Origin: Schaalia radingae
GTDB lineage: Bacteria > Actinomycetota > Actinomycetes > Actinomycetales > Actinomycetaceae
DNA length: 64,000 nt
Direction: 5' to 3'
Assembly (NCBI RefSeq): GCF_900106055.1
Contig: NZ_LT629792.1
Location: 1,426,001 to 1,490,000 of the forward strand
Shown here: positions 1 through 64,000 of the stretch, one piece after another
How positions within the stretch are numbered: the stretch's first letter is position 1
How the letters are laid out: the number at the start of each line of letters is the position of its first letter
Notes under the pieces: model-generated
Database searches by the model: none
What the model saw: the letters and a program-made list of their open reading frames with translations, nothing else
What the model was told of the DNA's origin: nothing
Position numbers and translations under genes: made by a program

Positions 1-873
1 GTTTTCAAGCTCCTGGTGAGCGGCGATCAGGGCCACGGCTCCTGGTGCTTCATATATTTCACGCGACTTGATGCCCACCAGGCGGTCCTCGACAATGTCG
101 ATACGGCCGATGCCCTGCGCGCCAGCGCGGCGGTTCATTTCCTGAACGGCTTCCAGAGGAGTCACGGCACGCCCATCGATGGCGACGGGGACACCCTGCT
201 CGAAGGTGATGACTACCTCGTCAGGAAGTGGCGGGTAGGTCGGGTCGTCGGTGTAGTTGTACACGTCCTTGGTCGGCGCGTTCCAGATGTCTTCAAGGAA
301 CCCTGTTTCGATGGCACGACCCCACACGTTCTGGTCGATCGAGAAGGGATTGTGTTTCGTCGTCTCAATGGGCAGATTGTGCTTGTTGGCGTAGTCGATG
401 GCCACGTCGCGGGTCAACGCGAGGTCACGCACGGGAGCGATCGTTTTCAGGTCAGGAGCCATCGATGTGAGGGATACTTCGAAGCGGACCTGGTCGTTGC
501 CTTTGCCGGTGCAGCCGTGTGCCACGGTGGTGGCGCCGAATTGCCGTGCGGCGCGCACCAGGTGCTTAACGATCAGCGGGCGTGACAGCGCAGATACGAG
601 GGGGTAGCGCCCCTGGTACAGTCCGTTGGCTTTCAGCGCGGGCATGCAGTAGTCGAAAGCAAACTCTTCCTTCGCATCTGCGACGTATGCTTCCACGGCG
701 CCGCAGTCGAGGGCGCGTTGGCGGATCACCTCCAGGTCTTCGCCGCCCTGCCCCACGTCAACGGCAACGGCAACCACTTCCATACCTGTCTGCTGTTCGA
801 TCCAGCCGATTGCAACAGAGGTGTCAAGCCCACCGGAGTAGGCCAGTACAACGCGGTCTTTGTGTTCACTCAT
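1..873 (-). CDS. argG: argininosuccinate synthase, partial (3' end outside window)
   Basis: Joins citrulline and aspartate with ATP hydrolysis to AMP, the penultimate step of arginine synthesis. 291 codons are visible from the ATG at 873; the family is about 400 residues, so the C-terminal quarter lies outside the window. The N-terminus reads [17 protein letters not shown], the PP-loop (SGGLDTS) of this family, and the middle carries [13 protein letters not shown], also typical. It is the last gene seen of the minus-strand arg cluster, 42 bp after argR, with no promoter visible in the gap. Confidence 0.97.
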
Positions 874-915
874 TTCGTTTCTACCCTTTGATTGTCGTAC
901 TCGAATGATTCACGC

Positions 916-1434
916 TTATTGGCGAGGCTCGACCAGTGCGATCAGTGTTGACTGAAGTTCCACGGCGTCCTCAGTGCTGCGACATGCGACGAAAATAGTG
1001 TCATCTCCTGCCACGGTGCCAACGACTCCCTCGAGCCGCGCGGTGTCGATGGCTGATCCGAGCAGGTTGGCTGCGCCCACTGGTGTGCGCACAACCAGGA
1101 ATGTGCCGGCGGTGTCTACTGCAACGAGCAGGTCCTGAGCCCATCGCTCCAGGCGCGCCAGTGATTCTTCTCCACGACGCGTCTGTTCCCCGTCCAGGTC
1201 CGGCACTGAATAGATCTGTTTACCTGAGGCCGTGCGAATCTTCGTGGCGTGCATCTCCACGAGGTCACGTGACAAAGTGGCCTGCGTCGTTTCGATACCC
1301 AGCACGGCCAGTGCTTCACGCAGTTCCTTCTGAGAGGAGATCTGCTGATCGGCAAGGATGTCCACAATGGCTCCGCGTCGAGCGGTGCGTGACGACGGGA
1401 TGCCTTGCGTGTCAGGGCCGGCGTGGTCTGTCAT
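916..1434 (-). CDS. argR: arginine repressor ArgR
   Basis: Hexameric arginine-sensing transcription factor, 172 aa. The N-terminal winged helix (about residues 18-80) contains SSQKELREALAVLGIETTQATLSRD, whose TQATLSRD is the ArgR recognition helix. The C-terminal oligomerisation and arginine-binding domain has the GTVAGDDTIFV signature. Its start overlaps the argD stop by one base, so it is translated as part of the arg operon it presumably controls through the site upstream of argC. Confidence 0.96.
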   Translation of the reverse strand: MTDHAGPDTQGIPSSRTARRGAIVDILADQQISSQKELREALAVLGIETTQATLSRDLVEMHATKIRTASGKQIYSVPDLDGEQTRRGEESLARLERWAQDLLVAVDTAGTFLVVRTPVGAANLLGSAIDTARLEGVVGTVAGDDTIFVACRSTEDAVELQSTLIALVEPRQ

Positions 1435-2687
1435 CAGTCCTCCTTGTGTGCGTGGCCGAGTGTCTGCCGGGCGCTGTGAACCAATGCAGGCAGAGCCTCA
1501 GTGAAGGACTGAGCCTGCTGGTCTGACAGCGTTAACGGTGGTGCCAGACGGATTGTATGGGCGTTTGGCGCATTAATGATAAATCCTTCGTCAGCTGCAT
1601 GGCGCACAAGCGCACTGGCGCACGGTTCATTAAATTCGACCGCAATAAGCAGGCCGCGTCCGCGCACCTCGCGCACCGCCGCTCCGCCTGCCTCACGCAG
1701 TTCGGCGCGCCACTGTTCACCCAGTGTGAGGGCGTGTGCCAGCAACGCATCGTTTTCGATGGTGTCGATGACGGCCAGGCCTGCGGCGGCGCACACCGGG
1801 TTGCCGCCAAAAGTCGTGCCGTGCATTCCCTGGGTCAGGATCGATCCAGCCTGGCCGATACCGACGCAGGCTCCAATCGGCATGCCTCCACCTAGTCCTT
1901 TGGCGAGGGTGACGACGTCGGGCGTGATTCCTGCGTGGTGGTGCGCCATCCACTGTCCGGTGCGTCCCATGCCGCTTTGTACTTCGTCAACGACCATCAG
2001 TGCGCCGATCTCATTGCAGCGCCGACGCACGGCCTGAAGGTACTCATCACTGAGCGGGTAGACGCCTGCTTCTCCCTGGATGGGTTCAACGATGATGCCT
2101 GCCACGCCTTGGGTCAGATGGCGGTCGAGTGCGTCCATATTGTTCGGCTCAATGAATTCGATTCCTTCGAGCAACGGTGCAAATGGAGTGCGGTAAGCCT
2201 CTTTCCAGGTCACTGAGAGTGCGCCCGCTGAGCGTCCGTGGAATGCGCCAGTCAACGCAATGATGCGAGGTGTCGTGTCGGCAGAAAAGCCCTTGGTACC
2301 CTCGTCGATCTTCGTGTTGCCCCAGGTGCGGATCATTTTGATGGCGCACTCGTTGGACTCCGTTCCCGAATTGGTGAAAAAGACACGTGATCCGTCTGGA
2401 ACGGCGTCCGCGCACACGATGCCGAGAACGCGTTCGGCCAGTTCAATCTGCGGCGGTGTGGCAAAGAAATTGGAGACGTGATCCAGTGTTGCCAGTTGCG
2501 TACTCACTGCGCGCTCAATGGCCGGGTGGCAATGTCCCAGCACGTTGACGGCAATTCCGCCCAGCAGGTCCAGGTACTCTGCTCCGGTGTCGTCCACAAC
2601 CGTGCAGCCCTGTGCACGCGTGAGGATACGCTGAGGAGGTCCAAATGTGTCCATGAGCGCCTCATGGTAGCGATTTTCCCAGGTCAT
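1434..2687 (-). CDS. argD: acetylornithine aminotransferase
   Basis: PLP-dependent class III aminotransferase, 417 aa, converting N-acetylglutamate semialdehyde to N-acetylornithine. Visible signatures: GGIAVNVLGHCHP near the N-terminus, FFTNSGTESNECAIKM for the phosphate-binding region, MVVDEVQSGMGRTG carrying the PLP-contacting Asp, and LAKGLGGGMPIGA with the Schiff-base lysine. It overlaps argB by 4 bp and argR by 1 bp. In the common actinobacterial order argF would follow it; here argR follows directly. Confidence 0.96.
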   Translation of the reverse strand: MTWENRYHEALMDTFGPPQRILTRAQGCTVVDDTGAEYLDLLGGIAVNVLGHCHPAIERAVSTQLATLDHVSNFFATPPQIELAERVLGIVCADAVPDGSRVFFTNSGTESNECAIKMIRTWGNTKIDEGTKGFSADTTPRIIALTGAFHGRSAGALSVTWKEAYRTPFAPLLEGIEFIEPNNMDALDRHLTQGVAGIIVEPIQGEAGVYPLSDEYLQAVRRRCNEIGALMVVDEVQSGMGRTGQWMAHHHAGITPDVVTLAKGLGGGMPIGACVGIGQAGSILTQGMHGTTFGGNPVCAAAGLAVIDTIENDALLAHALTLGEQWRAELREAGGAAVREVRGRGLLIAVEFNEPCASALVRHAADEGFIINAPNAHTIRLAPPLTLSDQQAQSFTEALPALVHSARQTLGHAHKED

Positions 2688-3586
2688 TGATCCTCCCCTT
2701 CATTTCCGTCGGTGGTGATCATCGTTCCGACGCCCTCATCAGTAAAGACTTCCAGCAGCATGGAGTGCGGCTGGCGGCCGTCGATGACGTGGACACGCGG
2801 CACACCCTGTTCGAGGGCGGCCAGCGCAGCAGTCATCTTCGGCGCCATCCCCGAATCAAGGGTGGGAACGAGGGCGGCCAGTTCGCTGCGCGAGAGGCGA
2901 CTGATCAGAGAGTTTGGATCCGGATAGTTTGCGTAGAGTCCTTCCACGTCGGTCAACATGATGAGCTTTTCAGCACCGATCGCGCCAGCCAGTGCTGCTG
3001 CAGCAGAATCGGCGTTAATGTTGAGCACTCCAGATGGCGCATCCTGGTTGGGTGCAACGGAGGAGACTACCGGGATGAAACCCGAATCCACCAGCGCCAT
3101 CAGTGGCTGGGCGTTGACGTGGGTAATAGTTCCCACCAATCCAATATCAACGGCTTCACCATCGACCCATGCGGGTGTGCGTTGAGCCTGGAACAGACCC
3201 GCGTCTTCTCCTGCCAGTCCGATGGCCTGGTAACCCTGAACGTTGAGCAGGCTGACCAGTTCGCGCTGTACTTTTCCAATCAGCACCATGCGCACAATCT
3301 CCATGACGTCCTCGGTGGTGACCCGCAGCCCTTTGGTGAAGGGCGCATCAAGGCCCACCCGGGACAGCATCTGGTTGATCTGAGGACCACCGCCGTGAAC
3401 GACGACCGGCTTGACACCCCACTGGTGCAAGAAAAGGACATCCTGGGCAAATGCGTGCATGAGTGAGTCGTCCACCATCGCATTGCCGCCATACTTGATC
3501 ACGACATACTTGCCGCGGTGGTGACGCAGCCACGGCATTGTTTCCAGCAAAATAGCGGTCTTATCCTGCGCGGTCAGTGTGGTCAT
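2684..3586 (-). CDS. argB: acetylglutamate kinase
   Basis: Amino-acid kinase family, 300 aa, phosphorylating N-acetylglutamate. The N-terminus reads YVVIKYGGNAM (nucleotide-binding lysine), followed by VVVHGGGPQIN (substrate-binding glycine loop); LNINADSAAAALAGAIGAEKLIMLTDVEGLY and GMAPKM follow in the ATP-binding half. Length and motif order are normal. It overlaps argJ and argD by 4 bp on either side, so translation is probably coupled. Confidence 0.96.
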   Translation of the reverse strand: MTTLTAQDKTAILLETMPWLRHHRGKYVVIKYGGNAMVDDSLMHAFAQDVLFLHQWGVKPVVVHGGGPQINQMLSRVGLDAPFTKGLRVTTEDVMEIVRMVLIGKVQRELVSLLNVQGYQAIGLAGEDAGLFQAQRTPAWVDGEAVDIGLVGTITHVNAQPLMALVDSGFIPVVSSVAPNQDAPSGVLNINADSAAAALAGAIGAEKLIMLTDVEGLYANYPDPNSLISRLSRSELAALVPTLDSGMAPKMTAALAALEQGVPRVHVIDGRQPHSMLLEVFTDEGVGTMITTDGNEGEDQ

Positions 3587-4779
3587 GATGAGTACGCGCT
3601 GTTCTCGTGGACGTAGTCGTAGGTCAGGTCGGAGGTGATGACGGTGGCACTGGCTGAACCATTGTGCAGATCGACCTCAATATTGACCTGCCGATCCGTC
3701 ATGTCGACGAGGTCTCGCGACTGCCCCACTCCCCCTGCCTGGCAGACCTGCACACCGTTGAAGCTCACGTCAATGGCATCCGGGTCAAATGGTGCGACCT
3801 CTTCAGGGATTGTGCCGATTTCTGACAGGACACGCCCCCAGTTCGGGTCATTGCCGAAAATTGCGGCCTTGAGCAGGTTCGATCGCGCGACGGCCCGGGC
3901 GATAATCTCGGCGGCTTCTTCACTGTGTGCACCGCGCACGGTGATGTCGATGTCGTGGGTGGCACCCTCGGCGTCCGCGATAAGCTGACGTGCCAGCGTG
4001 GCGCAGGCGCTGCGCAGATGTTCGGTCAGTTCCTGTGCATCGGCGTGGTGACCGGATGCTCCAGAAGCCAGTGCAATGACCGTGTCATTGGTGGAGCGGC
4101 ATCCATCTGAGTCCACGCGGTTAAACGTCGTGCGGACCGCTTCACGCAAGGCGGCGTCAAGTTCACGCTGGTCAACGACTGCATCGGTTGTCAGGACGCA
4201 CAGCATGGTCGCCAGTGCCGGCGCGAGCATACCTGCACCTTTCGCCATTCCTCCGACCGTGTAGCCGTCTGCATGAATCTCGATCGTCTTGTTCACGGTA
4301 TCGGTGGTTCGGATGGCATCGGCAGCGTTGGCTCCCGCTTCAGGCGTATCAGCAAGTTCGCCCACCGCCATATCAATTCCGCTGATTACTGCCTCCATCG
4401 GCAGCAGCTCACCGATCAAACCGGTGGAGCACACACCGACCTGCATGCTGTCGGCCAGGCTGAGTGCCTGCGCGACGTGGTCGGCCATCTGTTGGGCGTC
4501 ACGTGCGCCCTGCTCGCCCGTGCAGGCGTTCGCTCCCCCGGAGTTCAACACGACGGCACTGACAGTGCCCGCGGCGAAGTGTGCGCGGGAAAGATGGACG
4601 GGAGCAGCGGCGACGCGGTTGGAGGTAAAGACTGCTGCCGAGGCGCGAAGCTCGGTCGGTCCGGTGTTGACGACGAGGGCGACGTCACGGTTACCGCTGG
4701 CTTTGATCCCTGCGTGAACCCCTGATGCGAGAAATCCCTGAGGTGCTGTCACGCCGGTCAATGGTGCTGTCTGGTTCAT
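3583..4779 (-). CDS. argJ: bifunctional ornithine acetyltransferase / N-acetylglutamate synthase
   Basis: 398 aa. Transfers acetyl from acetylornithine to glutamate, recycling the acetyl group; many ArgJ enzymes can also use acetyl-CoA. The self-cleavage and nucleophile site is visible as GGMAKGAGMLAPALATMLCVLTTDA, where the Thr of the ATMLCV motif starts the beta chain. The C-terminus ends with the typical TYDYVHENSAYSS. Overlaps argC and argB by 4 bp each. Its presence explains the absence of argE. Confidence 0.96.
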   Translation of the reverse strand: MNQTAPLTGVTAPQGFLASGVHAGIKASGNRDVALVVNTGPTELRASAAVFTSNRVAAAPVHLSRAHFAAGTVSAVVLNSGGANACTGEQGARDAQQMADHVAQALSLADSMQVGVCSTGLIGELLPMEAVISGIDMAVGELADTPEAGANAADAIRTTDTVNKTIEIHADGYTVGGMAKGAGMLAPALATMLCVLTTDAVVDQRELDAALREAVRTTFNRVDSDGCRSTNDTVIALASGASGHHADAQELTEHLRSACATLARQLIADAEGATHDIDITVRGAHSEEAAEIIARAVARSNLLKAAIFGNDPNWGRVLSEIGTIPEEVAPFDPDAIDVSFNGVQVCQAGGVGQSRDLVDMTDRQVNIEVDLHNGSASATVITSDLTYDYVHENSAYSS

Positions 4780-5837
4780 GGTGTCACTCCGATGGTGGGG
4801 ATTCCGGTCAGTTCGGGCAGGCCGAGCGCAAGGTTTGCGCTCTGGATGGCTGCACTCGCAGTTCCTTTACCGAGGTTGTCGAGTGCGCAGATAGTGACAA
4901 GACTGTGGGCACGTTCGTCAATCACTGCATTGACGAGGGCACAGCCGGTCGCGTTGACAGGCGCAGTGGACGGCCAGGGTGCCTCGTGGCTGACACCGAT
5001 CAGCGGCTCATTATCGTAGATGCTGTAGGCGTGGGCCACGTCATCTGCACTGACGGATGCGTGCAGCGGTGCCACCACTGTCGCCACGATGCCGCGAGCT
5101 GTGGGGACCAGAACGGGCGTGAATGCCAGGCGAACGTCGTCCGCCCCACTGATGCGCAGGTTCTGGATGATTTCGGGGATGTGCCGGTGCGTTCCTCCCA
5201 CGCCGTAAGGCACGATCGCGCCGAGTGCCTCGGAGGCCAGCAGATGCTGTTTGGGTGATCGGCCGGCACCTGAATAACCCACTGACAAGGTGGCGCATAG
5301 GGTGAGTTCGACGATGTGCGCGGCGATGGCTGGCTGTATTGCCAGGGTGACTGCTGTCGCATTACAGCCGGGCACGGCGATCTGACCGGCGTGTGCGAGG
5401 GCGTCGCGTTGACGTGTCATCTGTGTTTCGCCGCTGTGCAGCAATTCTGGCATTCCATAGGTCCACGGTTCGGCTGCGTCGGTGCCGTAGTAGCGATGCC
5501 ATTCGTCTGCATCGGACAGTCGATGGTCGGCAGCGCAGTCGATGATCAGTGCTGACGTGCCAGCGCGTGCGAGTTCATCGGAAAGTCGGGCGGAGTGTCC
5601 GTGTGGCAGGGCCAGGAAAATCACATCAACGCCGCAGAGAGCCTGGGCTGTTGTTTCCTGGATCACCAGCGCACCTTGGGGCCCAGTGATGTTCGGATGC
5701 ATCTGTGCCAGGGTGTTGCCGGCGGAAGATGCTCCCGTAACTATGCTGAGCGTGATGTCAGGATGCGCGGTAAGGAGGCGTGCGATTTCGCCTCCTGCGT
5801 ATCCCGATACTCCTGCAATAGCTGCCCGAGAATTCAT
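4776..5837 (-). CDS. argC: N-acetyl-gamma-glutamyl-phosphate reductase
   Basis: NADPH-dependent reductase, third step of arginine synthesis and first gene of the operon, 353 aa from the start chosen here. N-terminal Rossmann motif AAIAGVSGYAGGEIARLL; catalytic Cys in VPGCNATA. An in-frame ATG two codons upstream (5843) is the other candidate. I prefer 5837 because a TATAGT -10 element lies at 5845-5850 on the minus strand, placing transcription initiation at or next to this ATG, and neither start has a Shine-Dalgarno: the message looks leaderless. Confidence 0.93.
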   Translation of the reverse strand: MNSRAAIAGVSGYAGGEIARLLTAHPDITLSIVTGASSAGNTLAQMHPNITGPQGALVIQETTAQALCGVDVIFLALPHGHSARLSDELARAGTSALIIDCAADHRLSDADEWHRYYGTDAAEPWTYGMPELLHSGETQMTRQRDALAHAGQIAVPGCNATAVTLAIQPAIAAHIVELTLCATLSVGYSGAGRSPKQHLLASEALGAIVPYGVGGTHRHIPEIIQNLRISGADDVRLAFTPVLVPTARGIVATVVAPLHASVSADDVAHAYSIYDNEPLIGVSHEAPWPSTAPVNATGCALVNAVIDERAHSLVTICALDNLGKGTASAAIQSANLALGLPELTGIPTIGVTP

Positions 5838-5844
5838 ATGCATG

Positions 5845-5850
5845 ACTATA
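5845..5850 (-). promoter_or_regulatory. -10 element of the arg operon promoter
   Basis: TATAGT on the minus strand, 7 nt from the ATG at 5837. No good -35 hexamer is visible, because the ARG box occupies that position. The spacing implies a leaderless argC transcript. Confidence 0.5.
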
Positions 5851-5857
5851 CACAGGC

Positions 5858-5872
5858 ATGCATAATTTGCAT
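5858..5872 (-). promoter_or_regulatory. candidate ARG box upstream of argC
   Basis: Inverted repeat ATGCA-N5-TGCAT with an AT-rich centre, the layout of ArgR operator half-sites. It lies just upstream of the -10 TATAGT (5845-5850, minus strand) and would cover the -35 region, the usual position for repression. ArgR is encoded in the same operon. Binding is inferred, not shown. Confidence 0.6.
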
Positions 5873-5901
5873 AACGGGTGTCCTCTATATGGACACCAGG
5901 G

Positions 5902-6423
5902 CTACTGAGCGTCCGACTCCTGCGGTGCCGTATTACCCGACTTCAGATCCTGTGCTATCTCATCTGCCCACTGATCCACTTCGTCCCACGGCCGAAAATC
6001 GCCCTCGACCGCACCGGCAAGGCGCGCGATAGTGCGCTCACGCAGTGACAGGCGCGAGGGGTCGTAGCGACCCGGGAACTTCTGGTGGTGGACAATCGGC
6101 ACCTTCATCAGCACCGGGCCAATGCGCGAGGGGTCCTGCAGCGAATGCTTCGGCACCCCGGACAGGCCCACTGAAAAAGCCCACACTGGCATCGACAGCA
6201 GGTTCGGGCGAAAACGCTCCATGAAATCGTTCGCCTGCGCCATCCACTGCGTCATGTACACGGCTGAGCCGCACACAACAGCGTCGTAGGATTCCAGAGA
6301 CTTCACGTCCTCCGGATTGATCATCTCGACATCGAGGTCGTGCGAGCGCAGACGGTCAGAGATACGTTCGGCAACCTCACGGGTTGCACCATGTTTTGAC
6401 GAAGCAGTGACGAGGATTTTCAT
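5902..6423 (-). CDS. flavodoxin-domain protein (HemG-like)
   Basis: 173 aa. Begins MKILVTASSKHGATREVAERI, the FMN-phosphate loop (T/S-x-x-G-x-T) of flavodoxin-like proteins; the middle has DAVVCGSAVYMTQWM and the C-terminal half has VWAFSVGLSG. This architecture is shared with menaquinone-dependent protoporphyrinogen oxidase (HemG) and with general flavodoxins, and I cannot separate them. A longer reading from 6453 exists, but a CATACT -10 lies exactly 6 nt upstream of the ATG at 6423, supporting the short, leaderless form. Confidence 0.8.
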   Translation of the reverse strand: MKILVTASSKHGATREVAERISDRLRSHDLDVEMINPEDVKSLESYDAVVCGSAVYMTQWMAQANDFMERFRPNLLSMPVWAFSVGLSGVPKHSLQDPSRIGPVLMKVPIVHHQKFPGRYDPSRLSLRERTIARLAGAVEGDFRPWDEVDQWADEIAQDLKSGNTAPQESDAQ

Positions 6424-6550
6424 AATCCCAGTATGGACGCTTTGGCGCGCCAATGTGAGCCGAATCGTTCAAGAAGTCGCAAATTCTGCCCTGCTGTGCA
6501 TACGTTTCAGACTCTGAGCAGGACTAACGCCCGAGCACACGCGTATGCGC

Positions 6551-6585
6551 CAGTGCGGCCGGCGCTTCACGCACCGGCCGCACTG
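6551..6585 (-). terminator. stem-loop downstream of pheT
   Basis: Perfect 12-bp arms (6551-6562 and 6574-6585) separated by 11 nt, 20 bp after the pheT stop. G+C-rich and without a T-run, as is common for actinobacterial terminators. Confidence 0.6.
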
Positions 6586-6604
6586 ATCACGATTCGCGCA
6601 TTCG

Positions 6605-9259
6605 TTATGCGCGAAGTTGCGCCCCGAGCGTCTTACCTGTGCGAGAAATGATGTCGTTGCGTGTGCGCATAACCTCATCTGCACTCAGCGTGCGATCATC
6701 GGCACGCAGTTTCACAGTGAAGGCCAGCGAGCGGTGACCGTCGGGAACCTGGTCGCCCTCGTAAATGTCAAAGAGAGATACCTCTTCGGCCAGGGCACCT
6801 GCCGCCTGGCGAATCACCTGAGCAACGCGAGCAACGGGAATATCATTGGCGACAACCAGTGCGAAGTCTTCTTTTGCCACCGGGAACGTTGACACGCCGC
6901 TCACCTGAATTGGTTCTTCCGCCATATGCGCCACCAGCGCGTCGACGTCCAGCTCCAGTGCGCATGAGCGCTTGGGTAAACCGAATGCCTCACATACACG
7001 CGGGTGAAGTTCGCCGGCTCGCGCCACAACAGTCAGAGTCTTGCCGTTGCGGACGAAAACCTGCGCCATCCTGCCTGGATGCCACGGTGCCACTGCGTGC
7101 GGGTCACTGCTCGCCTGAGGCATCGGCGGCCCCTTGCGCACGGGGGTAGATTCAGGAAGCCAGCCGCGTGCTGTTTCCACCTTGACGCCCAGTGACTGTG
7201 CGACGCGCCAGACGAGGTCGATGGCATCGGCCCAGTCGTAGACGCGGGGCTGCTCGAACACCCCGTTACCTGTGGCATTTCCGCACAAGATTGCTCCCAC
7301 ATGCCACGGCTGCGAGGGAACGCCGGCCTGGAGCTGAGCTTCCACCTCGACAGAGGGACGCTGCTCAGCGGACGGCAGATCGGATGGAACCGTTCCTGCC
7401 GGGCGCACAACCTTCGCAATCTCAAAGACCGCGATGTGGTTCATACCGCGTGACATGTTGCGTCCGGCAACATCGAGCAGCGTGTCCAGGATGCGTGTAC
7501 GCAGCAGCGGCGCATCGTCGGCCAGCGGATTGCGCAGGCGCACTGCCTGACGGTTCGGGTCATCGGTAGCCAGCTGCTGGCGGTCATGGGCAGCAGTGGA
7601 CATGAAGGGGTAGGACTCTACCTCGGTCAGTCCAGCATTGGCCAGGACGCGTGCGACATCACGGCGAGTCTTCTGCGCCGTGGTTAAGCCGTGTCCAGCA
7701 GGGGCTTGCGGCAGGATTGACGGGATCTCATCGTATCCGTGCAGGCGCGCGACCTCTTCGACCAGGTCGGCAGGCCCGGTCAGGTCAGGTCGCCAGCTCG
7801 GAGGTGTCACCTGCCATTGGGCCTCGCTGTCCTCGCCATGAACCTGGCAGCCGATTGTTTCCAGCAGTTCGCGAATGCGTGCTGGAGGTAATTCGAGTCC
7901 GGTCAGGCGCTGCGTCTCACTCACTTTCATGTCGATCGGTCGAGCTTCGGGCACGGTATTGACCTCGAACACGTGGGGGTCAGCCTGTCCCCCGCCGTAT
8001 TCTTCAAGCAGCGCACATGCCCGGGCAATCGCGACGGGCGGAATCGCCGGGTCCGAACCGCGTTCGAAACGCTTCGAGGCTTCAGAGGCCAGGAAGTGGC
8101 GTCGGGACGTGCGCGCAATTGAAATGGAATCAAAGTGCGCAGCTTCGAGGACCAGGTCTGTTGTCCCCTCAGTGATTTCAGAGTCGAGGCCGCCCATCAC
8201 TCCGGCAAGTCCTATAATGCGCGATCCATGCTGGCCTTGTGGAGAATCCGTGATAAGCAGGTCTTCGTCGTTCAGTGCGCGATCTTCACCATCGAGGGTG
8301 ACGAGATGCTCACCTTTTTCAGCTCTGCGCACCACGATGGGTGCTGCCACAGAACCAAGGTCGTAAGCGTGCATCGGCTGGCCCAGATCCAACATGATGT
8401 AGTTGGTGACGTCGACGGGCAGGCTGATTGAGCGCATGCCTGCCATCTCCAGGCGCTCCACCATCCATTTGGGCGTCTGAGCGTGCGTGTCGACGCCGCG
8501 CACGATGCGTGTAACGAAGCGGTCGCACCCGACGTGGTCGCGGATCGGGCGCTTGTCCTCAACTTCCACGCTCAAAGCTGAGTCGGAGTGTTCGGGCAGG
8601 TCAAGGCCATCGGGCAGACCGGGATCAGTCAGGGTTGCTCCCGTTGAGTGGGAGTATTCGCGCGCCACGCCACGCATGGAGAAGCAGTAGCCGCGGTCCG
8701 GAGTGACATTGATTTCGAGGACTTCTTCCCCCAGTCCCAGCAGTGGAATCACATCTGATCCGGGAGCGGGGATCTGGTCGGCATCAAACTTGTCGGTCAG
8801 AACGAGGATGCCGTTGTGGTCCTCCCCGAGGCCCAGTTCGCGCTCCGAACAGATCATGCCGTCAGAGATGTGACCGTAGGTCTTGCGGGCAGAGATCTCG
8901 AAGGGGCCGGGCAGAACTGCGCCCGGCAGGCTGACGACCACCAGGTTGCCCACATCAAAATTGTGAGCACCGCAGATGATGCCGCGACTGGGCAGGTCAG
9001 ATGGCTCTTTCCCAGTTCCCGGCTCGTCGTTGTACTGGCCGACATCGACTCGGCAGTAGTTGATGACTTTGCCGTTGGATTGTTCTTTCGGCTCGCGTGT
9101 GAGCACTTTGCCTACGACAAGCGGGCCCGTCACGCGGGCGGGATGAATTGTTTCTTCCTCCAGGCCCACTTTCACCAGCGCTGCGGCCAGTTGCGGAACC
9201 GTCACGGAGGCGGGAATTTCTACGTGGTCACGAAGCCACGACAATGGAACCATAGGCAT
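6605..9259 (-). CDS. pheT: phenylalanyl-tRNA synthetase beta subunit
   Basis: 884 aa, somewhat longer than the E. coli subunit (about 795). Domain order is normal: N-terminal OB/EMAP-like tRNA-binding domain (about 40-150), B3/B4 editing domain (about 210-400), B5 domain, catalytic-like core and a C-terminal anticodon-binding FDX-ACB domain (ending VKLRADDRTLSADEVMRTRNDIISRT). The start is 2 bp after the pheS stop, so the subunits are co-translated. Confidence 0.97.
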   Translation of the reverse strand: MPMVPLSWLRDHVEIPASVTVPQLAAALVKVGLEEETIHPARVTGPLVVGKVLTREPKEQSNGKVINYCRVDVGQYNDEPGTGKEPSDLPSRGIICGAHNFDVGNLVVVSLPGAVLPGPFEISARKTYGHISDGMICSERELGLGEDHNGILVLTDKFDADQIPAPGSDVIPLLGLGEEVLEINVTPDRGYCFSMRGVAREYSHSTGATLTDPGLPDGLDLPEHSDSALSVEVEDKRPIRDHVGCDRFVTRIVRGVDTHAQTPKWMVERLEMAGMRSISLPVDVTNYIMLDLGQPMHAYDLGSVAAPIVVRRAEKGEHLVTLDGEDRALNDEDLLITDSPQGQHGSRIIGLAGVMGGLDSEITEGTTDLVLEAAHFDSISIARTSRRHFLASEASKRFERGSDPAIPPVAIARACALLEEYGGGQADPHVFEVNTVPEARPIDMKVSETQRLTGLELPPARIRELLETIGCQVHGEDSEAQWQVTPPSWRPDLTGPADLVEEVARLHGYDEIPSILPQAPAGHGLTTAQKTRRDVARVLANAGLTEVESYPFMSTAAHDRQQLATDDPNRQAVRLRNPLADDAPLLRTRILDTLLDVAGRNMSRGMNHIAVFEIAKVVRPAGTVPSDLPSAEQRPSVEVEAQLQAGVPSQPWHVGAILCGNATGNGVFEQPRVYDWADAIDLVWRVAQSLGVKVETARGWLPESTPVRKGPPMPQASSDPHAVAPWHPGRMAQVFVRNGKTLTVVARAGELHPRVCEAFGLPKRSCALELDVDALVAHMAEEPIQVSGVSTFPVAKEDFALVVANDIPVARVAQVIRQAAGALAEEVSLFDIYEGDQVPDGHRSLAFTVKLRADDRTLSADEVMRTRNDIISRTGKTLGAQLRA

Positions 9260-9261
9260 GT

Positions 9262-10347
9262 TCAGTGTCCCCTTCCGTTGAGTCCGAACTGCTGGGAGAA
9301 GCGCACGTCTCCCTCGACGATGTCGTGCATATCAGCGATGCCGTGACGCAGCATGAGCGTGCGTTCAATACCCATGCCGAATGCGAAACCGGAATACTCG
9401 TCAGGGTCGACGCCGCAGGCGCGCAGCACGTTTGGGTTGACCATGCCGCAGCCACCCCATTCAATCCAGCCGGGGCCGCCCTTCTTCTGCGGGAACCACA
9501 GATCCATCTCGGCGCTCGGTTCAGTGAAAGGAAAGAAGCTGGGGCGCAACCGCGTGCGCGCGTCAGGGCCGAACATCTGGCGCGCAAAGTGATCCAGCGT
9601 TCCCTTCAGGTGCGCCATCGTCAGGTGGCGATCAACTGCCAGACCCTCAACCTGGTGGAAAACAGGTGTATGTGTCGCGTCGAGCGCGTCGGAGCGGAAT
9701 ACCTTACCGGGGCATGCGACGTAGAGCGGAACACCGCGAGCGAGCATGGAGCGGGCCTGAACTGGCGAGGTGTGCGTGCGCATCACCAGGTGACCGTCAT
9801 CCTCGTGGTCGCCACCGACGGAGCGGCCATCGACGTAGAGGGTGTCCTGCATCTGGCGAGCCGGGTGGTCAATGTCGAAGTTCAGCGCATCGAAGTTGAA
9901 CCATTCGTGCTCGATTTCCGGGCCTTCTGCGATGTCCCATCCCATCGACACAAACAGGTCGGCCACTTCCTCCATCAAGGTTTCCAGAGGGTGACGCGCG
10001 CCCAGACTCTGGCGCCCGGTCGGCACCGTTACGTCCACGGCTTCCGTCTCCAGCGCGCGGGCTTCCTCTTCGTCGCGCAGCACTGATTCACGTTCGGACA
10101 GCGCAGTGGCGAGTTGCTTGCGGGCACCGCCCAGTGTCTTGCCTGCCTGCGCACGGTCAGCGGGGTCCAGTGACCCGATCGTGCGGTTAGCCTGGATCAG
10201 GGGTGCCTGATCACCCATCACCTGCGTGCGAACGGTCTTGAGTTGGGCCAGCGAACTCGCCTCACTGATACGCGCCAGCGCATCAGTGACGAGGGCGCTC
10301 ACCGCTTCACCGTCAAGCGGATTGAGCTCAGGAGCACAGTCAGCCAT
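9262..10347 (-). CDS. pheS: phenylalanyl-tRNA synthetase alpha subunit
   Basis: 361 aa class II synthetase subunit. Coiled-coil N-terminus, then motif 2 region VFRSDALDATHTPVFHQVEG and motif 3 GFAFGMGIERTLMLRHGI. The start at 10347 is chosen because AGGAAGCAG sits at the right distance upstream; a 17-codon longer frame exists but has no ribosome binding site and an unlikely N-terminus. Forms the alpha2-beta2 enzyme with PheT. Confidence 0.97.
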   Translation of the reverse strand: MADCAPELNPLDGEAVSALVTDALARISEASSLAQLKTVRTQVMGDQAPLIQANRTIGSLDPADRAQAGKTLGGARKQLATALSERESVLRDEEEARALETEAVDVTVPTGRQSLGARHPLETLMEEVADLFVSMGWDIAEGPEIEHEWFNFDALNFDIDHPARQMQDTLYVDGRSVGGDHEDDGHLVMRTHTSPVQARSMLARGVPLYVACPGKVFRSDALDATHTPVFHQVEGLAVDRHLTMAHLKGTLDHFARQMFGPDARTRLRPSFFPFTEPSAEMDLWFPQKKGGPGWIEWGGCGMVNPNVLRACGVDPDEYSGFAFGMGIERTLMLRHGIADMHDIVEGDVRFSQQFGLNGRGH

Positions 10348-10511
10348 ATCCTGCTTCCTCGGTCGAAATTGACAATCGGTCATACGGGAAAACTCCACGT
10401 TTCCTCTTCCCCCATATTAGCCGTCGAAGCGAGTCCGCCCATTCGTCGCCATTGGCTGGACAGTTCACTGAGCGCGATCGCGTGTAAGCCCGGTGCACTG
10501 ACGAAAGCGTC

Positions 10512-10517
10512 TAGGCT
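10512..10517 (+). promoter_or_regulatory. -10 element, leaderless panB promoter
   Basis: TAGGCT followed by exactly 6 nt and then the panB ATG at 10524. No Shine-Dalgarno is present. The same hexamer and spacing precede map and the GNAT gene. Confidence 0.55.
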
Positions 10518-10523
10518 ACAGAT

Positions 10524-11378
10524 ATGAGTTCACTTGCGCCCTCCGACGCTGCGGCCGTTGATACGGTCCCCGCGCCGACGAAACCGAAAAAAGTTCGCGT
10601 CCACCACCTTGCTCAAGCTAAGCAGCAGGGCCGAAAACTCACGATGTTGACAGCTTATGATGCGCTTATTGCCCCGCTGCTGGATGCGGCAGGTGTTGAC
10701 ATGCTGCTGGTGGGTGATTCCTACGGCAACGTGATGTTGGGGTATGACTCCACGTTGCGCGTCACGTTGGACGACATGGTTCGAGCAACTTCAGCAGTGG
10801 CACGTTCCACACGCCGCGCCCTGGTAGTGGCAGACCTTCCGTTCGCAACGTACGAGGCCAGTGCACAGCAGGCGTTTGAATCGGCTTCCCAATTGATGCG
10901 CGCTGGTGCCCATGCGGTCAAACTCGAGGGAGGCCGACCGCGCGTGGAAGCTGTCCGACTACTGAGCCAGTCCGGTATTCCCGTCGTCGGACACCTGGGG
11001 TACACGCCGCAATCAGAGAACACGATCGGCGGTCCGCGTATGCGTGGCCGTGGCGATCAGCGCGATGCGATGATTGCTGACGCGCTGGCTTTGCAGGATG
11101 CCGGTGCGATTGCCGTTGTGTTGGAGATGGTGCCTGACAACGTGGCCATTGACGTCACTGCTGCGCTGGAGATTCCCACTATTGGTATCGGTGCTGGCCC
11201 GCACACCGATGGGCAGGTACTGGTGTGGTCGGACATGGTGGGGATGCAGGAATGGGTTCCCTCGTTCGTCCATCGTTTCGCGCAGATCGGGCGTGAGATC
11301 ACGGCGGCTGCTGCCGAGTATGTGGAAAGTGTGGAAGATGGCACATTTCCTGCTCCGGAGAATTATCACCAGCAGTGA
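10524..11378 (+). CDS. panB: 3-methyl-2-oxobutanoate hydroxymethyltransferase
   Basis: Transfers a hydroxymethyl group from methylene-THF to alpha-ketoisovalerate, first committed step to pantothenate. 284 aa. The barrel begins LTMLTAYDALIAPLLDAAGVDMLLVGDSYGNVMLGYDSTL (Mg-binding Asp in VGDS), followed by VKLEGG, GHLGYTPQS and the PTIGIGAGPHTDGQVLVWSDM signature. About 25 N-terminal residues precede the conserved domain. No panC or panD is next to it. Confidence 0.96.
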   Translation: MSSLAPSDAAAVDTVPAPTKPKKVRVHHLAQAKQQGRKLTMLTAYDALIAPLLDAAGVDMLLVGDSYGNVMLGYDSTLRVTLDDMVRATSAVARSTRRALVVADLPFATYEASAQQAFESASQLMRAGAHAVKLEGGRPRVEAVRLLSQSGIPVVGHLGYTPQSENTIGGPRMRGRGDQRDAMIADALALQDAGAIAVVLEMVPDNVAIDVTAALEIPTIGIGAGPHTDGQVLVWSDMVGMQEWVPSFVHRFAQIGREITAAAAEYVESVEDGTFPAPENYHQQ

Positions 11379-11405
11379 CATCCCAGCACTGGTCGGCAAA
11401 AGATC

Positions 11406-11411
11406 TAGGCT
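11406..11411 (+). promoter_or_regulatory. -10 element, leaderless map promoter
   Basis: TAGGCT, 6 nt before the ATG at 11418, identical in hexamer and spacing to the panB site. No Shine-Dalgarno. Confidence 0.55.
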
Positions 11412-11417
11412 AGGGCT

Positions 11418-12338
11418 ATGAGTAGTTCTGACAATTCTGGTCGTATTCCGGCATCTGCCAATGCGCGTCGCGCGCCGCTGGGCAATCTGACTGCCGGACG
11501 TATCTCCCCCATGCGCTCGGTGCCTGAGTCGATTGAACGCCCCGAGTACATGTTCCACGATGGCCCTGAAAACGTCACTGCCTCGGATATTAAGGATGCG
11601 GACACTGTGGAACGGATCCGCCACGCTGGCCGCATTGCCGCCGATGCGCTTCGTGTCGTGGGTGAGGCGGTTCGCCCCGGTGTGACAACCGATGAGCTCG
11701 ACCGCATCGGACATGATTTTATTGTCGGTGCTGGCGCCTACCCGTCATGCCTGGGTTACATGGGGTATCCGAAGTCGCTGTGTACTTCCATCAACGAGGT
11801 CATCTGCCACGGCATTCCTGATGATCGCCCCCTCGAAGATGGCGACATTGTCAACGTCGATATCACGGCGTTTTACGAGGGTGTCCACGGTGACACCTGC
11901 GCCATGTTTGAGGTGGGAAATGTTGATCAGGAGTCGCGTCTGCTCAGTGAGAGGACACGCGAAGCGATGATGCGTGGGATCCGGGCGGTCAAACCTGGCC
12001 GTGAGATCAACGTGATCGGACGTGTCATTTCGGTGTATGCGAAGCGTTTTGACTACGGCGTGGTGCGCGATTACACCGGACACGGCGTGGGCGAAGCCTT
12101 TCACTCGGGTTTGATCATTCCGCACTATGATGCTGCACCACTGTATGACACGGTGATGGAGCCGGGCATGGTGTTCACCATTGAGCCGATGCTGACGCTG
12201 GGCACTGTCGAATGGGAGCAGTGGGATGATGACTGGACTGTTGTCACGGCCGATCGTTCCCGCACCGCGCAGTTCGAGCACACAATCGTGGTGACCGAAG
12301 ATGGCGCCGACATTTTGACACTGCCGTCGAACGCGTGA
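11418..12338 (+). CDS. map: methionine aminopeptidase type I, N-extended
   Basis: 306 aa. Metal ligands of the pita-bread fold are visible: two Asp in VNVDITAFYEGVHGDTC, His in GHGVGEAFHS, Glu in FTIEPMLT and Glu in FEHTIVVTEDG. The first roughly 45 residues are a proline- and arginine-rich extension (RAPLGNLTAGRISPMRSVP) like that of the mycobacterial MetAP1c class, where such extensions are thought to contact the ribosome or accessory proteins. Lies 39 bp after panB but has its own promoter element. Confidence 0.95.
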   Translation: MSSSDNSGRIPASANARRAPLGNLTAGRISPMRSVPESIERPEYMFHDGPENVTASDIKDADTVERIRHAGRIAADALRVVGEAVRPGVTTDELDRIGHDFIVGAGAYPSCLGYMGYPKSLCTSINEVICHGIPDDRPLEDGDIVNVDITAFYEGVHGDTCAMFEVGNVDQESRLLSERTREAMMRGIRAVKPGREINVIGRVISVYAKRFDYGVVRDYTGHGVGEAFHSGLIIPHYDAAPLYDTVMEPGMVFTIEPMLTLGTVEWEQWDDDWTVVTADRSRTAQFEHTIVVTEDGADILTLPSNA

Positions 12339-12343
12339 GAGTG

Positions 12344-12728
12344 CAGATGAGCCGGCCTGTACGCCGGGTTCTGTCCTGCTGACCGAAGTCGGCAGCGGCG
12401 ACCATTCCTCTAGGACCAGTGTTGCCACTGGCCTCAAGCAACCTACCCGCAAGCGTGGAGCGGGCCGCTCGTACTTGCTGCTCGGTTTTGCTCCGGGTGG
12501 GGTTTACCTAGCTAGACCAGTCACCTGGCCTACTGGTGGGCTCTTACCCCACCTTTTCACCCTGACCGCTGGTGCGAAGTGTTCTTCGCGCCAGCGGCGG
12601 TCTTGTTTCTGTGGCACTTTCCCGCGGGTTTCCCCGGGTGGCTGTTAGCCATCACCCTGCCCTGTGGAGCCCGGACGTTCCTCGTCACCGCATCACGCGG
12701 TGCCGCGGCCGCCCGGCCGACTCATCTG
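12344..12728 (-). ncRNA. rnpB: RNase P RNA, bacterial type A
   Basis: Catalytic RNA of tRNA 5' maturation, about 385 nt on the minus strand. The 5' conserved block GAGGAACGTCCGGGCTCC and the 3' block ACAGAACCCGGCGTAC are both present. The ends pair as helix P1 (GATGAGTCGGCC with GGCCGGCTCATC), which fixes the approximate boundaries. It is convergent with map, whose stop is 5 bp beyond the RNA 3' end. Confidence 0.95.
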
Positions 12729-12876
12729 CATCCTCGAGTCTACGACGCGCGCGGCGCCAGGGCCTACTTCGATCGGTGTGATTTTCAGGGGACGGCGTGC
12801 TGTCGGGTGATATCGTGCGGGGGCGGGGTGGAATAGCGTGCGGTCAGGCAAGAACCGCGCGTGGCCGGGGCGACGT

Positions 12877-13608
12877 TTAGGCGTCGGTTCGCACCACTAT
12901 CTGGCTGGTGTCGACGCACCAGTACACCTCGTCTGCGGGCAATGCATTTATCTGCTGCAGCTCGGCGGGCGAAATTTCGCCGGTGGCTCCTGTGACGACG
13001 CCGCCTCGCACCTCCACGATGGCGAAGGGGCTGTGCCGCTGCCAGACCGAGTCGTATTCGGCGATGAGGTCAGAGGGCAGCGAGTCATTCAGGTCAGCTC
13101 TCTTGCACTCCAGGTCAGCCAGTTCGAGGTCAGACTGCGCGTTATCATCTTCGAACTGTTTCTTGGTTGCTTCCACGTCCTGCGTCAGCGCCTGCGCTTC
13201 GCGGATCATGTCGTCTTGTGCTTTTTGGGCAGCTTCGAGGCGTTCTTCAACTTCAAGTTGGTCTTCTTCGAGGCTGTTGAGCCGGGTGCGCATCTGGGCG
13301 ATTTCGTGTTCCATTGCATTAATGTCGCGCAGGGGAACTTCATTGCGTTCGATGCGTCCTTCCTGGGCACTCTTGCGTGTGTTGACTCGCTCAATGTCCG
13401 CTTCGATGCGCGCCACGTCACGTTTCGTGTCGGCTATCACTGCACTCTGATTGATCGCAGCACGCTTGAGGTCCTCTGCCCGTCCGGCAAGTTCACGCAG
13501 CTTGGCGTGCGCCGGGTGTGTGTCACGCTGGTGTCGCATCTTCATGATGGCGCGATCCAATGACTGCAACTCGAGTAGCGAGCGTTGATCTTCAGGTGAT
13601 GCCTTCAC
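12877..13608 (-). CDS. coiled-coil protein of the C4 zinc-ribbon family, zinc ligands lost
   Basis: 243 aa. Residues about 5-190 are a long charged coiled coil, and the C-terminus aligns with the zinc-ribbon tail of the family normally found next to Nif3. In that family the tail carries four Cys (CGGC...CEEC); here the corresponding stretch reads VVTGATGEISPAELQQI and WCVDTSQIVVR, leaving one Cys, so zinc binding is very unlikely. The GTG start at 13608 is set by a strong GGAGGA 5 nt upstream and overlaps the Nif3 stop (GTGA). Confidence 0.85.
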   Translation of the reverse strand: MKASPEDQRSLLELQSLDRAIMKMRHQRDTHPAHAKLRELAGRAEDLKRAAINQSAVIADTKRDVARIEADIERVNTRKSAQEGRIERNEVPLRDINAMEHEIAQMRTRLNSLEEDQLEVEERLEAAQKAQDDMIREAQALTQDVEATKKQFEDDNAQSDLELADLECKRADLNDSLPSDLIAEYDSVWQRHSPFAIVEVRGGVVTGATGEISPAELQQINALPADEVYWCVDTSQIVVRTDA

Positions 13609-14453
13609 TGAGTTCCTCCGGTTGTCTGCATGTGAGCCGTCCATGGTTCTGTCACTATGGTAGACGCTGTAATGTCGACGGAGACGTTGTCCGCCTCGGC
13701 TTGCTCGCTGAGTCGTTGCGCGAGCACCGGAACCCACGGCCATTCGGTCGCCCAATGGGATCCTGAGATCAGTGCAGGCGCTCCGCCTTCGAGGTGTTCG
13801 GACGAGGGGTGGTGGCGCAGATCAGCGGTGACGAACACGTCGGCACCGGATGCGCGTGCCTGCTCAAGCAGGGAATCACCTGCACCGCCTGACACCGCCA
13901 CACGCGCGACGGTTGATTCCAGGTCTCCGCCCACGAACAGGCCGTGCGGACCGGCAGGCAATGCAGATGCCACTCGCTGCGCAAATTCACGCAGGGTCAC
14001 CGGATCTATTGTTCCGACGCGCCCCAGTCCCACCGAGCGGCCGTCGCGGTCACGTCCCGAGGGGTCCAGCGGCTGCGTGCGTTCCAGTCCCAGCAGGTCT
14101 GCCAAAGCATGCGCGACTCCCCGATAGGCGATGTCGGCATTGGTGTGGGCGTTGAACAGTGCGCACTCGCCACGTACGAGTGTGGCGACGACGCGCCCTT
14201 TCGGGTCGCTTTCAGGTAGGAACGACACGCCTCGCAGATACAGCGGATGATGTGTGATGATCATGTCGATCTCATTGCTCACAGCTTCGTCGATTACCGC
14301 GGCCACGGGATCAACGGCAATGAGAACGCGGCGCACCTCGCGTGAGGGATCTCCCACAATGAGGCCTACCTTGTCCCACTCTTGTGCCGTTTCGGGTGGA
14401 TACCACCGATCCATCACAGTAACGACATCGCTCACAGTCCACGTTGTAGTCAT
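13605..14453 (-). CDS. Nif3-like dinuclear metal-centre protein
   Basis: 282 aa, Nif3/YqfO family, often annotated as GTP cyclohydrolase I type 2 homologue; in vivo role uncertain. Metal-ligand motifs: AQEWDKVGLIVGD, IITHHPLYLRG and AHTNADIA in the N-terminal half and SGGAGDSLL plus the H near DLRHHPSSEH in the C-terminal half. Forms a two-gene unit with the coiled-coil protein through a 4-bp overlap. A TAGGGT -10 lies 6 nt before the ATG, so it too may be leaderless. Confidence 0.9.
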   Translation of the reverse strand: MTTTWTVSDVVTVMDRWYPPETAQEWDKVGLIVGDPSREVRRVLIAVDPVAAVIDEAVSNEIDMIITHHPLYLRGVSFLPESDPKGRVVATLVRGECALFNAHTNADIAYRGVAHALADLLGLERTQPLDPSGRDRDGRSVGLGRVGTIDPVTLREFAQRVASALPAGPHGLFVGGDLESTVARVAVSGGAGDSLLEQARASGADVFVTADLRHHPSSEHLEGGAPALISGSHWATEWPWVPVLAQRLSEQAEADNVSVDITASTIVTEPWTAHMQTTGGTQ

Positions 14454-14524
14454 GGAATTACCCTAAGCGTGTTCGCATGCGATGTGCACAAGGTGGGACG
14501 AGGTGTGTCAGTTTGACGCTCTCC

Positions 14525-16207
14525 TCAGTCGCGCGTGAGACGACGGTGCGTGACGCGGTGCGGGCGGGCTGCATCAAGACCAAGACGCTCCACCTTGTTG
14601 TTCTCGTAGGATTCGAAGTTTCCTTCGAACCAGTACCACTTCGCAGGGTTTTCTTCCGTGCCTTCCCACGCGAGGATGTGCGTGGCAACGCGGTCGAGGA
14701 ACCAACGGTCGTGGGTGACAACCACCGCGCACCCGGGGAATTCGAGCAGCGCGTTTTCCAGTGATCCAAGTGTTTCCACATCGAGGTCGTTGGTCGGCTC
14801 ATCCAACAGGAGCAGGTTGCCGCCCTGTTTAAGCGTGAGCGCCAGGTTCAAGCGGTTGCGTTCACCACCGGAAAGCACGCCTGACGGCTTCTGCTGGTCC
14901 GGTCCCTTGAATCCGAATGCGGACACGTAGGCTCGCGACGGCATTTCAACGTTGCCGACTTCCAGGAAGTCGAGGCCATCTGAGACAACCTCCCACACTG
15001 ATTTGTCCGGATCGATGCCCGCACGGTTCTGGTCGACGTATGAGATCTTGACGGTCTCACCGATCCTGAGGTCTCCCCCGTCCAGCGGTTCAAGCCCAAC
15101 AATGGTCTTGAACAGAGTTGTCTTGCCCACACCGTTCGGACCGATCACACCGACGATTCCGTTGCGCGGCAGTGAGAACGACAGGTCATTGATGAGGACA
15201 CGGTCACCGAAGCCCTTGTGCAGATTGTTTGCCTCGATCACGATAGAGCCCAAACGAGGCCCTGGCGGGATCTGAATTTCCTCAAAGTCAAGCTTGCGTG
15301 TGCGCTCCGCTTCGGCAGCCATCTCTTCGTAGCGTTCCAGACGGGCTCGTGACTTGGCTTGGCGTCCCTTGGGATTGGAACGAACCCAGTCGAGCTCTTC
15401 ACGCAGCCGCTTGGCCAGTTTCGCATCCTTCTGTCCCTGGACTTTCAGGCGTTTTTCCTTCGTTTCCAGGTAGGTGGAGTAGTTGCCCTCATAGGGGTAG
15501 AGGTGACCGCGGTCCACTTCAGCGATCCATTCGGCTACGTGGTCAAGGAAGTAGCGGTCGTGGGTCACTGCGATCACCGCGCCGGCATACGTGGACAGGT
15601 GCTTTTCCAGCCACTGCACGGACTCGGCATCCAAGTGGTTCGTTGGCTCATCCAGCAGCAGCAGGTCAGGAGCTTCGATCAGCAGACGGCACAGCGCCAC
15701 GCGACGACGTTCCCCACCGGAAAGAACCTTCACATCCTGATCGGCAGGCGGGCAGCGCAGTGCGTCCATGGCCTGCTCCAGCTGGGAGTCGATATCCCAC
15801 GCGTTTGCAGCGTCGATCTCACTTTGCAGCTTGCCCATTTCTTCCATGAGCGCATCAAAGTCGGCGTCCGGGTCAGCCATCTCCTCAGAGATCTTGTTGA
15901 AACGCGCGAGCTTGTCGAACGTTTCCCTGGCACCCATCTGCACGTTTTCCAACACGGTTTTCGTGTCGTCGAGTTGGGGTTCCTGCTCGAGGATGCCCAC
16001 TGTGTAACCGGGTGTCAGACGTGCTTCGCCATTGCTTGGCTCATCCAGACCCGCCATGATCTTGAGGATCGATGACTTTCCAGCACCGTTAGGACCAACC
16101 ATGCCGATTTTCGCTCCGGGGAAGAACGACATGGATACGTCATCAAGAATGATCTTGTCGCCATGAGCTTTGCGCGCTTTGATCATTTGGTATATGTACT
16201 CAGCCAC
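14525..16207 (-). CDS. ettA: energy-dependent translational throttle protein EttA (ABC-F)
   Basis: Soluble ABC-F ATPase that binds the ribosomal E site and gates elongation by energy charge. 560 aa, matching the family length (about 555). Two ABC domains: Walker A GPNGAGKSS and GPNGVGKTT, signatures LSGGERRR and LSGGERNR, separated by the arm and a P-site-contacting linker. The GTG start at 16207 (protein begins AEYIYQMIKARKAHGDK) is chosen over a longer frame because GGAGAA precedes it and homologues start there. Confidence 0.95.
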   Translation of the reverse strand: MAEYIYQMIKARKAHGDKIILDDVSMSFFPGAKIGMVGPNGAGKSSILKIMAGLDEPSNGEARLTPGYTVGILEQEPQLDDTKTVLENVQMGARETFDKLARFNKISEEMADPDADFDALMEEMGKLQSEIDAANAWDIDSQLEQAMDALRCPPADQDVKVLSGGERRRVALCRLLIEAPDLLLLDEPTNHLDAESVQWLEKHLSTYAGAVIAVTHDRYFLDHVAEWIAEVDRGHLYPYEGNYSTYLETKEKRLKVQGQKDAKLAKRLREELDWVRSNPKGRQAKSRARLERYEEMAAEAERTRKLDFEEIQIPPGPRLGSIVIEANNLHKGFGDRVLINDLSFSLPRNGIVGVIGPNGVGKTTLFKTIVGLEPLDGGDLRIGETVKISYVDQNRAGIDPDKSVWEVVSDGLDFLEVGNVEMPSRAYVSAFGFKGPDQQKPSGVLSGGERNRLNLALTLKQGGNLLLLDEPTNDLDVETLGSLENALLEFPGCAVVVTHDRWFLDRVATHILAWEGTEENPAKWYWFEGNFESYENNKVERLGLDAARPHRVTHRRLTRD

Positions 16208-16388
16208 AGTTCTCCATTTCAAGAAGGGACTCGTCAACTTCGTGTCACTCCATGCTACGGCACGAAGCCCACCCACGGTCAACGTGAGATAACCCGAAAT
16301 GGCTGATTTTCACCACAAGCGCACTGCCCGCCGATTCGCCGCATTGAGGCAGCTCCCTGCATACAGTGCCCCGTTCGCACCGCCTCCC

Positions 16389-16886
16389 TTACACCGCTGC
16401 CGTTACCATCTGGGGCGCTGGAGCATCTGCTGCGACCGCATCGCCGCCATCATCGCGCGAGGTCCGGATCTGAAGGTTTCCCGTGCCTCCGTCGTCACGT
16501 TCTGCTTCTCCCTCTGGCCGTGATTCCTTTGGCCTATCGAAGTGCGACCACCCGTAGTTCAGGTCGTGCCCGGCGCTGTGCGCCACAATAACCAGTTCGC
16601 TCTTAACCTCACCCGCCGCATCTTTCCACGCATTAACGCTGGGCCGTCCAGTCAGCACGATGGGATGCCCCTTGGCAAATGAGGTCGACATATTATGCGC
16701 GAGCTTGTCCCATGCGCGGATCGTGTACCACTGGGGTTCCTGCTCATCGAATTCTCCCCGATCGTTGATGCGCCAACGCGGTGTGGCAAGCCGGAAACGT
16801 GTGGTCGTTCGTCCCGTCGCAGTCCTGATTTCCTTCACGTCCGTTCCGATGCGTCCGCGTAATGTCACTGTCATATTCGCGCTCAT
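16389..16886 (-). CDS. single-stranded DNA-binding protein, paralogue lacking the acidic tip
   Basis: OB-fold SSB, 165 aa, beginning MSANMTVTLRGRIGTDVKEIRTA with WYTIRAWDKLAHNMSTSFAKGHPIVLTGRPSV in the middle. The usual acidic C-terminal DDDxPF partner-binding tip is absent (it ends APAPQMVTAAV), so this is probably the second, SsbB-like paralogue rather than the essential SSB. AAGGA upstream supports 16886; an ATG four codons later is the alternative. Candidate DnaA-box-like 9-mers lie 86-150 bp upstream. Confidence 0.88.
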   Translation of the reverse strand: MSANMTVTLRGRIGTDVKEIRTATGRTTTRFRLATPRWRINDRGEFDEQEPQWYTIRAWDKLAHNMSTSFAKGHPIVLTGRPSVNAWKDAAGEVKSELVIVAHSAGHDLNYGWSHFDRPKESRPEGEAERDDGGTGNLQIRTSRDDGGDAVAADAPAPQMVTAAV

Positions 16887-16971
16887 GAATTGTCCTTTCG
16901 TGTTATCGGCCCTGTGCCGTAGGACAATCCTCACCGCGCCAGGCCCTTGTCCAAAGGCTTCGCGGGCAATC

Positions 16972-17038
16972 TGTGGACACACACTCAGCCCGCCGCATCC
17001 CTGTGGACAACGGCGGGCTGGCAGTGAACTGTGGATAG
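16972..17038. promoter_or_regulatory. three DnaA-box-like 9-mers upstream of ssb
   Basis: TGTGGACAC (16972-16980), TGTGGACAA (17002-17010) and TGTGGATAG (17030-17038), same strand, spaced 30 and 28 bp. TGTGGACAA is the exact reverse complement of the high-G+C DnaA box TTGTCCACA. The middle copy lies in the loop of a 9-bp stem AGCCCGCCG/CGGCGGGCT (16987-17019) that could terminate orn. Function is inferred. Confidence 0.4.
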
Positions 17039-17051
17039 GGCGTTCCCCTCG

Positions 17052-17693
17052 TCAATTCTGCTGGGCGGCACCCTCGACAATGCCCAAAGCGGCAACCTCG
17101 CCGGCAATCTTCTGGGCGTCTTCGCGACTGGGTCCCTGGTCAGATGGGAAAAGTGCACGACGGTAGTACTCAAGTTCCTGGATGGATTCACGAATGTCGG
17201 CCAGTGCGCGGTGGCCCCCATGCTTCTCAGGTGAGCACTCGTAAACGCACGGGTACCAGCGCTTGGCGAGTTCCTTGATGGAGGACACGTCGATAATGCG
17301 GTAGTGCAGGTGGTCGATGACGCGTGGCATGTTCGCGCTCAGGAACAGGCGATCCATGCCGACCGTGTTCCCCGCCAGCAGGGCGCGACCCGACACAGGG
17401 ACGAACTTCTTGATGTAGTCCAGGACGATGCTCTCGGCTTCCTCCATCGACGCGATGCCGTCCTTGAGCTCGTCAAGCAGGCCGGATTGTGTGTGCATGT
17501 TGCGCACATAGTCGTCCATGTGATTCAGCGCCTCCTCAGAGGGCTGGATCAGAATGTCGATTCCGGGGTCCACGACGGTCAGGCTCGCGTCGGTGATCAC
17601 GACCGCCACTTCGATCAGGGCGTCATGCGCCACGTCAAGACCGGTCATTTCGCAGTCGATCCACACCAGTGGATTCTTCAGTTGCTTCGTCAT
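17052..17693 (-). CDS. orn: oligoribonuclease
   Basis: DEDDh 3'-5' exonuclease degrading nano-RNAs and pGpG, 213 aa. Exonuclease motifs: LVWIDCEMTGLD (D and E), NTVGMDRLFLSANMP (second D) and HRALADIRESIQELEYYR (H and D). A 27-codon longer frame exists; I place the start at 17693, where a TACACT -10 lies 7 nt upstream (leaderless) with GGGAGA overlapping. Confidence 0.95.
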   Translation of the reverse strand: MTKQLKNPLVWIDCEMTGLDVAHDALIEVAVVITDASLTVVDPGIDILIQPSEEALNHMDDYVRNMHTQSGLLDELKDGIASMEEAESIVLDYIKKFVPVSGRALLAGNTVGMDRLFLSANMPRVIDHLHYRIIDVSSIKELAKRWYPCVYECSPEKHGGHRALADIRESIQELEYYRRALFPSDQGPSREDAQKIAGEVAALGIVEGAAQQN

Positions 17694-17925
17694 GTCTCCC
17701 AGTGTAGTGACCCGCGCGGGAATGCGGGTGACTAGCTCGGGTGTGCGGATGGTCAAGCGGGCGCTCAGGGCCACAGGGACCGTCCGGATTGTCGAGGCAA
17801 ACGAGGGCGACTGCCGCGACCTGCTGCGGAGTGTCGTACACGTGGACAGCCTCTCCGAATCGGCACACAGGTGAATACACTGAGTTCACGAACAACGTAT
17901 ACACGCAGATGGAAGGAGCGTTGCC

Positions 17926-19245
17926 GTGGCATCATCTCAGCACGTACCGCCACATTCAGAACTCAACGACACATTGACAGTGACGCTCAATGACATTATG
18001 CGTGCCAGCCTGTCCCTGAAAGACGTCGTCAAGCACACGCCGCTGGATGTGTCGGAACGGTTGACGCAGGAACTGGGCGTGCCCGTCTTGCTCAAGCGTG
18101 AGGATCAGCAGGTGTGCCGCTCATTCAAAGTGCGCGGCGCGTACGCGAAGATGAGTGCACTGAGCGCGCAGTCGCGTCAACAGGGTGTGGTGTGTGCTTC
18201 GGCCGGTAACCATGCTCAGGGTGTGGCGTTCGCATGCGCGCACCTGAACGTACGCGGCACCATCTATCTGCCGTCGACCACGCCGCGTCAGAAACGTGAA
18301 CGTATCGCCGCCATCGGAGGCGAATGGGTGGAACAGGTCATCGTGGATGGCGGTTTTGACCGTGCGAACGCTTTGGCGACGGAGGCTGCGCGCGTCACGG
18401 GACGCGAATATGTCCACCCCTACGATGATCCAGGAACAATCGCGGGCGGAGGCACCATCGGTGTCGAACTGGCCGAGCAGATCCCTGCTGACACGTCCTG
18501 CGTGCTGGTGCCTGTCGGGGGCGGTGGCCTCATCGCGGGGATTGCGACAGCGCTCAGCCATCTGCGACCTGACGTGCGTGTCATTGGTGTGGAGCCGTAC
18601 GGCGCTGCCTCGATGCAGCGCGCCTTTGACGAGGGTGGTCCTACCGCGCTGGATCGTGTTGATTCCTTTGTTGACGGGACCGCTGTCGGGACGGTGGGAA
18701 CCTTGCCGTTCCACCTGGCGCAGGAAAACGTGTCCTCTCTTGTGTCGGTGCCCGAAGGGGCCGTGTGCACGGAGATGGTGTCTCTGTATCAAACTGACGG
18801 CATCATTGCTGAGCCTGCGGGGGCGCTGGCCAGCACGGCTGCTCGCACGTTGCTGACCGATCCGAAACGGCGCGCTGAGCTCACGGGCAGCGATGAGGGA
18901 TCCATTGTCTGTGTCGTGTCCGGTGGCAACAATGACTTGAGCCGTTATGCGGAAGTGGTGGAACGCTCGCTGCGTCATGAGGGGCTGCGGCACTATTTTG
19001 TTGTGACCTTCCCACAGCAGCCGGGTGCGTTGCGCCTGTTCCTGTCAGAAGTGTTGGGTCCAGGTGATGACGTGGTGCATTTCGAGTACACGAAGAAGAA
19101 CAATCGTGAGACCGGGCCTGCGTTGGTGGGAATCGATCTGAGCGATCCGGCAGACATTGAACGGCTGCGCACACGGATGGAAGCCTCTCCCCTGCATGTC
19201 GAAGAAGTTGCTCCGGATTCGGAGATTTTCCGTCTGCTGGTGTGA
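17926..19245 (+). CDS. ilvA: threonine ammonia-lyase (threonine deaminase)
   Basis: PLP fold-type II enzyme converting threonine to 2-oxobutanoate, entry to isoleucine. 439 aa, GTG start preceded by GGAAGGAGCG. PLP lysine in VCRSFKVRGAY, phosphate loop VPVGGGGLIAGIATAL, and a C-terminal ACT-like regulatory domain (about 340-439, LRHYFVVTFPQQPGALRLFLSEVLGP), suggesting the biosynthetic, isoleucine-regulated form with a single regulatory domain. Confidence 0.94.
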   Translation: MASSQHVPPHSELNDTLTVTLNDIMRASLSLKDVVKHTPLDVSERLTQELGVPVLLKREDQQVCRSFKVRGAYAKMSALSAQSRQQGVVCASAGNHAQGVAFACAHLNVRGTIYLPSTTPRQKRERIAAIGGEWVEQVIVDGGFDRANALATEAARVTGREYVHPYDDPGTIAGGGTIGVELAEQIPADTSCVLVPVGGGGLIAGIATALSHLRPDVRVIGVEPYGAASMQRAFDEGGPTALDRVDSFVDGTAVGTVGTLPFHLAQENVSSLVSVPEGAVCTEMVSLYQTDGIIAEPAGALASTAARTLLTDPKRRAELTGSDEGSIVCVVSGGNNDLSRYAEVVERSLRHEGLRHYFVVTFPQQPGALRLFLSEVLGPGDDVVHFEYTKKNNRETGPALVGIDLSDPADIERLRTRMEASPLHVEEVAPDSEIFRLLV

Positions 19246-19261
19246 AGTGAGACCACTTCAC
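19242..19261 (+). terminator. stem-loop at the ilvA stop
   Basis: Perfect 8-bp stem GTGAAGTG/CACTTCAC with a 4-nt loop, overlapping the ilvA stop codon and placed before tRNA-Arg. No T-run. Confidence 0.5.
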
Positions 19262-19311
19262 CTGCCTGTATTCACACCCGAGGGTGCAGGCACGCTATCC
19301 TTATGCGAGTA

Positions 19312-19384
19312 GCCCCCGTAGCTCAATGGATAGAGCAAAGGCCTTCTAATCCTTAGGTTGCAGGTTCGAGTCCTGTCGGGGGCG
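19312..19384 (+). tRNA. tRNA-Arg(TCT)
   Basis: 73-nt cloverleaf: acceptor GCCCCCG/CGGGGGC, anticodon loop CTTCTAA with anticodon TCT, T-loop TTCGAGT. CCA is not encoded. Its 3' half is the attachment site of the element to the right and is duplicated at 25669-25691. Confidence 0.96.
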
Positions 19385-19385
19385 C
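19363..19385 (+). repeat. attL (23-bp core)
   Basis: Runs from the T-loop through the acceptor stem of tRNA-Arg and one base beyond. Identical over 23 bp to 25669-25691, so integration leaves the tRNA intact. Confidence 0.9.
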
Positions 19386-19454
19386 GGGACTGGTTGAGCA
19401 AAGTGGCGTTATATCAACGAAAAGTGGTTTTGCGTAATTCTGGCTACCCTCTCT

Positions 19455-19475
19455 CGTTCCCTGAGCGTTCCCCGA
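19455..19475 (+). repeat. integrase arm-type repeat, left
   Basis: 21-bp repeat (key words CGTTCCCTGAG and CGTTCCCCGA), matching 20 of 21 bases with 25528-25548. Each lies about 70-120 bp inside its att core, as arm-type integrase sites do. Nearby TATATCAAC (19410-19418) and TTTTGCGTAATTC (19428-19440) also recur near attR. Confidence 0.6.
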
Positions 19476-19689
19476 AAAAAGCTCGTATTAAATAGCGCTC
19501 GGGCGCTCGCGGCCTCTACTTCGTCGTGTCGGAACCTCCCTGGCACCTGACCCCCGCGCCGCGCTTTCTCCCTACCGCCCTGTCTTAGCAAGCGTGGAGC
19601 GTGGCAACTCAGGGGTGAATGGGGTTTAAGGCCTGTGAGAGTGATTAATAGGCGGGGTGTGTAAGACTTCTAGTCCTGTGCGACATTCG

Positions 19690-19783
19690 GGGGATTCCCC
19701 TAATTTGCAACATTCTGAGGATCCTCAGGATTCGATAACGACGGATCTGTCGAATCGGAGATATTGGCACTTGTGCCAATATC
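19690..19783. repeat. cluster of four palindromes at the left end of the element
   Basis: In 94 bp: GGGGATTCCCC (19690-19700), CTGAGGATCCTCAG (19715-19728), ATTCGA...TCGAAT (19730-19755) and a perfect 11-bp-arm palindrome GATATTGGCAC/GTGCCAATATC (19760-19783). The rest of 19385-19889 holds no convincing gene. Origin, transfer site or operator are all possible. Confidence 0.6.
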
Positions 19784-19889
19784 GATGCTGCCGCGTTTCC
19801 AGCGTCCGTTTGCTCTCCTGCCGTCTGCTTCCAGCACGAGGGCTGTTGTCATAGCGTGCTGCCCGCTCAACGCGCCTGTGTAATGTAGC

Positions 19890-20228
19890 ATGGGGGTTGT
19901 GGTTAATCGTGTAACTACTGATCAAGTAGTAAGCATCCTTGAAGCGGGTGACCCTGACAATGAAGTGTGGGCGGCTTTCGGTAGAGCCGTCACCCTGTTC
20001 GCTGGTAAAGCGCGTATCCCTGTGGGCGAGTGCTTGGGGTGCGCGTGGATATGGGCACATGAACACCCTCAACAACTGGTAACCGCGTGGAACCGCGGGG
20101 GTGTAGGTGGGCTGATCCTGCGAGTGCGTGGACGCTTAACCGAAGTGTTCAAGGACTACAAGCACCACAAACACGAGGAATGTAACTTGCTGGTGACGGG
20201 CTTCCAGCCTGAACCGTTGGACGCGTGA
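19890..20228 (+). CDS. element protein of unknown function
   Basis: 112 aa, not recognised. Reads as a compact helical protein (DQVVSILEAGDPDNEVWAAFGRAVTLFAGKARIPVGECLGCAWIW) with no transmembrane segment or catalytic motif that I can name. No clear Shine-Dalgarno precedes the ATG; a GTG at codon 4 is an alternative. Its stop overlaps the start of the next gene, so the two are probably one unit. It is the first gene after the palindrome cluster. Confidence 0.65.
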   Translation: MGVVVNRVTTDQVVSILEAGDPDNEVWAAFGRAVTLFAGKARIPVGECLGCAWIWAHEHPQQLVTAWNRGGVGGLILRVRGRLTEVFKDYKHHKHEECNLLVTGFQPEPLDA

Positions 20229-20590
20229 GCATGGGCGGTGAGTACAGTGCGCCTGTGGTGCGTGAACTGGTGCGCGCGTCGTTCAGTGATGCTCACGCGT
20301 GGGGGTGGAGTATTGACGGCACGTATCGTGAAGTGGGGATGCCGCGTGCACAGTTCGACCCTTACAGGCAGTCAACGTTGTGGGCGTGTGTGGCTGATGG
20401 TAGGCGCGCGTTTGACGCGCTGCCAGCACAGTTGCGCCGCCGCGTCTATCTAAATGTGGTTGTGGGCTTGCCACAGGTGGAAGTAGCGCGCCGTGAGGGT
20501 GTCACTCAGGGTGCAGTGTGGCAGTCGCTAACGCGCGCTGACGAACTCATGTTGACGTTTCTCAACGGTGACGAGGACGAAGCCGGGTAG
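20225..20590 (+). CDS. sigma-70 region-4-like HTH protein
   Basis: 121 aa. The C-terminal third, LRRRVYLNVVVGLPQVEVARREGVTQGAVWQSLTRADELM, has the layout of a sigma region 4 helix-turn-helix (VGLPQxEVARxxGVTQGAVxQSLxRA); the N-terminal 60 residues match nothing I recognise and there is no region 2. GTG at 20225 overlaps the upstream stop; an ATG two codons in is possible. Likely a small transcription regulator of the element or of a helper phage, by inference. Confidence 0.65.
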   Translation: MSMGGEYSAPVVRELVRASFSDAHAWGWSIDGTYREVGMPRAQFDPYRQSTLWACVADGRRAFDALPAQLRRRVYLNVVVGLPQVEVARREGVTQGAVWQSLTRADELMLTFLNGDEDEAG

Positions 20591-20595
20591 GGCGG

Positions 20596-20624
20596 TTGAC
20601 AGTCACGGCCGTGCGCCTCATACT
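20596..20624 (+). promoter_or_regulatory. promoter of an apparently non-coding element transcript
   Basis: TTGACA (20596-20601), 17 bp, CATACT (20619-20624). Transcription would begin at about 20631, inside the palindrome GTAGCGCT-TCT-AGCGCTAC (20629-20647), which could be an operator or the first hairpin. No ORF with a start signal follows. Confidence 0.55.
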
Positions 20625-20628
20625 GTGC

Positions 20629-20747
20629 GTAGCGCTTCTAGCGCTACAGTGAGAAATTCCACGGTGTTTTTTTATCCTTTCGTCATGGAATTTGTACGCC
20701 GGCTTTTGCCAGCGCCTTACCCCCAGTGTTGTCGCGCTGGGGGTAAG
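20629..20747 (+). ncRNA. structured non-coding segment with three hairpins
   Basis: Downstream of a strong promoter: an 8-bp-arm hairpin (20629-20647), AAATTCCA/TGGAATTT (20654-20693) and CTTACCCCCAG/CTGGGGGTAAG (20716-20747, 11 bp perfect). No coding capacity. Could be a regulatory RNA or the single-strand initiation structures of an origin. Confidence 0.4.
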
Positions 20748-20844
20748 CCTTTGCCCGCGCGGCTTGTGTGAGAACGGTTCTCGCTAACTGCTGCGTGCGT
20801 GTCTTGCTGAGGATTGCCACTAGAGACAGACGGCACGATGAGGG

Positions 20845-20952
20845 CGTCTAGCGCCACGCTTAGCGGTACGCTTAGCGACACGCTAGCAACCGCCTAGCAG
20901 CCGCTTAGCAATTTGCTTACCAATTTGCCTACCAACTTGCCACACGCTTGCC
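20845..20952 (+). repeat. iteron-like tandem array
   Basis: Eight degenerate copies of a GC(T/C)TAGC-type unit, with TAGC or TACC at 20849, 20861, 20873, 20884, 20895, 20906, 20918 and 20930, so one per 11-12 bp. A palindrome, GAGAACGGTTCTC, precedes it at 20770-20782. Resembles plasmid iterons; it lies between the regulators and the RepA-like gene. The stretch 20591-21051 has no supported gene. Confidence 0.55.
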
Positions 20953-21051
20953 AGACAACAACACGGCAACACCACCGCGAGCGCACGCAACGCAACCATG
21001 GGGCGCTCACGGTAGCTAACCGCCGCCACAAGCGCCCCAAAGTCACGCGCA

Positions 21052-21273
21052 CTACCTACACGACTTGCAACGCCCCTGAGCGCGCTCACGCCCCGTTATA
21101 AGCGCGCCACCACACCCACAACAATTCTCATACTGCGTGCCGCAACGATCACACACCCACACGTCCGAAGCGTCCAAGACCACAGTGCCTTTACAGTCGG
21201 TGGATACGCACGACCTGAACTCAGGTGCGGGACATGGCTCGTCCAATGCTGGTTTGCGTGGTGTCCTGCTCAT
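21052..21273 (-). CDS. small Cys-rich zinc-finger protein
   Basis: 73 aa with two CxxC-type pairs in the C-terminal half: WVCDRCGTQYENCCGCGGALITGRERAQGRCKSC. Probably a zinc ribbon; exact role unknown. It overlaps the RepA-like gene by 4 bp, so it is the last gene of that unit. Similar small zinc proteins follow replication genes in phages and satellites, but I make no functional claim. Confidence 0.65.
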   Translation of the reverse strand: MSRTPRKPALDEPCPAPEFRSCVSTDCKGTVVLDASDVWVCDRCGTQYENCCGCGGALITGRERAQGRCKSCR

Positions 21274-22457
21274 GCTGTTTCCTCCTTTGGGAGTGTGAAT
21301 AGTGGTGGGTCTTTCGGTTCGAAGGTGTCGAAGGTGTCCAAGGTGTCACCCACACCGTGCATGACACCTTGGACACCTTGGGGCTGTGGTGACACCTTGG
21401 GCGGCTTCTCGTTGGCTTGTTCGTCAAGGCTCCACAACCATCCACCACTGTATTGTTGCTTGCTGGTTTTGATCGCGGGGTTGCGTGCTCTCTTGCGCGC
21501 GTTCTTGAGTTCAACGTTGGTGAATCCTTCGGCTTTGCCGGCCTTGAGCACGTCAGCAGCTTTGGCTTCCCCACCGTTGGATTGCAGATAATCAATGATG
21601 AAGGCTCTAGCTTCGTTCTGGTCTCCTGTGTCCATGTCGTAGGGACGATTAATGACGTCTTGGACGCTGGTCGCTGTCGGATTCAGGACGGTTGCCATGA
21701 CTTGCTGCATGGCGTTGCCGTCATCGTCAACGGTGTCGACTGTGTCTAGTTTGAACTCCCATGATTTCCCTGCTGCCTGTGAGTAGTTGGACTTGTCAAC
21801 GGTAATGATCCGCTCGTTGGTTTCGGGATCGTGGGCAACAAGGATGACGCTTCGTGCTACGTCTCTCCATGCTGCACTGCCACTGAGTTTGTCTGACTGG
21901 TATCCGCCGCCCTTGTTGAAGTGCATGATGCCGATTACTGCAATGTTGAGCTTGCGGGCTAGTAGCGCTAGCGGGTTCAGCGCGTTGCGCACGTCTTCTT
22001 TCTTGTCGGGGTTGCCTCCGATAATGTTCGTGATCGGGTCAATGATCCATGCGTCAGCACCGAATGTCTGGAGCTGTTCACCGATCGTTTTAAGGTCGAT
22101 CAGTAGGTTAGGCGTGCTCTCCGAAAAGTACATAAGATCATCTGCTTGCTGGACTTCGAGGAATCCGTAGTACTGTTCGTCAGCTCCGGCGACTTTCAGG
22201 CGTGACTTTTGCATACTGGGATCGTCTTCAGGTGACGTGAGGATGAACTTTAAGGGTTGCCCGTAGCTGTCGCCTTCGAGTTCTCCTCGTGTTCCTGCTG
22301 CCACGTCTGCAAGGACTAGGGATGATTTTCCTTCACCACCACGCCCACCTATGAGTGTGAGAACACCTCGCGGGTACCAGTCTTCCTTAATGAACACTGG
22401 TCGCTTGATCTGAATCTTGTCAGGGCGGGTGATAACTGCGATGCGCGTGCTACTCAT
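21270..22457 (-). CDS. RepA-like AAA ATPase (RSF1010 RepA/RecA-fold type)
   Basis: 395 aa. Walker A GGRGGEGKSSL at about residue 40; WIIDPITNIIGGNPDKKEDV (Walker B Asp) in the middle, then VIGIMHFNKGGG (sensor). This is the AAA_25/RepA-hexameric-helicase layout found in plasmids and phage satellites. A C-terminal winged-helix-like tail follows (about 300-395). ATG at 22457 chosen because GGGGTG precedes it and the Walker motif would otherwise sit behind 72 unlikely residues. Probably drives autonomous replication of the excised element. Confidence 0.8.
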   Translation of the reverse strand: MSSTRIAVITRPDKIQIKRPVFIKEDWYPRGVLTLIGGRGGEGKSSLVLADVAAGTRGELEGDSYGQPLKFILTSPEDDPSMQKSRLKVAGADEQYYGFLEVQQADDLMYFSESTPNLLIDLKTIGEQLQTFGADAWIIDPITNIIGGNPDKKEDVRNALNPLALLARKLNIAVIGIMHFNKGGGYQSDKLSGSAAWRDVARSVILVAHDPETNERIITVDKSNYSQAAGKSWEFKLDTVDTVDDDGNAMQQVMATVLNPTATSVQDVINRPYDMDTGDQNEARAFIIDYLQSNGGEAKAADVLKAGKAEGFTNVELKNARKRARNPAIKTSKQQYSGGWLWSLDEQANEKPPKVSPQPQGVQGVMHGVGDTLDTFDTFEPKDPPLFTLPKEETA

Positions 22458-22872
22458 ACCACACCCCGCGTTCTTTAAGGGTTTGGCGTTGGCGTTCTGC
22501 CCGCGCGTGGTCGCCTCGCATGTCGCACAAGGTGGCGTAATCGGGGTAGCGGATCGCGTCATGTAGGTAGGGCAATGCCAATGCCATTGTTGCCGTGAAG
22601 TAGTCCTCGCACGCCGTCCAACCGTCTTCAAACGCCTGACGGTTCCACTGCTGCTTGTGGTCTTCCACGGCACGCCTGTAGCCGTCTACATAGCCTTCGT
22701 GGTGACCGATTGTGATACCGTCGGTCATTCCCTGCACGTAGATTTGTTGCTCACGCGGGGTGAAGCGTCTCCAGTCGAACCCGGGGGTTGCTACACTAGA
22801 ACCCAAGGGTTGCGTGCTCTTATCTTTTGCCCCAGTTTCCCCACTGGGGCACTTTCTTTTGTGCTCGTTCAT
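22450..22872 (-). CDS. element protein of unknown function
   Basis: 140 aa, unrecognised. Contains FTPREQQIYVQGMTDGITIGHHEGYVDGYRRAVEDHKQQW, a glycine- and tyrosine-rich amphipathic pattern (GxxxGxxxGY), and a charged C-terminus. Stop overlaps the RepA-like start by 8 bp and its own start overlaps the upstream HTH gene by 4 bp, so it belongs to the same operon. Confidence 0.65.
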   Translation of the reverse strand: MNEHKRKCPSGETGAKDKSTQPLGSSVATPGFDWRRFTPREQQIYVQGMTDGITIGHHEGYVDGYRRAVEDHKQQWNRQAFEDGWTACEDYFTATMALALPYLHDAIRYPDYATLCDMRGDHARAERQRQTLKERGVWYE

Positions 22873-23129
22873 GCCGCGTCACCGTCCCTGTACGGGTTGG
22901 GTGTAGGCACGCCTTCGGTTAATAGGCGCTCCATCTCGTCTGCTGGGATCAAGATACGCGAGCCGAACTCAACGGTTTTGATTCGCCCTTGCTTGATCCA
23001 CGTGTAGATCGTGTTGGGCGCAATGCCGGTGAAGGCCGTCAAGTCGCTAACCTTCATGTAAGCGCGGTATTGCCTGTGCTCGTCTCTACACGCTTGCCGG
23101 GTTACCGGGTTGTTCATTGGTGCGCTCAC
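22869..23129 (-). CDS. HTH_17/excisionase-family DNA-binding protein
   Basis: 86 aa. MKVSDLTAFTGIAPNTIYTWIKQGRIKTVEFGSRILIPADEMERLL is the MerR-like winged helix of excisionase-family proteins. Overlaps its neighbours by 4 bp on both sides. The element has two such proteins in tandem; one is likely the recombination directionality factor and the other a repressor, but sequence alone does not say which. Confidence 0.8.
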   Translation of the reverse strand: MSAPMNNPVTRQACRDEHRQYRAYMKVSDLTAFTGIAPNTIYTWIKQGRIKTVEFGSRILIPADEMERLLTEGVPTPNPYRDGDAA

Positions 23130-23347
23130 TTGGCACCTCCAATGATGGGGGTGGCGAACTGGTGGATATCATCGCGGGTGATGCGCACGATACGACCATG
23201 TGCCCCATAGCGGTAGGCGTTCAGCTCACCGCTGGTAATCCATTTGCGGACGGTGCCCACTGACACGTTGAGAAGTTCCGCTGCCTGTTGAATCGTGAGA
23301 AGTTCGGGACTAGCTGGGTGCGCGTTGTCCCTTAAGTTTTCAGCCAT
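23126..23347 (-). CDS. HTH_17/excisionase-family DNA-binding protein
   Basis: 73 aa, beginning MAENLRDNAHPASPELLTIQQAAELLNVSVGTVRKWITSGELNAYRYG, a helix-turn-helix of the excisionase/MerR type. First gene of the minus-strand replication operon. Starts at 23368 or 23362 are possible; I prefer 23347 because GGAG lies about 9 nt upstream. The region just upstream holds a stem-loop with a T-run and three palindromic operators. Confidence 0.8.
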   Translation of the reverse strand: MAENLRDNAHPASPELLTIQQAAELLNVSVGTVRKWITSGELNAYRYGAHGRIVRITRDDIHQFATPIIGGAK

Positions 23348-23387
23348 GATCTTTCGCTCCATGATCATTCACTGGGGTTCATGGCAT

Positions 23388-23441
23388 AAAAAACGGCACG
23401 CCAAGTGAACCCCTACTTTTGTCAGGGTCAACTAGCGTGCC
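23388..23441 (-). terminator. intrinsic terminator or attenuator in the leader of the element operon
   Basis: On the minus strand GGCACGC...GCGTGCC (arms 23435-23441 and 23395-23401), an imperfect inner stem and a six-T run (23388-23393). It ends only about 20-40 nt before the HTH start, so the promoter must lie upstream and the operon must read through it. Confidence 0.6.
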
Positions 23442-23449
23442 AACACCTT

Positions 23450-23540
23450 CAGGTCACCGACCTGTCACAATCCACTATGCGCCTCTAACAGGTCACCGAC
23501 CTGTCGCCTGACCCAAGTCCCTAATAAGTCACCGACTTAT
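23450..23540. promoter_or_regulatory. three palindromic operators
   Basis: CAGGTCACCGACCTG (23450-23464), ACAGGTCACCGACCTGT (23488-23504) and ATAAGTCACCGACTTAT (23524-23540). All share the centre AGTCACCGACT or GGTCACCGACC, with centres 39 and 36 bp apart. Placed upstream of the element's first HTH gene; probably bound by one of the element's own regulators. The stretch 23348-23694 has no other gene. Confidence 0.65.
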
Positions 23541-23694
23541 CGACCCATCTGGTCTGCCTTGGCATCGAGACTGTCGCCTAGTGCTGAACTATATTGCTCA
23601 CATCTAGGGCGGGAGAACCACCATCACGCGAGTTATCCAAACTCCGTTAGACAGCAGAATAGCACATCTGTTCGCATTGGAGCACAACGCGTGT

Positions 23695-24243
23695 CTAGAA
23701 AGGCGGTGTGTCTTCCAAGCCATCCAATTCCGCTAGCTCACGTTCAAGGGCTTTCTCGTCCCCGAACAGGTGAGCGAATGGGTCGGCATTGGCTTTCCTA
23801 CCCTCAAGGGCTTTCCTCTCCACTGCCCACCGCTCTTTTAACAGGTCTACGTCGCTTTTGTCAGGCGCTGTTACTGGGGGTGCCTTCTTGACGTAGTGGA
23901 TCATGATCTGGTTCGGCCACTGTTTCCACCTAAGATAAGAATCAAGAGCAAGTTGCACTTGCGTGTAGCGAAGTTCAATTGTGCTTCCACAGACGGGACA
24001 CGTGACTACGCCAAAGTCCACCACCTCCGGCGGCTTTTTCGAAAAGCCGTATAAATTGTATGGGTCATCTACGGGTTCTGCCGTTGACCACCCCTGCCCC
24101 ACGTACCGGTAGATTATCGCTACACGCACGGTTCCCCTGTCAGACAGCTCTCGCCCGTCAACAGTCTTGTGACAGCACCGAACCTGTATGGCGTGCAACA
24201 AGTCAGGCATGTCAGAACCTGAGAAGGTTATTTTGCCGCTCAC
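23695..24243 (-). CDS. element protein with CPVCGS motif, unknown function
   Basis: 182 aa from a GTG start supported by AGGAGAG. Contains a single CPVCGS pair (about residue 82) with an upstream CC, an aromatic middle (YRYVGQGWSTAEPVDDPYNLYGF) and a strongly charged helical C-terminus (LKERWAVERKALEGRKANADPFAHLFGDEKALEREL). Lies 27 bp after int in the same direction, upstream of the operators. No family recognised. Confidence 0.6.
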   Translation of the reverse strand: MSGKITFSGSDMPDLLHAIQVRCCHKTVDGRELSDRGTVRVAIIYRYVGQGWSTAEPVDDPYNLYGFSKKPPEVVDFGVVTCPVCGSTIELRYTQVQLALDSYLRWKQWPNQIMIHYVKKAPPVTAPDKSDVDLLKERWAVERKALEGRKANADPFAHLFGDEKALERELAELDGLEDTPPF

Positions 24244-24269
24244 TCTTTTTCTCTCCTGTCTGCGAGCGC

Positions 24270-25502
24270 TTAGCCCACGATGTCGGTTCTCGTTTCCGCT
24301 TTGCTCGCTGGTGGGTTCAATACCCAATCAGCCATGTAGGTGGCCACAAGGCGCTGACGCTCCAAGCTTGCGTGAGAATAGCGGCGCTGCATGTTCGGAT
24401 CATTCCTGACCTCGTGCCCCATCATCGCGTCGACATCCATCATGATGGCACCACTGGTTAGCTGGGCTTGCGTCTCGAACGTGTGGCGCAAACAGTAGGG
24501 TGCCATCCGGTCATAGTCATGCCGTTTCTGTGTGGCCTTCACGGTCTTTTGGAAACTGGTCAGTGAGACTGCTCGCCCTTTTTCTTTGGGTGACTGGAAC
24601 ACGTAAGCATCCACCCCGGTCATATGGCTACTAATGTGCTGCTTCAACATCGCGGTGATGCGCGGGTCAATCGGAATGGTGCGAAGACTGGAGCGCGTCT
24701 TAGCGTTGTCCTCGCCTCGCTGCGCCTTGCCTTCCATCTTCACTGTGTGCTCGATGCGCACAAGATTGTTCTTGAAGTCAATCGCCCTGGGCTTCAAGCC
24801 TCTGACTTCTCCCGGCCTCATGCCGGTAACAACCATGAGAACTAAGGCGGGTCTGCTCTCGTCGGACGCTTCGGCTATCACGTTCTGTACTTCCTCACGC
24901 GATAAAGCACGGTTGGAGTGAGCGGGCGGCTCGTTGACCTGAGGGGGAATAAGATCCTTCGAGTGTCTGCTGACCTTCGGCACCACGTCGATCACGTCGG
25001 AATCTTCCGCCGCTCTCAATATCTGCTTAAACAAGCGCCACACTTCCTTGCGCTGCCCGTAGCCCAATGGTGCGACAACCTCGGTCACCCACTGGTCAAT
25101 CATGTACTTGTCGATCTGCTTGATCGGAACGTCTTTCCAGTAGGGCAGAATATATTTCTTGATTCTTGGCTCGCGTGTGCGCGCTGATGAGGGTGCCCAT
25201 CGGACGGACTTCCTGAACATCGGGTAGTAGTCGCCAAACGTCATATTGTCGTACCGGGCTTTGCGTTCTGCTTCGGCGCGCTCACGCTCCACCTGTTCAG
25301 GGCTTTTCCACGTTCCCCGGTCAATAGATTGCTTCTCAGTCGATAGCCATACTTGCGCGTCTTCCTTGCGTGAGAACGTGGCTGGGGCGGCTATACGCTT
25401 CCCATTCTTGCGCGGGTCTGGATAATCCGCCCTGTAATTCCCGGACGGTAGGCGCTTGATTTTACCGAAGGGGCGCTGCTGTTGTGGCGTGTTGCGTGGC
25501 AT
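24270..25502 (-). CDS. int: tyrosine-recombinase integrase
   Basis: 410 aa. N-terminal arm-binding (AP2-like) domain FGKIKRLPSGNYRADYPDPRKNGKRI, SAM-like core-binding domain (about 85-190), catalytic domain with Arg in VTGMRPGEVRGLK, YCLRHTF (the first His of the HxLRH box is Tyr here), GHEVRNDPN and nucleophile Tyr in MQRRYSHAS. ATG at 25502 has AAAGGAG upstream; a longer frame does not. Catalyses integration at tRNA-Arg and, with an excisionase, excision. Confidence 0.93.
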   Translation of the reverse strand: MPRNTPQQQRPFGKIKRLPSGNYRADYPDPRKNGKRIAAPATFSRKEDAQVWLSTEKQSIDRGTWKSPEQVERERAEAERKARYDNMTFGDYYPMFRKSVRWAPSSARTREPRIKKYILPYWKDVPIKQIDKYMIDQWVTEVVAPLGYGQRKEVWRLFKQILRAAEDSDVIDVVPKVSRHSKDLIPPQVNEPPAHSNRALSREEVQNVIAEASDESRPALVLMVVTGMRPGEVRGLKPRAIDFKNNLVRIEHTVKMEGKAQRGEDNAKTRSSLRTIPIDPRITAMLKQHISSHMTGVDAYVFQSPKEKGRAVSLTSFQKTVKATQKRHDYDRMAPYCLRHTFETQAQLTSGAIMMDVDAMMGHEVRNDPNMQRRYSHASLERQRLVATYMADWVLNPPASKAETRTDIVG

Positions 25503-25527
25503 GGTGGTGGCTCCTTTGAGTGCGTTT

Positions 25528-25548
25528 CGTTCCCCGAGCGTTCCCCGA
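25528..25548 (+). repeat. integrase arm-type repeat, right
   Basis: Partner of 19455-19475, one mismatch, directly upstream of int; a partial third copy, CGTTCCTCGAA, follows at 25550-25560. TATATCAAC recurs at 25625-25633 and TTTTGCGTAATTC recurs inverted at 25652-25664. Confidence 0.6.
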
Positions 25549-25668
25549 ACGTTCCTCGAAACACCTAAAAACAAGCATAATACAGGCACTGGACGCACTC
25601 AAGGCAGACGGGACTTTTCGGCTCTATATCAACACAAAACGCGCGTTTACTGAATTACGCAAAAACGT

Positions 25669-25691
25669 GGTTCGAGTCCTGTCGGGGGCGC
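25669..25691 (+). repeat. attR (23-bp core)
   Basis: Exact copy of the tRNA-Arg 3' segment (GGTTCGAGTCCTG...GGGGGCGC) without the rest of a tRNA, marking the right boundary 166 bp from the integrase start. Confidence 0.9.
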
Positions 25692-25757
25692 ATTTCGTGA
25701 AGCGACTGGTAGTGCCGACACCAGTTCAGCTGGCGTGTTGTACGACAGACAATGTGC

Positions 25758-26046
25758 GTCAACCGGTCAAGATAAACGAAGGGGCTTTTCGTCAACCGGT
25801 CAAGGCAAGAGACCACTACTGCCACGTCTCACTATTCAAGATCCGCATAATAGTGTGGGAAAGTCACTGTCGCTGATAAGTGTTCAGTCCGAATCGTCCG
25901 CTCATACCTTGACTGGTTGATTCCAGACAACGCGATGACCTTGACCCGTTGACTCCTACCTTGACCGGTTGACTGACACTCGCTTCACTGACTGTAACCA
26001 GGGCACTGCTACCTCGATCCGATGATGTCTACCTCGACCTGTTGAA
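25758..26046. repeat. array of seven 14-bp repeats in both orientations
   Basis: Consensus CTTGACCGGTTGAC. Minus-oriented copies GTCAACCGGTCAAG at 25758-25771 and 25791-25804; plus-oriented at 25908-25921, 25940-25953 and 25960-25973; degenerate copies CTCGATCCGATGAT (26013-26026) and CTCGACCTGTTGAA (26033-26046). Lies outside attR in the gene-free stretch 25692-26204. Possible regulator-binding array; function unknown. Confidence 0.6.
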
Positions 26047-26125
26047 TCCTGCCACAATCAGTTTGATAAGCCGCGTTCTCATACATGCGCTAAGCGTGCT
26101 CAATGCACGTGGACAGCACACGAAC

Positions 26126-26184
26126 AGGGGGCCTGCTCTCTGCAGCCGGATTACCAAAATCCCGCCGCGTGGAGCAAGCCCCCT
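26126..26184 (-). terminator. stem-loop downstream of dcuC
   Basis: CAGGGGGC...GCTC pairs with GAGC...GCCCCCTG across a 30-nt loop, about 20 bp after the dcuC-like stop. No T-run. Confidence 0.45.
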
Positions 26185-26204
26185 GAGTGAGCCAGTCTCA
26201 CCGC

Positions 26205-27698
26205 TTATGCGTGAATGAACAGGAACGAGAAAATCACGTTCAGAACCGTTGCGGCGATCATCGGAACCGCTGTGCGCTTGACCAGTTCAATCGGATTGAC
26301 CTTAATGGCGCCCGATACGATCAGGACCGCAGCGCACACAGGCGACACCTGACGCATCAGGTTTGACGTTGCCCACATCGAGTTCAACATACGAATGGGC
26401 AGCACACCACCGCTTTCGGCCAAGTGAGGGACAACCTCGGAGAAAGCGAAGTACGGAGCGGTACCAGACCCCGTCAGGGTAGACAGCAGCGCGACCGACA
26501 CGACAAAGATCAAGATGATCAATGCCGCAGCGCCGCTTGAACCTTCCGTCGCATCAGTCAGCATCTTGATGACACCAAGCTGCGTGATACCTTCGACCAG
26601 AATTGCGGCGGCGACCAGCAGCGCAACCACGCCGCCCGCTGCCTCACCCATACCGGTGAAGAAGTTCTTACCCGCATCGATCGCCTTGTTCAGTGAACGC
26701 AGGCGGATAGCCTCGACAATCATCGCGATGAACAGGGAGACAACGGTGACAGGCAGGATGCCAGCCTCAAACGGGATGACACCCAGACGTTTCAGAGCCG
26801 CTGAAATGATGATGAGCAGCAGTGGCAGCAACGGCAACAATGCGTAGAACCACGGCAAATTGGCTGCGCGCTTGAGGGCATCCTGGATCGTTGCTTCTGA
26901 GGCACTGTTCGACGCGCCCGACGTAGATTTCTCACCCTTCTTCGCAGCCTTCATTTCAGCTCCGGTCGCACCGGTCGCTGCGACAATGCCAGCAGCGACG
27001 TCAGCACGTTTGCGTGCATCAACCAGATCGCATCGACGCTGCCACCACATATGAATGAAAGCCGTGATCAGCAGTGTCGGAATCGTCGCTAACGCCACAT
27101 GGCCAAACACGTACTGCGTGACAGGCATACCAACCAGGTCAGCGCCCTGGATCAGGCCCGCTTCCAGCGGCGTGGGGACAATGGTCGACGACGTCACCAC
27201 AATTGCGCCCACCGTCAGCGGCGTCAATCCTGATGCCACCAGCGCCGGCAACAGCGTGGCGATGAGCAGCAGCGACAGGGATGCGGCCGACGGCACCACC
27301 AGAGACAAGATGTTGCCCAGGATGAAACCGACGGGGATCAGCCAATATGAGCCGTGCAAAGCCCTGAGGGGTTTCGACAAGATGACGACGGCTTTGGCAT
27401 CTGCGCCGATGTACCGCATGTAGGATACGAAGCCGAACAGCACCATGATCGCCATACCGATTCCGGTGAAGCGATTGGCGAAGATCGATTCGACTATCTG
27501 CAGCTCGTCGTAGAACGCATTGCCAGTGGCTTCAATTTCGCGTGTTGCGTTATCGATCTTGCCCATCGCTGCAGCGATCATCATGAGCACGATGCCGACG
27601 GTGAAAATTGACGCAGCCGGATGTACCTTCTTGATCACCAGGTATCCGACCGCAGCAATGCCCGCCAGAGCAATAACAATCACGAGGAAAGTAATCAT
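26205..27698 (-). CDS. DcuC-family C4-dicarboxylate transporter
   Basis: 497 aa integral membrane protein with about 12 hydrophobic segments, starting MITFLVIVIALAGIAAVGYLVIKKVHPAASIFTVGIVLMM. Conserved family stretches: NILSLVVPSAASLSLLLIATLLPAL, STIVPTPLEAGLIQGADLVG, LTGSGTAPYFAFSEVVPHLA and SNLMRQVSPVCAAVLIVSGAI. Known members exchange succinate, fumarate or aspartate anaerobically. AAAGGG supports the start at 27698. Downstream of pepE in the same direction, suggesting aspartate or C4 acid exchange linked to Asp-dipeptide breakdown. Confidence 0.85.
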   Translation of the reverse strand: MITFLVIVIALAGIAAVGYLVIKKVHPAASIFTVGIVLMMIAAAMGKIDNATREIEATGNAFYDELQIVESIFANRFTGIGMAIMVLFGFVSYMRYIGADAKAVVILSKPLRALHGSYWLIPVGFILGNILSLVVPSAASLSLLLIATLLPALVASGLTPLTVGAIVVTSSTIVPTPLEAGLIQGADLVGMPVTQYVFGHVALATIPTLLITAFIHMWWQRRCDLVDARKRADVAAGIVAATGATGAEMKAAKKGEKSTSGASNSASEATIQDALKRAANLPWFYALLPLLPLLLIIISAALKRLGVIPFEAGILPVTVVSLFIAMIVEAIRLRSLNKAIDAGKNFFTGMGEAAGGVVALLVAAAILVEGITQLGVIKMLTDATEGSSGAAALIILIFVVSVALLSTLTGSGTAPYFAFSEVVPHLAESGGVLPIRMLNSMWATSNLMRQVSPVCAAVLIVSGAIKVNPIELVKRTAVPMIAATVLNVIFSFLFIHA

Positions 27699-27815
27699 GC
27701 GGACCCTTTCTTTGAAATGTTTCACATGCCAAAGCGGCATCACCCGTGCGGTGCCGCCGTGGGGACGAGTCGCACTGTATCAGTGGACAGACCCAAAACT
27801 GTGATGATGATGTAA

Positions 27816-28544
27816 TTAATCAGCAAGACGGCGAGGCGTGAGTTGTTCTTCGACAACCTCATCCCCGTCCTTGAACGTGTGCCAGCCGTAGACCTCGTCC
27901 CGATCCGACACCACTTCGACAAGTTCCGTATCGCGGTAGACCAGGCCGATCCCGTTTTCTGACGAGTAGGCATCAGTGAAGTCACCCTCGGCCACCATGC
28001 GCTGCAGGAGTTCACGACGCTGCGGGTTCACTCCGTAGTGCACGCCGTTGCCGTAGGGAAGGAAGCCGAGGCCATCGGTGACGGGACGCAGATCCGGCCC
28101 GAATGAATCCGTGGCTCCGCCGATGTGCCAGCACATTGATCCGGCGGACACGCCAGCCAGAACGATGCCTTTCTCCCACGCTTCGCGCATGACCTCGTCC
28201 AGTCCGTGTGCGCGCCACACTGCCAGCAGGTTCACCACCGATCCCCCGTCAACCCAGATGACGTCCTGGTCCAGGAGGTATTCGCGAGGGTCGTCGACAT
28301 TCGGCATCATGAAACAGGTCAACGGGTTAAGCTGCCACCCGCGCAACCGCGCCGCCTCCATGCGTTCAGCGATTCGCGCCTTCTGGTCACCGCACGCCGT
28401 GGCGAGGTAGCCGATCTTCGGTGCCCGCCCTTCGACGCCTGCCAGCTCCACTGCGTATGCGGCAAGAGGACCATATTCAACGTCGCACCGCCGTCCCGGA
28501 TGATATGTGCCTGACGTGCCCACAATAAAGCGCTCTCGAGTCAT
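27816..28544 (-). CDS. pepE: peptidase E (alpha-aspartyl dipeptidase, S51)
   Basis: 242 aa. Hydrolyses dipeptides with N-terminal Asp. The nucleophile elbow is GVSAGSMCWH, and DQDVIWVDGGSVVNLLAVWRAHG is the family's oxyanion region; the cytoplasmic enzyme shows no signal peptide. GAGAGGTGAGGG precedes the ATG. 117 bp upstream of the dcuC-like gene; released aspartate is a plausible substrate for that transporter (inference). Confidence 0.9.
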   Translation of the reverse strand: MTRERFIVGTSGTYHPGRRCDVEYGPLAAYAVELAGVEGRAPKIGYLATACGDQKARIAERMEAARLRGWQLNPLTCFMMPNVDDPREYLLDQDVIWVDGGSVVNLLAVWRAHGLDEVMREAWEKGIVLAGVSAGSMCWHIGGATDSFGPDLRPVTDGLGFLPYGNGVHYGVNPQRRELLQRMVAEGDFTDAYSSENGIGLVYRDTELVEVVSDRDEVYGWHTFKDGDEVVEEQLTPRRLAD

Positions 28545-28730
28545 CCCTCACCTCTCAGATTCTTCATGCCGCCGCTGTGATGTGCGGCCACAGGCACCGG
28601 ATTGCCGTGCTGTTCTTATGTTAACGGAAAGACACGTCCTGTCTGAGTGTTCGGCTGATCCTTCTGGGCACGCACAGCGCATGGATCAGCAGCGTTGCAT
28701 CATCCACGGCGGCAGCGATCGTACACACAA

Positions 28731-28765
28731 CAAAAGACCCGAACACCTCGCGGGGTGTCCGGGTC
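28731..28765 (-). terminator. rpmF terminator
   Basis: Minus-strand hairpin GACCCGGACACCC...AGGTGTTCGGGTC followed by TTTTG, 35 bp after the rpmF stop. The rest of 28545-28799 shows nothing else. Confidence 0.75.
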
Positions 28766-28799
28766 CTCACGTCATCGAGTGACGCGTAAGAAAAATGTC

Positions 28800-28976
28800 T
28801 CAGTCGAGATCGTCGACGCTGAGCAAGCCCTTCTTGTACGCCTTCGCCAGGCGACGAGGCACGCGAATCTCACGACCGGCAACCTTCAGATTGTCGAGCT
28901 GGGTGAGATCAGCCTTCCATGCTGACCGGCGAGTGCGGGTGTTCGCTCGGGACATCTTGCGTTTGGGAACTGCCAT
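28800..28976 (-). CDS. rpmF: 50S ribosomal protein L32, zinc-free form
   Basis: 58 aa. Begins [20 protein letters not shown], unmistakable L32, and continues [32 protein letters not shown]. It has no cysteine, so it is the zinc-independent (C-minus) type. GAGGAG lies 10 nt upstream of the ATG. Confidence 0.95.
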
Positions 28977-29294
28977 GGCCCTACCGCTCCTCTTTCTACA
29001 TTCGTGGACATCACTACCGGCAATAACTGTGCCATGCCTGCTGACAAAATGCCAGCTGCTGACTCCAGATTCGCTGTGATTTCACTCGCGTACCGGCAAC
29101 CCAAAAACTCTAGCACGCCAGGGGCGTGACTTTCTTCCCTCTTTGTAGGACTTTGCCCACATTTGCGCCCTCCACTCCCCTCGTAATTGTCGTAATTGAC
29201 GAGGACGACCATGCGCCGCTACTGCGTGCCGACACGATAGAGTGACAGCATCATCAATGGAACCACGAGCAAGCGGAGGGGTGACACAGATTCC

Positions 29295-29936
29295 GTGAAC
29301 GATATCCGAACGCTTCGTGCAGGAACGCTGATCACCCATGAAATCGAGATCAAACGCTCACGCTTCATCGCCACTCTGGCCCGCGCCGACACCGAAGATG
29401 AAGCGCGCGCACTCATCGACATGGTCCGTTCGGAGCACCCACAGGCGCGGCATAACTGTTCGGCCTACCTCATCAGTGCGGATGGCCGAAACGCAATCCA
29501 GCATTCCTCTGACGACGGGGAACCATCGGGCACAGCCGGCACGCCTATGCTTGAAGCCCTCAAAATGTCTGACACGTGGAATGTGACAGCTGTCGTCACC
29601 CGTTATTTCGGCGGAGTGCTGCTGGGTGCGGGAGGCCTCATCCGCGCGTATTCGTCGGCGGTGAGCGAGGCACTGGCCCGCGCACCTCACGTGGTCATCA
29701 AGACTCTCAGCATTGCTCGCATCACTGTCGATTTCAATGATGCCGGTAAGTTCCAGTCGGAGCTGCACAGCGCGAATGTGCCGATTGTGGGCAGCACGTG
29801 GGATGCGCGTGTCCACCTCGACATCGCCGCCACTGACGACGACATCGAGCAGTGGGTAGACCGCGCGATGGTTCTGACCCACGGGCAGGCCAGCGTTCAC
29901 GTAACGGGACGAACTCGAATAGAAGTGGACGCATGA
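29295..29936 (+). CDS. YigZ/IMPACT-family protein
   Basis: 213 aa. Conserved core: EIKRSRFIATLARADTEDEARALIDMVRSEHPQARHNCSAYLI, SSDDGEPSGTAGTPMLEAL and VVTRYFGGVLLGAGGLIRAYSSAVSEAL. The C-terminal domain (about 140-205) is the DUF1949 ferredoxin-like fold. Biochemical role unsettled; ribosome association has been proposed. GTG start with GGAGGGG about 12 nt upstream. The 318-nt gap before it holds only a near match to the word described among the findings (29195-29209). Confidence 0.9.
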   Translation: MNDIRTLRAGTLITHEIEIKRSRFIATLARADTEDEARALIDMVRSEHPQARHNCSAYLISADGRNAIQHSSDDGEPSGTAGTPMLEALKMSDTWNVTAVVTRYFGGVLLGAGGLIRAYSSAVSEALARAPHVVIKTLSIARITVDFNDAGKFQSELHSANVPIVGSTWDARVHLDIAATDDDIEQWVDRAMVLTHGQASVHVTGRTRIEVDA

Positions 29937-29954
29937 GACAAAAACCCGTACAGT
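29926..29954 (+). promoter_or_regulatory. candidate promoter of the cysK leader
   Basis: TGGACG (29926-29931), 17 bp, TACAGT (29949-29954), overlapping the end of the YigZ-family gene. Initiation near 29961 would place the cysteine-rich leader ORF about 25 nt into the transcript. Confidence 0.45.
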
Positions 29955-29985
29955 GTCGCATGTGATTCACACAGCAACGAACCAA

Positions 29986-30069
29986 ATGAACGCGACACAG
30001 GTCGCGCGGCGTTGCGTGCACGCAGTTTCTGCGTGCTTTTTCTGTATCTGCACGGCGGAGTGTCTCTAG
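29986..30069 (+). CDS. cysteine-rich leader peptide (candidate attenuator ORF)
   Basis: ATG-started 27-codon ORF ending TAG at 30067-30069, 116 bp before cysK. Cys occurs at residues 10, 17, 20, 22 and 26; the tail reads CFFCICTAECL. Five Cys in 27 residues is far above the level in neighbouring proteins. No Shine-Dalgarno. It overlaps the intrinsic terminator at 30018-30041, with its first Cys codon (30013-30015) just before the 5' arm. A GTG at 30016 would give a 17-residue version. Cysteine-codon leader ORFs controlling Cys genes are known in mycobacteria; function here is inferred. Confidence 0.6.
   Translation: MNATQVARRCVHAVSACFFCICTAECL
30018..30041 (+). terminator. intrinsic terminator inside the cysK leader
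   Basis: Perfect stem GCACGCAG/CTGCGTGC, loop TTT, then TTTTT. It may simply end the YigZ-family transcript, or act as the attenuator of cysK; it lies within the leader ORF. Confidence 0.8.
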
Positions 30070-30114
30070 GGCGAATAGCCTTCTCCGTACGTCTATGCGT
30101 ACTGCTGTTCGCCC
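30069..30114 (+). promoter_or_regulatory. alternative hairpins in the cysK leader
   Basis: GGGCGAA (30069-30075) pairs with TTCGCCC (30108-30114), enclosing GTACG/CGTAC. Alternatively GGC/GCC (30070-30080) nests within CGGAG (30056-30060) paired to CTCCG (30083-30087). The two folds exclude each other. Confidence 0.45.
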
Positions 30115-30185
30115 GCATGGTGATTGAACCAGCCCATTTTTCTTTTTCTTTCCTTCTTGACTTTTTCTCTATGGAGTGATTTTTC

Positions 30186-31127
30186 ATGACCGCTATCGCC
30201 GCAAACGTCACTGAACTCATTGGCCGCACCCCCCTCGTCGCTATCAATCGCCTCGCGGGCGACAACGCCCACGTCATCGCAAAAGTAGAGGCGTTCAACC
30301 CTGCGTCATCTGTCAAGGACCGTATCGCTGCCGCCATCATCGACGCTGCCGAGGAATCGGGCGCCCTCAAGGAAGGCGGAACCATCATCGAGGCCACCTC
30401 AGGCAACACGGGTGTCGCACTGGCAATGGTGGGCGCCTCGCGTGGTTACCACGTGGTCATCGCGATGCCCTCGTCGATGAGCATTGAGCGCCGCCTGCTG
30501 ATGAAAGCCTTCGGCGCTGAACTGGTGCTGACCGACCCGAAGGACGGCATCTCCGGTGCCGTGGCCGCAGCCGAGAAGATTCGTGACGAACGTGAAGGCT
30601 CAATCATCGCCTCACAGTTCACCAATCCTGCCAACCCGCAAATACACCGCGTCACAACCGCGGAAGAAATCTGGGCGGATACCGACGGCACGGTGAATAT
30701 CGTCGTTGCCGGAGTTGGAACTGGCGGCACGATCTCAGGTGTGGGCGACGCGCTCAAACAGAAGAACCCTGATATCCAGATCATCGCCGTGCAGCCCGCT
30801 GAATCCCCTATGCTGACCGGTGGCGCAAGTGGCCCCCACGGAATCCAAGGAATTGGACCGAACTTCGTGGCCGACACTTATAACGCACAAGTCGTCGATG
30901 AGGTGATAGATATCGACACCCCCACTGCTCTCACCTTTGCCCGCCGCGCCGCTGCTGAAGAAGGCCTGCTTGTCGGCATTTCCTCGGGTGCTGCCCTGGC
31001 TGCAGCAACCCAGGTTGCTGAGCGTGCTGAAAACGCCGGTAAGAACATCGTGGTCGTGTTGCCCGATACGGGCGAGCGATACCTGTCAACTGCGCTGTTT
31101 GAAGATCTGCGCGACGACAACGAGTAA
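30186..31127 (+). CDS. cysK: cysteine synthase A (O-acetylserine sulfhydrylase)
   Basis: 313 aa PLP fold-type II enzyme making cysteine from O-acetylserine and sulfide. PLP lysine in NPASSVKDRIA; TSGNTGVALAMVGASRGY is the substrate loop and GVGTGGTISGVG the phosphate-binding loop. GGAG lies 9 nt before the ATG. Followed by cysE after 96 bp, giving the two-step serine-to-cysteine pathway. Preceded by a 245-nt leader with a Cys-rich ORF and a terminator, so regulation by cysteine is plausible. Confidence 0.96.
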   Translation: MTAIAANVTELIGRTPLVAINRLAGDNAHVIAKVEAFNPASSVKDRIAAAIIDAAEESGALKEGGTIIEATSGNTGVALAMVGASRGYHVVIAMPSSMSIERRLLMKAFGAELVLTDPKDGISGAVAAAEKIRDEREGSIIASQFTNPANPQIHRVTTAEEIWADTDGTVNIVVAGVGTGGTISGVGDALKQKNPDIQIIAVQPAESPMLTGGASGPHGIQGIGPNFVADTYNAQVVDEVIDIDTPTALTFARRAAAEEGLLVGISSGAALAAATQVAERAENAGKNIVVVLPDTGERYLSTALFEDLRDDNE

Positions 31128-31223
31128 TACTGATACTGATCGGTCTCACGTGTGGGTGGCACGAGCGGTGTGCTCCTGTCACCCACACTGGGGATCTCGG
31201 CCACTGATTGAATAAGAGGCATC

Positions 31224-31832
31224 ATGGCACTTTCTCCCTCACGTGCGCTTAAGCTTCTGCGAGAGGACCTCGACACTGCGCTCAAACGTGACCCAGCTGC
31301 ACGATCGCGCACTGAAGTGGCGTTGACCTACCCTGGTGTGCACGCGCTGTGGAGTCACCGTGTTGCGCACGCACTGTGGCAGCGCAATGTGCGTATACCG
31401 GCTCGCCTGATTTCCTCTTTCGCGCGTGTCATGACTGGAGTTGATATCCATCCGGCCGCGCAGATCGGCCATCAGGTTTTCATTGACCATGCGACCGGTG
31501 TCGTGATCGGCCAGACGACTGAAGTGGGCGACGACGTCGTGATCTTCCATGGTGTCACGCTGGGCGGTGTGTCGATGAGTCCGGGGAAGCGTCACCCCAC
31601 AGTGGGGCACCATGTCATGATCGGTGCGGGCGCAAAAGTTCTGGGCCCGATCACCATCGGTGACAATTCAAAGGTGGGTGCGAACGCCGTGGTGACCCGC
31701 GATGTTCCGGAATGCTCGGTGGCCTTGGGGGTTCCGGCCAGGTCGCATCCTTCCCCCGAATCGGTGGAAGAGCCGGACGATGAGCTGATTGTGGATCCGA
31801 ACTCCTACGTGGATCCGTCCCTCCTGATTTAA
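31224..31832 (+). CDS. cysE: serine O-acetyltransferase
   Basis: 202 aa, SAT N-terminal helical domain followed by a left-handed beta-helix of hexapeptide repeats ([41 protein letters not shown]). Activates serine with acetyl-CoA for CysK. The tail ([19 protein letters not shown]) ends in Ile, as needed for insertion into the CysK active site in the cysteine synthase complex. AAGAGG supports the start. Confidence 0.95.
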
Positions 31833-31977
31833 CCGAGGAATCTCGGCCTCTGCGCTGCGCTTCCCCCTCGGCCCACACCGCATGTTGCACGTGCTCACGC
31901 CAATGTGTGTGACACCGGAGGTGACGTCACCTGCCAAAATACCCACAAACGTGCGCCAGGTCACGTAGGCTAAGGGC

Positions 31978-32496
31978 ATGACGAAGCGAACGTTGCAAGC
32001 TTCTTTGAATACGTTGGCCGATGTCGATCAGCCCCAGGGCGTCCAGCTTGCCACCCTCACGAGGTACGACATCCCAGCGTTGGCATCGCTCCATGTCATC
32101 GCCTATGGAGCGCCCTCCACTGCGGAGAACCTGTGGGAATCAACGGATGAAATGCGTCTGTATTTTGAAGGTGCGTTTGGTCAGCCTCGTGACGACTCGT
32201 TCATCGGCGCGTGGCGTGACGGAAGCCTGGTGGGAGCGATCCTGTGCGTCACCGATGTTGTGTGGGATGATGCTCCGCGCGGTCCGTTCGTCATTGACTT
32301 GATTGTTGATCCTGAATGCCGTCGTGAAGGCATTGCAACGGTGCTCATTGCCGAGCTTGCCCGCCGTTGCGCGTCGTGGGGTGAAAATGACTTGTCCTTG
32401 CGCCTTGATCTGAAATCCGCGCCCGACGCGCAGAAGTTCTACGACGCACTCGGTTTTGTGGAGGTCAACGCCGAATCGGACGATTCCGCGTCCTAG
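31978..32496 (+). CDS. GNAT-family N-acetyltransferase
   Basis: 172 aa. The acetyl-CoA loop is visible as VIDLIVDPECRREGIATVLIAELARRC (R-x-x-G-I/T-A) with FYDALGFVEV at the end. Substrate unknown. TAGGCT lies 6 nt before the ATG, so the mRNA is probably leaderless. The gene is convergent with the GH183-type gene; a 15-bp inverted repeat lies between them. Confidence 0.85.
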   Translation: MTKRTLQASLNTLADVDQPQGVQLATLTRYDIPALASLHVIAYGAPSTAENLWESTDEMRLYFEGAFGQPRDDSFIGAWRDGSLVGAILCVTDVVWDDAPRGPFVIDLIVDPECRREGIATVLIAELARRCASWGENDLSLRLDLKSAPDAQKFYDALGFVEVNAESDDSAS

Positions 32497-32643
32497 GTCC
32501 TCCCCTGCTCGCTGCAGACGCCTGTCTACCCCGCTTCTCTACCGGCTTTCGTCCTTCTGTTTTGCATGGGCCTGTATGCCCGAGCTAGCTCCGGCTTGCA
32601 TCCATGACCACTGCGGGTCACCGCACCTAGACGCCCTAACACG

Positions 32644-32708
32644 ATTGACGAGGGCGACCCATCCGATGTTCGGTGCACACCACCAGTGCGTGAGTCGCCC
32701 TCGTCAAT
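32644..32708. repeat. 15-bp inverted repeat between convergent genes
   Basis: ATTGACGAGGGCGAC (32644-32658) and its exact complement (32694-32708), 35-nt loop, between the GNAT stop and the GH183-type stop. It can act as a bidirectional terminator though it has no T-run. The arm word recurs elsewhere in the window. Confidence 0.7.
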
Positions 32709-32726
32709 GTCGTATTCAGCTGAACA

Positions 32727-34604
32727 TTACCTAGCCTGTCGGCGCCTTGCTGCAACCAAGGAGAGCCCACCAATCAGGCTGATTCCAACAAGTGCGGGCA
32801 CGAGGCTTCCGACTGTGGAGCCGGTACGCGCAACCGTTGCCTTGTAGCCGGCTTGAGCGGATGCCGCTCCTGCCTTACCCCCGTTGCCGTTTTCTGGCCG
32901 GTTCACGTCGCCACCAAGATTGCCCTCGTCTTTACCCGCATCGGCATCGGCGTTTGCATCACCATCTGCAGGCTTGGTGTCGGACTTACTCGGTCCAGTG
33001 GCCTTCAGAGACAAGCTATCCATCTGCACCCACTGGTCAGCAGTAGGGGCAGCGTCTACAAAAATATCGATCTGGCTGTTGCTTCCCGAGTCGAATTCCA
33101 CAACAAAGCGCGTGTATCCGGCCAAGTGTGTGAATTCCTGAGAGGCAAGAACCTGTCCGCCTGGACCGGTTTGACGCGCACCCACCGTTCCCTTGTCAGT
33201 GCGCTGCGGGTTGTCAGGACCAGTCGTCACGAACGCTGTCATCTTGTAGTGAGTGTTGGGTGTGACGGTTACTGTCTGGGAAAGCTCCAACGTGCCTTGG
33301 TTGTTCCGCATCCATGCCTGGTGTTCTGACCCATATGCCCAATCCGGCTTGCCATCAAGACCGCAAGGTCCGTGGCATTGCCAATGGGGACTCATACCGC
33401 CATTCTCTACGCGCTCAAAACCGGGGTCCTTAACGAGGTTCGGGTGGATCACATTGCCATCCTTATCTACCTCGAATGCCATCTGGAAAATGTTGTAGGA
33501 GCCCCAGATTGACATGGCGAAATGCACTTCTGAACCTGAATTCCACGGGTGCATGTACGGTGCATACATTCCGGGATAATCCAGTGAGGTTGCCACTACT
33601 GTCTTGTCTGACCACGGACCTTCCGGACGATCTGCCAGGCGGTACACCACGTCAAAGATTCCCGCTTCGTCTGAATCAGTGGTGTACATCAGCATCCACT
33701 TGTTCAGGTATGAGTTGTACTGCAAAGACAGTTCCGTCGTTGGAGCTTCAATGATGTCGGCCGCGGTACCCTCGTCGTCACCCCACTCGCTGCCGTTCCA
33801 GTACTGGTAAGCATCCTTTTCGAGGATCTTGTTCTCATCAACCCTGGCGATGCGGATGGCACCGAAGCGACCATTCGGCGTGCCCATCATGTAGACGAAG
33901 CCATCGCCTTGACCGTGAGCAAAGCCCACCATCTGAAAGTTATTGGACCACTTGTCATCGTTGGTCCACTGCGGGCCGTCGGTCGTATTCCAGGTTTCTC
34001 CCCCGTCATCGGAGTACGCGATACGGGAATAGTTCGTGAACCATTCTCCGGGGACGCCCCACTTATTGACGGACATGAACGCCAAATACTGCCGGCCGCC
34101 CACCGCGATGCCGCCGGTGGGAATAGTGGTGTGCTCGGTTTCAGGGATCTTGAGCGAGGGAATGATCTCCCGCGCTTTTCCGTTCTCATCGACCACGGCA
34201 GAATCGAACAGGATTCCGTCTTCAGCGAAGTTCCTGGTGGACGAACGCAGCAGTGCATTCGAACGCCAGTCTTCTCCGCCGCCACCATTGCCGCTCCATT
34301 CGCCGAAGGTGTCACCAACAGCGAATAACACATGACCGTGTCCGTCATCCCACATGATTCCAAGGTCGGTTCCCTGGATTTTCATGGTCTGGGCGGTGTT
34401 TGTAAAACCTTTAGCACCTGTCAGCTGAGCGACAACGCGTGCAGCCGAAGGATGAGCGTATGGCTTCTCCGCCTCGGGTGCGGCTGGATCGGCAGCGCAC
34501 GCTGTTCCTGCCAGACACAGCGCGCCGGCGCATGCGCAGGCAGCAATGATTGCTCCTCGTCGAGTGAATAAGCAGCGCCCTGGTGGTGAGCTAGACTCAC
34601 GCAT
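32727..34604 (-). CDS. surface-anchored DUF4185 glycosidase (GH183-type, putative endo-D-arabinanase)
   Basis: 625 aa. Signal peptide with a twin arginine (TRRGAIIAACACAGALCLAGTACA). Residues about 50-400 are the DUF4185 domain: TDLGIMWDDGHGHVLFAVGDTFGEW and SRIAYSDDGGETW are characteristic. A C-terminal beta-sandwich carbohydrate-binding-like region (about 400-545), an Asp/Gly-rich linker and a sorting signal follow: VARTG at about 591, a hydrophobic stretch and ARRRQAR. DUF4185 proteins founded CAZy family GH183, whose characterised members are endo-D-arabinanases. Last gene in the minus-strand order after the importer. Confidence 0.8.
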   Translation of the reverse strand: MRESSSPPGRCLFTRRGAIIAACACAGALCLAGTACAADPAAPEAEKPYAHPSAARVVAQLTGAKGFTNTAQTMKIQGTDLGIMWDDGHGHVLFAVGDTFGEWSGNGGGGEDWRSNALLRSSTRNFAEDGILFDSAVVDENGKAREIIPSLKIPETEHTTIPTGGIAVGGRQYLAFMSVNKWGVPGEWFTNYSRIAYSDDGGETWNTTDGPQWTNDDKWSNNFQMVGFAHGQGDGFVYMMGTPNGRFGAIRIARVDENKILEKDAYQYWNGSEWGDDEGTAADIIEAPTTELSLQYNSYLNKWMLMYTTDSDEAGIFDVVYRLADRPEGPWSDKTVVATSLDYPGMYAPYMHPWNSGSEVHFAMSIWGSYNIFQMAFEVDKDGNVIHPNLVKDPGFERVENGGMSPHWQCHGPCGLDGKPDWAYGSEHQAWMRNNQGTLELSQTVTVTPNTHYKMTAFVTTGPDNPQRTDKGTVGARQTGPGGQVLASQEFTHLAGYTRFVVEFDSGSNSQIDIFVDAAPTADQWVQMDSLSLKATGPSKSDTKPADGDANADADAGKDEGNLGGDVNRPENGNGGKAGAASAQAGYKATVARTGSTVGSLVPALVGISLIGGLSLVAARRRQAR

Positions 34605-34668
34605 AGCGTGTCCTTTCCTTGGATGGGTGTGTCGGCCGTGACCGTCGTCCTCATCGATGAGGACGCTC

Positions 34669-35583
34669 CTACTTCAGACCGGACATTTTGATGTTGCCAA
34701 TGATCTGGCGCTGGAAAATAAGGAAGATGATGATCACTGGCGCCGCTGACAGGACAGAGCCCGCCATGAGTAAACCCAGTTCAGAGGTACGTTCCGAGCG
34801 GAACGTCGCAAGGTATTGCTGGAGCTGGTACTTCTCCGGGGACGTGATGGTCAGAATCGGCCACACGTATGCATTCCAGTATCCCAGGAAGGACGTGATG
34901 CCCATGACGACGAACGGAGGCTTCGACAGGGGCAGGAACAGACGCACGAAAATCTGGAAACGCCCGCACCCATCCAGCATGGCTGCCTCTTCGAGGGATG
35001 AGGGGATCGACAGGTAGAACTGTCGGATAAAGAAGATCATTCCCGCGTTCGCGATACCGGGAATAACCAGAACGGCCAGAGTATCCAGCATGCGTAACTT
35101 CGTCACAACGATGAAGCTGGTCAGCAGAATCGTCATACCCGGAATGAACATCGTCGTGATCATGACGACCCACAGGATTTTCTTGAAGCGGAACTCCAGG
35201 CGTGCGAACGCATAGGCAGCAAGTGAGTTGACGGTCAGGCTGGCAGTCATGAAGAGCAGCGCACCCAGAAGCGTCCACAGCAATGCGCGGATGAACGTGG
35301 GATCCTGCGCGATGCGCGCGTAGTTTTCCCAGTGCCACACTTCGGGGAAGAACTGGAAGGGGGTCTGAACAACTTCGGTCTTTGCCTTGAATCCTGCGAT
35401 GACCATCCACAGCAGGGGGAACAGTGCAGCGAAGATGAAGATCGCACCGAACAGGCCTTTGATCAGGATGACCGGCCACCATTGTTTCCGGTGGAACTGC
35501 GGTGCTGCTGCCTGTTCTTTCTTCGTGGAGTCCGATGTCTCCATTGCGGTGCTGACACCCGTCGACGTTGACATTACTGACAT
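34669..35583 (-). CDS. sugar ABC transporter permease (MalG type)
   Basis: 304 aa, six transmembrane segments after a roughly 35-residue cytosolic N-terminus. The EAA loop reads SLEEAAMLDGCGRFQIFVRLFLPLSKPP, which contacts the shared ATPase. The longer frame to 35874 overlaps the other permease and is discarded; ATG at 35583 is 3 bp after its stop, with GGTGG upstream. Imports oligosaccharide with the neighbouring permease and binding protein. Confidence 0.92.
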   Translation of the reverse strand: MSVMSTSTGVSTAMETSDSTKKEQAAAPQFHRKQWWPVILIKGLFGAIFIFAALFPLLWMVIAGFKAKTEVVQTPFQFFPEVWHWENYARIAQDPTFIRALLWTLLGALLFMTASLTVNSLAAYAFARLEFRFKKILWVVMITTMFIPGMTILLTSFIVVTKLRMLDTLAVLVIPGIANAGMIFFIRQFYLSIPSSLEEAAMLDGCGRFQIFVRLFLPLSKPPFVVMGITSFLGYWNAYVWPILTITSPEKYQLQQYLATFRSERTSELGLLMAGSVLSAAPVIIIFLIFQRQIIGNIKMSGLK

Positions 35584-35585
35584 GA

Positions 35586-36494
35586 TTAATCCACCAGCTT
35601 CTCGGAGTTCACGAATTTGAAGATCAGTGCGGAGAGGGTTCCCAGAACCAGGAACATCAGCAGGGCTGCTGCAATCGAGTAGCCCACGTTCATGTCTCCG
35701 CGGAAGTGATTGAAGATGAACAGGTTCGGTGTGGTTGTCGAATCCAACGGCCCGCCGCCGGTCATGACCAGCGGGAGCTCGTACTGTTGGATCGCGCCGA
35801 TAATGCCTGTTACCAGCAGATACAACCCCACATTCTTCATCTGCGGCAATGTGATGTAGAAGGTCTTTTGCCACCAGTTCGCTCCCTCGAGCGAGGCGGC
35901 TTCGTAGAACTCGCTGGGGATGTCAATCATGGCTGCCACCATGATCAGGGATGTGAGGCCCATTCCCAGCCAGATTGCCGGGACTGCGATGGCCAGAAGC
36001 GCCCACTGGGGGTCACCCAGCCATGCGATTGGTTCAACTCCGAAGAACCCGAGGAACCAGTTCAAAATGCCGCCGGAGTAGTCATAGATCAACACGAAGA
36101 TGATCGAGGTAATAACGCCGGAAATAATGGTCGGCAGATAGATGCTGACCTTCAACGTGTCAGCAAATCTGCGCGACACAGATACGACAAGACTGGAAAA
36201 GAGGAATGCGAGAACCAACGTGGTGGGCACGGTGAACAGAACGAACATGAAACCGCGTTTAATGGCGGCGATAAACAGCGGGTCCTTGAGGACGTCCGTG
36301 TAGTTCTTGAACGCAACGAATACTGCGGGCTTGTAAAAGCTCCAGTCCTGGAATGACAGGTACGCTGCGTAAATTGCTGGCCACACCACGAAGATCCCGA
36401 GCAGCACAAAGGCGGGAAGGATCAAGAGGTATGCGAGTCGTCCATCACGGAAACGGAACTTCTTTGAGTCCTTCCGCACCTTTGTACTGGACAT
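35586..36494 (-). CDS. sugar ABC transporter permease (MalF type)
   Basis: 302 aa, six transmembrane segments; EAA loop EFYEAASLEGANWWQKTFYITLPQM. Closely linked to the second permease (2 bp apart). No ATPase gene is in the cluster, so the pair probably relies on a shared MsiK-type ATPase encoded elsewhere, as is usual in actinobacterial CUT1 importers. Confidence 0.92.
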   Translation of the reverse strand: MSSTKVRKDSKKFRFRDGRLAYLLILPAFVLLGIFVVWPAIYAAYLSFQDWSFYKPAVFVAFKNYTDVLKDPLFIAAIKRGFMFVLFTVPTTLVLAFLFSSLVVSVSRRFADTLKVSIYLPTIISGVITSIIFVLIYDYSGGILNWFLGFFGVEPIAWLGDPQWALLAIAVPAIWLGMGLTSLIMVAAMIDIPSEFYEAASLEGANWWQKTFYITLPQMKNVGLYLLVTGIIGAIQQYELPLVMTGGGPLDSTTTPNLFIFNHFRGDMNVGYSIAAALLMFLVLGTLSALIFKFVNSEKLVD

Positions 36495-36541
36495 CGGGAT
36501 TCCTTTCTTCAGCCTGGGAACAGTCCTATGACAGGGCTGAG

Positions 36542-37936
36542 TTACTTATCGCCGGGAGCAGGTGCTTTCTCGGGAAGGCTCTCACGATCGATCACGGTCT
36601 GGATCGCCTTCTCAGCAGTGTCGATCGCCTGGTCAGCGGTCGCGGCACCCTTCATCACGGTCTCCATCGCCGTGCCGACTGCCATCGAGACATCCCACGG
36701 GTAGGCAACGCTTGGAATGGCATCGGGAGCAATCTCAGTCATGATGACGTCTGACCACGGAGCGGACTTGGCCTCTTCAGTGGCGGCCACGCCTTCCTGA
36801 ACGTCGTCGCGCGGAGGAATCTTGGTGAACTGGGTGGCAACATAGAACGGAACGAGGTTCTCAACGTCTCCGGCCAGAACCCATTCGAGGAACTTGCCTG
36901 CTTCTTCAGGGTGCTTGGCCTTTGCGTCAACAACCCACTTGAAGTCACCCAGTGTGGTGGTGGTTCGTCCCTCTCCGTTCGGTGAGCTCGGGAACAGGCC
37001 CAGACCCGTGTTCGTCAGCATGTCCTGGTAGTCGGAGCCAACCTCGGACATCATCCAGGAACCGGACACCTTGTAGGCCACCTTCTTTTCACCGAATTCC
37101 TTGGCTTCCAGGTAGCTGCCCAGAGGCTGCTTGGCCATGTAGCCGTTGTCCCACAGATCCTTGTAGAACTGCATGAGGTCACGGTAGCCCTGGTCGTTGA
37201 TGTTCGGTGCGCTCCAGTCATCGGTCAGTGCGTTGTGTCCGGAAGCATTGAACTGCTGGCCCACAGATGCCCAGGCGAATGTGCCGGCATCAGATGCCGG
37301 GGAAATGCAGTACTGACCATCCGACAGGGTTGGCTGAATCTTCGCGCAGTTGTCGAGCAGATCCTGCCACGTCTTCGGTGCCTGCTCAGCGTCAAGGCCG
37401 GCAGCGGAGACCATTTCCTTGTTCCAGAACAGCACTGTCTGCGGCTCCAGAACCAGCGGGTATGCGTAGTAAGTGCCATCAATCTGGGAAACCGAACGTG
37501 CCAGGTCGGTCATCTTGTCCAGGCCTTCCTTGGACACGATCGAATCCAGATCGTGGAACTGAGCGGCATTCACGCCGTCATTGAGCGGTCCGGCGAAGGT
37601 GTAAATGTCGGGACTCTTGTTTGCTGCCTGCGCCGACTTCATCTTCTGATCCCACGCGTCGGCCGGTACTTCGGTGTCGACTACGGTGATCTCGTCCTGC
37701 GCTTCGTTGAACTTCTGAACGATGTTCTTGTACCACTCATTTTCCACGGGGGTGAATGTGCGGTGCCAGAATTCAATGGTCGTGCCGCCCTCGGATGATG
37801 ACCCCGAGGCTGCTGCGCCGCTTTCTGAACCTGCGGGTTCACCTGGCGTTCCCGAGCCGCATCCTCCTACGAGAACAGATGCCAAGGTGAACGACGCAAT
37901 CCCTGCCCACGCCCACCTGCTCTTTCCTGAATTCAT
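36542..37936 (-). CDS. sugar-binding lipoprotein of the ABC importer
   Basis: 464 aa family-1 solute-binding protein. The lipobox is LVGGC with lipidated Cys at residue 26, then a Ser/Gly/Glu linker and TTIEFWHRTFTPVENEWYKNIVQKFNEAQDEI; the binding region has AYPLVLEPQTVLFWNKEMVSAAGLD. ATG at 37936 is chosen because GAGGAG precedes it. First gene of the minus-strand operon, facing the shared operator and divergent GH172-type gene. Confidence 0.93.
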   Translation of the reverse strand: MNSGKSRWAWAGIASFTLASVLVGGCGSGTPGEPAGSESGAAASGSSSEGGTTIEFWHRTFTPVENEWYKNIVQKFNEAQDEITVVDTEVPADAWDQKMKSAQAANKSPDIYTFAGPLNDGVNAAQFHDLDSIVSKEGLDKMTDLARSVSQIDGTYYAYPLVLEPQTVLFWNKEMVSAAGLDAEQAPKTWQDLLDNCAKIQPTLSDGQYCISPASDAGTFAWASVGQQFNASGHNALTDDWSAPNINDQGYRDLMQFYKDLWDNGYMAKQPLGSYLEAKEFGEKKVAYKVSGSWMMSEVGSDYQDMLTNTGLGLFPSSPNGEGRTTTTLGDFKWVVDAKAKHPEEAGKFLEWVLAGDVENLVPFYVATQFTKIPPRDDVQEGVAATEEAKSAPWSDVIMTEIAPDAIPSVAYPWDVSMAVGTAMETVMKGAATADQAIDTAEKAIQTVIDRESLPEKAPAPGDK

Positions 37937-38059
37937 GGTGTCTCCTCTTCGATATGACTCAACGTTGAGTCCGTTAGCCCTATCTCGCGTTGTGATGATC
38001 TTTGAGCATTCCACCAGTGGAAAACTCGCTGATTATGGCACCTGGAAGCCAATGGCTAA

Positions 38060-38115
38060 TTGACCCTGACTACCTGGTGCTCTACACTATACAGTAATCG
38101 ATTACAACTCGTGAA
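38060..38115. promoter_or_regulatory. divergent promoters with a LacI-type operator
   Basis: Plus strand: TTGACC (38060-38065), 17 bp, TACACT (38083-38088). Minus strand: TTCACG (38110-38115), 18 bp, TATAGT (38086-38091). Between and overlapping them is the palindrome GTAATCGATTAC (38094-38105), a LacI-family operator type with central CG. One bound repressor could shut both the importer operon and the GH172-type gene. No LacI gene is in the window. Confidence 0.7.
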
Positions 38116-38160
38116 ATTTCGACACACATTGTGATATTTTCTCAGGAAAGGCGATCAACG

Positions 38161-39288
38161 ATGCTCTCCCCCTTGACAGGTCTGACCACAATTCGCAACG
38201 TAGCCACTCGCTCCATCTCTCCGGAAAACTTCGACGGCACACCTGGGGGTGGCGGCCGCGCGACCGAGGGAACCGGTGCGGAATGTGCACGCGACCTGGG
38301 ATCCACGTGGAAGATCTCCCCCAGTATTGACGTTCCGGCTCGCGGCACATTCGAGCTGGCCAACATCTCAGGTGCCGGATGCATCACTCATATCTGGATG
38401 ACCGCTCACACCTCACTGTGGCGTCGCCTGGTCTTCCGCTGCTACTGGGACGGCAGTGACGAACCTGCCGTTGAGGTGCCCTACGGCGACTTCTTCTGCA
38501 ATGGCTGGTCCGTGTTCTCGCAGGTTAATTCTGTTCCGATCGCCGCCAACCCGCACGGTGGTTTCAACTCCTACTGGCCCATGCCGTTCAAGTCCGGTGC
38601 TCGCCTGACATTGGAGAACACCTCCGACGAGGATGCCCGCGTCTACTACCAGATCACCTACGACATTGACGAGGGTGACTCATCCGCCGCTGACGGCGCA
38701 GCCGCCAAGGACGATATCGCCTACTTCCATGCGCAGTGGCGCCGCTCCAACCCCCTGCCGACGCTCACCACACACCCGATTCTGGAAAACATCGAGGGCC
38801 AAGGGCACTACGTGGGCACCTACATCGCATGGTCAGTCAATGACAATGGCTGGTGGGGCGAAGGCGAAATCAAGTTCTACATGGACGACGACACTGACTA
38901 TCCCACGATCTGTGGCACCGGCACTGAGGATTATTTCGGTGGTGCCTGGAACTTCGATGTCCCCGGCCGCGGATACACGACGTTCTCCACGCCGTATTTG
39001 GGAATGCCGCAGGTCATCCGCCCCGATGGCCTGTATATCGCCAATCAGCGTTTCGGAATGTACCGCTTCCATATTCAGGATGCAATCCACTTCTCCAAGG
39101 GACTGCCGCGCGTCGACATTCAGGCTTTGGGCTGGCGTTCAGGTGGCCGCTACCTGCCGCTGCATGACGACATCGCCTCGACCGCCATGTTCTACCTGGA
39201 TCGTCCGGTCACGAACCGTCCCGAGGCGCCGACCTACGATTCCATGGAGGTCCACCTGGGAGCAGCTCCGGCCACTGACCTGGCCTAG
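38161..39288 (+). CDS. DUF2961 glycosidase (GH172-type, putative D-arabinofuranosidase)
   Basis: 375 aa, no signal peptide, so cytosolic. The double jelly-roll family signatures are present: GAGCITHIWMTAH, VPYGDFFCNGW, NSYWPMPF and the catalytic-region motif CGTGTEDYFGGAWNF. DUF2961 founded CAZy GH172, with members acting on alpha-D-arabinofuranosides and on difructose dianhydride I. ATG at 38161 is chosen over a GTG at 38131 because GAAAGG precedes it. Transcribed divergently from the importer and placed to process its cargo. Confidence 0.85.
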   Translation: MLSPLTGLTTIRNVATRSISPENFDGTPGGGGRATEGTGAECARDLGSTWKISPSIDVPARGTFELANISGAGCITHIWMTAHTSLWRRLVFRCYWDGSDEPAVEVPYGDFFCNGWSVFSQVNSVPIAANPHGGFNSYWPMPFKSGARLTLENTSDEDARVYYQITYDIDEGDSSAADGAAAKDDIAYFHAQWRRSNPLPTLTTHPILENIEGQGHYVGTYIAWSVNDNGWWGEGEIKFYMDDDTDYPTICGTGTEDYFGGAWNFDVPGRGYTTFSTPYLGMPQVIRPDGLYIANQRFGMYRFHIQDAIHFSKGLPRVDIQALGWRSGGRYLPLHDDIASTAMFYLDRPVTNRPEAPTYDSMEVHLGAAPATDLA

Positions 39289-39322
39289 TGTCATAGCCTT
39301 CCTGTCAGCGTCGGGCTTTTGC

Positions 39323-40270
39323 CTAGCGCTGACAGCTCGGACACCAGAAGAGACGCCTCGTAGCCATCAGATCCTCCGCAACGGGAGTGCCGCAACGCAG
39401 GCACGGCCTACCGGTGCGGTGATAGACATACCAGCGTGATGCTTCAGGATCACCCTCAAGGGGTGGTTCCGGAGCATCCTCGTCGCTCACTGTTTCGATT
39501 CTGCCCACTTCAAGGCCGTGTGCCATGAGTGGGCAGATCGTTTTCCACAGCAGGCTCAGGCGCGCCTCGGCCACTCGGTTGCCTCGGCGTCTGGGATGAA
39601 TCCCCGTAATGAAGAGCGATTCTGCGCGGTAAATGTTCCCAACGCCGGCAATCACAGACTGATCCATAACCAGTTCGCCGATGGTGCGCGATCGTGAGCG
39701 GATCGCATCGATGAAGGCGCGCTCCAGGTCGGGACGAGTCAGCGCGTGGGGTGAAAGCGGATCGGGACCCAGACGCCGCAGCACCTGGCGCTGTTCATCA
39801 GGTGTGATGACTTCGCAGCGATTGGGACCTGACAGGTCGGCGACCGCGTCATCTGTTTCGATGCGGACCCTGACCTGGCCAACCGGCTCGGGTGGAGTCC
39901 ATCGGCCGTACTCGTCCGTTGTGCCGCTGTCGCCAGCCAGCCGCGGAGCTCCGATCGATACCGGAACCTCCACCGATTCACCGCCATATAAACGCCACGA
40001 CCCATACAGACCCAGGTGGACATGCAGCCACAGGTCGTCGGTATATGCCACCTGCGTACCGTCGGGGTGTCCCTCGCGTACCGGTCCGGGCGCGCTCAAC
40101 TGCATGAAGAAATGCTTGCCGTGCGCACGAACCGACGTCACTATCCTGCCGTTGATCAGGCGTGCTCCGCCGGCGAAGCGCCCCTGCGGCGATGACACCC
40201 GGACCGCACGTCCGACAAACAGCGTGTCGAACGTGCGGGTCAGAGCATGAATAACGTCGCCTTCAGGCAT
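39323..40270 (-). CDS. Fpg/Nei-family DNA glycosylase (endonuclease VIII-like)
   Basis: 315 aa. Begins MPEGDVIHALTRTF with the catalytic Pro2 and Glu3; the H2TH region reads MDQSVIAGVGNIYRAESLF and a C-terminal zinc finger CLRCGTPVAEDLMATRRLFWCPSCQ is complete. PEGDVIH points to the Nei (oxidised pyrimidine) subgroup rather than MutM. 34 bp from leuS in the same direction. Confidence 0.92.
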   Translation of the reverse strand: MPEGDVIHALTRTFDTLFVGRAVRVSSPQGRFAGGARLINGRIVTSVRAHGKHFFMQLSAPGPVREGHPDGTQVAYTDDLWLHVHLGLYGSWRLYGGESVEVPVSIGAPRLAGDSGTTDEYGRWTPPEPVGQVRVRIETDDAVADLSGPNRCEVITPDEQRQVLRRLGPDPLSPHALTRPDLERAFIDAIRSRSRTIGELVMDQSVIAGVGNIYRAESLFITGIHPRRRGNRVAEARLSLLWKTICPLMAHGLEVGRIETVSDEDAPEPPLEGDPEASRWYVYHRTGRPCLRCGTPVAEDLMATRRLFWCPSCQR

Positions 40271-40304
40271 AGGTTCTCGCCACTACCAATCTGGCAGTGC
40301 GCGG

Positions 40305-43211
40305 CTAGTTCTTCGGCAGAACCAGGTTCACCAGTTTAGGTGCGCGCACAATAACTTTCAGCGGCTCACGTCCATCGAGGATGGCGCGGATCGGCTCCAG
40401 GTCGAGCGCGCGAGTGCGCAGATCGTCCTCGTCAATTGAGGGCGATACATCGAGGCGGGCACGAACCTTGCCGTTGACCTGCACGATCGCAGTAATCGTT
40501 TCTTCTTCGAGCAGTGATTCGTCCTCAACGACCGGGAACGGTTCACGTGCGAGCGACTCACCGTGCCCCAGTTTGTGCCACAGTTCTTCAGCGATGTGCG
40601 GCGCAACAGGGCTGACCATCAGCACCAGGGGTTCGATGATTTCGCGCGGTACCGCATCCATCGACGTGATGTGGTTATTCAACACGATCATGCGGGCAAT
40701 GGCGGTGTTAATGCGCAGGTTCTCGAACTCAACCGTCACATCCGCGATCGTGCGGGCCAGCAGTTTGCGCGTGGCCAGATCGGCCGATTCGTCACTGACA
40801 GTGACCTCACCAGTTTCTTCATCGAGGACATTGCGCCACAGGCGCTGCAGGAAGCGCTGAGATCCAACGACGGCTCGCGTCTCCCACGGGCGGGAAATAT
40901 CCAGCGGTCCCATCGACATCTCATACACTCGCAGCGTGTCCGCGCCATAGTCCTGAGCGAATTCGTCAGGTGTGACAACGTTCTTCAGGGACTTGCCCAT
41001 CTTGCCGTATTCCTGTGTGACGGGCTCACCCTTCCAGGTGAATCCGCTTTCCTCGTCGCCCGTCACTTCATCGGCCGGCACGTATGCGCCGCGTGAATCC
41101 GTGTAGGCGTAGGCCTGGATGTAGCCCTGGTTGAACAGCCGGTGGAACGGCTCAGATGCGCTGACGTATCCCAGGTCGAAGAGGATCTTCTGCCAGAAAC
41201 GCGCATACAGCAGGTGCAAAACGGCGTGTTCGACGCCACCGACATACAGGTCTGCACCGCCGGATTCGCCCGGGTTGCGCGGCCCCATCCAGTACTGCTC
41301 ATTGACCGGATCAGCGAAATGTTCGGTGTTATTCGGGTCGCCGTAACGGATTTCGTAAGCGCACGAGCCAGCCCAGTTCGGCATGGTGTTCGTGTCACGA
41401 CGATACGTCTGTTTGCCTTCACCCAGATCCAGTTCAACGTCCAACCAGTCCGTTGCCCGACCCAGCGGTGCTTCCGGCTCAGACGCAGCATCGTTCTCAT
41501 CGAATGTGCGCGGCGAAAAGTCATCAATTTCCGGCAGGGTGACGGGGAGCATCTCATCAGGCAGCGCGTGCACGCGGCCATCAGCCGAATACACCACGGG
41601 GAACGGTTCACCCCAGTAGCGCTGACGTGAGAACAGCCAGTCACGCAGGCGGTACGTCACGGTTTTCTTGCCCAGGCCGCGTTCTTCCAGCCACTGTGTG
41701 ATGCGCTCAATGGCTGCTTCCTTGCCCAGACCGTTGAGGTCCACTTCCTCATTGGCCGAGTTGGTGATGACACCGTCACCGACCCACGCGGCTTCGTCGC
41801 GGTCGAAGTCTTCGGGTGGGGTGATCGTGGTGATGATGTCCAGGTCGAAACGACGTGCGAAGTCAAAGTCACGCTGGTCGTGCGCGGGCACAGCCATAAT
41901 CGCGCCGGTGCCGTATCCCATCAGGACATAGTCGGCCACAAAAATCGGGATGCTCGTGCCGTTAACAGGGTTGGTGGCGAAACGCCCGGAGAACACGCCT
42001 GTCTTCTCTCCTGCTTCGGCGGTTCGCTCCGCATCCGTCATGCGTGCAGCGCGTTCACGGTAGGCTTTCACAGCCGTAGCTGGTGTGGCGTATCCACCTG
42101 TCCACGCTTCGCGTGTTCCATCGGGCCACTCAGCAGGCACGTTCAGGTCAGCAGCGTCGCCCTCGTCCCCGAGCAGGGGGTGTTCGGGGGCAACGACCAT
42201 GAATGTTGCGCCAAAAAGCGTGTCAGGGCGGGTGGTGAACACATCGAGCCGCGTGCCGTCAGCGTCAAATGTGACGCGCGCGCCGGTGGAGCGGCCAATC
42301 CAGTGATGCTGCATTGAGCGCACCTTGTCCGGCCAGTTCACTGTGTCCAGGTCAGCGTCCAGGCGGTCAGCGTAGGCGGTGATTCGCATCATCCATTGGC
42401 GCATGCGCTTGGTAAAGACTGGGAAATTGCCGCGCTCGGAGCGTCCCTCGGCGGTGACTTCCTCGTTGGCGAGCACGGTGCCCAGGCCGGGAGCCCAGTT
42501 CACGGGCGCCTCGTTGATATAGGCCAGGCGGTAGGAATCGAGCACGCGGGCCTGTTCGACCGCTGTCAGATCGTCCCACGCCTTGTCGAATGTTTCCTCG
42601 CCCTCAGATGTGGCGATCGGGCGCGTGCCGGAGCGGAATTCGTCTTCCAGTTCGCTGATCGGACGGGCGCAGCCTTTCGTGCCGGCCGGGTTCGTCGCTT
42701 CAGTGTCATACCACGCGTTGAAGATCTTCAGGAAGATCCACTGCGTCCAACGCACAAACAGGTCATCGGTTGTAGCAAATGAGCGGCGCTTGTCGTGCGA
42801 CAGTCCCAGGCGCGCCAGTTGGCGACGCATATTCGCAATGTTGTCGTATGTCGTGATGCGCGGATGTTGGCCGGTCTGGATGGCGTACTGTTCAGCGGGA
42901 AGACCGAATGCGTCGAATCCCATCGTGTACAGCACGTTAAAGCCGCGCATGCGCTGGAAACGTGCGATCGTGTCAGTGGCGATATAGCCCAGTGGGTGTC
43001 CAACGTGCAGGCCTTTGCCTGACGGGTAGGGGAACATGTCGAGCAGGAAGTAAGGGGTCAGTTGCGCCAGTGGCCCTTCAAGGTCTCCGGTTGGGTTATC
43101 GGCATTGAATGTGCCACGGTCATCCCACTGCTTGTGCCACTTGTCTTCGATGGCGTTGGCCATCTGTGCGGTGTAGCGGAATTCCGGCTCCGAACCTTGA
43201 TTCTGGCTCAT
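40305..43211 (-). CDS. leuS: leucyl-tRNA synthetase
   Basis: 968 aa class Ia synthetase. HIGH-type motif [22 protein letters not shown]1 editing domain with [23 protein letters not shown], and [15 protein letters not shown] as KMSKS. ATG at 43211 ([18 protein letters not shown]) has GAGAGGG upstream; a second ATG ten codons earlier is weaker, and the remaining upstream extension overlaps the divergent HIT gene. Length is normal for actinobacteria. Confidence 0.97.
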
Positions 43212-43392
43212 TGATGGATCCCTCTCGAATTCTTCGGTCATGCTCGTCAAATTGGCCTGTTGCCAACCACTTAAGGGTATCTCATCGCGCCACTGGCTAC
43301 CGGATTCGTTCAGCGTACGATCGGGCGCAGGTGCGGAGGGGTATCGCGACGAGGGTGGCCCATGCGGGCGCAAGATGGGTGACAATAGAGCC

Positions 43393-43839
43393 ATGAGTAC
43401 AGCATTTGAGAACATCATTGATGGAACATGGTCGGGACGCTTCGCATGGGCTGACGACGTTTGTGTTGTTTTTGCCACCATTGAGCCGATCCGCGCTGGT
43501 CACATGCTGGTGGTGCCGCGCCACCCTTACCCGTCGTGGACGGACGCGCCGGTGGAGGTTGCCGAGCACCTGATGCGCGTGGCTCACATCATTGGGCGAG
43601 CACAGATCGAAGCCTTCGACGTGGAACGAGCCGGCCTGATCATTGCCGGTTTTGAGGTACCTCACACCCATCTGCATGTGGTCCCCATGAAGTCGGAAGC
43701 AGATATTGCATTCGCCAATGCTGCTCAGGCTAGTGATGATGCCCTCGACGATGCTACGACGAGGGTGCGTGAGGCACTGGTGGGCCTGGGGTACGAGGCG
43801 AACGTGCCGCCGTCGATGGGGTCAGCTTCCCTGAGCTAG
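43393..43839 (+). CDS. HIT-family protein
   Basis: 148 aa with the HIT triad HTHLHVV (histidines of the HxHxHxx motif, with nucleophile in the middle) and [16 protein letters not shown]. Hydrolase or transferase of nucleotide conjugates; exact substrate unknown. The ATG at 43393 has GACAAT exactly 6 nt upstream, so probably leaderless; a longer frame from 43240 runs over the leuS promoter region and is rejected. Confidence 0.88.
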
Positions 43840-43881
43840 CTCGGGTGCGCGGCTGCGACAGTTGGCGCGCGATTGCGCCCG

Positions 43882-44610
43882 TTACTGTTCGACGTGAAGA
43901 TCATCCGGGTCGGTGGCTACGAAAATGGCATCTGCGGCCACGTCACCGATTTCGACGGTATGCGCGCGCTCTTCACCAGATTCACGCACGTCAAGTGTGA
44001 GTGTTCCCAGCGCAGGTGAGCGGCGCACCACCGTGATACGGGCATCCAGGGCGATCCCCCTGCTGGCCAGATCGCGCAGCATCTGCGGATGGCCATCTGA
44101 GATTCGCACGATGACCGTGTCAGTTCCTTCGACAACGTCAGACAGCGGCATCATACCGGGAGCCAGGCGAGTGCCGTCAGGAGCCGGAATCGGGTCGCCA
44201 TGTGGGTCGCGCATCGGGAAACCAAGCGCACGGTCGAGGTGCTCAAGCAGCGTCTCGGAGACCGCATGTTCAAGGATTTCTGCTTCTCGGTGAACTTCGT
44301 CCCACTCAAAGTCGAGCTTTTCGTACAGGTATGTTTCGAGGAGGCGGTGGCGACGCACCACACCTACTGCTATTGCGCGGCCCTTTTCGGTCAGGTGAAC
44401 CTTGTGGTATGGCTCATGTTCAACCAACCCCTGGTCTTTGAGCCTTTTGACGTTTTCAGATGCCGTTGATGCGACGACCCCCATTCTGGCGGCAAGATCG
44501 TTCACCGATACTCCGGCACCACTCCACTCCCCTGCGGAGTAAATAGTCTTCAAGTAGTCCTGCGTCATTTGCGTGATGGGCACGTCACGCAGATCGTCGT
44601 GGTGTTCCAT
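43882..44610 (-). CDS. DtxR/MntR-family metal-dependent regulator
   Basis: 242 aa. N-terminal winged helix (ITQMTQDYLKTIYSAGEWSGAGVSVNDLAARMGVVASTASENVKRLKDQGLV), metal-binding dimerisation domain with HRLLETYLYEKLDFEWDEVHREAEILEHAVSE, and a C-terminal SH3-like FeoA domain. Metal ligands H, E and C/D are in the expected helices, but Fe versus Mn specificity cannot be decided here. GGAGGG precedes the ATG. Target genes are not in the window, except possibly the distant VIT transporter. Confidence 0.9.
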   Translation of the reverse strand: MEHHDDLRDVPITQMTQDYLKTIYSAGEWSGAGVSVNDLAARMGVVASTASENVKRLKDQGLVEHEPYHKVHLTEKGRAIAVGVVRRHRLLETYLYEKLDFEWDEVHREAEILEHAVSETLLEHLDRALGFPMRDPHGDPIPAPDGTRLAPGMMPLSDVVEGTDTVIVRISDGHPQMLRDLASRGIALDARITVVRRSPALGTLTLDVRESGEERAHTVEIGDVAADAIFVATDPDDLHVEQ

Positions 44611-44777
44611 CAGCCCTCCAGGTTTGTCAGTGTCAAAGACGCGTTGGCGCTCCGGTTCTTACTGTAGATGCCCATGCGCGCCTGTGCATGCGTCCTGCAG
44701 ATGTGTCCTATCGCCTACTTTTCAAGTTGTCTGAAGCCCCTTGACACGAGTACAGTATTACTTCGTTACGAGACGTA

Positions 44778-44853
44778 GCGCCGTTAGCTCAATTGGCAGA
44801 GCAGCTGGCTCTTAACCAGCGGGTTGGGGGTTCGATTCCCTCACGGCGCACCA
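44778..44853 (+). tRNA. tRNA-Lys(CTT), copy 1, with encoded CCA
   Basis: Acceptor GCGCCGT/ACGGCGC, anticodon loop CTCTTAA (CTT), T-loop TTCGATT; CCA follows the discriminator A. 73 nt plus CCA. Confidence 0.95.
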
Positions 44854-44865
44854 CCTGTAACTCAT

Positions 44866-44938
44866 GCGCCGTTAGCTCAATTGGCAGAGCAGCTGGCTCT
44901 TAACCAGCGGGTTGGGGGTTCGATTCCCTCACGGCGCA
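44866..44938 (+). tRNA. tRNA-Lys(CTT), copy 2, without CCA
   Basis: Identical over all 73 nt to copy 1, 12 bp downstream, but followed by CTT rather than CCA. It directly borders the accessory toxin region, so it could be a tandem duplication or a former attachment site. Confidence 0.93.
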
Positions 44939-45084
44939 CTTTTTATGCTTCCGCTCCTCCGAGAGAGTTTGTCACCTCTTCATGCTTCTTCGGTCACGTG
45001 CACGTCTTGGCGGTCGACACCAAAGCCTGCACAGATATTGCGCAGAGTGAGCCGAGGGTCGGCCATGGTTGGCGTCTCAATGCG

Positions 45085-45250
45085 CATCCCCGTCATCGAG
45101 ATCGGCGAGGCGATTGTCGTGATCCCCGTTCGAGTAGCTGACGCTGGATCGAGTGCGGATGAAACACATTGCGCATGAAAAGAGCGTCCGAACTTTCCAC
45201 CAGCGGCCTCAGCTCTTCGAAGAACGGCTCATCAAGACTCATCAACGACA
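45085..45250 (-). pseudogene. fragment of a third immunity-protein paralogue
   Basis: On the minus strand, MSLDEPFFEELRPLVESSDALFMRN is nearly identical to residues about 31-55 of the intact immunity gene next door (LTSLDEPFFEELSKLAESSDALFMRN), then after a one-base shift it continues SVSYSNGD...LADLDDGDA. No start or C-terminal part survives. The rest of 44939-45275 shows nothing else. Confidence 0.75.
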
Positions 45251-45275
45251 CAGCCTCACACCACCCTCACACCCG

Positions 45276-45902
45276 CTATTCCTCGACAACGAATGCTTCG
45301 AGGGCTGGATGACCATCAGGATCCAGAAAAGAGTCAAGAAGATCCCGAACCGGAATATCACAGACATAGGAGAACTCCACCGTACGCGAGTAGTCATTGG
45401 TCAACGTATCGCTCATGAGCATGGGAAGGATTCCGCGGTCGGGTGTCTGAAGCGTGTAGTCAAATTTGTTGATTTCCACGAGGGAATAACCAGGGCGCTG
45501 TTCGTAGGTGTAGCAGGGAATGTACATGGATGGGTAGTCGCGTTGCGCCCAGCGGAATGATTCGCCCGCCTGGTAGATGAACCAGCGTGTCACCAGGTCA
45601 AGATCCGGGGAAAAGAACGTAAATTGGATATCCTCGTTTCGCGTACTTTCTCCGTATGCGAACTGCCCATCCTCAAGCTGAGCCACGTGATAGACCGGAT
45701 CCCCAGCATGACTGATACTGATCGAACGAGGATGGAACACATTGCGCATGAAAAGAGCGTCTGAACTTTCCGCCAGCTTCGACAGCTCCTCGAAAAACGG
45801 CTCATCAAGACTCGTGAGCGTCAATATTGCATCATCCCTTATTCTTAAGACATGTGACGGAGTCTTATCCTTCATTATACGGTCTGAACATATGAGAGCC
45901 AT
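45276..45902 (-). CDS. putative immunity protein to the TNT-type toxin, copy 2
   Basis: 208 aa, soluble, acidic, paralogous to the next gene upstream (shared layout: FFEELSKLAESSDALFMRN, ISHAGDPVYHVAQLEDGQFAYGES, DLVTRWFIYQAGESFR and a C-terminal DIPVRDLLDSFLD). Resembles the Imm61/IFT-type antitoxins found beside TNT NADases. Visibly more AT-rich than the flanking housekeeping genes. A start at 45875 is also possible. Immunity function is inferred from position and paralogy. Confidence 0.65.
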   Translation of the reverse strand: MALICSDRIMKDKTPSHVLRIRDDAILTLTSLDEPFFEELSKLAESSDALFMRNVFHPRSISISHAGDPVYHVAQLEDGQFAYGESTRNEDIQFTFFSPDLDLVTRWFIYQAGESFRWAQRDYPSMYIPCYTYEQRPGYSLVEINKFDYTLQTPDRGILPMLMSDTLTNDYSRTVEFSYVCDIPVRDLLDSFLDPDGHPALEAFVVEE

Positions 45903-45949
45903 CCAGCTCCGGGTGGAGCCTCCGCTCTCAGAGTTTTCTTGCGTTGGCT

Positions 45950-46480
45950 CTAAGGGGCAAGGAATTGGGAAAGCGAAGGTTCTCCGTTTGCGTTGGTCAC
46001 TGAATCGACCAGGTCGTGTACCTCTATGTCATGAATGTGAGAGTAGCGCACGCATTGGGAGACGTCATGTACAAGGTCGTCGCTCATCTTCATCGGCAGA
46101 AGTTCGCCATCTGGAGCTCGCAGAGTCGAAAGTGTGCGCGTCAAGCGGTGGAGAGCATATCCTTCCCGTATCTGACTAGTTCGGTGAGGAATGGAGAACT
46201 GCAGGTAGGCGCGAGCGTATCGATAGGGGAAGCTGGCGTTTAAGATAAGCCAGCGTAGGGCAATCTGTGCGTCCATAGTGACAAGTGAGAAGGAAATAGG
46301 ACCACCTCGACCGCTTGAACCGAATGCGAAAGATCCGTCGTTGTGGTGTACCACGTGGAGGGCGGGGTCGCCATAGTCGTAGCTCAGCGTGACAGATTCA
46401 TGTGCTACCTCGTTGAGTGCAAATCGGGCCCATCGGCATTCAGCTAAAGGCCGTAACTCATCGAAACTCAGTGTATCCAT
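45950..46480 (-). CDS. putative immunity protein to the TNT-type toxin, copy 1
   Basis: 176 aa, begins MDTLSFDELRPLAECRWARFALNEVAHESVTLSYDYGDPALHVVHHNDGSFAFG. Directly downstream of the toxin, the standard position for its immunity gene. A GTG nine codons earlier overlaps the toxin end; AAAGGA upstream favours 46480. Shares layout with copy 2 at low identity, so the pair may protect against different toxin variants. Confidence 0.7.
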   Translation of the reverse strand: MDTLSFDELRPLAECRWARFALNEVAHESVTLSYDYGDPALHVVHHNDGSFAFGSSGRGGPISFSLVTMDAQIALRWLILNASFPYRYARAYLQFSIPHRTSQIREGYALHRLTRTLSTLRAPDGELLPMKMSDDLVHDVSQCVRYSHIHDIEVHDLVDSVTNANGEPSLSQFLAP

Positions 46481-47808
46481 TCGAGGAGAATTCCTTTCTC
46501 TATGCACTCTGCAATTGACACCATTTCACCTCGTTCATTTAAGAAGATGAATTGCTTACCTCCGTCTTCAAATCCTAATGCGGGGGCGATTGTACCCTCT
46601 TCAACAGAGTAGCCACGAGGCAGTTCACCCAGCTGATAACCGTAGAGACGGTCATGAGCTTTCGGAGGCGGCATTGATCGCTTTTCAAATGGAATATGAC
46701 GGCCTTCAGGTGCCGATGCGACGAATTGTCCCCCTGGATGACCGATCCGGTCGACGAATCGTCCATACTTTTCCTTGATTTGTTGAAGGCTGCTATGGCG
46801 CACAACTGAGTCAGGCAAGGCGCCGTTTGTATCTTGAAATCTATAATTCGGAACACCTCTCGAGTTTAAATTCTTTGAAGCCCACGCGTCGTAGGTCGGA
46901 TACGGCTCTCCGTGCGCGTTCTTCCCAAATGGTGCGGGGCTTGTGTCCCAATGGGGGGTTGCGTCGGAGCGATGCAAGGAAAACTCGGTATATTGAGCTG
47001 GGTCTACGTGAGGGGCAGAAGCGTTGATGCGTGTCGAGGGTGTGTCTGCGCCTTTGCGGAGGAGCCTGTTGAGGGTGTCAGAGAACTTCCTGAACAACTC
47101 GGTGAGCTTGCCGAGCAGCCCCTTAAGATTCTTAACTGAATCAATGACCTTGTGAACAGTTGTGCTGATCCTGGATGTCATCGTGGCAACACTGGTGGAT
47201 ATTTGCGCCGCGATAGCGGGAATACCCAGCCCAGCGGTGGCAACCGCTTCGATAATGGCGGATGCGAACTTGCCGATGATTTCAGATAGAGCATCACGCA
47301 CCAGGTCGTGAACAATCTGAACAAGCGTGGCAGCGACGTTAAGAGCCTGCCCCATCGCGCTGGCCCACTTGCCTGCCTGCTCAATCAGCTTGCCCAGGTC
47401 GGCTTCCAAGACGGTGATCGCGCTGATGGTTTGCCCGCTCATAGATGACAGGTCAGAGCGCGTATACCCGGCCAACTGCTGGGAGCACGCGGACAGCTGA
47501 GTGTTAATGTTGCCCCACGTCTGAGCATAGGCCGCAACCTGATCCGCATCACCAGTGAACTCATCGAGCCACTGATCCAAAGGGTGAACATGCTCAAGCA
47601 CCCATCCGGCACCCATCGCGATCAGCGAACCGATCGGGTCAGCGATAAAACTGGCCGCATCACCTACAGCAGCGAACGCAGCCATACCGCCACTGACCCA
47701 GCTGCCTGAATTGAACGCGCCAACCAGCTGCTCGCCGTCTTCAAGAAGAAACGTGCCGGCAAGCGGGCTGGTCGAGTCCTGACGCTGCGCCACCAAAGGA
47801 TTAGCCAC
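46468..47808 (-). CDS. polymorphic toxin with ESX-type N-terminus and C-terminal TNT-like NADase domain
   Basis: 446 aa, GTG start with GAGGT upstream. N-terminal 250 residues are helical, WXG/EspC-partner-like, with no signal peptide. The C-terminal ~110 residues match the tuberculosis necrotizing toxin fold: YGRFVDRIGHPGGQFVASAPEGRHIPFEKRSMPPP, YGYQLGELPRGYSVEEGTIAPALGFEDGGKQF, where the Gln of GGKQF matches the essential catalytic Gln of TNT. Expected activity: NAD(P)+ glycohydrolase. Start overlaps the EspC-like gene by 8 bp, immunity genes follow. Confidence 0.8.
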   Translation of the reverse strand: MANPLVAQRQDSTSPLAGTFLLEDGEQLVGAFNSGSWVSGGMAAFAAVGDAASFIADPIGSLIAMGAGWVLEHVHPLDQWLDEFTGDADQVAAYAQTWGNINTQLSACSQQLAGYTRSDLSSMSGQTISAITVLEADLGKLIEQAGKWASAMGQALNVAATLVQIVHDLVRDALSEIIGKFASAIIEAVATAGLGIPAIAAQISTSVATMTSRISTTVHKVIDSVKNLKGLLGKLTELFRKFSDTLNRLLRKGADTPSTRINASAPHVDPAQYTEFSLHRSDATPHWDTSPAPFGKNAHGEPYPTYDAWASKNLNSRGVPNYRFQDTNGALPDSVVRHSSLQQIKEKYGRFVDRIGHPGGQFVASAPEGRHIPFEKRSMPPPKAHDRLYGYQLGELPRGYSVEEGTIAPALGFEDGGKQFIFLNERGEMVSIAECIEKGILLEWIH

Positions 47809-48139
47809 GCCGACCTCGCTTCCCCCACACGCTCACCTCATTGTTGAAGGAGCGTGTCAGCTCGTCTTCGTGAGCAGTAAAATCCTCCACAGCAATACCC
47901 AGCTGACTGCACAGCCGGTCCAACGCGCTCGACGCGCTTGACAGCGCGTCACGCGCCTGACCTTCCACCAGCGACAGGGGCGGGACCAAAAAAGGCGAAC
48001 ACAATACGCCGAACGCGCCATCACCCACACCGACCTGAACGGACGCATCACGGGCCATCTGAATTCCCTGCCCCACGTGAGCGACATGACACCGGTGCTC
48101 ATCAAGCTGGTCAGTGTTAATACGCAGATCGCCCGTCAT
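47801..48139 (-). CDS. EspC-like ESX (type VII) secretion partner
   Basis: 112 aa helical protein, LRINTDQLDEHRCHVAHVGQGIQMARDASVQVGVGDGAFGVLCSPFLVPPLSLVEGQARDALSSASSALDRLCSQLGIAVEDF. This alternating-helix layout with a central Gly/Pro hinge is that of EspC/WXG-like proteins that escort toxins through ESX systems. Overlaps its neighbours on both sides. No secretion ATPase (EccC) is in the window, so export depends on a system elsewhere. Confidence 0.7.
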   Translation of the reverse strand: MTGDLRINTDQLDEHRCHVAHVGQGIQMARDASVQVGVGDGAFGVLCSPFLVPPLSLVEGQARDALSSASSALDRLCSQLGIAVEDFTAHEDELTRSFNNEVSVWGKRGRRG

Positions 48140-48477
48140 TGGTCCGCAAGCTTTCGCACGGTCGGCGAATCAGCACCGAAGATCTCTGAGGCCACAGCAA
48201 CCATCTGGGTGCGCACATCGCTCAACGCTGCCCTGTACGCCTCCATCACGCTGGACGTCAACTGGCTTTTCGACAAGGTCGACACCTGGGCGGCGAACTC
48301 AATCCTGTCAAGATGACCACTGTGATCCACATGCACCGTGACAATACGATCACGGCTCGAACCACTCCCACACGTATCCTCAGCCCGGCGCTGAAAACTC
48401 ACCGCCGCTTGGGCATGACGCTCAGCGCCCGCCACCTGACAGTCAACCGCATCATGCGCCTCATCAAATTCATCCAC
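48136..48477 (-). CDS. YbaB/EbfC-like (EspL-type) protein of the toxin module
   Basis: 113 aa, GTG start. DRIVTVHVDHSGHLDRIEFAAQVSTLSKSQLTSSVMEAYRAALSDVRTQMV is the YbaB-like fold used by ESX-associated EspL chaperones. First gene of the toxin module; the 4-bp overlap with the EspC-like gene implies co-translation. The 145 bp upstream shows no other gene. Confidence 0.7.
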   Translation of the reverse strand: MDEFDEAHDAVDCQVAGAERHAQAAVSFQRRAEDTCGSGSSRDRIVTVHVDHSGHLDRIEFAAQVSTLSKSQLTSSVMEAYRAALSDVRTQMVAVASEIFGADSPTVRKLADQ

Positions 48478-48623
48478 ACAACGTATATACGAGTTTGCAC
48501 GTCATCCCGTCCATGAAACACACGTCACACCTTCAGCCGACACGCGCACAGAGCTGTCGCGCCTCGTTTGGGACACGGGCACCTGCCCTCCAAACCTGCA
48601 GGCGCAGACCGTCGCTGTACGAC

Positions 48624-49097
48624 TCAGTCGATGCCGAGTTCCCTGCGCAGACGCTTGACGTGACCTGAAGCCCTGACGCCATATTGTGCAAGGGCAATCG
48701 TGCCGTCAGGGTTGACGACAAATGTGCAACGTTTTGGTCCCAGAATTTTGCGGCCGAAACTCATCTTTTCGCCAAAGGCCCCATAGGCGTCGATCACGGT
48801 GCCTTCCGGATCTGACAGCAGCGGAAATGTCAGTAACTGGTTTGCCTCGAACTTTTCCAGCGCCGCCATGTCATCCTTGCTGATTCCGACAACCTCATAG
48901 CCTGCCCCCTGCAGCGAGGCCAGCGAGTCACGAAAATCGCACGCCTCGGTAGTGCATCCGGGCGTGGACGCACGCGGGTAGAAGTACACCACCACGCCGC
49001 GTGCAGCACGAGCCAGCATGTCAGTCAGTGACACAGTGCCGTGCGTGGAATCCAAAGTGAATTCAGGAGCCTTGTCCCCCACCTTCAGTTCAGCCAT
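48624..49097 (-). CDS. bcp: thioredoxin-dependent thiol peroxidase (Bcp)
   Basis: 157 aa peroxiredoxin Q. Peroxidatic region reads YFYPRASTPGCTTEACDFRDSL (Cys of TPGCTTEA, resolving Cys five residues on). GAGGAGG precedes the ATG at 49097. Reduces hydroperoxides with thioredoxin. Isolated from neighbours functionally. Confidence 0.94.
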   Translation of the reverse strand: MAELKVGDKAPEFTLDSTHGTVSLTDMLARAARGVVVYFYPRASTPGCTTEACDFRDSLASLQGAGYEVVGISKDDMAALEKFEANQLLTFPLLSDPEGTVIDAYGAFGEKMSFGRKILGPKRCTFVVNPDGTIALAQYGVRASGHVKRLRRELGID

Positions 49098-49205
49098 GGC
49101 AGCCTCCTCATGTGTCCGCCGTATTTGTCCGTCGTCATCCACCACTGTAGGTCACGCCCGCTGCGAGCGCTCATGAAGGAACCATCCTGCCGTATCACGG
49201 CAACG

Positions 49206-50449
49206 CTAGAATCCTTTGGACTGCAGCCATCTCATCAATTCACTTGTCCTGGCCGCCTGGTAATCATCCCGGTCAGCCGCGTCGCCCTCGTGCCTCCTAT
49301 CGAGTTTCCTGCTGTCAATGGCATCCACGATCACCCCGTCACGCAGGTAGACGATCCGGTCCGCGCGCGCAGCGCACACCGGGTCATGTGTCACCATGAC
49401 AATGGTGGTGCCATCCTGATGTGCTTCTTCAAGCGCCTCCAGCACCTCACCGGTCATGGAGGTGTTCAGCGCACCGGTTGGCTCGTCAGCGAACACGATC
49501 GATGGCTGGGTGGCGAGTGCGCGACAGATGGTGGCGCGCTGGAGCTGTCCCCCGGATACCTGGGTGATCTCATGATCAGCTACTGCACCAATGTCGAATC
49601 GCTCCATCAGTGCGTCGACGCGTTCCTCGGCCGCCCTCGTCCCTGACCGTCCGGCAGCTTTCAAGGCGGGCAGCGCAATGTTGTCGCGAATCGTAAAGTT
49701 CTTCAGGAAGTGCGCCTGTTGGAAAACGAAACCCATCTCGTGCAGGCGCACGTGGCTCATCTGCTGATCGTTCAACTCGGTGAGCTCATGCCCTGCCAGT
49801 TCGACGGAACCGCCGGTGGGTCGATCCATCCCGCTCATGCAATACAACAATGTGGACTTCCCTGAACCTGACGCACCCATCACGGCGACGAACTGTCCGC
49901 GCGGCGCCTCCAGGTCGATGCCTCGCAGCACCTGCGTGGGCGGCTCCGTCGTCGAAAAGGTCTTCGTCAGGCCCTGCACGCGCAGCAGCGTCTGCCCCGC
50001 CTGCTGTGTGTGATCTGCAGGTTCGCGCGCTTCCATGTTGTCTGAGGCCATGCGCATTGTTGCCCACACCAGACCAAGTGCAACGGCGCAGATAATATTG
50101 CCGATCGCCATCAGGCGTATGCGGTCAAATCGATCGGCAAGCACTCCGGCGGGCGGTGCCAACAGGACGGCGGGCAGGAACCCTGCCAGCGTGATCAGCG
50201 CGACCGACGTGCTCAAGCCGGTGTGCTGGTAGGCATAGATGGTCAGAGCGAACGGTGTCAAGCCGTTGCCAGTCTTGGCGATCAGCTGCGCCAGCCAGAT
50301 CAGGGCGAAGCGGCGTCGGCCTTCGCGTTCGTGTGAGTTGGTAAGCGTCGGAGTACTGGTCGGTGCAGACGAGTTAGCCCCTGAGGCCCGCCAGTTGGTG
50401 GCGGCGCGTCGGTTGGAGAAGGCGTGCCGGTGGGTGCAGCGGTACTCAT
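49206..50449 (-). pseudogene. MFS transporter remnant fused to an ABC ATPase
   Basis: From an ATG at 50449, one base after the TetR stop, a Ser/Thr/Pro-rich N-terminus (STAAPTGTPSPTD) leads by a frameshift into FALIWLAQLIAKTGNGLTPFALTIYAYQ, the first helices of a major-facilitator protein. After about 70 residues this joins in frame to a complete LolD/MacB-type ABC ATPase (Walker A GASGSGKST, signature VSGGQLQRA, Walker B IVFADEP). The ATPase part (49206 to about 50051) may still be expressed, but no permease partner is present. Confidence 0.65.
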
Positions 50450-50450
50450 C

Positions 50451-51200
50451 TCAGTCGCGTCCATCCAACATGGCTTGCGAGGCAGTCGCGCCACCCTCGG
50501 CGTTCGTGCTCTTTCCCTCGGTCAGTGCGCCGTCGGCCTCCCTCGTAGCTTCGCTCCAGCCGTACACCATTGCTCGCAGCGCATAGTCGTATTGACGGTC
50601 TGCATCGTAGCGCCACCCGCTGTTGAACACGGCTGCGAGGTGCGGAAACGAGGCTGGAAGTACCGTTTGGTGGCTCATCTGGTCGGCCTCGCCGCCCACT
50701 GGCTCCCCCGCCTCTGCGAGGACATGGCCAACCGTGTAGTTCACCAGAGCGTTCAGCTGGTCAGCGGCCTGGGAGTTCACAGGCATTCCTGCCTCCGCGA
50801 GAGACGTCAGCAGGCGTTCCATCAGGGCGAATAGTTCCGGTCCGGTTGCGGGGCGTGTGCCGACGATTGAGATGGCACGAGGGTGTCTGAGCAATGCGCG
50901 TCTCAAAGTGTGCATCACAGCGACCAGGTGCTCGCGCCACGAAGGTGTTGTCTGGGCGGCTGCCGGTACGGTGACGTCGCGCCACATGACCTCCATCAGG
51001 CCGTCAAGCACCGCCACCTTGTTGGAAAAATGCCGGTAGATCATCATCGGATCGACGCCGAGATCGCGTCCGAGCCGTCGCATGGTCAGTGCGTCGATAC
51101 CGTCGTCGTCCACGATCTGCATGATGTATCGACGGGGAGGCCCCACAAGTCCTTCCTCCTCATCGTTCGTCGCACACAGGTCGGGACAACCGTCCAGCAT
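50451..51200 (-). CDS. TetR-family regulator
   Basis: 249 aa. The helix-turn-helix reads GIDALTMRRLGRDLGVDPMMIYRHFSNKVAVLDGL, and the C-terminal half has the TetR_C_1-type effector domain. Its stop abuts the start of the broken MFS gene, so it likely controlled an efflux pump that is now lost. Start is uncertain: ATG at 51200 or 51245; the first helix is also shorter than normal. Confidence 0.8.
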   Translation of the reverse strand: MLDGCPDLCATNDEEEGLVGPPRRYIMQIVDDDGIDALTMRRLGRDLGVDPMMIYRHFSNKVAVLDGLMEVMWRDVTVPAAAQTTPSWREHLVAVMHTLRRALLRHPRAISIVGTRPATGPELFALMERLLTSLAEAGMPVNSQAADQLNALVNYTVGHVLAEAGEPVGGEADQMSHQTVLPASFPHLAAVFNSGWRYDADRQYDYALRAMVYGWSEATREADGALTEGKSTNAEGGATASQAMLDGRD

Positions 51201-51302
51201 GTCAGCGCGCAAATTCCGCTGCGATAGACAGCTGCTGACCAGCATCAGGGCTCTTGAGCAGCGCCAAGCTTGAGGCCGCTTCGGACAGTGTGTCGCGCAT
51301 AT

Positions 51303-52466
51303 TCAGCAACAATTTGCTCCGGCGCTGCTCGGTCCTGTGTCGGCGACGGTGGGTTTTGTCATGCCGGTGTGGTAAGCGGTGCCTTCGAAGGTGACGGGCA
51401 CGTATGTGCCGTCGATCTGGACCCATTTGCCGTCTCCGTAGGTGGGGTCTGCCATGACGGTGACCTTGTCGGAGATGGTGCCGTTGTCACCGACTTTGGG
51501 GTCGGCCACGGTGGTGGCTTGGGGCTGGAAGTCGAAGATGACTTCGAAGTGCGGCACAGGCTTGTTGATTTCTTCAGGGTCGCCGGGGAACTTGGGTGGG
51601 TAGGTGACGGTGTCTTGGATTTGGCCGCTGACATGCACCTTGTTCAGAGAGTAAGGAGAGACCTTACTGTATCGAGCTGCGAATGAGACCGTTCCGTTTC
51701 CGGTGGAGCGCCACTCCAGGCTGATCGGCTTGTTACTCGTTTTGCCGGTCCACACGTTCGTGCCGGTTGACGTGAAGACAGCCGGACCCGACAGCGTGAC
51801 TTTCGCGTTTGCCCCGGCGATCCAGTTGCCCTTGTTATCGGCGGCACCGATGTTGTGGATAGCGCCCTGACGATCACCCTCACCGGTCACTGTTGCATCT
51901 TTCGCGTTGAAGCCGCCGGAATTGCGGGCTTCTGTGGCCATTGCCTGAGCAAGGGAGAAGATGTCGGGCTGGACGCGCTTGACGTCGTTGTACATGGTTT
52001 TCACGTCCTGGGCGATGTTGCGTCCAAGATTGTCCTGATCGAAATTCTGATGGATCAGAAAACCAAGTGCCGCGCCGTGTCTCTTATCCAGGGTCGGCTG
52101 ATACTTGTCGAGCAGCCATGCTGCCTGAGAGTTGGTGACTTTCAGGTCGGCTGGCGCGAAAGAGCGCGGGCCACTCATCTTGGATAGTGTGGCGCTGTCT
52201 TCTGGCTTCGGGTTGTATTTCCACATTTCGATACACCACACGTTCTCACCTGGAACGCCCTGTGGAGATGCCCAGGGGCCGAACCAGAATCCCTGGCCGC
52301 TTCCTTGCGCACCCACGCTGATCGGGATGTGCATTCCCTTGTCGAGGAAGTACAGCGCATGGGAGGGTCTTTGTGCCGTTATCACACCGGCGCAGGCAAG
52401 CGCGAACGCGACGAGGATCGCGACCACACGGCCTGTTATTCGCCCAATGGGCGTCGACTGCTGCAT
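51303..52466 (-). CDS. secreted surface protein, C-terminally truncated
   Basis: 387 aa. Signal peptide VVAILVAFALACAGVITAQRPSHA. The N-terminal domain has VWCIEMWKYNP and TNSQAAWLLDKYQP, reminiscent of thioester-type adhesin domains; the C-terminal part, VADPKVGDNGTISDKVTVMADPTYGDGKWVQIDGTYVPVTFEGTAYHTGMTKP, looks like the first VaFE-type pilin repeat. It then stops at SSAGANCC without further repeats, LPXTG motif or anchor, so the gene seems cut by recombination at about 51300. Confidence 0.65.
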   Translation of the reverse strand: MQQSTPIGRITGRVVAILVAFALACAGVITAQRPSHALYFLDKGMHIPISVGAQGSGQGFWFGPWASPQGVPGENVWCIEMWKYNPKPEDSATLSKMSGPRSFAPADLKVTNSQAAWLLDKYQPTLDKRHGAALGFLIHQNFDQDNLGRNIAQDVKTMYNDVKRVQPDIFSLAQAMATEARNSGGFNAKDATVTGEGDRQGAIHNIGAADNKGNWIAGANAKVTLSGPAVFTSTGTNVWTGKTSNKPISLEWRSTGNGTVSFAARYSKVSPYSLNKVHVSGQIQDTVTYPPKFPGDPEEINKPVPHFEVIFDFQPQATTVADPKVGDNGTISDKVTVMADPTYGDGKWVQIDGTYVPVTFEGTAYHTGMTKPTVADTGPSSAGANCC

Positions 52467-52633
52467 TGTGATACTCCTTGTTCTTCTCTAGCTAGAGTGG
52501 CGGAAGCGGCAAAACCTCCGTCACTTATCGCTAATGCGACAAACATGAAGCCCACGCCGCGCCGTGTGAGTCGAGTAACACAAAAGGGGCCTGCCAGCAT
52601 TCCAGCCAGCAGACCCCCGAATAGATCGAACGG

Positions 52634-52861
52634 TTAGCAATACCGTCCGGTCGCGTTTCCTTTAGTGTCCATTTCACCGCAGAAATCGCTGTCAGTGTTC
52701 ACGTCCAGCTCCCACGTGTATTCGTCCCCGCCACTGGGCGCGGGAGTGCTCGGGGCAGGTGCGGGCGCGGAGTAGTCCGGCTCCACGTAGCCGCCGCCCG
52801 ACGTGTAGTCAGGCTCCGAATACGTCAGCTCCACCCCAACCCGAGTCGCCAGCAGGTTCAC
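52634..52861 (-). pseudogene. C-terminal part of a frameshifted membrane protein
   Basis: 75 codons, Pro/Ala/Tyr-rich (SEPDYTSGGGYVEPDYSAPAPAPSTPAPSGGDEY) ending CGEMDTKGNATGRYC. Overlaps the larger frame by 53 bp in a +1 frame; joining the two within the GGTTGGGGTGG run gives one continuous secreted protein. No start signal of its own. Confidence 0.55.
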
Positions 52862-53639
52862 TGGCCGCAGCCTTGGCTTTTTCGGCCTTCTTCCACGCGG
52901 CGTGAGAATCCGACACCTTCTGAGCAGCAGCCTTCACCTGGCCGGTCGCCTCAGTCAGCTTCACGCTCATCTCGTCGAACGGGTCAGCCGCCTCACCGCT
53001 CACAGCATCAGCCTGACCGATCAGGGCTGTCGCCTCGTCCACAGCTTGTTGCGCCGTGGTGCGTGTCGCGTCGTCGCTCACTTTGCCGGTCGTGTCGGAC
53101 AGAACCTTGATTGCTTTGTCCACTTCCGCCTTGAGAGTGTCGCGCGCAGCCACCATCAGGTCTTTCGAATGGGAGGTCATCGCGGCGCGAACCTTGTCAC
53201 TGGCGCCCTCAATCTTGTCGGCAGCAGCAGTGAACACTCCAGCCGAATCGTTCAACGACTGCGCACCATCAGCCAGCTCACGGGTAGTGCCCGACTGGGC
53301 GGCAGGCATCGTCAGTGCTGCTCCCTCGTCCAGTGCAGCGCGAAGGTCAGCACGGCTCGAATCATCGTCAGCCACCTTGCCCTCCGAGTCGGCATACAGC
53401 TGTTCGCCCCCACTGATCGCGTCCGTCAGGGACGTGTATGCGCCAGTGGCGACCGACTGCGCCGCGTCAAACTCGCTGCGCGCCTGGTGTGCCGCATGAG
53501 AGCGGTAGGCGCTCACGCCAATAATTGCCACCACCAGTGCGACGACAACCGCGACGCACACCGCCACGACCATAGCCTTGCGGTTCTTCACAAGCCGCGA
53601 AAACACGCCGCTTTCTTGAACTCCACCACTCGTACTCAT
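52809..53639 (-). CDS. membrane-anchored helical protein, frameshifted at the C-terminus
   Basis: 276 aa as read. Short cytosolic N-terminus, one transmembrane helix (AMVVAVCVAVVVALVVAIIGV, about 20-40), then about 200 residues of Ala/Asp/Ser-rich coiled coil outside. The frame ends GDSGWGGADVFGA, while the +1 frame continues into a Pro-rich tail (52634-52861), so the intact protein was about 340 aa. No family recognised. Confidence 0.65.
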   Translation of the reverse strand: MSTSGGVQESGVFSRLVKNRKAMVVAVCVAVVVALVVAIIGVSAYRSHAAHQARSEFDAAQSVATGAYTSLTDAISGGEQLYADSEGKVADDDSSRADLRAALDEGAALTMPAAQSGTTRELADGAQSLNDSAGVFTAAADKIEGASDKVRAAMTSHSKDLMVAARDTLKAEVDKAIKVLSDTTGKVSDDATRTTAQQAVDEATALIGQADAVSGEAADPFDEMSVKLTEATGQVKAAAQKVSDSHAAWKKAEKAKAAASEPAGDSGWGGADVFGA

Positions 53640-53870
53640 TGCCCTCACGTGACCTTTCTTTTACCCGAGTAAGTTTTGGATTCACCCGAGTTGTGGGACG
53701 AGAACTCTCCACACGCCGCACACGAACGCCATTCACACGATCCGCGCGCATCACTGCACTCACAGCATAGCCAACTTCTTATGTAGCATGATCAAGTATG
53801 ACAGCATTCCGAAAACCTCCGCCCGCGACCTTTCGTACAGAGGGGCCGGCCGAGGCGGCGCGATCGTTCA

Positions 53871-54326
53871 GTGCACATTCCCCTAGATTCAAGACAAATT
53901 GTGCACATACCCCTAAAACTGCCGCGCAACGGTGCACATACCCCTAGATTTAAAGCGAATTTTGCACATTCCCCTAGCTAAACTCCGTGCTGCCGGGTAG
54001 GCCAACAAGGAACAAGGCTCTGACCAGCGGTTATAGAAATAGCGCGGAAACCGGATCACGAAGATTTAGGGGAATGTGCACTTCCGCGCTACTTTTTAGG
54101 GGCTTGTGCACGGGAAGGCCGAAGATTTAGGGGTATGTGCATGCCGACCACTTAAATCTAGGGGAATGTGCACTTTCGCGCTACTTTTTAGGGGCTTGTG
54201 CACGGGAAGGCCGAAGATTTAGGGGTATGTGCACGGGAAGGCCCAAGATTTAGGGGTATGTGCATGCCGACCACTTAAATCTAGGGGAATGTGCACTTTC
54301 GCGCTACTTTTTAGGGGCTTGTGCAC
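53871..54326. repeat. two opposed arrays of a 15-bp motif on a 30-31 bp period
   Basis: Motif GTGCACATNCCCCTA. Four copies in one orientation start at 53871, 53901, 53932 and 53962; nine in the other start at 54067, 54097, 54128, 54159, 54189, 54220, 54251, 54282 and 54312. Between lie 90 bp of plain sequence. The right array also contains a 122-bp duplication. No ORF in 53640-54500. Could be binding ends of a lost transposon or a regulator array; not a CRISPR. Confidence 0.85.
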
Positions 54327-54500
54327 ACCGGGCACTGGCAGAGCAGTAGCGTCAGTGCATTAGGAAGTTTATGGAGGACCGGACACGCCCACCCCATACA
54401 CATATTTCGGGCATTAACCCCGGATCGGGCCACCGCCACACACAAAAAAGCCGGGACACCGCCAACACAATGTCCACGATGTCCCGATACATCACAAGAG

Positions 54501-54581
<81 letters not shown>

Positions 54582-54604
54582 GCGACATTTATCTTACGCG
54601 GCAT

Positions 54605-55837
54605 CTATTCTAACGGTTTATAGCTGGCACGAGCTCCCTCATGGCTCACACCCCGCGAGACACCGGACACACTCCCCCGCCGAGCGGTCGACTCGATCGT
54701 TGCTTCAGCGATCACCTGCGTACCTCGGTACAGCACCAGCGACTGGCCCGGAGCCACGCCGCGGATCGGATCAGCCAGATCCACACTCAGTGCAGGCGCA
54801 GCGTCGCCCTCGTCAATATGAACCCCGGCGACAACGGAGGGCGTTCCGTGAGCGCGCACCTGCGCGGTCAGGACATCCTCGGGGACATCTGCCAGCATCC
54901 GTCCGGCCAACGCAGACCCGAACGCGACGGTCGCCTCCTGATCAACAGTGGCGAGGGAGCGCGGCGCCATCCACACCACGTCGGTGGTCGAAATGTGATC
55001 CACGCTCAGCAATTCAGCAGGCCCGACGATCACCTGATTGGATTGCGGGTTGGTGCGCAGAACGTAGCGCGGCTTGCCGTCAGCGGCCGGTCGTTCCAAA
55101 CGCAGTCCGCGGCGCTGCCCCACCGTGAAGTTCCAGTATCCACCGTGTTCACCCACGATGTTGCCGTCGGCATCCACGATCTCACCCATGTCCTTGCCAA
55201 GGGCGCGCTGCAGGAAGCCCTGCGTATCGCCGTCAGGGATAAAGCAGATGTCGTAGGAATCGGGTTTGTTGGACACGCCCAGTCCGCGCCGATCCGCCTC
55301 GGCACGCACCCACGCTTTATCGGGCGCATCGCCTAGCGGTGTGATAACACGAGAAAGCTCCTCGCGCCCCATGATGGCCAGCACATAGGACTGGTCTTTT
55401 GCTTCGTCGCGGGCGCGATGCAGCTCGGGACCATCCGGACCGTCGATAACTCGCGCGTAGTGCCCGGTGCACACGGCATCGAAACCGAGGGTGCGGGCGC
55501 GATCGGCCAGTTCACGGAATTTCACGAATTCGTTGCATCGCACACACGGGTTGGGAGTATGCCCCTGGCGATATTGATCGACAAAGTCGGTGATGACAGT
55601 CCGTTCAAACTCCTCTGCCAGGTCCCACACGTAGAACGGCACGCCCAGTGTCTGCGCCGCGCGGGCGGCGTCCCCTGCGTCCTCCACCGAGCAGCATCCG
55701 CGTGAACCGATGCGGCATTCCTGAGGCTGGCTGGACAGCGCCATGTGAACGGCAACCACATCGTGGCCTGCTTCGACAGCGAGCGCACACGCCACAGCAG
55801 AGTCCACTCCCCCTGATAGTGCAGCCAGGACCCTCAT
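54605..55837 (-). CDS. mnmA: tRNA-specific 2-thiouridylase MnmA
   Basis: 410 aa. PP-loop ATPase MRVLAALSGGVDSAVACAL (SGGVDS); catalytic Cys in TPNPCVRCNEFVKF and partner Cys in DSYDICFIPDGDTQGF. Thiolates U34 of Lys, Glu and Gln tRNAs. Overlaps the upstream cysteine desulfurase by 4 bp, which supplies its sulfur. Confidence 0.96.
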   Translation of the reverse strand: MRVLAALSGGVDSAVACALAVEAGHDVVAVHMALSSQPQECRIGSRGCCSVEDAGDAARAAQTLGVPFYVWDLAEEFERTVITDFVDQYRQGHTPNPCVRCNEFVKFRELADRARTLGFDAVCTGHYARVIDGPDGPELHRARDEAKDQSYVLAIMGREELSRVITPLGDAPDKAWVRAEADRRGLGVSNKPDSYDICFIPDGDTQGFLQRALGKDMGEIVDADGNIVGEHGGYWNFTVGQRRGLRLERPAADGKPRYVLRTNPQSNQVIVGPAELLSVDHISTTDVVWMAPRSLATVDQEATVAFGSALAGRMLADVPEDVLTAQVRAHGTPSVVAGVHIDEGDAAPALSVDLADPIRGVAPGQSLVLYRGTQVIAEATIESTARRGSVSGVSRGVSHEGARASYKPLE

Positions 55838-57069
55838 CTGTCCTCCTTCACAACATGTCCCCGTTCATCGAATCCGTCCATTGCCTGCGCCTGCGAAAGC
55901 GCGTCAGGTAGAGCCTGACACAGTGCGCGCACATCGTCGAGGGTTGTTGATGTGGAGACGCACACACGTAGCACGCCCAGTGCTTCACGTTCCGATCTGT
56001 CCATAGCCATGACCACCTCAGATGGGCGTGTCACACCAGCATGGCAAGCAGAGCCTGCTGACACCATCACACCGGCTCGGTCCATCGCCATGAGCACCAC
56101 TTCGGGGTGTGCGGTCGGCATCGACAGGTGAATGATCGAGGGCACGGTGGGCGCATCCCCCACCGTCGCTGACACGCCCTCAGGCAGGTGGTCAAGGATC
56201 TCGCGACGCATCTGCGAGCAGTGCCGATGCATATGATCCCGCTCGGAAACACATTCGACCATCGCGGCAGCCAGGGCGACCGCGCCCGCCACGTCCGGTG
56301 TTCCCGAACGGATTCCGCGCTCATGCCCCCCACCGGGTCGGTCCGTTGTCAACGGGATGCCGCGCCGCGCGACCAGGATGCCCGTCCCCACAGGCGCACC
56401 CACTTTATGTCCCCCGATGCTCAGCAGGTCAGCGCCGAGGGTGTCCATGCTGATCGGCAGGCATGAAAAGGCCTGAGCCGCATCCGTGTGAATGATGGGG
56501 CGCTGACCACGCGCAGCTCTTACCGGATCATTACCGGCAGCGCCGAATATGTCGGCAAGCTGGGCAACCGGCTGAATGGTTCCCACTTCCGAGCACACCG
56601 TGCACACCGACACCACCGCCAAGTGCTCACTGAGGTGTGCAGCGTCGAGCTCGCCAATGAATGTGATGCCCTGAGCGCTGGAAGGCAGTACCTGCCACGT
56701 GAATCCGGCAGGTTCAAGGACCTCGCGCTGATGTGCCACTGCGTCATGTTCGAGGGCGGACACTGCCACAACGCTGCGTGCAGGGTTGACAGCCCGCACC
56801 GCGCGAGCTGTCCCCGCCATGGCGAGGGCGTCAGATTCAGTGGCGCCAGACGTGAAGAGCACTTCGTGCAGGTTCACACCCAGCAGGTCTGCGATCTGTT
56901 CGCGCGCATCGTCCAGCATCCGGCGGGCAGCACGCCCACCCGCATGCAGGGAGGACGGGTTGCCGGGGGTGGCCGTCAAGTCATGTTGGGCTTTCAGCCA
57001 GGCTTCCCGGGCAACGGGCCGAAGCGGCGTGGTCGCCGCAAAATCCAGATAGTGCGTGGGCGTGGTCAT
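55834..57069 (-). CDS. cysteine desulfurase (IscS/NifS family)
   Basis: 411 aa class V aminotransferase fold. Begins TTPTHYLDFAATTPLRPVAREAW; PLP lysine in LLSIGGHKVGAPVGTGILV; active Cys in MVSAGSACHAGVTRPSEV. Supplies sulfur to MnmA and possibly other pathways. Overlaps EtfA and MnmA by 4 bp on either side, giving a tightly coupled operon. Confidence 0.93.
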   Translation of the reverse strand: MTTPTHYLDFAATTPLRPVAREAWLKAQHDLTATPGNPSSLHAGGRAARRMLDDAREQIADLLGVNLHEVLFTSGATESDALAMAGTARAVRAVNPARSVVAVSALEHDAVAHQREVLEPAGFTWQVLPSSAQGITFIGELDAAHLSEHLAVVSVCTVCSEVGTIQPVAQLADIFGAAGNDPVRAARGQRPIIHTDAAQAFSCLPISMDTLGADLLSIGGHKVGAPVGTGILVARRGIPLTTDRPGGGHERGIRSGTPDVAGAVALAAAMVECVSERDHMHRHCSQMRREILDHLPEGVSATVGDAPTVPSIIHLSMPTAHPEVVLMAMDRAGVMVSAGSACHAGVTRPSEVVMAMDRSEREALGVLRVCVSTSTTLDDVRALCQALPDALSQAQAMDGFDERGHVVKEDR

Positions 57070-58073
57070 TGGTCCTTTCGCGCCCGCAGATCCTCCAGAG
57101 CCTGCGGAACGACCTCGAAGATGTCGCCAACGATGCCGAAGTCAGCGATCTCAAAGATCGGAGCATCCGGGTCATCGCACACGGCAATGATCGTGTCGGA
57201 GGCTTGCATACCAACAGTGTGGTGGATTGCACCGGACACGCCCAGGCCGATGTACACCGACGGTGCCACTGACACGCCGGTCTGGCCGATCTGGATGGAG
57301 CGCGGTACCCACCCTTCATCTGAGGCAACGCGGGTTGCACCCACCGCACCTCCAAGTTCGTCAGCCAGCTGTTCGACCAGTGAGAAGTCTCCGCCGGTGC
57401 CGCGCCCGCCGACCACGACGACGTCTGCGTCGGTCAGTGACACGCGTCCGTCACCCGCGGCGTGAACGGATTGTGGGACCTGAACGGCGTCGGCTTCTGC
57501 ACTGAACTTCACGGGCACGGTGGTCACGTCAGGCGTGGTCGCCGTCTCTGCGTCCTCGGCCTGAACAGACGAGGGCCGCAGACCGATAATCGGCGTGCCG
57601 CGAGTGATTTCCATTGTCGTTTCCCATGTTCCGGCCAGAACTGTCTTGGCTGCGTGGAGAACGCCGCCGCTGATATGCACATCTGACACGTCAACAGCCG
57701 CACCCGAGTCGAGCTGGACAGCCAGCCGAGCGGCAACCTCTCGCCCTCGGTAATTCGCCACACACAAAATGGCGGCAGCATCTGGAACGCGGTCGAAGCA
57801 GGCTCGAACCGCGTCCGCCACAACAGCACTGATGCGCGGCGAATGGCCGGCAAGGTCCGGGCTCAGGACGTGCGCCACGCCCTGCGCTCCCAACGCCTCC
57901 ATGTCCGGCGCACTGTTCAGAGCGATCGCTGTAATCGGCCCGGTGGTCAGTGAGCGTGCCAGTGTGAGGAGCTGGTGCGATGCCGGGGTCAGCGTGTATC
58001 CCTGCGCGTCGTCACCCGTGTGGTCGGTCATCACCAGCAACGGCTGGTCAAGTGTTTCTGCCATAATCAGCAC
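57066..58073 (-). CDS. etfA: electron transfer flavoprotein alpha subunit
   Basis: 335 aa. C-terminal FAD domain signature reads YIGLGVSGAIHHTVGMQASDTIIAVCDDPDAPIFEIADFGIVGDIFEVVPQAL, typical of EtfA/FixB. Partner of EtfB, which it overlaps by 7 bp. Acceptor and donor dehydrogenases are not in the window. Confidence 0.95.
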   Translation of the reverse strand: MLIMAETLDQPLLVMTDHTGDDAQGYTLTPASHQLLTLARSLTTGPITAIALNSAPDMEALGAQGVAHVLSPDLAGHSPRISAVVADAVRACFDRVPDAAAILCVANYRGREVAARLAVQLDSGAAVDVSDVHISGGVLHAAKTVLAGTWETTMEITRGTPIIGLRPSSVQAEDAETATTPDVTTVPVKFSAEADAVQVPQSVHAAGDGRVSLTDADVVVVGGRGTGGDFSLVEQLADELGGAVGATRVASDEGWVPRSIQIGQTGVSVAPSVYIGLGVSGAIHHTVGMQASDTIIAVCDDPDAPIFEIADFGIVGDIFEVVPQALEDLRARKDQ

Positions 58074-58867
58074 TCCTCCATCAGGTAGCGAGCCAGTTGG
58101 TGACCGCCGTCTCCCGAATCGGCCACGATCGTGCCCTCACCGTCGCGTTCACGTTCCTGCGCATCAAGGACGTTAATGGCACGCGGAGCGCCGTCCTGGC
58201 GAATCTCATCGAGCGACGCATCGTCCACATCGTCCAGTGAGAGCTCGTCGAGCGGCTTGGAACGCGCAGCACGCATCGTCTTGAACGAGGGATAGCGCGG
58301 CTCATTGATCTGGTCGGTTACCGACACGAGGACAGGAGTGGAACTGGTCAGCGTGTCATCAAAGCCATCAGCGGTGCGCTGAATCGTCACAGTCCACGGC
58401 CCTTCTTCCTCGCCCGTCAGGCTCATCTGATGGGCAAGACCCAGGTATGGCAGATGCAGGATCGTGGCCAGTGCCGCCGGCAACGCCGAGGTGAGAGAGT
58501 CAAGTGCGGCCATTCCGGTGATCACCATGTCGAGAGGCTCATCCTCGCGCAGCTGGTCGAGTGCGGCTCCCAGCACCCGCGCCGTGGTGACCACGTCTGC
58601 GCCTTCGAGACGCTCATCAGTGACGAGGATGGCGCGGTCGGCTCCCATTTGAAGTGCGCGCACGAGGGCATCTTCAGCGTCCTGCGGCCCCATTGTCACT
58701 GCGATCACTTCACCGCCGTGTTCTTCGACCAGGGAGACGGCAGCCTCGATCGCGTTTTCATCGAGTTCATTGAGCACGTCATCTTCTCCGCGTACCAACC
58801 GCCCGTCTTCGATACGACGCTCCGATTGGACGTCAGGTACGTGCTTGACACATACTGCAATTCTCAT
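58067..58867 (-). CDS. etfB: electron transfer flavoprotein beta subunit
   Basis: 266 aa, begins MRIAVCVKHVPDVQSERRIEDG; nucleotide-binding motif AITMGPQDAEDALVRALQMGADRAILVTD in the first half. First gene of etfB-etfA-desulfurase-mnmA. An ATG six codons upstream is possible but this one matches homologues. Confidence 0.95.
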   Translation of the reverse strand: MRIAVCVKHVPDVQSERRIEDGRLVRGEDDVLNELDENAIEAAVSLVEEHGGEVIAVTMGPQDAEDALVRALQMGADRAILVTDERLEGADVVTTARVLGAALDQLREDEPLDMVITGMAALDSLTSALPAALATILHLPYLGLAHQMSLTGEEEGPWTVTIQRTADGFDDTLTSSTPVLVSVTDQINEPRYPSFKTMRAARSKPLDELSLDDVDDASLDEIRQDGAPRAINVLDAQERERDGEGTIVADSGDGGHQLARYLMEEC

Positions 58868-59047
58868 GCCTTTAGCGTGCCACACTTTGAGGCGAACCTC
58901 GTGGTGGCTTACGTTACGTCCACCAGAAGCGTCTCAGCTCCTCGCGAAGAAATGCGCGGTCAGAGCCGTCATTGAGACGCATGACTGGGGGTGATCACTT
59001 ACAATCGAGACAGGAATTGTGCCTGCCTGACACACGTTTGAGAGTAA

Positions 59048-61402
59048 ATGGATAGTAAAAGAAACATGGTGCCCAGCTCCGATCACGACTTCGCCGCTCC
59101 TGCACCGCGCATCCCCTCACCGAATCCCACACCTCGCCGGATCGGAGTGTATGCGCGTGAAGGCGGAATCGACGTTGCTGTTGTGGCGCGCCATGCGACG
59201 CGCGTGGATCTGTGCATCCTGGCAGATGACGGTACGGCACATGAAAAGCGCTGGTCATTGCTCGGACCCGAAGACGGAATCTGGCATGGGCACCTGGACG
59301 GCGCAGGCCTGGGAACGCACTACGGTTTCCGAGTCCACGGCCCGTGGGATCCTGACGCCGCAATGTTTCACAATCCGGCAAAACTTTTGCTGGACCCCTA
59401 TGGGCGCGGCCTAGCCGGTTCGGTCCAGATGGGGGCTGCCGTTCACGCGCACACCGTTGACGAGGACCTGTACCCGGCAACCTATCCGCTGGAACAGTCT
59501 GACCTGAACTCAGCACCCTACATGCCGCACTCGGTTGTCGTGTCCACGCAGTTCGACATTGCCGACAAACCGCGCACACCGTGGGACCAGACCGTGATCT
59601 ATGAGCTGCACGTCAAGGGCTTCACGCTCAATATGCCTGACATTCCGGATGACCTGCGGGGAACTTACGCAGGACTGGCGCACCCCGCAGCGGTGGACTA
59701 TCTGAAGAAGCTGGGCATCACGGCTGTGGAATTGCTGCCCATCCACGCCAAACACGATGAGACGTTCCTGATTGAACGCGGGTTGACGAATTATTGGGGT
59801 TATTCGACGCTGTCGTTCTTTGCCCCTGAACCGTCGTACGCTACCGAGGCTGCACGCAGGCGCGGCGCTCAGGGTGTGATTGATGAGTTCCGAGGCATGG
59901 TGTCGATCCTGCATCAGGCCGACATCGAGGTGCTTCTGGACGTGGTCTATAACCACACATGCGAAGGGTCGGAAACGGGATCGACACTGTCGTGGAGCGG
60001 TTTTGATGCACCGCTGTACTATCGATTCGATCATGGGCGCCCTCGTCGCATGATCGACGTGACGGGAACGGGCAACTCGCTGAACACGGACGAGCCACTG
60101 GCCATGAAAATGGTGCTGGATTCACTGCGCTACTGGTCGCGCGAAATGGGGATCGATGGCTTCCGCTTCGATCTGGCGGCCACGCTTGGACGCTTCTCAA
60201 CGGGCTTTGCGCCGATGCACCCTCTGCTTATCGGGATCGGAACCGATGAGGACCTGTGCCAGGACAAGCTCATTGCCGAGCCGTGGGACATTGGCCCGGG
60301 CGGGTGGCAGACCGGTAATTTCCCCTCACCATTTTCTGAGTGGAATGATCGTTACCGCGACACGGTGCGCGAGTTCTGGCTTTCCGATTTCAGGTCCCTG
60401 GCAATGGGTCGCGGTGCGATCGGCCCGATGAAGCTGGCCACACGCGTGTCCGGCTCTTCTGATCTGTTTGCTCACGGTGGTCACCGTTTTGACGGACCGC
60501 GGCGCTCCGTGAATTTCGTGACAGCTCACGACGGGTTCACCCTGGCTGACCTGACCGCTTTTGATCACAAACACAACATGGCGAACCTGGAACAGAACCG
60601 CGATGGTACGACGAATAATCATTCGTGGAACCACGGCATTGAGGGCACTATTGCGCAGACTCCGGTCGATGACGCTCACGACGCGCTGAACGGGTCGCCA
60701 GCCAGCTCTGACTTCCTGCAGGACATTTACCCCACGCGTCACAGGAGCCAGCGCAATTTGCTGACGACGCTGCTCACCTCGTCTGGTACTCCGATGATTG
60801 TGGCGGGCGATGAGTTTCAGCGCACGCAATTCGGCAATAACAACGCCTACTGCCAGGACTCTCCCATCTCATGGATCGATTGGAACATGTCGGACTCGCA
60901 GAAGCAGCAGCTCGCCACTGTTCGCTGGCTGCTGGCCCTGCGACGTCATCATCCGGTCTTGCGTCCCTCCCTTTTCGCAGATGGCAGGATAGCTGAGGGC
61001 GATGTCATAGCCGATCTGGGGTGGTTTGATCGTGACGCTCACGACATTGCGCAGGATGGCTGGGCTCAGGAGCACAACCGTGTCTTCCAGATGCTCCGTT
61101 CGGGGTATCAGCTGGGTGACCGCGACGCCCTCGTTGTGGTGAATGGAACATTGGATGTTGCCACGGTTCGTCTGGTGAGCGGGCGCGGCTCTGACTGGTA
61201 CGTCGTCATGGATACCTCCTGGTCGTGCCCTTCCGATGGCGGTATCAACGTCGAGGGAGACATCGAGCGCCTGGAACGCGGGCTTCCTGACAGACTGGAA
61301 GTTGTCCGTTGTGGGGACGAAGTGACGATCGAGCCACAGTCCGTGATCGTCATGTTGTCAGCACGCACCCCTCATCATTCGGTAGACTACGGGCGTGACT
61401 AG
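59048..61402 (+). CDS. glgX: glycogen debranching enzyme GlgX
   Basis: 784 aa GH13 isoamylase-type. N-terminal CBM48 (WHGHLDGAGLGTHYGFRVHGPWD), then GH13 regions: LDVVYNHTCEGSE (region I), GFRFDLAATLGR (nucleophile Asp, region II), DKLIAEPWD (acid/base Glu, region III), FVTAHDGFTLADLTAF (region IV). Hydrolyses alpha-1,6 branches of limit dextrin. Start could be residue 1 or the ATG six codons in. Its end overlaps trpS by 8 bp. Confidence 0.94.
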   Translation: MDSKRNMVPSSDHDFAAPAPRIPSPNPTPRRIGVYAREGGIDVAVVARHATRVDLCILADDGTAHEKRWSLLGPEDGIWHGHLDGAGLGTHYGFRVHGPWDPDAAMFHNPAKLLLDPYGRGLAGSVQMGAAVHAHTVDEDLYPATYPLEQSDLNSAPYMPHSVVVSTQFDIADKPRTPWDQTVIYELHVKGFTLNMPDIPDDLRGTYAGLAHPAAVDYLKKLGITAVELLPIHAKHDETFLIERGLTNYWGYSTLSFFAPEPSYATEAARRRGAQGVIDEFRGMVSILHQADIEVLLDVVYNHTCEGSETGSTLSWSGFDAPLYYRFDHGRPRRMIDVTGTGNSLNTDEPLAMKMVLDSLRYWSREMGIDGFRFDLAATLGRFSTGFAPMHPLLIGIGTDEDLCQDKLIAEPWDIGPGGWQTGNFPSPFSEWNDRYRDTVREFWLSDFRSLAMGRGAIGPMKLATRVSGSSDLFAHGGHRFDGPRRSVNFVTAHDGFTLADLTAFDHKHNMANLEQNRDGTTNNHSWNHGIEGTIAQTPVDDAHDALNGSPASSDFLQDIYPTRHRSQRNLLTTLLTSSGTPMIVAGDEFQRTQFGNNNAYCQDSPISWIDWNMSDSQKQQLATVRWLLALRRHHPVLRPSLFADGRIAEGDVIADLGWFDRDAHDIAQDGWAQEHNRVFQMLRSGYQLGDRDALVVVNGTLDVATVRLVSGRGSDWYVVMDTSWSCPSDGGINVEGDIERLERGLPDRLEVVRCGDEVTIEPQSVIVMLSARTPHHSVDYGRD
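61383..61388 (+). promoter_or_regulatory. -10 element, leaderless trpS promoter
   Basis: TAGACT inside the end of glgX, exactly 6 nt before the GTG at 61395. No Shine-Dalgarno for trpS. Confidence 0.55.
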
Positions 61403-62495
61403 TAGTGAAGACCAACTTGAAAATTCCACCAACCACGCTTCGCTGGAACGGGCAAAGGCCCGATCCGTTGAACTTGAGGAAGCCATTGATCAGGATCCGT
61501 CGCGATTCCGCATCCTCACCGGCGACCGGCCGACCGGAAAGCTGCACCTGGGGCACTATTTCGGCACGTTGAAGAACCGCGTGGAACTGCAAAACCGCGG
61601 CGTTGAAACGTGGGTTCTGGTGGCCGATTATCAGGTCATCACTGACCGCGACGCTGTTGGCCCGCTGCGCCAGCGCGTCCTGGGCCTCGTTGCCGATTAC
61701 CTGGCCGTGGGTATCGACCCAAAGCGCAGCATCATCTTCAACCACTCGGCAGTGCCGGCACTGAACCAGTTGCTGTTGCCGTTCCTGTCATTGGTCACCG
61801 AGTCTGAACTGCATCGCAACCCTACGGTCAAGTCAGAGCTTGATGCGACGAACGGTCGCGCCATGTCGGGATTGCTGCTGACCTACCCGGTGCATCAGGC
61901 CGCAGATATCCTGTTCTGCAAGGCGAACCTCGTGCCGGTGGGACAGGACCAGCTCCCCCACCTGGAGCAGACACGCCTGATCGCTCAGCGTTTTGACCGC
62001 CGCTACGGGCGCGCCGACAAGGAGCATCCTGTTTTCCCGCGCCCTGACGCGTTGCTGTCGAAGACTCCGCTGCTGCTGGGCACCGACGGCAACAAGATGT
62101 CAAAGTCTCGTGGCAACACGATCGAGCTGGATATGACTGCCGATGAGACGGCGCGTGTGCTCAAGAAAGCCAAGACTGATCCTGATCGCGTCATCACCTA
62201 TGACCCGGAGAATCGACCCGAGGTGTCGAACCTGTTGATGATGGCGTCACTGGCCACTGGCGAGGATCCCCACGCCATTGCCGACCGTATCGGCGATGGT
62301 GGCGGCGGCACGCTCAAATCAGTCGTGACCGACGCGCTCAACGAGTTCCTCGCGCCGATCCGCGAGCGCCGTGAAGAGCTGGCCGCTAACGAGGATTACC
62401 TGCTGGAGGTTCTCCATCACGGTGATGAAGTCGCCAATGAGCAGGCTGATCGCACGCTGGCTGAGGTGCGTCGCGCGATGGATATGGTGTACTGA
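61395..62495 (+). CDS. trpS: tryptophanyl-tRNA synthetase
   Basis: 366 aa class Ic synthetase; GDRPTGKLHLGHYFG replaces HIGH and GNKMSKSRGN is the KMSKS loop. About 35 residues precede the usual start region. GTG start overlaps the glgX stop but has its own -10, so transcription may be independent of glgX. Confidence 0.95.
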   Translation: MTSSEDQLENSTNHASLERAKARSVELEEAIDQDPSRFRILTGDRPTGKLHLGHYFGTLKNRVELQNRGVETWVLVADYQVITDRDAVGPLRQRVLGLVADYLAVGIDPKRSIIFNHSAVPALNQLLLPFLSLVTESELHRNPTVKSELDATNGRAMSGLLLTYPVHQAADILFCKANLVPVGQDQLPHLEQTRLIAQRFDRRYGRADKEHPVFPRPDALLSKTPLLLGTDGNKMSKSRGNTIELDMTADETARVLKKAKTDPDRVITYDPENRPEVSNLLMMASLATGEDPHAIADRIGDGGGGTLKSVVTDALNEFLAPIRERREELAANEDYLLEVLHHGDEVANEQADRTLAEVRRAMDMVY

Positions 62496-62581
62496 GCGAG
62501 CCAAGGTTTGCGTAAGCTGGCCATTTTTAGATCAGCTTTTCCTTGCTAGAAACCCGCTTTGACCTGCGATAATGTGCTCTC

Positions 62582-63304
62582 ATGAGTACTGTTGTCGAAG
62601 CGGTGCGCAGTGAACGGCAGGGCTTCATTTCCTCCAAGCTCAACTGGCTGCGTGCAGGAGTGTTGGGAGCCAATGACGGCATTGTGTCGATCGCCGGTCT
62701 ACTGATCGGCATCGCCGCTGTCGACCCCACGAACACACATGCCATCGTGATTGCCGGAATCGCCGGTATCGCCTCGGCAGCACTGTCAATGGCAATCGGC
62801 GAATACGTATCGGTATCCACTCAACGTGACACTGAGCGCGAAATTGTCCGCCTGCAGCACGTGGCACAGAGCCGCAATCCCGGCCACGCTTTCAACGAGA
62901 TCAAGCAGGTATGTCTGCAACGCGGCATGAGCGAGGAGAGCGCGCACCAGGTTGCCTCGGACCTGTCCTCACATGAGCCGGTCAATGCCGTCATTTCATT
63001 CAAGTACGGCATCGATTCGGATTCACTGACCAGTCCGTGGGCTGCGGCCGGCAGCTCCTTCATCGCATTCGTCAGCGGTGCTGCCCTGCCGATGCTGACA
63101 ATGGTTCTGGCTCCCCCACCGCTTCGCATCGTGTCAACCTTTGTGTCTGTATTTGTGGCTCTCGCATTGACAGGGTGGATCAGCGCGTGGCTGGGACGCT
63201 CTCCGCGCCAGAGGTCGGTCCTGCGACTGGTGTGCGCCGGCAGTGCGGCAATGATCATCACCTACGCGATCGGTCGACTGCTGGAAAGTGCGTCAATGGT
63301 GTGA
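62582..63304 (+). CDS. VIT1/CCC1-family iron/manganese transporter
   Basis: 240 aa. Starts SKLNWLRAGVLGANDGIVSIAGLLIGIAAV and EYVSVSTQRDTEREIVRLQ, the signature of this family; five predicted membrane helices (N-terminal pair, then three after about residue 145). Eukaryotic relatives move Fe2+/Mn2+ into vacuoles; a bacterial role in metal efflux is inferred. TAATGT lies 6 nt before the ATG (leaderless). Confidence 0.9.
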   Translation: MSTVVEAVRSERQGFISSKLNWLRAGVLGANDGIVSIAGLLIGIAAVDPTNTHAIVIAGIAGIASAALSMAIGEYVSVSTQRDTEREIVRLQHVAQSRNPGHAFNEIKQVCLQRGMSEESAHQVASDLSSHEPVNAVISFKYGIDSDSLTSPWAAAGSSFIAFVSGAALPMLTMVLAPPPLRIVSTFVSVFVALALTGWISAWLGRSPRQRSVLRLVCAGSAAMIITYAIGRLLESASMV

Positions 63305-63334
63305 TTGACGAGATCGCGATGCCCGTGCTACACT
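63305..63334 (+). promoter_or_regulatory. promoter of the right-end gene
   Basis: TTGACG (63305-63310), 18 bp, TACACT (63329-63334), overlapping the stop of the VIT gene. TSS expected at about 63341. Confidence 0.55.
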
Positions 63335-63454
63335 GCTTTACTACAGACTCAATACTAACGACGTAGTTGGAAAGCAGATACGGTTGCGCTCGTGTCAGAT
63401 AGGCGCGCCGCCATGGGAAGAATCTCGATCAGTATGGGGAGTGATCCAGTACTC

Positions 63455-64000
63455 ATGCACACATCCATCACGAATCACATGCGCGCCACGCGCATTCTTC
63501 TGATCGCAGCAGGACTCTTATGCATCACAGCGACCTGTCTTGCACTGTTCGTCCTCACGCCCAGCACGCAGGCAAACAGGACTGAAGCGCGCAATCCTGA
63601 TCTTGCACAATACGCTCAAAGCGCCGATATTCCAGAGCAGATCACCACTCAGGCACAGCAGGAAATGGCACAAGTGGGCGAGGAATACCCGCCCGGCGCC
63701 ACCCCTCCCACCGTTGCCGACCTGCTTCCATGGGCAGTAGGCGCTGAAGTGGATTCAGTAAGCACCGATCACATTCAGTACACGTCCGGCGCCGATAACC
63801 CCGTAGCAATGCGTCAGGCACAGCAAACTGACCCGTCTGCCGACACTCCCGTCACAGTCGTCACCGCCGAAGGAGATGTTGCGGTCCTCGCAGCCCTTGA
63901 CTGGGAGTGTGCCTGGATCAAGGAATTCGTTATCGCCACGAACAGTGGAAACGCGGACCGTGTGAACACAGCAGTGACGCAGATCAGCAAATTCCCCGAT
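63455..64000 (+). CDS. secreted protein of unknown function, partial (runs off the window)
   Basis: 182 codons visible. Signal peptide or anchor MRATRILLIAAGLLCITATCLALFVLTPSTQA near the N-terminus, then a Gln/Ala-rich stretch and EEYPPGATPPTVADLLPWAVGAEVDS. No known domain seen. ATG at 63455 has GGGGAG about 12 nt upstream; in-frame ATGs at 63434 and 63413 and a GTG at 63392 are alternatives. Confidence 0.6.
   Translation, partial: MHTSITNHMRATRILLIAAGLLCITATCLALFVLTPSTQANRTEARNPDLAQYAQSADIPEQITTQAQQEMAQVGEEYPPGATPPTVADLLPWAVGAEVDSVSTDHIQYTSGADNPVAMRQAQQTDPSADTPVTVVTAEGDVAVLAALDWECAWIKEFVIATNSGNADRVNTAVTQISKFPD

Follow-up and report, generated by a model that had tools for sequence, protein, structure and literature searches.

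A cysteine-codon leader ORF and a covarying hairpin upstream of cysK in Schaalia radingae and its relatives

The region between yigZ and cysK

We analyzed the DNA between yigZ and cysK in a 64,000-nucleotide stretch from Schaalia radingae (the window, along which all positions are counted). The two genes that follow this region encode cysteine synthase A and serine O-acetyltransferase, and cysE presumably lies on the same transcript as cysK. The features of the locus are as follows.

29295-29936: yigZ (NCBIfam gene name), 5' of the leader region
29926..29954, plus strand: likely promoter, TGGACG - 17 nt - TACAGT, with its -35 within the 3' end of yigZ
29962..30069, plus strand: 35-codon Cys leader ORF with a GTG start, probably leaderless, stop TAG at 30067-30069
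30018..30041, plus strand: 8-bp hairpin followed by T5, inside the ORF, not conserved
30061..30063, plus strand: last Cys codon of the leader, TGT, five bases 5' of P1
30069..30114, plus strand: hairpin P1, 11 bp (30069-30079 with 30104-30114), predicted from covariation and folds
30080-30086, plus strand: conserved 5' bulge of P1-P2
30087-30092 with 30097-30102, plus strand: P2, a conserved stem inside P1
30104..30133, plus strand: alternative hairpin, weak and not conserved, 3 nt 5' of a T-rich stretch
30115..30185, plus strand: G-poor, pyrimidine-rich stretch carrying the cysK SD, a possible Rho entry region
30186..31127, plus strand: cysK, cysteine synthase A (TIGR01139, 411.9 bits, exceeding the cut-off)
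31224..31832, plus strand: cysE, serine O-acetyltransferase (TIGR01172, 242.2 bits, exceeding the cut-off)

Each promoter hexamer (TACAGT at 29949-29954) matches its consensus at four of six positions, and the pair was not picked up by a strict consensus promoter scan of the window. An Rfam scan of the window at the gathering cut-off returned five matches, none of them in the leader region. Among 20 leader loci searched against Rfam with E up to 5, the only match was a weak one on the opposite strand (ssnA, E 1.3). Elsewhere in the window, Rfam places an RNase P RNA of class A at 12344-12724 on the minus strand.

A preliminary description of this locus reported a 27-codon ORF at 29986-30069, with Cys at 10, 17, 20, 22 and 26. 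The ORF exists as claimed, but its ATG at 29986 is an internal in-frame start downstream of GTG 29962. Read from the GTG, the 35-residue leader peptide is VIHTATNQMNATQVARRCVHAVSACFFCICTAECL, and its Cys codons begin at 30013, 30034, 30043, 30049 and 30061. The GTG lies 7 nt 3' of TACAGT, which follows TGGACG after 17 nt, an arrangement that suggests a leaderless mRNA. A TANNNT stretch stands 6-7 nt ahead of an in-frame ATG or GTG in 17 of the 19 leaders of the genus, against 17 of the 2474 ATG or GTG triplets in the window. Judging by these spacings, the ORF in the window is probably leaderless and starts at GTG 29962. Outside the genus, an SD-like stretch precedes the leader ORF in 49 of 53 leaders (by a loose test). 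At L098, L099, L102, L161 and L162, a GCAGCA close to the SD of the leader is the complement of the Cys run TGCTGC, and the leader start region might there pair with its own Cys codons.

The last Cys codon and the hairpin P1-P2

The 19 aligned genus leaders all have TGT as their last Cys codon, with GGGCG five bases on. The distance of five bases from TGT to P1 holds throughout the 72 anchored leaders, 49 of which were found by rule and 23 by eye with the TGT in view. A further 38 named leaders, which complete a set of 110, were selected by a pattern that contains TGT and TAG. Codon choice is thus unbiased only in the 49 rule leaders and in 31 matches at named loci, and in these, from scans that permitted TGC, the last Cys codon was TGT in 49/49 and 31/31. 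Elsewhere in the 72 leaders, Cys is mostly encoded by TGC (TGC 119 : TGT 48), so TGT is special to the last position.

The other Cys codons gather shortly before this TGT. Within the preceding 24 nt, TGY triplets number 222 in frame, compared with 20 and 52 in the other frames. Across the 110 leaders, Cys codon frequency peaks two to five codons before TGT (29-46% of leaders), is 15% at one and at six codons and 16% at nine, and is about 2% beyond 11 codons, except for 8% at 16. At least one other Cys codon falls within the eight codons before TGT in 104 of the 110. The base after the last TGT is C in 98 of these leaders, and the residue after the last Cys is L or R in 89. Conservation of Cys codons amid drift, which the preliminary description had proposed as a check, was borne out, since the frame and the near-end Cys codons are kept while other codons drift.

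The position of the stop is similarly restricted. In 56 of the 72 anchored leaders, the first in-frame stop lies two codons from TGT (+2); in 55 it is TAG, and P1 begins with the G of that codon, as it does in the window (30069). In the remainder, the first stop is at +5, within the 5' arm of P1 (7/72), at +7, in the bulge (7/72), at +1 (one leader) or at +11 (one leader). With stops at +2, +5 and +7, nearly all leader ORFs end within the 5' side of the hairpin. The window has a second in-frame TAG at 30076-30078, also within the 5' arm of P1. At one genus locus (L004), CAG stands in place of the TAG, the ORF continues as far as +11 codons and the stem is divergent; this leader is possibly decaying.

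Covariation strongly supports P1 as a predicted structure. In the genus, GGGCG opens the stem and CGCCC closes it, around a 5'-side bulge and the smaller stem P2. Among the 14 best-aligning genus leaders, 92.9% of cells are paired, and changes on both sides of a pair occur in 20 cells, compared with 8.1 in shuffled alignments. For the broader alignment of 26 leaders (A3, on which the covariance model R2 is based), which were picked for alignability and from which the structure was drawn by eye, the corresponding values are 93.4% paired and 53 cells against 16.5, with both-side changes at 12 of the 16 pairs.

Other hairpins at the locus are not conserved. At 30018-30041, the 8-bp hairpin followed by T5 that had been described as an intrinsic terminator is present and good by itself. 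As a working terminator it did not hold up: anything terminator-like was seen in 3 of the 19 genus leaders, and strongly only in that of the window. Across the 110 leaders, terminator-like sites around the ORF end occur in 7, compared with 235 of 5500 shuffles (4.3%), which is no clear excess. The hairpin at 30018-30041 may be a local addition or a chance occurrence. Two mutually exclusive hairpins had also been proposed downstream. Overlapping structures, P1 and 30104-30133, do exist, but the latter is weak and is predicted to form in the window only when the 5' arm of P1 is blocked. It is followed by CCATTTTTC, so that a trp-like terminator is possible locally, in the window, as far as folding predictions go. 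A conserved competitor for the 3' arm of P1 was sought in 107 leaders, and none was found (mean z +0.28).

The stretch between P1 and cysK is distinguished by its composition. Among the 26 gaps 5' of genes in the window, compared at positions -75 to -15, the cysK gap has the fewest G and the second highest C minus G. The C/G ratio before cysK is 1.92 in the 72 anchored leaders and 1.83 in the 38 named leaders, compared with 1.27 at 32 named loci without a leader and 1.02 in the 26 window gaps. Structure in this stretch is no greater than in shuffles (mean z about 0). Rho is encoded in the genome; a C-rich, G-poor stretch together with rho fits an involvement of Rho, although this is only suggestive.

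Distribution in the genus, the family and beyond

In the genus, a Cys leader precedes cysK at 19 of 34 loci and is missing from 15. The covariance model R1, for which 14 of the 19 genus leaders were used, finds one strong copy, at cysK, in each of the 19 leader-bearing genomes (E 0.0061 or better). On a cysK tree that took in 30 of these 34 loci, the leader pattern needs two changes, which we read as two leader losses inside the genus. The end of yigZ lies close to cysK at the leaderless loci of two genus clades (L010, L014, L015, L018 and L024-L034), and by eye some of L024-L034 have a promoter-like stretch, GATAACAAT or similar, before cysK. At L016, the leader sits much further out, ~330 nt upstream of cysK, and ~290 nt separate P1 from the gene.

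The leader is widespread in the family. We anchored the unit, by rule in some cases and by eye in others, in 49 of 66 other cysK upstream regions, which were chosen at 1-6 per genus among the matches listed. An anchored leader is missing from the other 17, one of which (L138) looks leader-like by eye and was not counted. A rule that combines TG[TC]-NNN-stop with a stem beginning at the stop matched 49 of 116 cysK upstream regions, compared with 24 of 2320 sequences made by shuffling them in 20-nt blocks; Cys codons and P1 therefore occur together beyond chance. The stop was TAG in 48 of these matches and TGA in one. A similar rule applied to 80 named loci gave 31 matches, all with TGT and TAG, against 17 of 1600 shuffles, and matched once in 80 on the opposite strand. 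Twenty-nine of the 31 come from genomes outside the first set and two from genomes already in it. They include Cellulomonas, Demequina, Actinotalea, Sanguibacter, Luteimicrobium, Oerskovia enterophila and Georgenia. In Isoptericola, Myceligenerans and Promicromonospora, TGT-NNN-TAG is present with stems below the threshold of the rule, and the rule found no match at the loci examined from Leifsonia, Microbacterium, Arthrobacter, Rhodococcus and Mycolicibacterium. One locus of Propionibacterium sp. oral taxon 192 (L250) has a Cys leader ending TGT CGC TGA ~128 nt before cysK, with no P1-like stem under the rule.

Searches with the covariance models gave a consistent placement. R2 has matches in 125 of the 213 genomes of the family, with two matches in four of these; as it recovers no more than 10 of the 19 leaders known in the genus, the figure of 125 is rough, with many leaders missed and a few chance matches included. 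The placement check took in 87 of the 129 R2 matches, and 81 of the 86 that could be placed sit 39-404 nt upstream of cysK on the same strand. The five placed elsewhere are all weak (E 0.0047-0.0198), and one is in a genome (G009) whose cysK is on another contig. R2 also gave five order-level matches outside the family; judged by eye, only L182 among them is a cysK leader. R1 gave 27 extra matches (E 0.0085 or weaker in relatives, 2.7e-4 or weaker in a class sample); the 11 inspected were judged by eye to be coding, terminator-like or palindromic DNA with no Cys leader. No second operon with the element was found within the reach of R1 and R2, and within that reach the element, on sequence matches, is one that belongs to cysK.

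A proposed ribosome-gated attenuator

In attenuators of the trp/his type, the position of the ribosome on the leader ORF determines the structure of the RNA. The cysK leader shares their short ORF, enriched in codons for the product of the operon, with regulatory codons conserved and the rest drifting; in contrast to them, we found no conserved terminator/antiterminator pair. It also shares traits with the mycobacterial type of leader, namely a probable leaderless start (by promoter spacing, in the 17 of 19 genus leaders given above) and a Cys run near the stop at a cysteine gene. We consider it likely that the element is a Cys-responsive, ribosome-mediated attenuator of cysK-cysE that is gated by P1. 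The amino-acid attenuation of the preliminary description is thus retained as far as the Cys-codon leader ORF before cysK-cysE is concerned, but the switch would not be the terminator at 30018-30041; the conserved partner is P1.

Comparison among genomes provides the ORF, the TGT at fixed spacing, the covarying P1 and the linkage to cysK. From these elements we propose a mechanism in which leader translation, ribosome halting and regulatory sign are inferred. The leader ORF, rich in Cys near its end, would be translated. When Cys-tRNA is scarce, the ribosome would halt on the leader Cys codons; when it is plentiful, the ribosome would advance into the 5' arm of P1 and stop there. Ribosome position would set whether P1 forms, and P1 would set the output of cysK-cysE. 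With UGU in its A site, a ribosome is taken to cover approximately the first four bases of P1, and one at the stop approximately ten. On this assumed footprint, a ribosome halted at the Cys codons that lie mostly two to five codons before TGT leaves P1 free. The sign that we prefer, tentatively and at somewhat less than even chances, is that P1 can form and cysK is expressed while a ribosome is held on the Cys codons, and that a ribosome which has reached the stop keeps P1 from forming, so that cysK is switched off via Rho. With P1 blocked, the G-poor RNA beyond it would be exposed to Rho, which is perhaps the off-step.

The same attenuator could work with the opposite sign, such that folded P1 is the off state, as a terminator or pause hairpin, and a ribosome on the last TGT opens its base. 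A halt at the last TGT would cover about four bases of P1, so this sign fits the footprint too, and the constant five-base gap looks as if a halted ribosome must touch the P1 base. A clear U-tract trails P1 in L044 (T6) and L114 (T5), and a T4 does so in L143. As a general feature, however, a U-tract after P1 is found in only 8 of 72 leaders, with 9.2 expected from base composition, and we rejected P1 as a general intrinsic terminator. Moreover, a halt at the Cys codon that nearly all leaders have within eight codons before TGT would spare P1, and a stop codon within P1 fits poorly; we regard the opposite sign as rather unlikely. A different possibility, to which we likewise give well under even chances, is that P1-P2, with the stop codon in its 5' strand and a sensing UGU five bases ahead of it, is a ribosome-gated switch that acts directly on transcription without a terminator/antiterminator pair or SD hiding, widespread before cysK in the family and in Cellulomonas-type relatives. 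It might, for example, keep Rho off or act on the polymerase.

Three further readings fit the comparisons less well. Translational attenuation through a hidden cysK SD has a precedent in the same kind of ORF, as PMC13236596 cites translation attenuation for the mycobacterial ones. Yet mean predicted SD accessibility is unaffected by ribosome position here (0.451 compared with 0.456, p 0.83, 108 leaders), and on this structure prediction we consider SD hiding improbable. In the version first put forward, a ribosome halted at the first Cys codon covers the 5' arm of the terminator at 30018-30041, a good hairpin with T5 in the right place. Since that hairpin is not conserved and the conserved element is elsewhere, and since RNA polymerase would probably be past the hairpin before the ribosome arrived, we hold this version to be very improbable. 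Least probable of all, we think, is that P1-P2 binds a ligand or protein, or that a peptide ending in C[L/R]-stop arrests the ribosome, with the Cys codons mattering little. The conserved 5' bulge and P2, and the L or R that usually follows the last Cys, point this way; against them stand the lack of an Rfam family match and a C-terminal peptide that differs in leaders with a later stop.

Cys leaders are already known from other actinobacteria. PMC1262725 reports them for mycobacteria, Propionibacterium acnes and Bifidobacterium longum, and the statement of the preliminary description that none was described in this family agrees with the open literature, in which we found none. In the cysteine section of PMC1262725 (Seliverstov et al. 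2005), the leaders likewise have Cys runs near the stop, and Rho was proposed for them because no terminator was seen; they differ in that no conserved terminator-like hairpin is reported there and in being limited to mycobacteria, P. acnes and the cbs gene of B. longum. Polycysteine leaderless ORFs of M. smegmatis, described earlier in PMC4633059 for mycobacteria, are reported to confer Cys-dependent attenuation (Canestrari et al. 2020, as cited in PMC13236596, PMC9094748 and PMC9031893). As far as these sources describe them, they too are short leaderless ORFs before cysteine genes, with Cys codons clustered at their ends. In the bacteria studied here, by contrast, there is about one copy per genome, at cysK, and a TGT stands at a fixed distance from a covarying hairpin in which the stop lies; SD hiding is not predicted, and outside the genus of the window the ORF usually has an SD. 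The uORFC-8-2 motif of Rhodobacterales cysS similarly joins leader-ORF Cys codons to a conserved RNA structure. According to PMC8632094, it differs in having tandem Cys codons, mostly UGC, in the first stem and a terminal intrinsic terminator; it occurs in alpha-proteobacteria and precedes cysS rather than cysK, and Cys attenuation is proposed there.

Cys leader ORFs are therefore known, whereas the hairpin P1, the TGT spacing and this set of hosts appear undescribed within Rfam and the open literature (subscription papers being mostly outside that coverage). For a large group of actinobacteria, a concrete RNA anatomy can thereby be assigned to cysteine control, and the covariance models R1 and R2 would permit direct annotation of the element. 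The element also poses a puzzle, that of how a ribosome on one UGU, beside a hairpin mostly without a U-tract, would switch an operon.
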